From an uncultured Algoriphagus sp. (lineage in GTDB: Bacteria; Bacteroidota; Bacteroidia; Cytophagales; Cyclobacteriaceae): 41,846 nt of DNA. Both the position numbers and the translations under genes were made by a program. The notes beneath the pieces were generated by a model, which made no database searches, was not told where the DNA came from, and was given only the letters and a program-made list of their open reading frames with translations. The stretch covers positions 1 through 41,846 of the forward strand of contig CAJBER010000198.1 of assembly GCA_903952135.1 (NCBI GenBank), read 5' to 3'. Shown in pieces: positions 1-41,846 of the stretch (position 1 is its first letter; each line of letters starts with the position of its first letter).

Positions 1-574
1 GTCCCACCGCAGCCAAGGAGGCAAAGGAGTTCCCCATACTTTCAATCATCTCCTTCACCTTTACTACCTGTTGCGCTTCTAAGTTCATCGCATCCAATTG
101 AATTTGACGAATCACTTCAGCGTCGTTTTTGCTCATTGCCTCGTAGTATTTTTCATTTAGCTGATTGACTTGCCCCTGGTAGGCATCCATCAATTTTTCC
201 AGCTTTAGCATTTCTTTGCTATCCTGTGAGCCTTCAATTTGGAGGCTATTGGGATCAGAAAAGTTGAACTTCACATCCACATTCTCCTTGTAAAGCGCCA
301 ATTTCACTATCCGTTGTCCATACAGGTTCAATTCGTAAAAAGTTGGGGTTCCAATGGAATCAAATTCAAAGGTGAAATCTCCATTGGACTTGATTTCCAA
401 AGTATCCAATACCTTAGGTCTACTGTCTGTGTATTGGGATAGTACTACCACCCCTTCTGGAGCATTTTGTAGATTCCCGGTAATAACCACTTTGCCAGCT
501 GCAGAATCCGTTTCTCCACAGGAGAACAAGGCCAAGGAGGCACTCACTACAATTCCTAACATAAATTTTCTCAT
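1..574 (-). CDS. DUF4369-type lipoprotein, probably the N-terminal part of a thiol-disulfide oxidoreductase (partial)
   Basis: The open frame starts at ATG 574-572 and runs off the left edge, so only about 191 N-terminal residues are visible. A short signal peptide ends in the lipobox LFSC, with the lipidated Cys at residue 19, followed by GETD. Residues about 28-110 form a beta-rich domain (VVITGNL, then FTFEFDSIG and YELNLYG) typical of the DUF4369 domain that precedes a thioredoxin/AhpC-TSA domain in many Bacteroidota lipoproteins. After it comes a helical, Lys/Glu-rich linker. The CXXC thioredoxin part, if present, lies outside the window, so the redox role is inferred from domain architecture only. 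It follows the gatB frame by 3 bp, suggesting co-transcription with alaS-gatB. Confidence 0.75.
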   Translation of the reverse strand, partial: MRKFMLGIVVSASLALFSCGETDSAAGKVVITGNLQNAPEGVVVLSQYTDSRPKVLDTLEIKSNGDFTFEFDSIGTPTFYELNLYGQRIVKLALYKENVDVKFNFSDPNSLQIEGSQDSKEMLKLEKLMDAYQGQVNQLNEKYYEAMSKNDAEVIRQIQLDAMNLEAQQVVKVKEMIESMGNSFASLAAVG

Positions 575-577
575 CGT

Positions 578-2038
578 TTAATTCGCTAATAAATCCGTTA
601 TAAGTTGGGTGGCTACTTTTGGGTCCGCCTTTCCCTTTGATTTTTTCATCAATTCACCCATAAAAAAGCCCAAGAGACCTTTTTTCCCAGACCTGTATTC
701 GGATACCTTGCCTGGGTTTTCAAGCAATACTTCTTTTGCCAACGGCAGTAAAAAGCTTGCATCACTCTCCTGAATCAGGTTAAGCCTTTGCGCAATGGAC
801 AGAGGTGTAACATTCGGATGCAGCAAAAGTTCAGGAAAAATCTTCTGTGACGCAACAGAAAAGGAAACCTGCCCTTCTTCAACTAGTGCAATCAACTGAG
901 CAATTGCCTCCACCCCAATTGGGAATTTTACATAGGTCATTCCCGTCTCATTCAAATAGGACTTGATGGGACCCATCATCCAATTGGAAGCGGCTTTGTA
1001 ATGCACAGTTTGTGCACAAAGGGCCTCAAACCAGCCTGCTACCTCTTTGGTTTCTGTCAATAATGCGGCATCATACCTGGGTAATCCATATACTTCTATA
1101 AACTTATGGTATAAGACTCTAGGCAAGGCCGGCAGTCCAGCCTATACTTCTTCAATCCATTCTTCTGTAAGGATAACCGGTGGTAAGTCGGGCTCAGGAA
1201 AATACCTGTAATCATTCAATTCCTCCTTAGTGCGCATGCTCGCCGTAACCCCTTTATCCGCATCAAAAGTTCGCGTTTCCGATACAATATCCTGCCCTAC
1301 TTCAAGCAAGCCTACTTGGCGCTCGTATTCAAAATCAATGGCACGACCCAGGTTGCGGAAGGAATTCATGTTTTTTATTTCCACTTTCTTCCCTAAGGTT
1401 TCCGAACCATGAAATCTAACCGACACGTTGGCATCACAGCGAAGAGATCCTTCTTCCATGTTGCCATCGCAAATCCCTAGGTACATGACCATCTTTCGAA
1501 TCTCTGCTAAAAATACTACCGCCTCTTCGGAAGATCGAAGACAAGGTTCGGTCACCAATTCAATCAATGCAGTACCCGCTCGATTGTAATCGACCCAACT
1601 CTCCTCTCGCTCCGGAGAATGAATCAATTTACCAGCATCTTCTTCCAAATGAATTCGATTCAGTTGAATTTCTCGCTCAGTGCCATCCTCCAAAGTTAGG
1701 GTAACATTACCCCCTACACAGATTGGCTCCTTGTCCTGCGTGATTTGGTATCCCTTGGGTAGATCTGGATAAAAGTAATTCTTCCGATCAAAACTGCTTT
1801 TTCTGCTTATTTGAGATTCACATGCCAAACCCATACGCACAGCAAACTCTAGCGCACGTAAGTTTAGTTTGGGCAAGGTGCCAGGATGCCCTAGCGTAAT
1901 GACTGAAACCTGGGTATTGGCTTGAGCACCAAAATTATTGGCATCTCCAGCAAACAGTTTACTCGAGGTAGCCAATTGCGCATGAACTTCCAGTCCTACC
2001 ACCAATTGGTACTTGTCCATTAGTTCCTGTGTCAACAT
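578..2038 (-). pseudogene. gatB: Aspartyl/glutamyl-tRNA(Asn/Gln) amidotransferase subunit B, interrupted by an in-frame TAG
   Basis: GatB is the kinase/tRNA-binding subunit of GatCAB, which converts Asp-tRNA(Asn) or Glu-tRNA(Gln) to the amide form. The frame from 2038 to the TAA at 578 spans 486 codons before the stop, the normal GatB length, but codon 299 is TAG. The first part (298 aa) has the cradle motifs GLEVH, FDRKNYFYPDLPKGYQ, EEDAGK, CDANVSVR and DYRYFPEPDLPP. The second part carries the helical/YqeY tail (SNWMMG near its residue 46, GFFMGELMKKSKGKA near the end). Both parts are in the same frame, so this is a nonsense change, not a frameshift. Translation could restart at TTG 1126, but a separate tail would be unusual. 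Two normally conserved positions also differ (GTAL for GTPL, TEPC for TEPD). It may be a pseudogene, a read-through gene or a sequencing error. The start could be Met7 (2020). It lies 17 bp after alaS. Confidence 0.85.
1142..1144 (-). other. In-frame amber codon inside gatB
   Basis: Reading the minus strand, the codons are TGG ATT GAA GAA GTA TAG GCT GGA CTG CCG (W I E E V stop A G L P). The downstream residues continue the GatB alignment without insertion or deletion. Homologues recalled from memory have Lys or Arg at about this place (for example ERVRQTIPELP), so AAG to TAG is the simplest single-base route. A short inverted repeat, TAGGC (1144-1140) and GCCTA (1124-1120), includes the stop codon itself. 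Its significance is unknown and its stem is weak. Confidence 0.9.
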
Positions 2039-2055
2039 GGAGTCGTAAAAATCAA

Positions 2056-4680
2056 TTACAACAAGAGGGACTTGGCTTTCGCTACCACTTTAGGCAAGCC
2101 TGCTAGGTCTTTACCACCAGCAGTTGCGAAGAAAGGTTGGCCACCTCCACCGCCTTGGATTTCTTTGGCCAATTCACGAACCAGGTTGCCTGCATGTAGC
2201 CCTGTGGACTCCAATAACGATTCGTCGATAAATACAGCCACTTGAGGGGTATTGCTGATGGAAGCAGCCAAAACAATGCATGCTTTGGAAACCTCATTCT
2301 TTAACTCATACACCAATTTTTTCAAGGAATCAGCATTCGGCAATTCGACTGAAGCAATGAGTATTTGCTTGCCTTCTTTTTCGACAAACTGTCCTTTCAA
2401 CTGCTCCTTCACTCCTGCGGACTTTTCCAAGTGCAAGTGTTCAATTTCTTTTCGCAACTCATTGCGCTCCTGAACTAAGGCTTCTACCGCCTTCACTAGG
2501 TCTCGCGGATTTTTCAATAGCTCCTGCAATTCCTTCACCAGCCCTTCCTGCTCACGCAAGTACTGCTCTGCAGCAGTAGATGTGATCGCTTCGATGCGGC
2601 GTACTCCAGAAGATATAGAACCCTCACTGCTGATTTTAAATAATCCGATTTGGCTAGTCTGTGGGACGTGGGTACCTCCACAGAGTTCCACCGAAAAATC
2701 CCTTCCAAACGTGATTACACGAACAAAATCTCCATATTTCTCCCCAAACAAGGCGGTTGCGCCCTGCTTTTTGGCATCTTCAATAGGCACATTTCGCTGC
2801 TCCACCAGAGCAATATTCTCGCGTACTTTGGTATTGACAATAGCCTCTACCTTCGCCAGTTCTTCCTCCGTCATTTTTCCAAAGTGGGAAAAATCAAATC
2901 GAAGCAACTGCTCGTTCACCAAGGAACCCCGCTGCTGGATGTGATCTCCCAAAACGGACTTCAAGGCAGATTGAAGTAAGTGCGTCGCCGTATGGTTATT
3001 CATGGTAAGCTGGCGCTTTTCGGTATCCACTGCCGCAAAAAACTGGGCTTCAGGATGCTGAGGGAGCTTTTCTACAAAATGAACAATCAGGTCATTCTCT
3101 TTTTTGGTATCCAACACACGAATCTGCTCGGCTTCAGTCTTCAACCAACCCGTATCCCCTATCTGACCTCCACTCTCTGCATAAAAAGGAGTTTTATCCA
3201 AGACAAGCTGGAAGCGATCTCCTTTCTTATCCGAGATGGTTCTGTACTTCACGATTTGTGCATAGGCCTCTAGCGTATCGTAACCGACAAACTCCACTCC
3301 AGCATCTTCATGGACCAACACCCAATCCCCTGTATCTTGCTCAGATGCGGCTCTAGATCGGGTCTTTTGTTTTTCCATTTCTTCCGCAAAGCCTTTTTCA
3401 TCAACTGAAAACCCATTTTCCCGGGCAATCAAAGAAGTAAGGTCTAGTGGGAATCCGAAGGTATCGTACAATTCAAAAGCTGTTTTTCCTGAAATAATCG
3501 CTTCTTTCTTGGCGACCAACTCTGCTTTGATACCATCTAACATGCGAAGTCCATTGTCAAGCGTACGCAAGAAGGAGGCTTCCTCCTCTTGAATCACCTT
3601 TGCAATAAACTCCTGCTGCGCACGGACTTCTGGAAAAATATCTCCAAAATTTGAAGCGATCAAAGGGGTCAACTCGTGCAAGAATGGCTTTTGAAATCCT
3701 AGGAAGGTATAGCCGTAGCGAACCGCTCTACGCAGGATTCTTCGAATCACATATCCTGCCTTGTTATTGGAAGGAATCTGTCCATCGGCAATGGTGAAGG
3801 ATATCGCACGGATATGATCTACAATTACGCGGAAGGCAATATCTGTAGGCTCGTCTTTGCCATAGGTTTTTCCAGACTTAAGTTCCAAGGCTTGGATAAA
3901 CGGCAAGAATAAATCGGTATCGTAATTGGAAGATTTGTGTTGGATCGCACGTACCAAACGCTCAAAACCCATCCCTGTGTCCACGTGAGTGGCTGGGAGA
4001 GGCTTCAAACTTCCTTCCGATAACCTGTTGAACTGCATGAATACCAGGTTCCAGATCTCGATTACTTGTGGATGGTCATTGTTAACCAATTCACGACCTG
4101 GCACAGCAGCACGCTCGGCAGCAGTACGCAAGTCTACGTGGATCTCCGAACAAGGACCGCATGGTCCAGTATCTCCCATTTCCCAGAAGTTGTCCTTCTT
4201 GGAACCCATGATGATGCGGTCTTTTGCTATAATAGTACTCCATAGGTCATAGGCCTCCTGGTCCATAGCCAAGTTATCTCCTTTATCTCCTTGGAATACG
4301 GACACATACAATAAGTCTTTTGGGAGTTTGTATACTTCAGTCAATAGTTCCCAAGCCCACTCAATCGCTTCCTTCTTGAAGTAATCTCCAAAAGACCAGT
4401 TGCCCAGCATCTCAAACATGGTGTGGTGGTAGGTATCTACCCCAACTTCTTCCAAATCGTTGTGCTTACCACTTACACGAAGGCATTTTTGAGAATTGGC
4501 TACTCTTGAGAATTTGGCAACCTCATTTCCTAAAAAAGCATCTTTGAATTGATTCATCCCTGCGTTGGTAAACATCAGGGTGGGGTCATTTTTTACTACA
4601 ATGGGGGAAGATGGAACGTATTGGTGTTGCTTGGATTGAAAAAATTCAATGAACGTACTTCTGATTTTTTTGGCTTCCAT
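2056..4680 (-). CDS. alaS: Alanyl-tRNA synthetase
   Basis: This cytoplasmic class II synthetase charges tRNA(Ala) with alanine and edits mischarged Ser/Gly. At 874 residues it has the usual AlaRS length. The N-terminus (IRSTFIEFF, then FTNAGMNQFKD at about 36-46) is the catalytic core. The editing domain carries HTATH near residues 563-567 and CGGTH near 667-671, which together make the zinc site. A coiled-coil stretch follows, and the C-Ala domain ends with the glycine-rich GGGGGQP motif. The start ATG at 4680 gives the expected N-terminus. A TAAATTTG box lies about 70 bp upstream. It is the first gene of a tightly spaced minus-strand block with gatB and a lipoprotein gene. Nothing looks damaged here, in contrast to gatB. 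Confidence 0.97.
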   Translation of the reverse strand: MEAKKIRSTFIEFFQSKQHQYVPSSPIVVKNDPTLMFTNAGMNQFKDAFLGNEVAKFSRVANSQKCLRVSGKHNDLEEVGVDTYHHTMFEMLGNWSFGDYFKKEAIEWAWELLTEVYKLPKDLLYVSVFQGDKGDNLAMDQEAYDLWSTIIAKDRIIMGSKKDNFWEMGDTGPCGPCSEIHVDLRTAAERAAVPGRELVNNDHPQVIEIWNLVFMQFNRLSEGSLKPLPATHVDTGMGFERLVRAIQHKSSNYDTDLFLPFIQALELKSGKTYGKDEPTDIAFRVIVDHIRAISFTIADGQIPSNNKAGYVIRRILRRAVRYGYTFLGFQKPFLHELTPLIASNFGDIFPEVRAQQEFIAKVIQEEEASFLRTLDNGLRMLDGIKAELVAKKEAIISGKTAFELYDTFGFPLDLTSLIARENGFSVDEKGFAEEMEKQKTRSRAASEQDTGDWVLVHEDAGVEFVGYDTLEAYAQIVKYRTISDKKGDRFQLVLDKTPFYAESGGQIGDTGWLKTEAEQIRVLDTKKENDLIVHFVEKLPQHPEAQFFAAVDTEKRQLTMNNHTATHLLQSALKSVLGDHIQQRGSLVNEQLLRFDFSHFGKMTEEELAKVEAIVNTKVRENIALVEQRNVPIEDAKKQGATALFGEKYGDFVRVITFGRDFSVELCGGTHVPQTSQIGLFKISSEGSISSGVRRIEAITSTAAEQYLREQEGLVKELQELLKNPRDLVKAVEALVQERNELRKEIEHLHLEKSAGVKEQLKGQFVEKEGKQILIASVELPNADSLKKLVYELKNEVSKACIVLAASISNTPQVAVFIDESLLESTGLHAGNLVRELAKEIQGGGGGQPFFATAGGKDLAGLPKVVAKAKSLLL

Positions 4681-4750
4681 GGAAGATAGTCGGTACAGTG
4701 GCTAAAACTAGGTTGAGTGCATCCGGCAAAATTGAGCCTGTTGCAAGCCA

Positions 4751-4758
4751 CAAATTTA
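4751..4758 (-). promoter_or_regulatory. Possible -7 box of the alaS promoter
   Basis: TAAATTTG on the minus strand is an exact match to the Bacteroidota -7 consensus TAnnTTTG, about 70 bp before the alaS ATG. I see no clear TTG/TTTG -33 element about 19 bp further upstream, so this is only a candidate. Confidence 0.3.
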
Positions 4759-4861
4759 ATAGAATTGACTGGCTTATGCACAGGAATTTGAGATTTTGAC
4801 AAAAGGTTCATGGTCTTAATTCCCTTATTTTTCTTCCATTCTCAAGGAAATTCGGAGGGGA

Positions 4862-6013
4862 ATGAAAACAAAAGATTCTGTTTATATTCGTTTTCTGAAC
4901 CCCTTTTCCATGGCCTACCTCGATCAAATTGCCTCACCCACCCTCCTTATTGACGAAAAAATCACGCGAGCCAATCTTGAAAAAATGGCTAGCAAAGCAC
5001 ATCAATCAGGAAAAAAGTTGGTGCCACATTGGAAAACTGCCCAATCTCGTACCGTTGGAAACTGGGCCAAAGACTATGGCATTCGTGAAGTAACGGCTTC
5101 CTCCATCTCCCTAGCAGAATACCTCTGCGGGCAAGGTTGGGAAAGCATTCACATCGCTTTTCCTTTCAATATTCGTGAAATCCCTAGACTAAATCGCCTT
5201 GCGGCAAATCAGGACATTTCGGTACAAGTGGTCAATGCGGCTACTGCGAAGGCACTGGCTGAAGGTCTGACAGAAGATGTTTGGTTTTTTGTAGAATTGG
5301 ATGCGGGCTATGGACGTACAGGGATTCAAGCTTCCGATGAAATCGAGTTAGAAGCGATTTTGACCCATGCAAGTCGTTCGCAACACCTCAAATTCAAGGG
5401 CTTTTACATCCATCCTGGACACACCTACTACGGCAAGGACACGCAAAAAATTCACAAAGAAAGTCAGGAGGCGCTCGCGCAAATGAAAGCGAAGTACCTG
5501 GGTCGCTATCCCAACTTGGTGACCCGATTGGGTGACACGCCTGGATGTGCCGTGATGGAGGATTTTGGTGCAGTGGATGAACTTGGTCCGGGAAACTTTG
5601 TATTTTTTGACTTGATGCAGGTGCAATTGGGAAGTTGTCTGCGGGAAGATATCGCAGTTTGCTTGGCTGTACCTGTAGTGGATATCCGCAAGGATCGCAA
5701 GGAGATTTTAATCCATGGCGGGGGTGTACATTTAGCCAAGGATGTGCTTATTCAGCCCGATGGAACCAAGAATTTTGGAGAGGTAGTCCTGTTAACAGAA
5801 AAAGGTTGGTCGATTCCTAACCACTACTCCTTTGTGAAAAGCATTTCCCAGGAACATGGGATTATTCAGGCTTCTGAGGAGTTATTGAATTCGGTCAAAG
5901 TCGGTGATTTGCTGGGTATCTTACCCGTACATTCTTGCATGACTGCTGATGCCATGGGAAGTTACCTGAGTTTGAATGGACAAAAAATAGACCATGCCGA
6001 AGGCGCACGGTAA
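4862..6013 (+). CDS. D-threonine aldolase / D-serine dehydratase-like PLP enzyme
   Basis: This is a fold-type III PLP enzyme with an alanine-racemase-like N-terminal barrel and a C-terminal D-serine dehydratase-like domain (383 aa from the first ATG). Family members cleave D-threonine-type beta-hydroxy amino acids or dehydrate D-serine. The PLP lysine is probably K58 in PHWKT. A His-x-Cys pair (H357, C359 in VHSCMTADA) matches the metal site of D-serine dehydratase. The Met at 4910 (MAYLDQIASP) begins the conserved region and may be the true start; the 16 extra residues look unconserved, although a purine-rich GGAGGGG lies just before 4862. The residue after KT is Ala where the family usually has His (KTH). 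The exact substrate cannot be told. It is a single gene, divergent from alaS and convergent with the MATE gene. Confidence 0.8.
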   Translation: MKTKDSVYIRFLNPFSMAYLDQIASPTLLIDEKITRANLEKMASKAHQSGKKLVPHWKTAQSRTVGNWAKDYGIREVTASSISLAEYLCGQGWESIHIAFPFNIREIPRLNRLAANQDISVQVVNAATAKALAEGLTEDVWFFVELDAGYGRTGIQASDEIELEAILTHASRSQHLKFKGFYIHPGHTYYGKDTQKIHKESQEALAQMKAKYLGRYPNLVTRLGDTPGCAVMEDFGAVDELGPGNFVFFDLMQVQLGSCLREDIAVCLAVPVVDIRKDRKEILIHGGGVHLAKDVLIQPDGTKNFGEVVLLTEKGWSIPNHYSFVKSISQEHGIIQASEELLNSVKVGDLLGILPVHSCMTADAMGSYLSLNGQKIDHAEGAR

Positions 6014-6063
6014 CTACTCTAGGTTTCAACTTCCTCTTTAGCTTTTCTCCAAGCACGCAGGAA

Positions 6064-7443
6064 TTACACCTTGTTCAATTTCCACTTGCCTTTTCTAAAA
6101 AAGTAAAGGGAAACCAGTGCATGCAAGGAATGGCAAGTTGCTATGGCAATAAATATCCCTACATAACCCAATTCAAGGGGAAAAGCGAGTAGGTAAGCCA
6201 AGGGAACTTCTAGGCCCAGAAGCACTGCGGCATTGATCCAAGCCGGAGTTTTGGTGTCCCCTGCCCCATTGAAGGCTTGGGTCAGCACCATCCCAACTGC
6301 AAAAAAGACATAGCCTAAGGCAATCACCCACAAACCCTGAGCAGCTACATCCCCAATCTCTGGAATACTGGTAAATAAACTGACCAATTGCTTGCTAAAC
6401 AGCAGGTAAATGGCTGTAACGGAGGCCATGAAGATTACATTGTAGCGAACAGTCAGCCACACGGCCAATTCGGCCCGTTTGGTTTTTTGTGCCCCAAGGT
6501 TTTGGCCCACCAAGGTGGCTGCTGCACCTGATAATCCCCAGGCAGGCAAAATGGTGAAGATCAATATCCGAAAAGCAATGGTATAGCCTGCCAAAGCCGC
6601 CGAACCGAATTCAGCATTCATTCGGGTCAAAGCTACCCAGGACATGGAATCAATGAGCGATTGCCCCATGCCTCCCAAAGACAACACAATGATTTTATTG
6701 ATCGTCTCCCAACTTAGGGCAATGTTTTCTCTGAGGATTTTAAGTTTGTGCTTGCCATTGAATAGATGGTACAACTGATACAGTACCCCCATACTCCTTC
6801 CGAAAGTAGTGGCAATGGCCGCTCCATCCAGACCAAATCCTTCCCATGATCCTATACCGAAGATCAACAAGGGATCCAGTACAATATTCAATCCATTCGC
6901 AATCATCAAGGAGCGCATCGCATGATGGGCTTGTCCTGCGCCTCGGAACGCTCCATTGCATAGAAAAAGCAAAAGAATGGCTGTATTGCCAGCAAATACA
7001 ATTTTAGCGTAATTTGACCCTGATTCAATTAATTGTTCCTCGGCCCCCATCAGGCGAAGTAGGTCAGCAGCAAAGGTCCAACCCAAGATCCCGAGCACTA
7101 TGGAAATAATCGCGCCGACCAGCAGCAATTGAAAGGTAACTGACCCAGCATCTTGGTAATTTTTTTCTCCAAATCGTCGAGAAACGAGTGCTGTGGCCGC
7201 CATGCTCAAACCGAAACCTAGCGCATAGGTCAAGACGATGACCGATTCTGTCAACCCTACGGTAGCAATGGCATATTCTCCCAGTTGCGCCACAAAAAAC
7301 AGGTCCACAATCGCAAATGAGGATTCCATCATCATTTCCAAGATCATGGGCAAGGCAAGAATAAAAATGGCAGTCTTCAAGGGAAGACGGGTAAAATCTT
7401 GCTCCTTACCCAAGAGCGCATCTTTAATCAGTTGCCAGGTCAT
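6064..7443 (-). CDS. MATE-family efflux transporter
   Basis: This is a polytopic inner-membrane protein of 459 residues, normal for MATE antiporters that export drugs or metabolites using a Na+ or H+ gradient. It shows two related halves with about 12 hydrophobic segments. The first half begins LPMILEMMMESSFAIVDLFFVAQLG, and the second has typical MATE features such as GLSGAAATLVGQNLGA and NGAGDTKTP. The frame is open back to 7548, but I chose Met 7443 because the 35 extra codons run through a strong terminator hairpin, and MTWQLIKDALLG matches normal MATE N-termini. The substrate cannot be inferred. It follows the acyl-CoA ligase gene on the same strand but is separated from it by that terminator. 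Confidence 0.9.
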   Translation of the reverse strand: MTWQLIKDALLGKEQDFTRLPLKTAIFILALPMILEMMMESSFAIVDLFFVAQLGEYAIATVGLTESVIVLTYALGFGLSMAATALVSRRFGEKNYQDAGSVTFQLLLVGAIISIVLGILGWTFAADLLRLMGAEEQLIESGSNYAKIVFAGNTAILLLFLCNGAFRGAGQAHHAMRSLMIANGLNIVLDPLLIFGIGSWEGFGLDGAAIATTFGRSMGVLYQLYHLFNGKHKLKILRENIALSWETINKIIVLSLGGMGQSLIDSMSWVALTRMNAEFGSAALAGYTIAFRILIFTILPAWGLSGAAATLVGQNLGAQKTKRAELAVWLTVRYNVIFMASVTAIYLLFSKQLVSLFTSIPEIGDVAAQGLWVIALGYVFFAVGMVLTQAFNGAGDTKTPAWINAAVLLGLEVPLAYLLAFPLELGYVGIFIAIATCHSLHALVSLYFFRKGKWKLNKV

Positions 7444-7513
7444 AAAAACTGAGGGAATCAGCGAAGAGTCTTCGCTTCGTATAGAATTCAAATAGGAGCA
7501 CAAAAAAACAAAA

Positions 7514-7537
7514 AAAAACCGCGAAATCGCGGTTTTT
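7514..7537. terminator. Rho-independent terminator after the acyl-CoA ligase gene
   Basis: Stem CCGCG (7519-7523) pairs with CGCGG (7528-7532) around a 4-base loop. It is flanked by A-tracts on one side and T-tracts on the other, so it can work in both orientations. It lies about 23 bp after the ligase stop codon on the minus strand. Confidence 0.85.
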
Positions 7538-7559
7538 AATTGAAACAAGTCTGATTAAT

Positions 7560-9245
7560 TTAGGCTAAGCCCAACTTTTCGAGGTGAGCCTCCTTGATTT
7601 TTCGACGAAGGATTTTACCCACATTGGTTTTTGGAAGTTCGTCCGTGAAAAACACTTCCTTAGGAACCTTGTAATTGGTCAAAAACTCCTTGCAGTGCTC
7701 AAGTACCTTTTCTTCAGTAAGTGACTGGTCTTTCTTGACCACATAGGCAACTACCTTTTCAGTAGACTTTGGATCAGGCATGCCGATCACCCCTACTTCC
7801 AAGACTCCTGGACAGGAAGCCACTACATCTTCTACCTCATTAGGATACACATTGAATCCTGAAACTAGGATCATTTCCTTTTTACGGTCTACAATCTTGG
7901 TATATCCATCGACATCCATTACGCCGATATCCCCAGATTTAAACCAATCTCCATGCATCACAAGGGCGGTTTCCTCGGGTCTATTCCAATAGCCACGCAT
8001 GACCTGCGGACCTTTGATCAAAATCTCTCCTCGCTCACCAAGAGCTACCGGATTGCCCGCATCATCTGCAATCATCACCTCGGTATTGGGCAAAGGCATG
8101 CCAATGGTACCAATTCGCTCGGTTCCATCGATGGGATTGCAAGTGGCCACAGGGGCTGTTTCGGTTAAGCCATAGCCTTCTGCCAAAGGAACACCGGTTA
8201 CTGATTTCCATTTTTCAGCTGTTGCTTTCTGTACCGCCATTCCACCTCCCACGGCAATCTTCAGACCGGAGAAATCCAATTTTCCAAAGGCTTCTTGGTT
8301 CAACAATCCATTGAATAGCGTGTTGACCCCGGTGATGACTGTGAATCGTTTTTTGGCTAAATCACCAATAAAAGCCTTCATATCTCTTGGGTTGGTAATC
8401 AGTACGTTATGTGCACCAATTTTTAACATAGCCAAGCAGTTGACCGTCAAGGCAAAAATGTGGTAGAGCGGCAATGCAGTAATGACGATTTCTTCTTTTT
8501 CCCGCAACTTGGGTTTCATCCAAGCGGAGATTTGCTGCATGTTGGCTACAATATTTCCATGGCTGAGTTCGGCCCCTTTGGAGACTCCTGTGGTACCTCC
8601 AGTGTATTGCAAAAATGCAGGATCATCTAACGTGATGGCCACCTTTGAAAACGAATGTTTGGCTCCCAAAGCCAATGCTTTCTTCAACCCTACCGCCTCA
8701 GGAAGGTTAAATGCTGGCACCATCTTTTTGACGTGCTTGACCACAAGATTGACAATGGCCCCTTTCAGCCCTCCAAGCAAATCGCCCAACTCGGTGACGA
8801 TGATATGCTTGGCCTGAATTTCAGTTTTGATTTTCTCCAGATTGGATGCAAAATTGGCTACAATGACCACCACATCGGCTCCAGAATCATTGAACTGATG
8901 CCTCATTTCGGCAGGGGTATACAGTGGGTTAGTATTCACGACTACCATCCCTGCACATAGCGCACCAAACATCACCACAGGATACTGCAAGACGTTGGGC
9001 ATCTGAATGGCTACTCTAGAGCCCTTTGCCAGTTTAAGTTCTTTAATCAGGTACGAAGCAAACTGTGCACTCAAGCGATCCAATTCTTGGAAAGAAAGGG
9101 TTTTGCCCATGCATTCGTAGGCCACCGAAGAACCATATTTGGCAACACTTTCCTCGAAAAGGGCTGCAACACTGGTATAAGCGGTACAATCCACCTCTTT
9201 AGGGACTGAGGAAGGATAGAATTTAAACCAAGAGAAATCGTTCAT
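7560..9245 (-). CDS. fadD: Long-chain fatty acid-CoA ligase (AMP-binding)
   Basis: This enzyme activates fatty acids to acyl-CoA through an acyl-adenylate, feeding beta-oxidation and lipid synthesis. At 561 residues it matches FadD. The P-loop-like motif YTGGTTGVSKGA lies at about 213-224, the A5 motif is GYGLTETAP, and the A7/A8 region is GDIGVMDVDGYTKIVDRKKEMI. The C-terminal PKTNVGKILRRKIKE contains the adenylation-domain lysine. The N-terminus shows the PxxVPKEVD pattern often seen in FadD. No signal peptide is present; it is cytosolic or membrane-associated. It is transcribed alone, ending in the terminator at 7514-7537. Chain-length preference cannot be read from sequence by eye. Confidence 0.93.
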   Translation of the reverse strand: MNDFSWFKFYPSSVPKEVDCTAYTSVAALFEESVAKYGSSVAYECMGKTLSFQELDRLSAQFASYLIKELKLAKGSRVAIQMPNVLQYPVVMFGALCAGMVVVNTNPLYTPAEMRHQFNDSGADVVVIVANFASNLEKIKTEIQAKHIIVTELGDLLGGLKGAIVNLVVKHVKKMVPAFNLPEAVGLKKALALGAKHSFSKVAITLDDPAFLQYTGGTTGVSKGAELSHGNIVANMQQISAWMKPKLREKEEIVITALPLYHIFALTVNCLAMLKIGAHNVLITNPRDMKAFIGDLAKKRFTVITGVNTLFNGLLNQEAFGKLDFSGLKIAVGGGMAVQKATAEKWKSVTGVPLAEGYGLTETAPVATCNPIDGTERIGTIGMPLPNTEVMIADDAGNPVALGERGEILIKGPQVMRGYWNRPEETALVMHGDWFKSGDIGVMDVDGYTKIVDRKKEMILVSGFNVYPNEVEDVVASCPGVLEVGVIGMPDPKSTEKVVAYVVKKDQSLTEEKVLEHCKEFLTNYKVPKEVFFTDELPKTNVGKILRRKIKEAHLEKLGLA

Positions 9246-9546
9246 TAGTTCAGTATTTTGGGTGTATCAAAAGTTTAATTACTTAAAATAGTTGGGCATG
9301 GCCAAGAATAGGGCTGACTATTTCAAATTTTTTCAAGCTAAAATTGAGTTTACTTTTTTCTGAAAGAATAGCTCACCCTTCAAAACTCGATGGATTCCAT
9401 TCGAACCTCTAAGGGCTTACTTCTACTTTCCAAAAATAGAAAAATACCTAGGACGGCCATCAAAAAAGAGTGTGCAAATTGAATATTCTAGCTCAAACCT
9501 GCTCCTTCTTTCTTGCGAAAGTCTAAATTTGACGACTTGAACGATT
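9246..9546. other. Intergenic region between divergent acyl-CoA ligase and kinase genes
   Basis: This 301-bp AT-rich gap must hold the promoters of both flanking genes. I see no RNA gene, no long repeat and no convincing small ORF. The only recognisable element is the TAAATTTG box near its right end. Confidence 0.6.
9524..9531 (+). promoter_or_regulatory. Possible -7 box for the kinase/glycohydrolase operon
   Basis: TAAATTTG matches the Bacteroidota -7 consensus TAnnTTTG and sits 15 bp before the kinase ATG, implying a very short leader. No good -33 TTTG is seen at the usual spacing, so confidence is low. Confidence 0.3.
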
Positions 9547-10509
9547 ATGATTGATATCCAACAAAATTCTTCCCTCTCCTTACTCCAAAACCTTGGATTT
9601 TGGAAAGAAGGCGAAAAGATTAGAAGTGCTACTGTACCAGGAGAAAGCAACATGAACCTGGTGCTTCGAATTGAGACCAACCAAGGATCTTACATTCTCA
9701 AGCAAGCAAAGTCCTACGTACGGAAATACCCCCAAATTCCAGCACCCATCTCTCGAATAGAGATTGAATATCAATTTTTAAAGCAGTTGGATAGCGATCC
9801 GTTCTTGGCATCCCTTTCTCCAAAAGTGCTCCATTATGATGCTCAAAACCACCTCATGCTCCTGGAGGACCTGGGCGAAGGGAGCGACTTCCTCTCGCTG
9901 TATGGGGGAAATCGTCAGCTCAAAAACGCGGAAATCAAGCACTTGGTAGACTATTTGAACCACTTACACCAATTGGGAATCACCAATTTTCCAGCAACTG
10001 GTTCGATGCGTGTATTGAATCACGAACACATCTTTAACTATCCTTTTTTGGAAGAAAATGGGTTTGACTTGGATAACATCCAACCTGGACTGCAGGAAGC
10101 AAGCATGCTCTATAAAACCGATACCGAACTCAAGCAACGTATCCAAGCCCTAGGAGATCGCTACCTAGCAGATGGAAAAGTGCTGATGCATGGAGATTTT
10201 TATCCCGGCAGCTGGCTTCAGGTCGACTCTGGAATCAAAATCATCGACCCAGAATTTGGAGGGCTCGGTGATGCGGAATTTGACCTGGGCGTTTTCTTGG
10301 CGCACCTGGATCTTTCCGCACAGGCAGAAGACTTGGGCGAGCAGGTGAGAAAAGACTACCATCTACCGGTGGATTGGACCTTGGTCCAACAGTACCGAGG
10401 GGTGGAAATCCTACGCCGATTGATTGGTATTGCTCAACTACCGGTATCTTTAAGTTTGGACGCCAAAAAAACGCTACTTGCGCGAGCAAGAACTTACCTT
10501 TTCACCTAA
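9547..10509 (+). CDS. Methylthioribose-kinase-like small-molecule kinase (APH fold)
   Basis: This 320-residue cytosolic protein has the aminoglycoside/choline-kinase fold. The nucleotide-binding lobe has ESNMNLVLRIET and SYILKQAKSYVRKYP, which recall the KQALPYVR segment of S-methyl-5-thioribose kinase (MtnK). The catalytic loop is HGDFYPGSW (H215, D217). A Ser stands where most APH kinases have the Mg-binding Asn, as in MtnK (HGDLHTGS). The metal-binding DPEF starts at D234. So MtnK-like is favoured over antibiotic kinases, but I cannot claim the substrate. Its stop codon directly abuts the ATG of the next gene, which argues for translational coupling with the ADP-ribosylglycohydrolase-type lipoprotein. 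That suggests a substrate carrying a free ribosyl hydroxyl (inference). Confidence 0.7.
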   Translation: MIDIQQNSSLSLLQNLGFWKEGEKIRSATVPGESNMNLVLRIETNQGSYILKQAKSYVRKYPQIPAPISRIEIEYQFLKQLDSDPFLASLSPKVLHYDAQNHLMLLEDLGEGSDFLSLYGGNRQLKNAEIKHLVDYLNHLHQLGITNFPATGSMRVLNHEHIFNYPFLEENGFDLDNIQPGLQEASMLYKTDTELKQRIQALGDRYLADGKVLMHGDFYPGSWLQVDSGIKIIDPEFGGLGDAEFDLGVFLAHLDLSAQAEDLGEQVRKDYHLPVDWTLVQQYRGVEILRRLIGIAQLPVSLSLDAKKTLLARARTYLFT

Positions 10510-11763
10510 ATGAAAAAATTAGCCCTCCTCCTACTTTCGGTACTCGCTTTTTCCTGCAGCCAACAGGATTCTGAAAATGCAGCTCCTGATTTTTCAACTG
10601 AGGTAATTACCTCATCTGGACTCACAGAGGCAGCATTGTACGACCGCGTATTGGGTATGCTAGTAGGATCCGCCTTGGGAGATGCCATGGGAGCACCTAC
10701 AGAAATGTGGACCCGCGATGCGATACAACTCGAGTATGGATTCGTAGAAGATTTGGATTCCATGGTGCGTGAAGCCTCTCCTGAAGGAATCTGGAAGGCT
10801 AATTTACCCGCAGGTGGCACCACAGATGATACCCGATGGAAAAACCTTGCGGTAGACTACTTACTCACACAAAAATCAGAATCCTTAGAACCCAAAGATT
10901 TTGCTTCCCATATTTTTAAAACCTACGAGGGGAGTTTGACCAAATTGAAAGCAACGGAAGGCACCAACGTTGAACCTTTTGAAAATGCATTGCAAGAAGC
11001 CAACTGGCTTTCGGAGTGGGCCAAGGTGGCTGCACCCTATCGAGATGCAAATTTGGGAGGCTATGCAGATTCCTTAAGCAAGTTTTATGGAGGCGAAATG
11101 GTCTGTGCTGGATTGTTGTATGCGCCGGCTATTGGTTCTTTTTTTCCAGGAAATCCTGCAAAAGCCTACCAAGAAGCCTACCGAATATCCATTTTTGACC
11201 TAGGCTATGCACGAGATCTAGCGGCACTAGCGGCGGCACTTACGGCTTCAGGAATGACCCCGAATGCTACAAAGGACAGCCTATTGGCATCACTCCGCTT
11301 GGATCCAGAAGGTTATTTTCAAAGCCGGTTGGTTGGGAGGACTTCCCATAAATTACTGAAAGATGCCTTGACCATTGTCCGCGAAGCTAAAAAGTTGGAT
11401 TCCCTCCCAACAAGATTGAGCTTGGACAATCCTGCATTAAAGTATGCGTATACCGAATTGGATCGTCGTCAACAGGACATGCCATTTCACGCAGGAGAAA
11501 TCTACCTGCAAGCAATCACAGCCATGCTATTCACGGATTTTGACTTCCAGGGAACGCTTACCTTCCTCACCAACTACGGTCGAGACAACGACACCACGGC
11601 TTCTTTGGCAGGCGGGATACTCGGAGCTTGGGTGGGCTACGACAAATTACCCGCAGCCGATCGAGAAAGGGTCATTCGAGTTACCCGTGATGAATTGGGC
11701 ATTGACCTAGAGAAGCAAGCTCAACGATATACGCTTCATCTCTTGGCTCAGGAGAAAAAATAA
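10510..11763 (+). CDS. ADP-ribosylglycohydrolase-family lipoprotein
   Basis: This 417-residue protein starts with a lipoprotein signal peptide (lipobox AFSC, Cys16, then SQQDSE). It is predicted to be anchored in the outer membrane or periplasm, possibly surface-exposed. The rest is an all-helical ADP-ribosyl(dinitrogen-reductase) hydrolase/J1-crystallin fold: GSALGDAMGAPTE near residue 55, the metal-binding TDDT at 105-108 and RDNDTT with D359, D361 and T362. All expected Mg ligands appear present, so it is likely active on N- or O-ribosyl bonds or a related glycosidic bond. Known ARH enzymes act mostly in the cytosol, so an exported one is notable. It begins at the base after the kinase stop codon. 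The substrate is unknown. Confidence 0.82.
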   Translation: MKKLALLLLSVLAFSCSQQDSENAAPDFSTEVITSSGLTEAALYDRVLGMLVGSALGDAMGAPTEMWTRDAIQLEYGFVEDLDSMVREASPEGIWKANLPAGGTTDDTRWKNLAVDYLLTQKSESLEPKDFASHIFKTYEGSLTKLKATEGTNVEPFENALQEANWLSEWAKVAAPYRDANLGGYADSLSKFYGGEMVCAGLLYAPAIGSFFPGNPAKAYQEAYRISIFDLGYARDLAALAAALTASGMTPNATKDSLLASLRLDPEGYFQSRLVGRTSHKLLKDALTIVREAKKLDSLPTRLSLDNPALKYAYTELDRRQQDMPFHAGEIYLQAITAMLFTDFDFQGTLTFLTNYGRDNDTTASLAGGILGAWVGYDKLPAADRERVIRVTRDELGIDLEKQAQRYTLHLLAQEKK

Positions 11764-11785
11764 ATAAACTAGGTAGAACTAGCGC

Positions 11786-12352
11786 TTAAAATGCGTATCC
11801 AAATCCTATCCCAGCAAACAAGGGCCAGAAGCCGTTATTATTGAAGATTGGAGTAAGGTTTACTCTCCAGGAAAAACCTCCATCTACTGGCACCTTGCGG
11901 TAGCCTATGTTCATGGTTCCCATCAAACTTGGATTCCCATCCACTGGGAGAATAAAGTTGTAGTCGTTATCGACCACTACATCATTGCACACATACATCC
12001 CGTTTGCATCGTAAAACCCATTCGCACAGTAGGTGTATCGTTCATTAGTATATCCAAAAAAAGTCGCCCCTAGGCCCAATTCAAAGTAATGCGGTCCATT
12101 TCCATATAGTTTATTGACCAATACAGGCACCGAATAAAAGGAATCACCCTCCATCGCATACCCACCAACTCCTACTCGCATCCCCCAGGAATCGGTACGT
12201 GCCGAATCAAATCGAAAATCGTAATTGAAGCTATAGGCTAGTCCTGAACCACCCAATTCCAAAAATACGGAACGATACGGAACCGCTTTTTCTTGTGCTT
12301 GAGCAGTGAACCCAAGGGCAAAGAAGATGAGAATTGCCAGTGATTTTTTCAT
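11786..12352 (-). CDS. Hypothetical outer-membrane beta-barrel-like protein
   Basis: This 188-residue protein begins with a signal peptide (MKKSLAILIFFALGFTAQAQ, cleavage probably after AQA). The remainder has alternating aromatic/polar stretches typical of small beta-barrels, such as FLELGGSGLAYSFNYDFRF and GPHYFELGLGATFFGY, and it ends with an aromatic residue (GIGFGYAF). Two Cys (YCANG and VCND) about 14 residues apart might form a disulfide. It resembles the many uncharacterised porin-like proteins of Bacteroidota; no function can be assigned. It converges with the ARH gene with a 22-bp gap and no clear terminator. A TACCTTCG sequence at 12380-12373 on its strand is a near match to a -7 box. 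Confidence 0.7.
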   Translation of the reverse strand: MKKSLAILIFFALGFTAQAQEKAVPYRSVFLELGGSGLAYSFNYDFRFDSARTDSWGMRVGVGGYAMEGDSFYSVPVLVNKLYGNGPHYFELGLGATFFGYTNERYTYCANGFYDANGMYVCNDVVVDNDYNFILPVDGNPSLMGTMNIGYRKVPVDGGFSWRVNLTPIFNNNGFWPLFAGIGFGYAF

Positions 12353-12508
12353 AATTGGAGGGTTTTACAATGCGAAGGTAAACGAAAATTAGGCGCTGTA
12401 GGTTTTAGGGTTAGAAAAACTAAAATTCGGAATACCCTATTAGCACAATGAACTAAAAAACAGAGATATTTACCCACTCAACAGATTAACTGCCTACTCC
12501 TTCAACCC

Positions 12509-13591
12509 ATGGTTAAAAAAATATTCTTAGGCCTTTTTGCTACCGCCATGATTTTGGCAATCGTATACATGCTCGGGCCCAAGGTGGAAACCCAGCGATT
12601 GACCATTGCCTATCCGGAAGTTCCGGCTGATGCGGAAGCATTGGAGGAATATTTAGCCAAAAGGGAGGATTCTGTAAAAGGAATGAAGCCCGGGAACGAA
12701 GCCTACATCATTTGGGCGGATTCCCTAAACAAGCAAAAAACCCCCTATTCCATCGTTTACATCCATGGATTTGGTGCTAGCCCCATGGAAGGCGATCCTG
12801 TGCATCGCTTTTTAGCGGCTCATTTTGGTGCCAACTTGTTTGTAACCCGCCTTCCCGAACATGGCATCAGCCGAAAAAATGGAATGGAATATTTAACCGC
12901 TCAAGACTTGGCCAATGCAGCAGGTGAAGCGTATCAAATAGGTAAAAGTTTGGGGGAAAAAGTCATTGTAGTAGGCACCTCCATGGGTGGTTCCCTTGGC
13001 CTATTGCTTGCCAGTCAGCAAGCAGACATCCACGCGCTAGCACTCTATTCGCCAGCCATCCGCGATGAAAAAAGGTTACTGGAAGGATTTTTCAAGCCCT
13101 GGGTATTCTGGGTGATGAAGAAAACACTACTAGAAGACGGAGTAATGAACCAGCAGCGTGAGGGTGAAAAGGGCGATTACTGGTCTGAAGAATACCATGC
13201 CAATGGCTACCAGAGTTTGGCAGTGCTCCTGTACAGCGAAATGAATGAAGAAACCTTTGCCAAGGTGAAGCAACCGGTGTTTATGGGTTACTATTACAAG
13301 AATGAACAAGAGAAAGATATGGTCGTATCAGTGGCCAAAATGCAAGAAATGTTTGGCCAATTGGGGACAGCCCCTGCACTGAAAAAAGAGATGGCTTTTC
13401 CAAAAACGGGAGATCACGTGATCGCCTCTTCCATTACCTCTCAAGATTGGCAGACGGTAATATTTCAGACCATAGATTTCCTAGAAAAAGTAACTCAGGT
13501 TCCTGCCAATCCTGCCTACCAGCAGCAAGTGGAGCAAATGACCAAGGCCAATCAATTGTTGGATAGCATTCCTTTTGAAAAGCAAAACTAA
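12509..13591 (+). CDS. Membrane-anchored alpha/beta hydrolase
   Basis: This 360-residue protein has one N-terminal membrane segment (residues about 4-22) and no lipobox. An alpha/beta hydrolase domain follows: VYIHGFGASP (oxyanion region), the nucleophile elbow GTSMGG with S158, a likely acid in EKDMVV, and the catalytic His H303 in TGDHVIAS. A helical cap region lies around residues 190-240. It most likely faces the periplasm and cleaves an ester or similar bond; the substrate is unknown. The gene is alone and ends at a hairpin shared with xylA. Confidence 0.8.
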   Translation: MVKKIFLGLFATAMILAIVYMLGPKVETQRLTIAYPEVPADAEALEEYLAKREDSVKGMKPGNEAYIIWADSLNKQKTPYSIVYIHGFGASPMEGDPVHRFLAAHFGANLFVTRLPEHGISRKNGMEYLTAQDLANAAGEAYQIGKSLGEKVIVVGTSMGGSLGLLLASQQADIHALALYSPAIRDEKRLLEGFFKPWVFWVMKKTLLEDGVMNQQREGEKGDYWSEEYHANGYQSLAVLLYSEMNEETFAKVKQPVFMGYYYKNEQEKDMVVSVAKMQEMFGQLGTAPALKKEMAFPKTGDHVIASSITSQDWQTVIFQTIDFLEKVTQVPANPAYQQQVEQMTKANQLLDSIPFEKQN

Positions 13592-13608
13592 TTTGGATAA
13601 ACACAAAA

Positions 13609-13636
13609 AAAATGGGAGGTTGAAGCCTCCCATTTT
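13609..13636. terminator. Bidirectional terminator between the hydrolase gene and xylA
   Basis: An 11-bp perfect stem, AAAATGGGAGG (13609-13619) with CCTCCCATTTT (13626-13636), encloses a 6-base loop and is flanked by A-rich and T-rich sequence. It can end both the plus-strand hydrolase transcript and the minus-strand xylose operon. Confidence 0.85.
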
Positions 13637-13639
13637 CAT

Positions 13640-14953
13640 TTAGATAAATCTGTTGATCAGATTTTCGAAGTATTCCTGCTTCCCGCTGATTTGGGCAGGC
13701 TCCCCTACTTCTAGGGCATAGGACCGTAGATCCTCTAGGGTCAATTTACCCTCCTCAAAGGACTTGCCTTTGCCTGCATCAAAACTGGCGTAACGATTTT
13801 TTCGTCGAGCCAAATAGTCTGACTTTTCAAGCACCTCAGAAGCGATAATCAAGCCCCGTGCAAAGGCATCCATACTGCCGATATGCGCCAAGAATAAATC
13901 CTCAGGATCTGTGGAGTTTCGTCTGATTTTCGCGTCAAAGTTGACTCCTCCTCCTTGCAAACCTCCTGCAGCCAAGATGATTAGCATGGATTCTGCCAAT
14001 TCTTGTAGGTTGAGCGCAAATTGATCCGTATCCCAACCATTCTGGTAATCACCTCGGTTGGCATCGATGGATCCCAGCATGCCACAATCCGCCGCTACCT
14101 GCAATTCATGCTGGAAAGTATGCCCCGCAAGTGTCGCGTGGTTCACCTCAATATTCAATTTAAAATCCTTGTCCAATCCAAAGTGTCTTAGGAATCCAAT
14201 CACCGTTTCCGAATCGTAATCGTACTGGTGCTTGGTAGGCTCCATTGGCTTTGGCTCAATGAAGAAGGTTCCTTTGAATCCATTTTTACGCGCATAATCT
14301 CTAGCCATGGTCAAGAACCGAGCGAGGTGCTCCTTTTCCCGCTTCATGTCCGTGTTGAGTAAGGACATGTAGCCTTCTCTACCTCCCCAGAATACGTAGT
14401 TTTCTCCGCCCAATTTGATAGTCGCATCCAAGGCATTTTTCACTTGAGTACCCGCAAATGCCAACACATCAAAATTTGGATTGGTAGAGGCACCATTCAT
14501 GTAGCGAGGATTGCTAAACACGTTGGCCGTACCCCAAAGAAGTTTGATGCCACTAGCCTTTTGGTGAGCTGCAGCATGATCTGTGATGATCTGCATGCGC
14601 TTTTCGTATTCAAGCAAAGTAGGCGCTTCGTCAATCAAATCTACGTCGTGAAAGCAGTAGTATTCTGCTCCGATTTTAGTCATAAACTCAAAAGCCGCAT
14701 CCATCTTGTCTTTTGCTCGCTGAATGGGGTCTGCACTGACATCCCAGGGATGTTTGATGGTACCCGGACCAAAGGGATCTCCCCCAGTGCCACAGAAGGA
14801 ATGCCAATAGGCGATTGCAAATTTAAAATGCTCCTTCATGGATTTTCCTGCAATGATCCGGTTGGGATCATAGTAGCGGAATGCCATAGGATTGTCACTT
14901 TCTTTTCCTTCAAATTGAATCTTTCCGATCTGGGGAAAAAATGAATTAGCCAT
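13640..14953 (-). CDS. xylA: Xylose isomerase
   Basis: XylA interconverts D-xylose and D-xylulose in the cytosol, the first step of xylose use. The 437-residue length fits the longer class II isomerases. The catalytic His is H102 and the following Asp is D105 ([10 protein letters not shown]). [23 protein letters not shown] and [12 protein letters not shown] carry the metal ligands, and [19 protein letters not shown] is the C-terminal metal/substrate region. The start Met ([17 protein letters not shown]) matches Bacteroidota XylA. It is the last gene of the operon symporter-xylB-xylA, 35 bp after xylB. Confidence 0.97.
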
Positions 14954-14988
14954 AATTGTATAGGTTTTGTTGAGTGTGGGTTTAGTAA

Positions 14989-16494
14989 TTATTTATCAGC
15001 TGGTTTCTGGAGCTGATCCAGGCGAGCCGACCAAGTTTGGTATACTTCTTCGTATTGATCTGCTTTTGCTGGATCTGGCGCAAGAGTTTGTAGGAGAGCT
15101 AAGCCATGGAATGCTTCCTCTTCTGAGGCAAAAATCCCAGCACCAATTCCTGCTCCTCGAGCAGCACCCTGAGCTCCGTCAGTATCGTAGAGTTCCAAGT
15201 TTACTTGATTCATTTGCACAAAGGTTTCCCGGAAAATTGGGCTCAGAAACATGTTGGCATGCCCTGCTTTTACGGTGTTCAAATCCATTCCCATGTCCTT
15301 CATGATTCGGAATCCATAGGTCAAAGCAGACACTATTCCTTCTTGTGCTGCGCGCAGGATATGCTTTTGATCGTGCTTCAGCAAGTCCAAACCAAGCAAA
15401 TGTGCTCCCATAGGAACATTTTGCAGGATTCGCTCTACTCCATTGCCAAAAGGCAAGAACGTCAAGTGATCCGCACCAATGGGTGCTCCCGCAGCGAGGG
15501 TATTCATTTCCTCGTAACTCAGGGAGCTTCCTCCCAGCAATCGTTTCAACCAAGAATTCAGGATGCCTGTACCGTTGACACAGAGTAGCACTCCATAGGA
15601 TGGGGTACTTTGGGAATGGTTGACATGAACGAAGGTATTCACACGGGATTTTGGATCGTATACCGGCGTATTGGCTACCCCGTACACGGTACCCGACGTA
15701 CCGGCGGTAGTCGCCAATTCACCTGGATGAAGTACTTGTAGAGAAAAAGCATTGTTGGGCTGGTCTCCAGCACGGTAGGCAATGGGAATTCCCGCTTCCA
15801 AGCCCGTTTCTGCTGATGCAGTCACCGAAACTTTCCCTTGAAGGGAAAAAGAAGGGACAGCTTCTGGAATCCATTCGTTTGGAATTTGCATTTCTGCAAG
15901 CAACCGCTCACTGAGACCATTTTTCTTGAAGTCCCAGAAGATGCCTTCGGAAAGGCCTGTTTCTGAGGTAAGGATCTCCCCACTCAACTTCATGGCAATG
16001 AAATCGCCCGGAAGCATGATTTTATAAATTTGTGCGGCAACTTCCGGCTGATTTTCGATCACCCAACGCAATTTGGATGCAGTGAAATTCCCCGGAGAAT
16101 TGAGCAAATGTGGGAGGCAGTAATCAGCTCCCAAACTTTGAAAAGCTTTTTCACCTTGGGCTACAGCCCTGCTATCACACCAAATGATGGAAGAACGGAG
16201 GACTTGGTGGGATTTGTCTACACAAACCAGCCCATGCATTTGGTAGGCGATACCGATTGACAACAACTCTCCTGCTTGCACCTGGGCTTGACCGCAAACG
16301 TAGGCGATGCCTTCCTTGACATGCTTCCACCACATCTCCGGATCCTGCTCAGCCCATCCGGACTGAGGAGATTGAATGGGCATTTCAACTTCTGGAAATG
16401 CTTTGGAGGCCAAGGCCTTGCCTGTAGACGCGTCCAAAATACAGGATTTGACCGAGGAACTTCCCAAATCAATCCCTAAGAGTAGCTTACGCAT
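14989..16494 (-). CDS. xylB: Xylulokinase
   Basis: XylB phosphorylates D-xylulose with ATP to xylulose 5-phosphate, which enters the pentose phosphate pathway. At 501 residues it is a normal FGGY-family kinase. The N-terminal ATPase phosphate-binding motif is [13 protein letters not shown] (residues about 4-16), [10 protein letters not shown] follows, and a conserved Asp in AGDQPNNAF near residue 240 is the probable catalytic base. [11 protein letters not shown] and the C-terminal [14 protein letters not shown] complete the second domain. The start is 1 bp after the symporter stop codon, so the two are probably translationally coupled. Pathway context with xylA makes xylulose the most likely substrate. 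Confidence 0.95.
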
Positions 16495-16495
16495 A

Positions 16496-18139
16496 TTACC
16501 AGAAGATAGTGTAAAGTGCAGCGATAATACCTACGATAAGGATCGCACCAATCTTGAATCCTGTACTGGTTTGGAACAAGTCTTTGGTGATTTCGATGCT
16601 CTTTGGATGATCCTTACCTTTTCCTTCAACTAGTGAGATTCCGATCATCAACACGGCTAAGACCACAAATACCCAGCCCATACGGTCAATAAATGGCAAA
16701 GCAGGGAACACTACCTTCAACACCACTGAAAGCGGAATACTGAGGGAAGCGCCTACTAGAGCAGCATTGGAGGTGGTTTTTTTCCAGAATACACCAAAGA
16801 AGAAGATCGCAACAACTCCTGGGCTAATGAAGCCGGTGTATTCCTGAATAAATTGGAAGGCCTGATCCAATTGGCCTAGTGCTGGAGCTACGATGGCAGC
16901 AATGATAAATGCAACCACGGCAGTGATTCGACCTACACGTACCTTACCCGCTTCGGAGGAGTTTTTACCAAAGTATTTCGCGTAAATGTCCATGGTAAAA
17001 ATGGTGGAAGTACTGTTGGCCATGGAGGCCAGGGAAGAAACAATCGCAGCGGTCAAGGCTGCAAAGGCAAGTCCTTTCAAGCCGGTAGGCAAAATCTGAA
17101 GCAAGGAAGGATAGGCACGATCGGATTTGATCAATCCAGTTACTGGATCCTTCATCGTTTCAATAAAACCTAGGTCCGTTCCATTATTTACAATTACTAG
17201 GGCTGCAATTCCTGGAATCACCACAATTAGCGGCATGAGCAATTTCAAGAATCCAGCGAAAATCATCCCCTTCTGTGCCTCATCCAAATTTTTGGCTGCA
17301 AGTGCACGTTGAGTGATGTATTGGTTGAATCCCCAGTAGCTAAGGTTGGTAATCCACATACCCCCAATCAACACAGATAAGCCCGGTAGATCTAAATATG
17401 CATCTCGAGTACCTCCCTTTCCATCTGAAATGATCATTTCGCCCTTGGATAGAATCATCGAAAAATGTCCAGGCACTTCATTTCTTAGGGTAATTAACCC
17501 TTCCCAAGCATTTCCATTACCTACCATTCCCAAGGCGATGTAGGTGGTGGCTAGACCACCAGCTATCAAAAACACAACTTGGATCACATCAGTCCAAGCC
17601 ACTGCCTTTAAGCCCCCATAGATGGAGTACAACATGGAAAACAGTGCCAATCCAATGATGCTGTAGGTCATCGGGATTCCGAGAATGGTGTTCAAACTCA
17701 AGGCACCCAAATACAAGACCGAGGTCAGGTTGACAAATACATACAAGAGCAACCAGAACACTGCCATGGTCGTACGAACTCGCGCATCGTAGCGATCAAA
17801 AAGAAAGCCTGGCATGGTGTAGATGCCTTTTTTCAAATAAACGGGCAAAAAGAAAATCGCGACGACCAAAAGGGTAGCCGCAGCCATCCATTCGTAGGTG
17901 GCGATCGCCAGCCCGAGTGCAAAACCTGAACCAGACATGCCAATAAACTGCTCCGCAGAGATGTTGGAGGCGATCAGGGAAGCTCCGACAGCCCACCAAG
18001 GAAGGGCCTTGCTAGCGAGAAAATAGTCATTGGAATCTTTTACGTGGCCTTCCTTTTCACGGGACACAAAGAATCCCATGCCAACAATTAGAAATGCGTA
18101 GCCAAGAAAAACGAGTAAATCAAGAGGTTGTAAGAGCAT
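16496..18139 (-). CDS. Sodium/sugar symporter of the SSS family, probably for xylose
   Basis: This 547-residue inner-membrane protein has about 13-14 hydrophobic segments. It is related to Na+/glucose and Na+/galactose symporters: ASNISAEQFIGMSGSGFALGLAIATYEWMAA in the first helices, the long loop with GGTRDAYLDLPGLSVLIGGMWITNLSYWGFNQYITQRALAAK, and SSLASMANSTSTIFTMDIY in the Na+ site region. The C-terminus ends in a hydrophobic helix. It is the first gene of the xylose operon, so xylose is the likely cargo (inference from neighbours). No regulator gene lies next to it. Its promoter should be in the 426-bp gap upstream. Confidence 0.9.
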   Translation of the reverse strand: MLLQPLDLLVFLGYAFLIVGMGFFVSREKEGHVKDSNDYFLASKALPWWAVGASLIASNISAEQFIGMSGSGFALGLAIATYEWMAAATLLVVAIFFLPVYLKKGIYTMPGFLFDRYDARVRTTMAVFWLLLYVFVNLTSVLYLGALSLNTILGIPMTYSIIGLALFSMLYSIYGGLKAVAWTDVIQVVFLIAGGLATTYIALGMVGNGNAWEGLITLRNEVPGHFSMILSKGEMIISDGKGGTRDAYLDLPGLSVLIGGMWITNLSYWGFNQYITQRALAAKNLDEAQKGMIFAGFLKLLMPLIVVIPGIAALVIVNNGTDLGFIETMKDPVTGLIKSDRAYPSLLQILPTGLKGLAFAALTAAIVSSLASMANSTSTIFTMDIYAKYFGKNSSEAGKVRVGRITAVVAFIIAAIVAPALGQLDQAFQFIQEYTGFISPGVVAIFFFGVFWKKTTSNAALVGASLSIPLSVVLKVVFPALPFIDRMGWVFVVLAVLMIGISLVEGKGKDHPKSIEITKDLFQTSTGFKIGAILIVGIIAALYTIFW

Positions 18140-18233
18140 AGAAAAAAGGAAAATAGGTTGATTTGGGTAAAACAGAAGACTTTTTGTTCCAAAGGAATAA
18201 ATCTAATGGCTAAATATAAGCGATTGCATCAAA

Positions 18234-18245
18234 GGTGTACACACC
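18234..18245. promoter_or_regulatory. Possible operator upstream of the xylose operon
   Basis: A perfect 5-2-5 inverted repeat, GGTGT-AC-ACACC, lies about 95 bp before the symporter start codon, flanked by imperfect GCGAT/ATCGC sequences (18220-18224 and 18247-18251). The length and place fit a dimeric repressor or activator site. This is only a structural guess. Confidence 0.3.
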
Positions 18246-18514
18246 GATCGCACCAATTCTAGGAAAATCTTTATCCGAATGATTCAAAGTCAAAAAAACC
18301 AATTGCCTGGGAATCTAATTTTTTTGAGTGGAAACTAGGATAGACCGGTAAATACCTATTAAAAAAAAGGGACCGCAACTTAATGTATCGCTATCGCGCA
18401 ACGAACTGTTCGAATTCGTTCATATTTAGGATTTGAGTCTTAAATCTCGTGAAATTACGGGAGGCCAACCCCTTAAATTGAGGGATAAATAGGGATTTAT
18501 TAAAACAGAAACTG

Positions 18515-18522
18515 TAGATTTG
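18515..18522 (+). promoter_or_regulatory. Possible -7 box of the sdaAB promoter
   Basis: TAGATTTG matches TAnnTTTG exactly and would give a leader of about 35-40 bases. The inverted repeat ATAAAT-AGGG-ATTTAT (18485-18500) covers the expected -33 area and could be an operator. Confidence 0.35.
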
Positions 18523-18565
18523 ACTCTATTTTGGACTTAGCATCATTTTTGGAGCTTTCCGACCT

Positions 18566-19243
18566 ATGGCAAACAAAAGCAGTGTTTTTGATATGATTGG
18601 TCCCATCATGATTGGGCCATCATCTTCGCATACTGCTGGCGTGGTTCGAATTGCTCGAGCTGCAATTCGGGTTTTAGGAGGCATTCCTGATGAAGCAAAC
18701 GTGACCTTCTATAATTCCTTTGCCAAAACTTACGAAGGGCATGGAAGCGATCGAGCCATTATTGGAGGACTCATGGACTTCAAAACGGATGATGTCCGAA
18801 TTAAAGATGCATTGGAGTTAGCCAAAGAAAAGGGGTTGATTTACAGCTTCAAATCCATTGGGAACTCTTCAGTCCATCATCCCAATACGATCAAACTCCA
18901 ACTTAAAAAGGGAGAGCGTCAGGTAGAAATCATAGGAGAAAGCTTAGGTGGAGGAGTAATCAATATTTCCGAGGTGGATGGATTTGTAGCCAACTTTTCG
19001 GCACAAAACCATACCTTAATTATCAAGGCAGATGATGCTTCGGGCGCAATTGCCTTCATATCAAGTGTGATTGCGCAAGAAAAAGTAAACATCGCGACCA
19101 TGTCCGTATCCAGAAAAGGGAAACATGACTTGGCCTGCCATGTGATTGAAATGGATTCCGGCATACAAGAAATTACGCGTCAGTACCTCCTTTCCTTGCC
19201 CTGGATCAAGGAACTGATTTACATTCCAGATATTGATCTTTAA
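18566..19243 (+). CDS. sdaAB: L-serine ammonia-lyase, iron-sulfur-dependent, beta subunit
   Basis: L-serine dehydratase converts L-serine to pyruvate and ammonia. This 225-residue protein is the beta subunit of the two-chain type. It begins with SVFDMIGPIMIGPSSSHTAG (SSSHTAG near 19-25), the conserved serine-binding lead region, and it has YNSFAKTYEGHGSDRAIIGGL. A C-terminal ACT-like domain from about residue 147 (HTLIIKADDASGAIAFISSVIAQ) may bind a ligand. The cluster-binding cysteines sit in the alpha subunit, which is not encoded next to it or elsewhere in this window. The following gene starts 26 bp later but is functionally unrelated. Confidence 0.92.
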   Translation: MANKSSVFDMIGPIMIGPSSSHTAGVVRIARAAIRVLGGIPDEANVTFYNSFAKTYEGHGSDRAIIGGLMDFKTDDVRIKDALELAKEKGLIYSFKSIGNSSVHHPNTIKLQLKKGERQVEIIGESLGGGVINISEVDGFVANFSAQNHTLIIKADDASGAIAFISSVIAQEKVNIATMSVSRKGKHDLACHVIEMDSGIQEITRQYLLSLPWIKELIYIPDIDL

Positions 19244-19269
19244 CTTCACAAAACCAACAACAACCACAG

Positions 19270-20625
19270 ATGAAAAAACTTTTTGCATTGTTTTTCTTTG
19301 GGCTACTATTCATCCAACAGGTGAGTGCGCAAACAGAGGTTCCTACAGGACCTTTGGATTTGATCACCTGCGTGGAGATTGCCATAGAAAACAATCTCAC
19401 ACTCAAACGAACTGAGCTCAATCAGCTCATCACGGAGGCCAACCTATTGGAAAGCCAAGGACGAAGATTACCCAGCTTGACTGCAGGCGCCAGTTCAGGC
19501 TACCGTTGGGGTCGATCCATCAACCCAGTTACCAACTTGTTTGAAACTAGAAGAATCGGAAACATCAACCTTTTTGGAAATACTGGAGCTCCAATTTTCC
19601 AAGGCATGCGCATCAACAACAGCATTGGCCAAGCCAAAAGCAATTTGGAATCAGGTCAATACACCTTGGAAGCTACGCGAAATGACATCACTTTGAATGT
19701 GATCAATCTTTTTATTGATGTAGTATTTAACCGAGAGCAAGTAAAAATTGCTGAAAACCAGTTGAGCACCACTACAGAGCAATTGGGTCGTACCCAGCAG
19801 CTGGTGGATGCCGGTTCCCTACCCTATTCGGATTTGTTGGATTTGCAATCTCAAAATGCGACCAACCAGTTGAATATAATCAATGCAAAAAATGGTCTAA
19901 GATTGGCTAAGCTCGCGTTGGCACAGGCACTTCAAATTCCATTTACCGAAAGCTTTGATGTAATCGAACCCGTGTATGAGGTTTCTAAGGAAGCTTTAGC
20001 TTCAGGTACTCCTGCCGAAATATTCGAGATTTCTGTAGCACTAATGCCGCAGATCAAAGCTGCGGAAGCAGATGTGAAAAGTGCAGAATATGGAGTAAAG
20101 ATTGCAAAAGGAGGATTTTTACCTACCCTTGATGCAGGAGTTTCTGCTTTTTCCAACTACGTAGACCAGGCTTTTCTTCCTGGATCGAAGGAAATCATCG
20201 CATTCAATACCCAGGTAGAAAATAACTTTTCTCAGTCTGGAACGCTAAATTTCAGCATTCCCCTATTTACCCGATTCAGCAACAAATCCAACCTACAGCG
20301 TGCTCGCGTACAGCGACAGCTAGCAGAAGTATCTGTTACAGAGGCAAAAAACAGATTGAGACAAGATATTGAGACCGCTTACAATTCTGCTTTTTCCTCC
20401 GAACTTTCCTACCAGGCATCTTTGGTACGAGTGAAGAGCTTAGAAGAAACCTTCCGAATTGCACAACAACGATTTAACTTAGGGGCCATCAATTCCGTTG
20501 ATTTCCAAGTTGCTCAAAACAACTTGTTCAATGCACAGGCCGACCTATTGAATGCGAAGTACACCTATATTTTCAGAATCAAAGTCCTTGATTTTTATCT
20601 TGGTAACCCTATTAATCTAAACTAA
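19270..20625 (+). CDS. TolC-family outer-membrane efflux protein
   Basis: This 451-residue protein has a signal peptide (MKKLFALFFFGLLFIQQVSAQ, cleavage near residue 21) and two repeated long-helix segments typical of TolC channels. They include ITLNVINLFIDVVFNREQVKIAENQL, which forms the first periplasmic coiled coil, and the matching second-half segment FRIAQQRFNLGAINSVDFQVAQNNLF. It would form a trimeric outer-membrane exit duct for a tripartite exporter or type I secretion system. It is 3 bp from the adaptor gene, so both are in one operon. The pump gene is missing nearby, so the cargo is unknown. Confidence 0.92.
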   Translation: MKKLFALFFFGLLFIQQVSAQTEVPTGPLDLITCVEIAIENNLTLKRTELNQLITEANLLESQGRRLPSLTAGASSGYRWGRSINPVTNLFETRRIGNINLFGNTGAPIFQGMRINNSIGQAKSNLESGQYTLEATRNDITLNVINLFIDVVFNREQVKIAENQLSTTTEQLGRTQQLVDAGSLPYSDLLDLQSQNATNQLNIINAKNGLRLAKLALAQALQIPFTESFDVIEPVYEVSKEALASGTPAEIFEISVALMPQIKAAEADVKSAEYGVKIAKGGFLPTLDAGVSAFSNYVDQAFLPGSKEIIAFNTQVENNFSQSGTLNFSIPLFTRFSNKSNLQRARVQRQLAEVSVTEAKNRLRQDIETAYNSAFSSELSYQASLVRVKSLEETFRIAQQRFNLGAINSVDFQVAQNNLFNAQADLLNAKYTYIFRIKVLDFYLGNPINLN

Positions 20626-20628
20626 ACC

Positions 20629-21951
20629 ATGGCTACTAAAAAGTCTAACAAATTGCTTTACTACCTACTCGGCGCAGTAGGTGTAATTATCATTTTTGCC
20701 ATCATCGGTAAACAAGCCGGATGGATTGGCGGCGCCAAAGAAACGGAAGTCGAATTTGCTACTGCCAAAAAAGTGGCCATTGTCGAAAAAGTAAGCAGCT
20801 CAGGAGAAATTCAGCCTGAAGTGGAAGTAAAGCTTTCTCCGGATGTGGCCGGTGAAATCATCGAATTGAATGTACAAGAAGGCGACTCTGTAGAAATGGG
20901 CAAGCTCTTGGTAAAAATTCGACCTGATAACTTCATCTCTGCTTTGGATCGTACCAAAGCCAACATGAATCAGCAGATGGCAAACCTAGCACAAGCACGT
21001 GCTAGCTTGCAGCGTGCGGAAGCACAGTACACTCGCTCTGAGTTGGAGTACAAGCGTCAGCGTACGCTACACCAGCAAAAAGCAATTTCTGATGCTGATT
21101 TTGAGCAAGCTCAAGCCAATTATGTGTCCTCGCAGAAAGACCTTGAAGCAGGGAAGCAAAATGTAATTGCCTCTGAATTCATCGTAAAAAGCTCCCAAGC
21201 TTCGGTTAACGAAGCATCTGAAAATCTTCGTTTGACTAATGTAAACTCTCCAGTATCTGGTATTGTATCCAGCTTGAAGGTAGAGCAAGGCGAACGCGTA
21301 GTAGGTACACAGCAGATGGCAGGAACAGAGATGATGACCATTGCCGATCTTTCCAAAATGGAAGTTCGCGTAGATGTAAACGAAAATGACATTGTAAGAC
21401 TTTCCTTGGGAGACACCACCATCATCGATGTGGATGCCTACTCTGCTTCTGGAAAGAAGTTCAAAGGCATTGTTACCAGCATCGCGAATACCGCAAACAC
21501 CAAGGCATCTCCTGATGCTGTTACGGAATTCAAAGTAAAAATCCGCATCCTCAACGAATCCTATCAGGATTTGGTGAAGGCCGGAAACAAGTATCCGTTC
21601 CGTCCAGGAATGACTGCTTCTGTAGAGATTTTGACCAACTCCAAAAACAATGCACTTGCGATCCCACTTTCAGCGGTAACTACCCGCGAGGAGAAGAAGG
21701 ATAGTTTGGCTACCAGCACGGCCAAGCCAAAAGAAATTGTATTCGTAAGCGAAAATGGCGTAGCCAAAATGCGCGAGGTAAAAACAGGAATCTCTGATTA
21801 CGAAAACATCGAGATCTTGGAAGGACTGAAAGAAGGAGATGAAGTGATTGCAGGCCCTTATTTTGTGGTCAGCAAGGAACTTAAAGAAGGTGACCGAGTA
21901 AAAAAGATGGTTGCTGTAAAACCTGAAGACGCGAAAAAAGAAGAAGAGTAA
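20629..21951 (+). CDS. Efflux periplasmic adaptor (membrane-fusion protein, MacA/HlyD type)
   Basis: This 440-residue protein has one N-terminal membrane anchor (residues about 9-27), then a split lipoyl-like half (EIIELNVQEGDSVEMGKLLVKI) and a coiled-coil hairpin (about residues 105-190, rich in Ala, Gln and Glu). The second lipoyl half follows (VNSPVSGIVSSLKVEQGERV), then beta-barrel and membrane-proximal domains (FRPGMTASVEIL). This is the MacA-like arrangement that bridges an inner-membrane pump to TolC. The C-terminus is Lys/Glu-rich. A strong terminator follows at once, so no MacB-type ABC or RND pump is co-transcribed. Confidence 0.92.
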   Translation: MATKKSNKLLYYLLGAVGVIIIFAIIGKQAGWIGGAKETEVEFATAKKVAIVEKVSSSGEIQPEVEVKLSPDVAGEIIELNVQEGDSVEMGKLLVKIRPDNFISALDRTKANMNQQMANLAQARASLQRAEAQYTRSELEYKRQRTLHQQKAISDADFEQAQANYVSSQKDLEAGKQNVIASEFIVKSSQASVNEASENLRLTNVNSPVSGIVSSLKVEQGERVVGTQQMAGTEMMTIADLSKMEVRVDVNENDIVRLSLGDTTIIDVDAYSASGKKFKGIVTSIANTANTKASPDAVTEFKVKIRILNESYQDLVKAGNKYPFRPGMTASVEILTNSKNNALAIPLSAVTTREEKKDSLATSTAKPKEIVFVSENGVAKMREVKTGISDYENIEILEGLKEGDEVIAGPYFVVSKELKEGDRVKKMVAVKPEDAKKEEE

Positions 21952-21967
21952 GATTCTTATAAATCAA

Positions 21968-22004
21968 AAAAAGCCCTTAGATCAAAATCTAAGGGCTTTT
22001 TTTT
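21968..22004. terminator. Bidirectional terminator between the adaptor gene and galE
   Basis: Stem GCCCTTAGAT (21973-21982) pairs with ATCTAAGGGC (21987-21996) across a 4-base loop. The T-tract on one side and A-tract on the other allow use by both converging genes. Confidence 0.9.
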
Positions 22005-22025
22005 TGTTTAAACGATTGTGTGAAA

Positions 22026-23048
22026 TTAGTTAGCCAATGTCTGCTGCCAGCGCCAGCTATCACGCATGCAATCCTCCAAGCTGTACTTGGGATACCAACC
22101 CAATACTGCATTTATTTTTTGGGTATCAGCCCAGGTTTTAACTACATCTCCTGCTCTTCTCGGACCAATTTCATAGGCTAATTTTAATCCATTGACCTGT
22201 TCAAAGGCATGAATTACTTCCAGTACTGTATTGCCCCTTCCGGTCCCTACATTAAATACATCGTAAAAATCAAGTGGCTTTTCAAAGAGAAAACTGAGTG
22301 CTTTGACATGCGCATCTGCCAAATCCACCACATGGATGTAATCTCGGACGCAACTGCCATCTGGAGTATCGTAATCGTTGCCAAATAACGTGAGTTTCTG
22401 GCGAATTCCAGCTGCTGTTTGCGTAATGAAAGGAACCAGATTTTGTGGGGTACCCATGGGTAGTTCTCCAATTTTAGCACTAGGATGCGCTCCTACTGGA
22501 TTAAAGTAGCGGAGTGCAACCACACGAATTCCAGGTTTGCTCTTGACGTAATCCAAAAGGATGTCCTCGCCGATTTTCTTAGTATTTCCGTAGGGACTTT
22601 CGGCATCTTTTCGAGGGGTTGCCTCGGTCACAGGAAGCACATCTGGCTGTCCATAGACGGTGCAGGAAGAAGAAAATACCAGATTGAAAATCCCTTTTTC
22701 CCGCATAAACTCTAGCAAGACAAGTAAAGAACCCAAGTTATTCTTGTAATAAGCCAAAGGTTGCTGGGTACTTTCTCCTACGGCTTTGAAGGCTGCAAAA
22801 TGAATCACCCCTTCAAGTTGATGGTCTTTTGCGATTTGGTCCAACACCGCTCGTTGATTGCAATCCCCTCTGTAACATGCAAATCGTTTTCCAGTAATCT
22901 CTTCCAAACGATCGAGGACTTCTTCCTGGGAATTTGAAAAATCATCTAAAATAATCGGCTCTAAGCCTGCATTCCAAAGTTCAACCGCAGTATGCGAACC
23001 AATGTATCCGGCACCACCGGTGATCAAAATTTTTTTCATTTCCATCAA
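22026..23048 (-). CDS. galE: UDP-glucose 4-epimerase
   Basis: GalE interconverts UDP-glucose and UDP-galactose for galactose use and cell-surface glycan precursors. The 340 residues form an extended SDR enzyme: NAD-binding GGAGYIG at 11-17, Ser/Thr around 127-130 (SSSCTVYGQ), and the catalytic pair Y153/K157 in SPYGNTK. ALRYFNPVGAHPS, VRDYIHVVDLADAH and FNVGTGRG are classic GalE C-terminal motifs. The true start may be Met4 (23039, MKKILITGG). It stands alone, converging with the efflux genes. Confidence 0.96.
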   Translation of the reverse strand: MMEMKKILITGGAGYIGSHTAVELWNAGLEPIILDDFSNSQEEVLDRLEEITGKRFACYRGDCNQRAVLDQIAKDHQLEGVIHFAAFKAVGESTQQPLAYYKNNLGSLLVLLEFMREKGIFNLVFSSSCTVYGQPDVLPVTEATPRKDAESPYGNTKKIGEDILLDYVKSKPGIRVVALRYFNPVGAHPSAKIGELPMGTPQNLVPFITQTAAGIRQKLTLFGNDYDTPDGSCVRDYIHVVDLADAHVKALSFLFEKPLDFYDVFNVGTGRGNTVLEVIHAFEQVNGLKLAYEIGPRRAGDVVKTWADTQKINAVLGWYPKYSLEDCMRDSWRWQQTLAN

Positions 23049-23114
23049 AAAGATAAGGCCAACAAAACTAGGGAATTTATCCCAAAAGAGCAGTAGATCG
23101 TCGGTGAAGTAGAC

Positions 23115-26100
23115 TTACCGAACCAACAACACAGAACCTTTGAAAGTTACCTGAACCGTGTTGCCTTCCATCAAGTAGCTGTAGGTGGTAGCATAGGCAT
23201 AGGTATCAGTTGGGGCATTGTCGCCTGCGAAAGTTCCATCCCAACCCTCATTTCCTGAATAGACAAGCTGGCCCCAGCGGTTGTAAATCACCATCGAAAA
23301 ATTAACTACACAATTGGAGACTCCAGTAAACTTGCCTGGTGCTTCTGTGGGATTAAAGGCATTTGGCATACGGATTTTGGGAGCTTCCTCGATAACCGTA
23401 CCTGAACCAAAGGATACGCAACCCGCAGCATCAGTTACCTGCACTTGATAGGTTCCCTTTGCCAAACCGGTGGCAAGGTCCGTAAGTTGACTCGAAGGAG
23501 TCCACAAGTATTGGAACGGTCCTGCTGGACCGGAAGGAACCACGAGCAGCTCACCATTGTCTTCTCCAGGACAGGCAGTCTTCGCTAATGTCACATCCAC
23601 AACCAAAGGTGGAGGGGATGTGATTTCAAATGAAACAGGGATTTTACATCCATTCGCATCCGTTACTTCCCAAACGTACTTTTCTTTCTTAAGGGTATCG
23701 AGTTCAAAAACCCCATTGAAAACCTGTTTGCCTCCAAATTCTAAACTGTATGGCGCTACCCCTCCAATCACTTTCAAACTCACCTTTCCATCTTTTTTTC
23801 CAAAGCAGGTAGTGGCTGTTGCGGTAAGTCCAGTTAGTTCCAATAAAGGAGGTTCTTTTACTTCTATTCCTGTGATGTTTTTCTCACAACCAAGACCATC
23901 GGTAACCTTCACCGAGTACAAGCCTGCCTTTAGATTTGATGCGAGCACCGTCTTTAAAGTAGCATCGTGGCTCCATGTAAAGGTATAAGGAGGAGTTCCT
24001 CCATTAGCTATCACTTCAATTTTTCCCGTAGCTTGACCGAAACAAGCCACTGGACTTACTGCCAGAACGGCCAACTTGAGTTCTTCCGCCACTTTGACTT
24101 GAATATCTGGAGCTGTTCCCGCACAGGAATTATCAACCAAACTGTAAGCAGTGTACCCTATCGTACCCGTAACATCTGCTTGGTCCCATACGACAGTGAT
24201 TTTATCCGAGTTTTGACCACTTACTAAGGTTCCACCCTTTACAATCCATTCATATCTCCTACCCGGCAAAGGATCTGGTGCGGAATAGGTGAAGTTAACC
24301 GAAGGATCATAGCACACCTCTTTCTCGCCTAATGCTTCTGTAACCACAATTCGAAGATTGACAACGACAGGTAGTTCCACTGCAGCACCTGGACAACCAT
24401 TGGCAGAGAATGGTAGCACACGCACCTTGGCATTGGTATTGGAGGGACCCCATCGAATAAGTACCGAATCGGAAAAGGCCTGCAGAATCGTTCCTCCTTC
24501 CACTTCAAACAGCATTTTAGAGATATTTTGCTTGTCTTTTACCCGATACATCACCTCTTCTACAAGCGGACAGACAGACTGAGAACCAACCAATTCGACT
24601 TTGGTCTCAAATACCTCCACCTCAAAGGTTGTTTCTTCTTGCTGATCACAAGAATTTGGACTCAAGGAGGCGACAATACTGACTTCATACTTACCTGGTT
24701 TGGTGTAGGTATGTTTAACTGTTTTTCCAATTTTGGTAGCAGTGCCATCTCCAAAGTTCCACACAAAATAGGTGAAGTCTGGATTTTCAGGATTAACCGT
24801 CCAGGAACCCTCCTGATTGAGGCAGGCCACATTATCTCCTACTACATCAAACGCATAGTCAGGATCGGTTTCAAAATTTAAATTAGTCAAAGACGCCCCG
24901 GCTGCATAGCCATAGGACTCAATGTTTCCAAATCCATAAACATAGGCAGCAAAACCAGCTGGATTGGAAAGCGTGTGGACTCCTTGTGTAATTTCTATCC
25001 GTGCAACCTTATAAGCTGGATCTCCAGGAAGCATTTGAAAACTTGCACCCACTGCTACCCCATCCAAACGGGTTTTATTCTCTTCGCCTGCCTTGACTAC
25101 GATATTTACGTAATGATTAACGATAGAAGGCAAGGCGTAGGCGTTGAAGGTTAAATCCGCAAGTAATTGCTCCGTAGGGCTATAAGAGATCATGAAGGGA
25201 TCTCCATTAGTTGCAAAAGGGTCTGTAGGATTATTGCAGGACTGGCTTTTTGAAAATACGGTGACGGACGAAGGCTTAGAGGTATCTATTTTGCCTGACA
25301 CATTCGCTCCAAACTCCAAAGACATCCATTCCCCACGATTCAATACCTTGCCTTGAAGAAGTCCGTTTACCCGAACTTCCGTATTGTCTTCAGATGCCAA
25401 TACTTTAACCAATTCACCGGAAGAACGGCCCAATAATGCAGTATGCACAAAGGAACTTCCCCAGGTATTGATGGGATAGGCTTGCTGGTAGAGGTGGTCA
25501 TTGGCTTGTCCGCAGGCCCCTACTGAGGTCCACTTGTTACCTCCATACACAGCAATTTTTTTGCAATCATCGGCTTTGTCTCCGACTACACGCACTCGAG
25601 ATCCGGTCAAATCTCCACGTGCCTTAATCTGGTAACTCTGCCCGCGATTCAAGGTGATTTCTGAAGGAATTCCCTTAACGTTCCCAGAAATAGAATTTTC
25701 AGTAGTTGTAATTTCGATCCGCGTATTATCCTCGGTGGCCACTACTAAAAGTGTACTTTCATTATTGATATTCAGGTTTGCGGAAGGATTTACCTCAAAA
25801 TGCGAAGTGATGTAATGGTCCTTACCCAAAGCTGTAATCGGTAGTACTACGGTCCCATCTGCACTTCGGTAGCGCTCGTTGATCGCATGAACAGCAATTT
25901 TTCCAGAAGCGGTAATGTGAATCCCTAAGTTTTCAATCACTCCCGAACTCCGATGCAACAAATCCAAAGTAGCAGAGGACAAGCGAAAGGTAAACTGCTG
26001 CCCAGTTGTTAGGGCAAAAGGAGTCGTCTGCCCAAGGTACTCGATAACCCCAGTCGTATTTTCTGTGGCTGTAATCAATAGCACCGCATAATCTGGTGTA

Positions 26101-26234
26101 GCTGGAAGACTTCGGTTGTTCTCCATAAAGCCAACCCAAAATTCCGTTCCGGTGGTGGAAAGCTGCGCATAGCTGGAAAAAGTAGCCGCCAAGCTGAAGA
26201 GTAAAGCAAATACAAGGCGGAAAATGAGGCGCAT
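23115..26234 (-). CDS. Secreted T9SS type B surface protein with IgGFc-binding-like, PKD and SprB-like repeat domains
   Basis: This 1039-residue exported protein has a signal peptide of about 23 residues (FSSYAQ). Residues about 25-445 resemble the IgGFc-binding N-terminal domain family of Bacteroidota (GTEFWVGFMENN, ITALGKDHYITSHFE, YGGNKWTSVGACGQANDHLYQQ). A PKD domain follows near 450-530 (YFVWNFGDGT, then YTKPGKYEVSIVAS). Three SprB-like repeats of about 80 residues start near 725, 800 and 880, each with a Cys-Phe/Pro-Gly step and NGGxxPY/VTDxxGC motifs. The last 85 residues (MPNAFNP, VVNFSMVIYNRWGQLVYSG, GWDGTFAGD) are the gliding-motility-associated type B sorting domain used by type IX secretion. 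It probably functions in adhesion or motility at the cell surface. Confidence 0.88.
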   Translation of the reverse strand: MRLIFRLVFALLFSLAATFSSYAQLSTTGTEFWVGFMENNRSLPATPDYAVLLITATENTTGVIEYLGQTTPFALTTGQQFTFRLSSATLDLLHRSSGVIENLGIHITASGKIAVHAINERYRSADGTVVLPITALGKDHYITSHFEVNPSANLNINNESTLLVVATEDNTRIEITTTENSISGNVKGIPSEITLNRGQSYQIKARGDLTGSRVRVVGDKADDCKKIAVYGGNKWTSVGACGQANDHLYQQAYPINTWGSSFVHTALLGRSSGELVKVLASEDNTEVRVNGLLQGKVLNRGEWMSLEFGANVSGKIDTSKPSSVTVFSKSQSCNNPTDPFATNGDPFMISYSPTEQLLADLTFNAYALPSIVNHYVNIVVKAGEENKTRLDGVAVGASFQMLPGDPAYKVARIEITQGVHTLSNPAGFAAYVYGFGNIESYGYAAGASLTNLNFETDPDYAFDVVGDNVACLNQEGSWTVNPENPDFTYFVWNFGDGTATKIGKTVKHTYTKPGKYEVSIVASLSPNSCDQQEETTFEVEVFETKVELVGSQSVCPLVEEVMYRVKDKQNISKMLFEVEGGTILQAFSDSVLIRWGPSNTNAKVRVLPFSANGCPGAAVELPVVVNLRIVVTEALGEKEVCYDPSVNFTYSAPDPLPGRRYEWIVKGGTLVSGQNSDKITVVWDQADVTGTIGYTAYSLVDNSCAGTAPDIQVKVAEELKLAVLAVSPVACFGQATGKIEVIANGGTPPYTFTWSHDATLKTVLASNLKAGLYSVKVTDGLGCEKNITGIEVKEPPLLELTGLTATATTCFGKKDGKVSLKVIGGVAPYSLEFGGKQVFNGVFELDTLKKEKYVWEVTDANGCKIPVSFEITSPPPLVVDVTLAKTACPGEDNGELLVVPSGPAGPFQYLWTPSSQLTDLATGLAKGTYQVQVTDAAGCVSFGSGTVIEEAPKIRMPNAFNPTEAPGKFTGVSNCVVNFSMVIYNRWGQLVYSGNEGWDGTFAGDNAPTDTYAYATTYSYLMEGNTVQVTFKGSVLLVR

Positions 26235-26338
26235 ACTGATGGACTGGCGGTTTTTAAATATCGCAGTGAATATACTAGACTATTTTCAGAAGTTGATACC
26301 TCTTCCGAGTGGAAACAAAGAAAGATTAGACAGAATAA

Positions 26339-28018
<1,680 letters not shown>

Positions 28019-28037
28019 ATCGTAAGCATTCCAGGTC

Positions 28038-29435
28038 GTGCTGCTCACTGCGATTGTTATTTACTTAGCCATTACCCTTGCTATCGGAGCTTGGTCGTCT
28101 AGGCTAGTGAAAAATTCGAACGACTTTGTATTAGCCGGCCGATCCCTTCCCTTGTTTTTGTCTGCATCGGCCCTATTTGCCACCTGGTTTGGCTCAGAGA
28201 CCATTTTCGGTGCTTCCTCGGTATACCTCGAAGAAGGCCTTCTGGGTGTAATTGAGGATCCTTTTGGAGGAGCACTCTGCCTGATTTTGTTTGGACTTTT
28301 CTTTCTCCGTCCCATGTACCGCATGAATGTGCTGACCATTGGGGACGTGTTTAAGAAACTCTTTGGTGAACGCTTAGCCTTCTTCGCCTCCATCTTTATG
28401 ATTCCTGCCTACTTTGGCTATGTTGCCGCGCAACTGATTGCTTTGAGTCTGGTATTGGGAGCAGTTACGGATCTCAGCCTACTAGAAGGGGCCGTTATTT
28501 CTGCCTTCATTGTCGTTTTCTACACCTTTCTAGGAGGAATGTGGGCCATTTCCATTACCGACTTTATGCAGACTACCTTGATTGTGGTAGGGTTGCTGGC
28601 AGTAGCCTACCTCGTAGCAGACGAGGCGGGTGGTGTACGCGTGATTATTGAAAAAGCTCCGCCTGAGAGCTTCCAATTTTTTCCTGAGGCCAACTTTTCT
28701 GCCTGGACCACCTACTTCGGAGCCTGGATCATCCTTGGATTGGGGAGCATCCCTTCCCAGGATATATACCAACGGGTGATGTCTTCCAAATCTGAAAAGG
28801 TGGCTGTGCAATCCACTTATTTGGCAGGGATATTTTACCTCACCTTTGGTTTGCTTCCACTATTCATTGCCTTGGGAGCCAAAATCCTGTATCCGGAATT
28901 GTACTTGGCAGACAAGCAAATGCTATTGCCTTCCATGGTTTTGCAGCACAGTAACCTTCCTATTCAAGTACTCTTTTTTGGTGCCTTGATCTCTGCCATT
29001 ATGAGCACGACTAGCTCTGGACTTTTAGCCCCTGCGGCCATCATCTCGGAAAACTTGATTCGCCCCTATTTTGGGAAGCATTTATCCGACAAACACTTTT
29101 TGTGGATCCTACGTGCAAATGTGATCTTGGTGGCAGCAGTTGCACTCATCATGGCCTATTGGAAATCAGATATTTACGAGTTGGTAGCTGGAGCGTCTAT
29201 TTTAATGCTCGTCTCCTTATTTGTACCGCTCACTGCCGGAATTTATTGGAAAAAATCCTCTCCTGGAGGAGCCTATCTTGCCTTATTTGTGGGTATGGCA
29301 GCCTATCTTGCGGCAGAATCCTACTTGCCCGATCAAGAAACCCATCTCATTGGGCTTTTCGCTAGTGGACTAGCGATGGTACTAGGAAGCCAGATTTTCC
29401 CTAAAAAAACTTCAACCAACCATGACTTATCCTAA
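28038..29435 (+). CDS. Sodium:solute symporter family protein
   Basis: This 465-residue inner-membrane protein has about 12-13 hydrophobic segments and SSS-family features: NSNDFVLAGRSLPLFLSASALFATWFGSETIFGAS near the start, DIYQRVMSSKS after helix 6, and LISAIMSTTSSGLLAPAAIISEN, the Na+-site helix. This subtype resembles proline/pantothenate-like symporters of Bacteroidota, but the cargo is unknown. The start is GTG 28038, the first in-frame start before the first helix, 19 bp after the ABC-F stop. The 3' end overlaps the methyltransferase gene by 14 bp, so all three plus-strand genes may be co-transcribed. Confidence 0.88.
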   Translation: MLLTAIVIYLAITLAIGAWSSRLVKNSNDFVLAGRSLPLFLSASALFATWFGSETIFGASSVYLEEGLLGVIEDPFGGALCLILFGLFFLRPMYRMNVLTIGDVFKKLFGERLAFFASIFMIPAYFGYVAAQLIALSLVLGAVTDLSLLEGAVISAFIVVFYTFLGGMWAISITDFMQTTLIVVGLLAVAYLVADEAGGVRVIIEKAPPESFQFFPEANFSAWTTYFGAWIILGLGSIPSQDIYQRVMSSKSEKVAVQSTYLAGIFYLTFGLLPLFIALGAKILYPELYLADKQMLLPSMVLQHSNLPIQVLFFGALISAIMSTTSSGLLAPAAIISENLIRPYFGKHLSDKHFLWILRANVILVAAVALIMAYWKSDIYELVAGASILMLVSLFVPLTAGIYWKKSSPGGAYLALFVGMAAYLAAESYLPDQETHLIGLFASGLAMVLGSQIFPKKTSTNHDLS

Positions 29436-30603
29436 GCTATTTCTTCAAAAAGGAAAAGAAGTTTCCTTGCTCAGAAAACACCATTGGGTATTTTCTGGGG
29501 CACTTGCCAAAAAAGAAGACGGCATCGAGAATGGAGACTTGGTCGCTGTGTATTCATCCAAAAATGATTTTTTGGGGATTGGACATTATGCCTTGGGATC
29601 CATCATGGTTCGGATTATCTCCTTCGATGAATGTGCCATTGATGCTGCATTTTGGACAGAGAAGATTCGTGCTGCCCATGCAGTGCGGGAAGCCTTGCAT
29701 TTCACCCAACAGAAAGAAACGACTGTTTACCGGCTAGTTCATGGGGAAGGCGATGGGCTACCTGGCTTAATCATTGACTACTACAACGGTACCGCAGTGA
29801 TTCAGGCGCATCACATCGGAATGCACCAGCAGCTGCAAGGCATCACAGAAGCCTTACGCACAGTCTATGGAAAGCAACTCAAAGGGGTGTACGACAAAAG
29901 TTCCGAAACCCTTCCCAAAGCAGAGGCTGTGCCCTCCAACGAATGGGTATGGGGCAAAGCTGAAACCGACTTGGTGAAAGAATATGGAGCTTCTTATAAA
30001 ATTGATTGGGAAAAAGGCCAGAAAACGGGTTTCTTCATCGATCAACGTGAAAATAGAAAGCTAGTCGCCAGCTACTCCAAGGGAAAAAAAGTACTGAATA
30101 CCTTTTGCTATTCAGGAGGATTTTCAGTTCTAGCACTGCAAGAGGGTGCTACCGAAGTACATTCTGTAGATATTTCTCAAAAAGCAATTGACCTAACGGA
30201 AGAAAACGTCGCGATAAATACAGGATTTAAAGGCAAGCACCAATCCATTGTGGCGGATGTGGTCAAATACATTCGGGAAATTGGCGATGACTTCGACCTC
30301 ATCATTTTAGATCCCCCCGTCTTTGCCAAAAGCTTAAAGGCAAGACACAATGCCGTGCAGGCCTACAAGCGCCTGAATGCGGAAGCACTTCGAAAAATCA
30401 AACCAGGAGGAATCCTATTTACCTTCTCCTGCAGCCAGGTGGTGGATAAGCGGCTTTTTGCCAATACGATCACTGCGGCAGCCTTAGAAAGCAAGCGAAA
30501 TGTGCGGATCCTGCACCAGCTCTCCCAGCCTGCCGATCACCCAATCAATTGCTTTCACCCGGAAACAGAATATTTGAAGGGCCTAGTCTTGTATGTAGAT
30601 TAG
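29422..30603 (+). CDS. Class I SAM-dependent rRNA methyltransferase (RlmI type)
   Basis: This 393-residue protein matches RlmI/YccW, which makes m5C1962 in 23S rRNA. The N-terminal PUA domain includes HHWVFSGAL. YRLVHGEGDGLPGLIIDYY is the typical middle motif, and the Rossmann methyltransferase has NTFCYSGGFSVLALQEGA (SAM loop). The active-site DPPVF begins at D297 and the catalytic Cys is C337 in FTFSCSQ. The ATG lies inside the end of the symporter gene (14-bp overlap). The exact target base is assumed from the family. Confidence 0.9.
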   Translation: MTYPKLFLQKGKEVSLLRKHHWVFSGALAKKEDGIENGDLVAVYSSKNDFLGIGHYALGSIMVRIISFDECAIDAAFWTEKIRAAHAVREALHFTQQKETTVYRLVHGEGDGLPGLIIDYYNGTAVIQAHHIGMHQQLQGITEALRTVYGKQLKGVYDKSSETLPKAEAVPSNEWVWGKAETDLVKEYGASYKIDWEKGQKTGFFIDQRENRKLVASYSKGKKVLNTFCYSGGFSVLALQEGATEVHSVDISQKAIDLTEENVAINTGFKGKHQSIVADVVKYIREIGDDFDLIILDPPVFAKSLKARHNAVQAYKRLNAEALRKIKPGGILFTFSCSQVVDKRLFANTITAAALESKRNVRILHQLSQPADHPINCFHPETEYLKGLVLYVD

Positions 30604-30667
30604 TTTTCAAACATATTGCCATCGAATTTCATTTCAGTAGTAAACCCATCACAAAAACACATACCCC

Positions 30668-31105
30668 ATGTACACTGGACTTCAACACACACACTCAGGC
30701 CTAGCCTATCTTGCATTAGCGGCACTCATCCTTGTAATTTTTTGGTCTCTAGTAGGAGCACTTTCAGGTCGCGAGTTTCAAGAGAAAGACCGTAAAATTG
30801 CCCTAATCGCATTTATCCTATGCCATGTGCAATTGCTTGTAGGTTTGATTCTGTACTTCGTCAGCCCAGTAGGCTATGAATTGCTTTCAGGTGGAGGAGC
30901 CATGTCTGATGCAGCGGCGCGTTTAACTGCCTTGGAGCACCCACTTATCAATATCGTAGCCATTGTGTTGATCACCATTGGATACAGCCGAGCCAAGAAG
31001 TTGAAAAGTTCTACAGCCAAATTCCGAAGCATTTACATGCTATATGCTGTTGGATTGGTTTTGATTTTGAGCCGAATTCCTTGGGGAAATTGGCTGGGCA
31101 ATTAA
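30668..31105 (+). CDS. Small four-helix membrane protein with conserved-looking histidines
   Basis: This 145-residue protein has four hydrophobic segments (about 11-30, 44-66, 92-106, 120-137). Histidines sit at or near membrane ends: H7 and H9 (HTH), H53 (CHVQLLVG) and H91 (EHPLIN). This layout recalls small cytochrome-b-like or CopD-like membrane proteins, so heme or metal binding is possible but unproven. I do not recognise a named family. It begins 64 bp after the methyltransferase and ends before a clear terminator. Confidence 0.75.
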   Translation: MYTGLQHTHSGLAYLALAALILVIFWSLVGALSGREFQEKDRKIALIAFILCHVQLLVGLILYFVSPVGYELLSGGGAMSDAAARLTALEHPLINIVAIVLITIGYSRAKKLKSSTAKFRSIYMLYAVGLVLILSRIPWGNWLGN

Positions 31106-31135
31106 TACCAAAACCCTACCTACCTTCCTTTATTC

Positions 31136-31164
31136 GATCCAGCCTAGTGCTGGATCTTTTTTTT
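31136..31164 (+). terminator. Rho-independent terminator after the four-helix protein gene
   Basis: Stem GATCCAGC (31136-31143) pairs with GCTGGATC (31149-31156) around CTAGT, followed by eight T residues. It separates this gene from the receptor operon. Confidence 0.9.
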
Positions 31165-31210
31165 GCCATAGGCTTTGGTCTGACTAGTTCAGCTGCACAT
31201 CTATAAATTT

Positions 31211-31218
31211 TACCTTTG
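31211..31218 (+). promoter_or_regulatory. Possible -7 box of the TonB-receptor promoter
   Basis: TACCTTTG matches TAnnTTTG exactly, giving a leader of about 60 bases that contains the 19-bp palindrome. Another exact match (TATTTTTG, 31272-31279) is so close to the ATG that it would give a leaderless transcript. Confidence 0.35.
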
Positions 31219-31241
31219 ATCATTATTTGCAACTTTGTTAC

Positions 31242-31260
31242 AAAAATACTAGGTATTTTT
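31242..31260. promoter_or_regulatory. 19-bp palindrome, candidate operator for the receptor operon
   Basis: AAAAATAC-TAG-GTATTTTT is a perfect 8-3-8 inverted repeat, 25 bp before the chosen receptor start codon. Size and AT-rich makeup would suit a Fur/Zur-type metalloregulator site, but no regulator gene is in the window. Confidence 0.45.
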
Positions 31261-31284
31261 AAGTTATACTTTATTTTTGCAACT

Positions 31285-33591
31285 ATGATTCAAAAAGCAA
31301 TTTTGCTTTGTATGGCTTTGGTTACTACACTGGGTACCCTTTCTGCGCAAAAATGCGACCTCGTCCTACGGGGAAGGGTATTGCATTTGGAGAATAACCA
31401 GCCCATTGAAGCCGCCTACGTGTGGCTTTCGGAATCAGCTACTGGCGTAGTCACAGATGCCAATGGCAATTTTGCCCTTAAAAATCTTTGCCCAGGTCAG
31501 CAAACGATACAGATCACCTTTATCGGGCACAAGGAAATCAAGCAATCCCTAGTTCTGAATTCCGCAACTAGCAATTTGACCTTCAAAATGGAGGAAGAAG
31601 CGGTAGCCCTTACCGGAGTTGAGGTGCATGGCCACCGAGAAGCAGTACAAACGACCACAGCCGTATCCACACTCTACGGGGAAGCACTCCTTCAATCCAG
31701 AGGAGAGAGTTTGGGCGAAAGTTTGAAGCGGGTAGCTGGCGTAACAACCTTTTCTACAGGAAATACCATTTCCAAGCCTGTGATCCACGGCCTGCATAGC
31801 AATCGAATCCTAATCTTAAATAATGGGATTCGTCTGGAAGGACAGCAATGGGGAGCGGAACATGCTCCAGAAATTGATCCTTTTCTTGCCGATGAACTTA
31901 CGGTGGTGAAGGGTGCCGAAACGGTTCGCTATGGGCCTGAAGCAATGGGTGGGGTGATTTTGGTCAACCCTCCTGCCCTGCCAACTTCTAAAAAATCTAC
32001 GACAGAACTCAACCTGGTAGGCAATACCAATGGTCGAGCAGGCAATGTGGCTGTTTCCCATGCCGGTGGATCTGGAAAATACCCAGGATTGGGCTACCGT
32101 ATCCAAGGAGCCACAAGACGCGCTGGAAATATCCAAACACCTAATTATTACCAAGGAAACACAGGTATGTCCGAGGCTAGTCTTTCTGGAGCCATGGGCT
32201 ATAGTTCTTCCAAACTAGGTACCGAAGCTTATTACAGCTTTTTCACCACGGAATTGGGTATTCTTCGGGATGCCCACACAGGCAACCTCTCCGACTTGAT
32301 TGCTATCATTAAGAACGGTGCCCCGTTTACCCAACCGGAGTTTACCTACACCATCAACCACCCCAAACAAGTAGTCAGCCACCATTTGGCAAAAATTAAG
32401 GCGCATTACCACTTGAATCCCTCTTGGAAACTCAATTTTCAGTATGGATTTCAAAAAAATAATCGCCAGGAATTTGACCGACGACGAGGGGATTTAAATG
32501 CACGCCCTAGCCTAGATTTGGAATTATTTACCAATACGGCAGAACTCTTTGTTGAACACAATTTGAAATCCCACTGGACCGGTTCCATGGGAATTCACCT
32601 GATTCAACAAGCCAACAGCAATTTACCTGGAACGGGAGTTACTCCTTTGATCCCCAACTATGACTTGAGGAATGGGGGTGTCTTTTTGATGGAAAAGTAC
32701 ATCAAAGGTCCACTAGAACTCGAAGCAGGGCTTCGCTACGATTACCGCACCCTCTCCGCAGCAAGATATGTAGGCAATGACTTGCAGGAAGCAAATTTGA
32801 CCTACCAAAATGGTTCTGTTTTTCTGGGAGGTATGTATCAAATCAATTCAAGTTGGGCATTTACCTCCAATTTGGGTACCGCCTGGAGACCCCCAAATGT
32901 CAATGAGCTATTTAGCCAAGGACTCCACCATGGAGCAGCTGCCGTGGAATTGGGTGATGCGAACTTGGATACGGAAAAATCTCTCAAATGGGTAAATGGA
33001 CTCGAATTCGAAGGAAAACGATCCACTTTGGAGCTGACGGCTTATGCCAACCAGATCCGAGACTACATCTACCTCAACCCCACCGGCGAAACTTTCGTGA
33101 GCTTGAGAGGCACCTTTAATTTATACGAGTACTTGCAGGCAGATGCTTTCTTTTATGGACTAGACCTTTCTGGCACATATTCGTTCACGGAGAATCTAAA
33201 TGGCTATGCCAAAGGGTCGATCATTCGGGCTAAGAATACCGAAACCGATACTTATTTCCCGTTTATACCATCAGATCGTATGGACTGGGGACTCTCCTAT
33301 TCTTTTGGGAAAAACCCAGAACAAGGAAAAAATAGAATTACACTTAGCAATGCCCTCGTTGCAAAACAGCATCGAGAACCTGATTTCGATCTTGCTCCTG
33401 CACCTCCTGCTTATGCCTTGCTGAACCTGGGTTATTCCAAAAAACTGGAACTCTTCAAAAACACCTTGAGTCTAAGCTTGCAGGTAAACAATCTGTTGAA
33501 CACAGAATACAAAGAATACATGAACCGTTTTCGGTATTTCACTGCCGATATGGGAAGAAACTTTCAACTCAAATTCAATTACCAATTCTAA
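31285..33591 (+). CDS. TonB-dependent receptor, probably for metal uptake
   Basis: This 768-residue outer-membrane receptor was given start 31285 because MIQKAILLCMALVTTLGTLSAQ is a good signal peptide. The frame is open to 31216, but that part would overlap the promoter palindrome. A carboxypeptidase-like beta domain (about 25-105) is followed by the plug (LLQSRGESLGESLKRVAGVTTFS, GLHSNRILILNNGIRLEGQQWGAEHAPEIDPF, VRYGPEAMGGVI). The barrel ends in YFTADMGRNFQLKFNYQF. The HGLHS and WGAEH residues in the plug resemble ZnuD-type zinc receptors, so a metal such as zinc is my best guess. It is followed 11 bp later by a lipoprotein gene. Confidence 0.88.
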   Translation: MIQKAILLCMALVTTLGTLSAQKCDLVLRGRVLHLENNQPIEAAYVWLSESATGVVTDANGNFALKNLCPGQQTIQITFIGHKEIKQSLVLNSATSNLTFKMEEEAVALTGVEVHGHREAVQTTTAVSTLYGEALLQSRGESLGESLKRVAGVTTFSTGNTISKPVIHGLHSNRILILNNGIRLEGQQWGAEHAPEIDPFLADELTVVKGAETVRYGPEAMGGVILVNPPALPTSKKSTTELNLVGNTNGRAGNVAVSHAGGSGKYPGLGYRIQGATRRAGNIQTPNYYQGNTGMSEASLSGAMGYSSSKLGTEAYYSFFTTELGILRDAHTGNLSDLIAIIKNGAPFTQPEFTYTINHPKQVVSHHLAKIKAHYHLNPSWKLNFQYGFQKNNRQEFDRRRGDLNARPSLDLELFTNTAELFVEHNLKSHWTGSMGIHLIQQANSNLPGTGVTPLIPNYDLRNGGVFLMEKYIKGPLELEAGLRYDYRTLSAARYVGNDLQEANLTYQNGSVFLGGMYQINSSWAFTSNLGTAWRPPNVNELFSQGLHHGAAAVELGDANLDTEKSLKWVNGLEFEGKRSTLELTAYANQIRDYIYLNPTGETFVSLRGTFNLYEYLQADAFFYGLDLSGTYSFTENLNGYAKGSIIRAKNTETDTYFPFIPSDRMDWGLSYSFGKNPEQGKNRITLSNALVAKQHREPDFDLAPAPPAYALLNLGYSKKLELFKNTLSLSLQVNNLLNTEYKEYMNRFRYFTADMGRNFQLKFNYQF

Positions 33592-33602
33592 ATTTTACTT
33601 TT

Positions 33603-34199
33603 ATGAAAAACCTAAAAAAAGTATCCCTGTACCTCCTAGCATTAGTAGCTTTTGGATTCGCTTCATGCCAAAGTGAAGATCCTACTAAAGAAAATGACGG
33701 TGAAGTAATCACAGACGTTACCCTAAAGTTTCAAGAATTGAATTCATCGAATGAGCTAGTTGGATCTGTTTTAAGTTTCAAAGCCAGTGATCCCCAAGGG
33801 ATTGAAGTAGGCAAGACTCCTACCATACAGTCCGTCAGCCTTGCTAAAGGCAAAAAGTACCAAATGACGATTGAGGTTACAAATGCGATTAAAGGCGAAG
33901 ACATCACTCAAGAAATTTTGACTGAGGCTGCAGCGCACCAGTTTTTCTTCTTGGGCCAAGTGTTCGATAGCAGCTTCTTCAGTATTCAATATGCCGATGC
34001 TGGAGGAGTAGCCCTAGGTCTCAAAACCATAGTAACCGTATCCTCTTCTACAGGCACCAACAACAGCAACATGCGGGTGGTCCTTCGTCACGACCTGAAC
34101 AAAAGCTTTCCTGGAGCAAGCAATCCTAACTTTGCCAACTTTGTACAAGCAGGTGGAGAAACGGATTTAGATCTCACCTTCCCCGTGATTTTGAACTAA
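33603..34199 (+). CDS. Lipoprotein encoded next to the TonB receptor
   Basis: This 198-residue protein has a lipobox FASC with Cys22 followed by QSEDP, an acidic pattern that could signal surface export. The mature part is beta-rich (VTLKFQELNSSNELVGSVL, KGKKYQMTIEVTN), with one His-Gln-Phe-Phe stretch (AAAHQFFFLGQ) and a conserved-looking VVLRHDLNKSFPG. I do not recognise a named domain. Position 11 bp after the receptor and a shared terminator imply it is the receptor's partner, for example a capture or accessory protein (inference). Confidence 0.75.
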   Translation: MKNLKKVSLYLLALVAFGFASCQSEDPTKENDGEVITDVTLKFQELNSSNELVGSVLSFKASDPQGIEVGKTPTIQSVSLAKGKKYQMTIEVTNAIKGEDITQEILTEAAAHQFFFLGQVFDSSFFSIQYADAGGVALGLKTIVTVSSSTGTNNSNMRVVLRHDLNKSFPGASNPNFANFVQAGGETDLDLTFPVILN

Positions 34200-34215
34200 G
34201 GAAAGGGATAGAAAT

Positions 34216-34253
34216 AAAAAGGGGCTAATCTTACCAGATTAGCCCCTTTTTTT
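34216..34253. terminator. Bidirectional terminator between the two lipoprotein genes
   Basis: A 15-bp perfect stem (AAAAAGGGGCTAATC at 34216-34230 with its complement at 34237-34251) encloses a 6-base loop. It serves both converging genes. Confidence 0.93.
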
Positions 34254-34254
34254 G

Positions 34255-34761
34255 TCAAAAAGTCTTTCCACAGACGGCCACTTGGTTCGGATTAAAGCCC
34301 GCCTTGGATTTCGGACCTAAATTTCCGGCCACCAAAATAACCGTGTAGTCGGGACCTTCATTCGCTAAGTGAATTTTGATATGCCCATCGAAGGCAGCTA
34401 AATCGTCAAATTTTAAATTTCTCCCGTCCGAAAGAGAACCCAACAGGGTAGTGGATTCCAGCTTATTGGAGGATATAGGATTCAGCACCTGTGCGATGGG
34501 CGCATCGGCTTGGTTGTAACTACCAAAGTGTAAATGGGCAGGAAAAGCATCTTGTGTGTACGACTTTGCTCCATCCAATCGTACCGATAACTCTAAACTT
34601 CCCCCTACTACTTCCTTGAATTCTACCTTACCTTTGTAATTGTAAGTACTGGCTTGAAATAGGTCCACTTCCAAACTTCTTCCAGTGTAGTACTTGTCCT
34701 CAGAATCCGCACAGGATCCCAGGGCAAAAGATAAAGTGAGCAGCAGGAGTAACCTTTTCAT
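34255..34761 (-). CDS. CHRD-like lipoprotein
   Basis: This 168-residue protein has a lipobox ALGSC with Cys17 followed by ADSED. The mature beta-rich part has FPAHLHFGSYNQADAPIAQVL, with a His-x-His pair, and FDGHIKIHLANEGPDYTVILVAGNLG, which resemble CHRD-domain (chordin/SOD-like) proteins of Bacteroidota. Four His (HLH, GHIKIH) suggest metal binding, in line with the neighbouring receptor, but this is inference. The C-terminus AVCGKTF holds a single Cys. It converges with the receptor operon across a strong terminator. Confidence 0.72.
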   Translation of the reverse strand: MKRLLLLLTLSFALGSCADSEDKYYTGRSLEVDLFQASTYNYKGKVEFKEVVGGSLELSVRLDGAKSYTQDAFPAHLHFGSYNQADAPIAQVLNPISSNKLESTTLLGSLSDGRNLKFDDLAAFDGHIKIHLANEGPDYTVILVAGNLGPKSKAGFNPNQVAVCGKTF

Positions 34762-34886
34762 AAGAAGTAAGTTTTCTTGTTAAACGCAATTCCAAAAAAG
34801 TGGTTTATTTCAAACCCCAATTTAGGCAATCCTTTTGGCTAGCACTCCTTCTTTTTGAATAAAAACACCACTAGATCCTTCAATCG

Positions 34887-36467
34887 ATGCAAATTTTTGC
34901 AGAACTAATCCATAGACTCGATCAATCCACCAAAACTGGGGATAAACTTGAGGCATTGGCTTGGTTTTTTAAAAATGCCTCGGATACGGATTCAGTCTGG
35001 GTGATTGCTATTTTTTCCCATCGACGACCCAAGCGTCAAGTGAGTACGAAACAATTACGAACCTGGTGCCAAGAAAAAGCAGGTATCCCAGATTGGCTTT
35101 TTGAAGAATCTTACCAAGCGGTTGGCGACTTAGCAGAAACGATCGCCTTGCTTCTTCCTTCGTCCACTGGAACTCATAACCTTACGCTAACGGAATGGAT
35201 CAATTGGCTTCAGGATTTGGCACAGGAAGATGAAGACGGAAAGAAAACAAAGATTTTAACTGCCTGGGATCAATTCACAACCCTGGAGCGATTCGTTTTC
35301 AACAAACTAATCACGGGAGGCTTTCGAATCGGGGTAAGTCAAAACCTACTGATTCAAGCCCTCGCAAGCCATTCCGGGATGTCCCAAGCCCAGGTTGCGC
35401 ATCGCTTGATGGGCAATTGGGATCCGGAAAAAATAAGCCTTCAAGAACTCCTTTATCCAGATGATCAGGGGGAAGATCAGTCAAAACCCTATCCTTTTTT
35501 CTTGGCACATCCCATTGAAACCAGTTTTCAAGAAAGTTTTTCGAGTTCGGATTGGATAGCCGAATGGAAATGGGACGGTATCCGCGGCCAACTGATCCGA
35601 AGAGGGCAAGAATCGTTTATCTGGAGTCGAGGCGAAGAATTGGTCAATGAAAAATTTCCAGAGATCTTGGAATTCCTAGATCAAGTCCCAGACGGCACAG
35701 TACTGGATGGGGAATTACTTGCTTTCAACGAAGGAGTTCCACTTCCCTTTTCAGTTCTGCAAACGCGTATCACCCGAAAAACCCTTTCCAAGAAAGTCCT
35801 ACTTGAGGCCCCTGTAAGTTTCATCGCATTTGACCTCTTGGAATGGGAGGGAAAAGACCTACGGAATGAACCCTTAACCCAACGGAAAGCGCTACTTGAG
35901 GAGCTCGTGCGGTCAGTAAACCAGCCTAGGTTTAACCTTTCAGAAACGCTTTCCTTTAATTCCTGGGAAGAGCTCACTCAGATCCGGGAAAATGCCAGAG
36001 AACTTCAAACAGAAGGACTCATGCTCAAAAAGAAGGACTCACTCTACGAAACTGGGAGAAAGCGAGGCGCTTGGTGGAAGTGGAAAATGGATCCCATGCA
36101 CATCGATGGGGTGCTCATCTATGCGCAAAAAGGTCATGGACGACGAGCAGACTTATTTACCGACTATACTTTTGGCCTTTGGGATGGGAAGATGTTGGTT
36201 TCCTTTGCCAAAGCCTACTCTGGTCTGACGGATGCAGAGATTCGAGAGGTAGACGCCTACGTCAAAAAAAATACAAAGGAAAAATTTGGCCCAGTGCGTA
36301 CGGTCACCCCTGGGCTAGTATTTGAAATCGCCTTTGAAGGCATCCAAGCAAGTCCACGACACAAAAGTGGAGTGGCTGTGCGCTTCCCAAGAATCGCCCG
36401 CTGGCGCAAAGACAAAACCATCGATCAGGCCAACAACCTGGCTGATCTAAAGGCGCTGCTACCCTGA
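34887..36467 (+). CDS. ATP-dependent DNA ligase (helicase-associated type)
   Basis: This 526-residue ligase seals nicks using ATP. It has an N-terminal helical DNA-binding domain (about 1-200) and the adenylation motif EWKWDGIRG with the AMP-accepting K228. Downstream motifs are WSRGEELVNEKFPE, DGELLAF, EGLMLKKKDSLYETGRKRGAWWKWK and the C-terminal OB fold (VRTVTPGLVFEIAFEGI, SPRHKSGVAVRFPRI). This family is found in bacterial operons with a DEXH helicase, an MBL exonuclease and the phosphoesterase PdeM. Here only the helicase follows, 1 bp later. No Ku gene is nearby, so a DNA-damage rather than a classical end-joining role is likely. Confidence 0.93.
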   Translation: MQIFAELIHRLDQSTKTGDKLEALAWFFKNASDTDSVWVIAIFSHRRPKRQVSTKQLRTWCQEKAGIPDWLFEESYQAVGDLAETIALLLPSSTGTHNLTLTEWINWLQDLAQEDEDGKKTKILTAWDQFTTLERFVFNKLITGGFRIGVSQNLLIQALASHSGMSQAQVAHRLMGNWDPEKISLQELLYPDDQGEDQSKPYPFFLAHPIETSFQESFSSSDWIAEWKWDGIRGQLIRRGQESFIWSRGEELVNEKFPEILEFLDQVPDGTVLDGELLAFNEGVPLPFSVLQTRITRKTLSKKVLLEAPVSFIAFDLLEWEGKDLRNEPLTQRKALLEELVRSVNQPRFNLSETLSFNSWEELTQIRENARELQTEGLMLKKKDSLYETGRKRGAWWKWKMDPMHIDGVLIYAQKGHGRRADLFTDYTFGLWDGKMLVSFAKAYSGLTDAEIREVDAYVKKNTKEKFGPVRTVTPGLVFEIAFEGIQASPRHKSGVAVRFPRIARWRKDKTIDQANNLADLKALLP

Positions 36468-36468
36468 T

Positions 36469-38928
36469 ATGGAAGATGCTCGCCTAAAACCAGGGTTGGA
36501 TTACTTCCACCAAAAAGGATGGACCCCCTTCCCCTTTCAAATGGAAGCCTGGAGTGATTATTTGGACGGAAAATCAGGATTACTCAATGCTCCCACAGGT
36601 TCTGGAAAAACATTCGCCCTCTGGTTCGGGGTACTTTTGAACTACATTCAAAATAATCCTACCGACTGGCAAAAATCCCAAAAAAATGGGCTGCAGATCA
36701 TTTGGGTAACCCCACTAAGAGCCCTTGCTCAAGATCTACAAAAAGCGATGCAGGAAGCCTGCGACGGGCTTGGGTTGCCTTGGACCGTGGCAGTGCGGAA
36801 TGGAGATACCGATGCAAAGACCCGAGCGAGTTTCAAGCGAAATCCTCCTGAATGCCTAATTACCACTCCGGAGACGCTGCACATCCTCCTATCCCAAAAG
36901 GAAACCGAACCCCTTTTCGAAAATCTGCGCTGTGTGGTGGTAGACGAATGGCATGAATTGGTAGGTAACAAGCGCGGCGTACAGGTACAACTCGCTCTCG
37001 CCTACTTGCAAGCGAAATGTAGCCATCCATTTATGCGCTGGGCGATCTCGGCTACACTGGGCAATTTGGAACAAGCGGCAAAAACCTTATTGGGCAACGA
37101 GTTACCGCTCCACATCATCAAGGCCAAGGTTAAAAAAGAGATTCGGATCACCTCCCTATTTCCGGAAGAAATAGAAAAATACCCCTGGTCAGGACATCTG
37201 GGAATTCGCATGATAGACCAGGTAATCCAAACCATAGAGGAAGGGAACTCCGTGTTGGTCTTTACCAACACCCGCTCCCAAACGGAGATGTGGTACCAAA
37301 AAATTCTGGAAGTCAGACCCGATTGGGCGGGATGGATGGCCATGCACCACGGATCTTTGGATAGCCAGATCCGCACTTGGGTAGAAAACGCCCTGCACGA
37401 AGGCATCCTTAAGGTAGTGGTTTGTACCTCGAGTTTGGATCTTGGAGTAGATTTCCGTCCCGTGGACCGAGTGATACAAATTGGAAGTCCCAAGGGGGTA
37501 TCCCGATTTGTGCAGCGTGCAGGCAGAGCAGGCCACCAACCTGGGCTACCTTCTCTCGTATTTTTTGTACCAACCAATGCCCTGGAATTGATTGAAGCGG
37601 CTGCCTTGCGTCATGCCATCGAACAGGATGACTTGGAATCCCAATTCCCTCCCTTACTCCCCTACGATGTATTGATTCAGTTCCTTGTGACCCTCGCGGT
37701 GGGTGAAGGGTTTGAACCCAACTCACTTTATGAAATCATCAAAAAGACGGAGTCCTACGCAGCACTTAGTCCCGAAGAATACCAATGGATTCTGGAATTC
37801 ATCACCAAGGGAGGGAGTTCCCTGGGGAGTTACGATGACTTTTTGAAAGTGGTTGTCGAGGAAGATGGGTTGTATCGGGTGAAGAACAAGAAAATTGCAA
37901 TGAAGCACCGCCTGAGCATGGGGACCATTGTCAGTGATGTGTCCATGAAGGTGAAATTTAAAAATGGAGCCTATCTAGGGACGGTGGAAGAATACTTCAT
38001 TGCCAAATTAAAGGTGGGTGATCGCTTCTATTTTGCGGGGAGAAACTTGGAACTGCTCTATGTGAAAGGCTTGGATGCTGTGGTGCAGGTGACCACGAAA
38101 AAAGCAAATCAAGTGGTCAGCTGGATGGGTGCTCGCATGTCCCTTTCTTCCAAACTTTCCCAGCAAATCCAGGAAATCTTCAAAGCATACAACCAGGGGA
38201 TTGTGCGTTCTGAAGAAGTGCGGCAGGTTTTACCGATTTTGGACCTGCAGCAGCAGCTTTCCTTGGTTCCCGATGCCCAAACGTTTTTGATTGAGTCTTT
38301 GCAAACCCGCGAAGGGTTTCACCTCTTTTTCTACCCCTTTGAAGGCCGAATGGTGCACGAACTCCTCAGCGCCTTGCTGGCTTACCGCATCGCACAGCGG
38401 CTCCCCGTATCCTTCAGCATGGCAATGAATGATTATGGCTTTGAATTGTTTTCAGATGTACAGCTTGACATTGAGGAACTCCTGGAAGAGGATCTATTTA
38501 GCCTAGATCATTTGGAGGAGGATATCTTGCATTGTATCAATGAAAGTGAACTCGCCAAGCGTAAGTTTCGGGAAATCGCCAGTATCGCAGGGCTTGTTTT
38601 TCAAGGCTATCCAGGCAAGCCGACCAGCTTTAAACACATTCAGGCCAATTCAGGCTTATTGTTTCAAGTGTTCGAGGACTATGAACCAGACAACCTCCTG
38701 CTGAAGCAAGCGCGTGCTGAGGTCTTAAACCAACAAATGGAGCAGGAACTGCTCATTGAAGCCGTTCGAAAAATCAATAGGCAGTCCATTCAGGTGCGCT
38801 ACCCAAGTCAGCTTACCCCCTTCTCGTTCCCGATTTTGGTAGATCGATTGAGTCGAACGAGTCTTTCTTCAGAGTCAGTGGAGGATAAGATTGCCAAAAT
38901 ATTGGCCCAGATGGATCTGGATTCTTAA
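36469..38928 (+). CDS. Ligase-associated DEXH-box DNA helicase (Lhr-like)
   Basis: This 819-residue superfamily 2 helicase has Walker A APTGSGKT (K47), the DEXH box as DEWH at 159-162, SATLGN as motif III, and motifs V/VI CTSSLDLGVDF and QRAGRAGHQPG near 320-365. The Lhr-type C-terminal core follows. Length fits the ligase-associated DNA damage response helicase family, thought to act with the ligase encoded just upstream. No metal-dependent phosphoesterase domain is fused to it. It converges with rmuC, with a 22-bp gap and no hairpin seen. Confidence 0.94.
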   Translation: MEDARLKPGLDYFHQKGWTPFPFQMEAWSDYLDGKSGLLNAPTGSGKTFALWFGVLLNYIQNNPTDWQKSQKNGLQIIWVTPLRALAQDLQKAMQEACDGLGLPWTVAVRNGDTDAKTRASFKRNPPECLITTPETLHILLSQKETEPLFENLRCVVVDEWHELVGNKRGVQVQLALAYLQAKCSHPFMRWAISATLGNLEQAAKTLLGNELPLHIIKAKVKKEIRITSLFPEEIEKYPWSGHLGIRMIDQVIQTIEEGNSVLVFTNTRSQTEMWYQKILEVRPDWAGWMAMHHGSLDSQIRTWVENALHEGILKVVVCTSSLDLGVDFRPVDRVIQIGSPKGVSRFVQRAGRAGHQPGLPSLVFFVPTNALELIEAAALRHAIEQDDLESQFPPLLPYDVLIQFLVTLAVGEGFEPNSLYEIIKKTESYAALSPEEYQWILEFITKGGSSLGSYDDFLKVVVEEDGLYRVKNKKIAMKHRLSMGTIVSDVSMKVKFKNGAYLGTVEEYFIAKLKVGDRFYFAGRNLELLYVKGLDAVVQVTTKKANQVVSWMGARMSLSSKLSQQIQEIFKAYNQGIVRSEEVRQVLPILDLQQQLSLVPDAQTFLIESLQTREGFHLFFYPFEGRMVHELLSALLAYRIAQRLPVSFSMAMNDYGFELFSDVQLDIEELLEEDLFSLDHLEEDILHCINESELAKRKFREIASIAGLVFQGYPGKPTSFKHIQANSGLLFQVFEDYEPDNLLLKQARAEVLNQQMEQELLIEAVRKINRQSIQVRYPSQLTPFSFPILVDRLSRTSLSSESVEDKIAKILAQMDLDS

Positions 38929-38950
38929 AAAAGTAAGGAAAATCACTCCA

Positions 38951-40192
38951 TCACTCCTCCAAATAGCGCGTGCTCTCCCCTTCAGGTAGCTCCTGCACTT
39001 CCTTAAGCTTGCGCTGGATGATACGGGTTCGCACACCCACTAACTTATCCAACTCCGAATTTGCCTCGTTGAGTTTCTTTTGAGTTCGCTCCAATAAGAC
39101 TCCAAATTTCCCAAATTCCGTTTTGATAGCTCCCAATACCTGCCAAACTTCAGAGCTCCGCTTTTGGATGGCCAGGGTACGAAAGCCCATTTGTAGGGAG
39201 TTGAGAATGGCAGAGAGCGTGGTAGGTCCCGTCACGATGACTTTGTACTCTTGTTGCAGGAGTTGTGCAAGACCGGGTTCACGAAGCACCTCCCCATACA
39301 GGCTTTCCATGGGGAGAAAAAGGATGGCAAAGTCGGTTGTCTGAGGAGGGTGAATGTATTTGTTGAAAATATCAGCAGCAGATTTTTTCACGGCTTTGAT
39401 CAACTCCAGTCGGTATTGATCTGCCAAGGCTTTATCTGCAATTTCCAGCGCATCAACTAACCGCAAATACGCTTCCTGTGGAAATTTAGAGTCGATAGGC
39501 AGGAAAATTTCTTCTGCTTGCCCAGGCATCTTGATCGCAAATTCTACGCGCTCTCGTGTGCCAGTCACGGCTGCATTAGCTACGTATTGGTCTGGACTCA
39601 GGATATTTTCCAAAATAGCCTGCAACTGGTATTCTCCGAGAAGGCCACGGCTTTTTACATTGGTCAGAACCCGCTTGAGATCCCCTACTCCGTTTGCCAG
39701 ACTTTGCATCTCTCCAAGCCCTTTTTGAACAGCCTGCAATTGGGTACTTACTAAGTCAAAAGACTGCCCCAACCGGGTTTCCAAGGTTTTCTGAAGTTTT
39801 TCGTCTACGGTCTCACGTATTTTTTCCAGACGCTGTTCCGTATTTTTCAAGAGTTCATCTTGGCGACGACTCAACTCCGATAGCTTTTCCCGCTGCACAT
39901 TACTGAGATCCAATAAAGATTGGCGGACTCGCTCCCCAAACTGCTGCAAGGCTTCATTTTGATCTTTCGCAGAAGTGCGCTGATTGTCAAATACCAGCTG
40001 AAATTGTCGAAAGAGGTTTTCTGAAGCTTCTTTTCGCGCCTCAGCCAAATTCTCATTCAGCGTTTTGGTTAAGGCCTGTAGTTCCTCCCGCAATTCCTTG
40101 TCTGCATTTCGTTTTCCCTTGCCAAAAAATAGAACTCCCAACAAGAATAAAGAAAGCCCAGAAAGGAGGTATACCAAAAGTTCAATGTGCAT
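38951..40192 (-). CDS. rmuC: DNA recombination protein RmuC
   Basis: This 413-residue protein has a membrane anchor at residues 5-24, a long coiled coil (about 30-165, rich in Lys/Glu/Gln) and the RmuC nuclease-like domain (SRGLLGEYQLQAILENILSPDQY, FAIKMPG, IDSKFPQEAY, DFAILFLPMESLYGEVL, IVTGPTTLSAILNSLQMGFRTLAIQKRS). RmuC limits inverted-repeat recombination and is linked to DNA processing. The start codon lies inside the end of the upstream alpha/beta hydrolase gene (11-bp overlap), so both are co-transcribed. It faces the ligase/helicase operon, giving a small repair neighbourhood. Confidence 0.94.
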   Translation of the reverse strand: MHIELLVYLLSGLSLFLLGVLFFGKGKRNADKELREELQALTKTLNENLAEARKEASENLFRQFQLVFDNQRTSAKDQNEALQQFGERVRQSLLDLSNVQREKLSELSRRQDELLKNTEQRLEKIRETVDEKLQKTLETRLGQSFDLVSTQLQAVQKGLGEMQSLANGVGDLKRVLTNVKSRGLLGEYQLQAILENILSPDQYVANAAVTGTRERVEFAIKMPGQAEEIFLPIDSKFPQEAYLRLVDALEIADKALADQYRLELIKAVKKSAADIFNKYIHPPQTTDFAILFLPMESLYGEVLREPGLAQLLQQEYKVIVTGPTTLSAILNSLQMGFRTLAIQKRSSEVWQVLGAIKTEFGKFGVLLERTQKKLNEANSELDKLVGVRTRIIQRKLKEVQELPEGESTRYLEE

Positions 40193-41201
40193 AGGCTACT
40201 TGGTTGAAAGGCTGAAGGTAGGTCTTTCGTACCTCCACACCGAGGAAACTGAGGTATTCTGCGACAGTTTCAGTCGGGCTTTCTTCCATTGGGACATGTC
40301 CTACTCCATTTAGGATGACCAGATTAGATCCAGGTAAGGCTTGCTGCAAGCGTTTCCCTTGAGCCACGGGAATCCAGGTGTCTTCGGCCCCCCAAAGAAT
40401 CAAGGTAGGCATGGTTAGCCGTTCAAATTGGATGTTGCTATTTCTAGGCTGGCTCAAACGATCTAAGGTAGCTTGTCGATTTCCTTCGCGTAGCATCAAC
40501 TCGTAATAGCGCGTCGTAACCTCATCCGTGACTTTGGAATCGTCCCCGTAAACCTGCTCCATATTAAGTGCAAAAAGAAATTTTGGGGTACAGGACAAAA
40601 GTAGCTTGGAGAAAACGGGATGTCGAGCTACTTGGAAGATCCAAGCCCCTCCTGTATTCGCTTTCTTTTGGTTGATAGAATCTGTAGTACCCCGCTCAGC
40701 TGCTGGTGCACCCCCAGAATCTATCAGGTTCAAGGAAATTACATTCCCTGGATAATCGGAGGCGTGCTGCAATGCAACTCCACCTCCCATGGAATTACCA
40801 GCTACATGGTATTGAGAAAGGTTTAGTTTTTGAGCCAGTGCACGAACGAGCTCACTGTAATCTTTTGTACTGTAGCGTTTTAAGGAATCTGGACCCGTAA
40901 GCCCATGGCCTGGAAAATCCAAGGAGATCGTTTGGTAGTAGGGACTCATCGCTTGCTGCCAAGCATCCCAAGTGTGCAAGGAAGCAAAGCTCCCATGGAG
41001 CAAGAAAACGGGTTCGCCTTCACCAACAATTCGTACGTGGATCCGCATCCCATTCAATTCTATAAATTGAGATTCTGGAGTTAGGTATTTTTCATTTACC
41101 GCTTCAGGAGAAATGTCACTACGGTAAGCGGAGGCCAATACAACTAGCAGAAGAAGTAAAATCCCTCCCAAAACCATTCCGAATCTTTTAATCCAAATCA
41201 T
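40182..41201 (-). CDS. Membrane-anchored alpha/beta hydrolase
   Basis: This 339-residue protein has an N-terminal membrane segment (about 8-24) and a complete catalytic set: oxyanion HGSF (69-72), nucleophile S137 in GNSMGGG, acid D274 in GAEDTWIP, and H302 in GVGHVPMEESP. It resembles the haloalkane-dehalogenase/esterase-like subgroup. The active site would face the periplasm; the substrate is unknown. The 3' end overlaps the rmuC start by 11 bp. It is divergent from the NRAMP-like gene. Confidence 0.85.
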   Translation of the reverse strand: MIWIKRFGMVLGGILLLLLVVLASAYRSDISPEAVNEKYLTPESQFIELNGMRIHVRIVGEGEPVFLLHGSFASLHTWDAWQQAMSPYYQTISLDFPGHGLTGPDSLKRYSTKDYSELVRALAQKLNLSQYHVAGNSMGGGVALQHASDYPGNVISLNLIDSGGAPAAERGTTDSINQKKANTGGAWIFQVARHPVFSKLLLSCTPKFLFALNMEQVYGDDSKVTDEVTTRYYELMLREGNRQATLDRLSQPRNSNIQFERLTMPTLILWGAEDTWIPVAQGKRLQQALPGSNLVILNGVGHVPMEESPTETVAEYLSFLGVEVRKTYLQPFNQVAYAH

Positions 41202-41275
41202 GAGAATTTTTAAAAGTGTATCGGAAAACCTACAAAAATTCTACCCAATTACCTATTTTCAAAAAAAATCCAAAC

Positions 41276-41846
41276 GTGAATCTAAAAAAACTAGGAGCTT
41301 CTATTGGCCCAGGGCCTCTCATCACCGCAGCCTTTATAGGTCCAGGGACCGTTACCGTTTGTACCCTTGCCGGGATTCAGTACGACTATACGCTGCTATG
41401 GTCGCTGGTTTTGAGCATTGTAGCTACTATTTTTTTGCAAGAATTATCTGGTAAAATTGGAATCCTCACCCGAATGGACCTCAGTCAGTTGGTGCGTAAC
41501 AGCACAGGTTCTAAGCTAGGAAAGCTACTGGTCATGGTACTTATTCTTACCGCGATAGGCATAGGCAATGCGGCCTACCAAAGCGGAAATATTACAGGAA
41601 CCTATTTGGGCATCGGGATTTTTCTGGATTTACCTACATGGAAATTTGGACCCATCTACCTGCAATCAGGCAATTTACTGGTTGGACTGCTGGCAGGAAT
41701 CCTGCTCTGGTCGGGTAATTACAAAAGTTTGGAAAGGATCCTCGTGGGATTAGTACTCTTCATGTCTGTGGCTTTTCTCATAGCTGCAGCTTTAACCAAG
41801 CCCAACTTTTCGGATCTCCTCCAAGGATTTGTACCTACGTTTTCCA
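41276..41846 (+). CDS. NRAMP-like metal-ion transporter lacking the DPGN motif (partial)
   Basis: The frame runs from GTG 41276 past the right edge, showing 190 N-terminal codons. No ATG is available before the first helix, and the frame is closed by TGA at 41201, so GTG is the likely start (GTG 41216 is possible). The sequence begins LGASIGPGPLITAAFIGPGTVTVCTLAG, which aligns with helix 1 of NRAMP proton-coupled Mn2+/Fe2+ transporters. Four or five further hydrophobic helices include FLQELSGKIGILT, similar to the NRAMP Q-E-M region. The metal-binding DPGN of helix 1 is replaced by GPGT (residues 22-25). It may belong to an NRAMP-related group with altered cargo. The helix 6 motif lies outside the window. 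Confidence 0.78.
   Translation, partial: MNLKKLGASIGPGPLITAAFIGPGTVTVCTLAGIQYDYTLLWSLVLSIVATIFLQELSGKIGILTRMDLSQLVRNSTGSKLGKLLVMVLILTAIGIGNAAYQSGNITGTYLGIGIFLDLPTWKFGPIYLQSGNLLVGLLAGILLWSGNYKSLERILVGLVLFMSVAFLIAAALTKPNFSDLLQGFVPTFS

Follow-up and report, generated by a model that had tools for sequence, protein, structure and literature searches.

Bacterial GatB is represented by the TIGR00133 family and by the solved chains 3h0l_B, 3al0_B and 2df4_B, and the full-length protein associates with GatA and GatC in the tRNA-dependent amidotransferase GatCAB. In one survey, 68 of 547 genera combine GatCAB with AsnRS and GlnRS, and GatCAB is described as perhaps vestigial where asparagine synthetase accompanies both of these enzymes (PMC4206432); in another, 12 of 14 Bacteroidetes lack gatCAB, as we read the table (PMC3927822). 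Two further studies concern shortened or interrupted proteins of this kind. In yeast GatFAB, a mitochondrial enzyme, laboratory deletion of YqeY, or of both C-terminal domains (delta-HY), left no measurable transamidation (PMC4027206). Among public genomes, many single-mutation pseudogenes are assembly errors (Cooley and Wright 2024, PMC11017572), although that study used isolate genomes and by its own account left metagenome assemblies out.

We analysed a window of 41,846 nucleotides, which corresponds to bases 1-41846 of contig C198 in a draft assembly placed near Algoriphagus (G000; 2,843,187 bases in 249 contigs, 89.9% complete). Its minus strand carries a gatB frame of 487 codons, running from 2038 to 578, in which codon 299 is TAG (1142..1144; CTA on the plus strand), and translation of this strand revealed no indel and a normal terminal stop at 578..580. 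The gatB head (1145..2038, minus strand; codons 1-298) is a 298-aa open frame starting at ATG and contains a complete GatB_N catalytic, or cradle, domain (PF02934, residues 12-296, 390 bits), and the tail (581..1141, minus strand; codons 300-486) forms the helical/YqeY region, with a complete PF02637 match at codons 336-484. The open reading frame listing also gives a 182-aa tail fragment (578..1126, minus strand), for which a gene caller would choose a TTG start codon after the stop. When X was substituted for the stop, both Pfam domains fell in a single frame, TIGR00133, NF004014 and NF004012 all scored above the NCBIfam cut-off, and the frame aligned over nearly its full length with GatB of A. 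aeolicus (query 8-484) and T. maritima (9-484). The in-frame TAG, which interrupts the frame in the assembled letters, is the sole difference from bacterial GatB. The initial annotation had described a single amber codon splitting an otherwise intact gatB between cradle and tail, and this is borne out, with TAG just 3' of the catalytic domain and ~37 codons ahead of the start of the PF02637 match. Among 28 window counterparts of open reading frames of at least 100 aa in a second assembly (G013), gatB alone was broken, as two further stops in this comparison were judged by eye to lie upstream of likely start codons.

Across 98 genomes, 92 (including G000) matched the X-read gatB frame, and TAG was found inside it only in G000. 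The codon-299 column held a sense codon in all 29 relatives for which loci were available, with S, R, N, A, K, Q or E as the encoded residue. Single stops are listed inside gatB in three order-level genomes (TGA in G082, TGA in G097 and TAA in G086), and their open frames of 480-482 aa suggest that these are ordinary gene ends. Within the genus, the gatB head query matched 70 of 72 genomes (including G000); excluding G000 itself, there were matches in 69 of 71, all of them in open frames no shorter than 456 aa, compared with 315 in G000. This query stops short of codon 299, and 57 of the 69 were aligned over the site as well and showed no internal stop. The unmatched genus genomes, G006 and G029, have completeness values of 83% and 85%, respectively, and the match was kept in all 50 with completeness of at least 90% and contamination of at most 5%. 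In the nearest genome (G108), which shares 90% identity over 1458 nt, gatB is open and has a sense codon at the site, and the GatB of G013 is identical over the compared residues to P0006, whose source is a MAG of an Algoriphagus sp. No near same-species match was found in the named genomes, where the best of at least 80 loci reached 69% identity, and records close to the window's genome may be absent from them. The initial annotation had named sense codons in relatives from independent assemblies, coupled with low support for this base, as evidence against a genuine stop, and it is the first of these that we observe.

The best protein match to the tail was P0150, a 263-aa fragment (longest contig 1149 nt, five cluster members) that is 97% identical to the window's gatB across the tail (98% for the alignment as a whole) and that spans the stop site and carries a sense codon there. 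It was obtained with the 182-aa tail as the query and candidates limited to proteins of ~100-318 aa, so that fragments surface. The source column of P0150 contains "-", the sign given to proteins encoded by the window, yet the window cannot encode a 263-aa P0150, and we therefore infer that the window's own tail fragment was clustered with it. When the 298-aa head was used as the query, no protein shorter than 428 aa was present among the best 120 of 7998 hits.

Purifying selection acts on both sides of the stop, and the tail behaves like that of intact copies. In comparisons of G000 with five relatives, dN/dS was 0.08-0.15 for the tail and 0.05-0.08 for the head, and in ten intact pairs it was 0.07-0.21 (nine computable) and 0.05-0.08, respectively, while the tail-to-head ratio of amino-acid differences fell in the same range whether or not G000 was included. 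Codon changes private to the G000 tail comprised three synonymous and three non-synonymous, compared with 12 and 5 in G108, 9 and 2 in G008, and 7 and 12 in G013. Relaxed selection, further lesions or a lesion common to the lineage would mark an established pseudogene; here the tail has the dN/dS of intact pairs, the frame contains no indel, and all 69 matching genus relatives as well as P0150 are open. The tail is not decaying, and a real stop would therefore be very young.

Other genes in G000 that are expected to be intact are also broken. A PF00152 search returned AspRS, AsnRS and one LysRS split over two frames, due to 1 nt missing from a T run when compared with G008 and G013 (L100 on contig C77, ~2320-2515, minus strand). 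LysRS is essential, and this was the only one found in G000 by that search. The gatA gene on C103 (L210) contains an in-frame TAA ~80 nt from the contig end, and its start lies on C70 (L317), with the high ends of the two contigs overlapping by 102 nt (96 identical, 6 mismatches). C70 is open where C103 has TAA, and three clustered transversions are confined to C103, one of which creates the stop; the last bases of C70 in turn include two differences of their own where C103 agrees with G008. Both contig ends are questionable, and mixed strains would likewise account for these differences. The TAA had raised the prospect of lineage-wide decay of GatCAB, which was set aside because the overlapping C70 is open and gatC is intact. 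Likewise, an amidohydrolase gene on C217 (L214, ~7965-8010) has a 1-nt insertion relative to G013.

We surveyed such breaks in 555,073 bases of G000 (38 contigs, including the window, several of them picked for particular genes that they held), 1,107,437 bases of G013 and 379,110 bases of G008. Searching G000 with G013 queries gave 222 genes matched at at least 75% over 86,542 codons and eight candidate breaks, of which gatB, gatA, lysS and the C217 gene stood after inspection, the first three having been known ahead of the survey. The candidates on C40, C2, C3 and C193 were dropped by eye, since the stop or frame change lay upstream of the start codon, and one on C133, which came up only in a first, looser run, looked like a spurious open reading frame. 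With G000 queries on G013, 220 genes gave ten candidates; nine were dropped by eye as upstream, spurious or a mirror of the lysS break, and one was judged real, an in-frame TAG at ~codon 22 after the ATG of a conserved gene (C58:56934-57584, minus strand). Queries from G008 on G013 returned no candidates. In G008, 93 genes gave three candidates with G000 queries, all dropped by eye, and 96 genes gave four with G013 queries, of which three were dropped and one was judged real, a TAA at ~codon 260 in a frame of 349 aa whose G013 counterpart is open (C5:7203-8249). Single breaks are present in all three assemblies, with G000 highest, on small numbers and with vetting by eye.

Given that gatB runs uninterrupted in relatives and in a near-identical copy, and that similar faults affect other genes of the draft, the gatB stop most likely reflects a wrong base or a mutation confined to one strain, and not new biology; it is most likely absent from the organism, or at most present in one strain. 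An error of consensus or assembly in this fragmented, metagenome-type draft is the probable cause, and we infer that the base at 1142-1144 is itself wrong; the true gene would be an ordinary full-length gatB. A base error was one of four options raised in the initial annotation, beside pseudogene formation, read-through or suppression, and a tail-less GatB, and it is the best supported, by the open frames of P0150 and the relatives, by the purifying selection on the tail and by the other breaks in G000. The case resembles the spurious pseudogenes of isolate genomes in PMC11017572, in that a single mutation breaks the gene and the assembly contains more single breaks, including one in lysS, whose product should be essential, and differs in coming from a metagenome-type assembly. 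Against a base error, the site lies 1.1 kb from the contig start, unlike the gatA stop at the very end of its own contig, no second contig covers it, the source entry of P0150 is only "-", and apart from the stop no cluster of odd changes was noticed in the ~300 bases around it. In addition, gatB looks dispensable on paper, and a real null allele is not an absurd proposition. Inferring loss or recoding from a lone in-frame stop in a conserved gene of a draft calls for a prior look at whether essential genes are broken too and whether overlapping contigs of the same assembly agree.

A nonsense mutation that is real, very recent and private to one strain, with gatB newly lost and GatCAB made dispensable by GlnRS, AsnRS and possibly asparagine synthetase, is a less likely explanation, to which we give a minor but appreciable weight. 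Direct synthetases for Gln and Asn, which the initial annotation presupposed, do exist in G000, where NCBIfam identifies GlnRS (a 688-aa frame), GltX, AsnRS and one AspRS, all in open frames. Also present are a short GluRS-like paralogue, an intact gatC and one gene with an Asn_synthase domain, a putative AsnB. The GlnRS (L102:1609-3672, on C16) extends ~90 residues beyond its NCBIfam match (13-597 of 688), a region with no Pfam domain at E 0.1. Of the genes that the initial annotation had proposed to look for, gatA, gatC, GlnRS and AsnRS were found, whereas a second gatB (a search of the assembly gave a single match only) and, among 31 tRNA matches, a suppressor tRNA with a CUA anticodon were not. 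The AspRS position that we compared, which we take to be His in non-discriminating enzymes, is Lys in G000 and Leu in E. coli and gives no decision on specificity, and both tRNA-Asn and tRNA-Gln start with U, which likewise does not discriminate. This set of GatA, GatB, GatC, AsnRS, GlnRS and a single AspRS resembles the Bdellovibrio-type GatCAB (PMC4206432), except that G000 additionally has the Asn_synthase-domain gene. Because GlnRS, AsnRS and that gene are present, and given the published distribution of GatCAB and its possibly vestigial role, a gatB null allele would be tolerable in principle. No gatB match was obtained in the order-level genomes G066, G072 and G084 (1.6 Mb, 89-93% complete), perhaps reflecting independent losses of GatCAB, which would fit with such tolerance. 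Weighing against the null allele are the tail, with dN/dS within the range of intact pairs, the intact gatC, the apparent gatA stop that is contradicted within the assembly, the open P0150, and the match retained in all 50 of the more complete genus genomes. Were the nonsense allele real, it would capture GatCAB just as its loss begins, in a lineage having both direct synthetases.

Read-through or suppression of a real amber codon, giving full-length GatB with an inserted residue, is highly improbable. The complete frame and the purifying selection on both sides of TAG would suit it, as would the early in-frame TAG in the conserved gene of G013. However, no CUA anticodon was present among 31 tRNA matches in G000, a search that is not exhaustive because the genome is only 89.9% complete; of the first 30 loci submitted to ARAGORN, 29 were assigned a tRNA, as was the 31st, and the anticodon loop of the one left over, L097, was read by eye as CCU. 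TAG is also in ordinary use, terminating 21 of 202 conserved open reading frames in G000, with 16 of the 21 also ending in TAG in G013, and the G000 sample contained no further in-frame TAG that passed vetting. TAG is therefore neither avoided as a terminator nor recurrent in frame, and amber suppression was set aside on the tRNA anticodons and stop-codon usage. Moreover, the codon-299 column is variable among relatives, and in none of those examined is it TAG. The suggestion in the initial annotation that loss or recoding here would be notable is not supported, given the sense codon in the near-identical P0150, the tRNA anticodons and the normal genes that end in TAG.

Equally improbable is a functional stop, which would yield either a tail-less GatB or a head accompanied by a tail restarted at TTG. 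It would accord with the complete PF02934 in the head and the complete PF02637 in the tail, but no relative has a stop at codon 299, and none of the best 120 head hits is shorter than 428 aa. The piece left by the stop would also be nearly the same as that in yeast delta-HY, a cradle without the helical and YqeY domains, and although that enzyme is mitochondrial and the deletion a laboratory construct, its lack of measurable transamidation (PMC4027206) leaves the proposal of a tail-less GatB in the initial annotation unsupported. There is likewise only a very slight chance that read-through at this one site, or a two-piece or tail-less GatB, tunes or repurposes GatCAB beside direct Gln and Asn charging. 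One tail-only GatB was recovered from another species (P0152; 182 aa, longest contig 2172 nt), and it starts at the same residue as the window's tail ORF, as a two-piece GatB might, although its gene is probably truncated by the end of its short contig.
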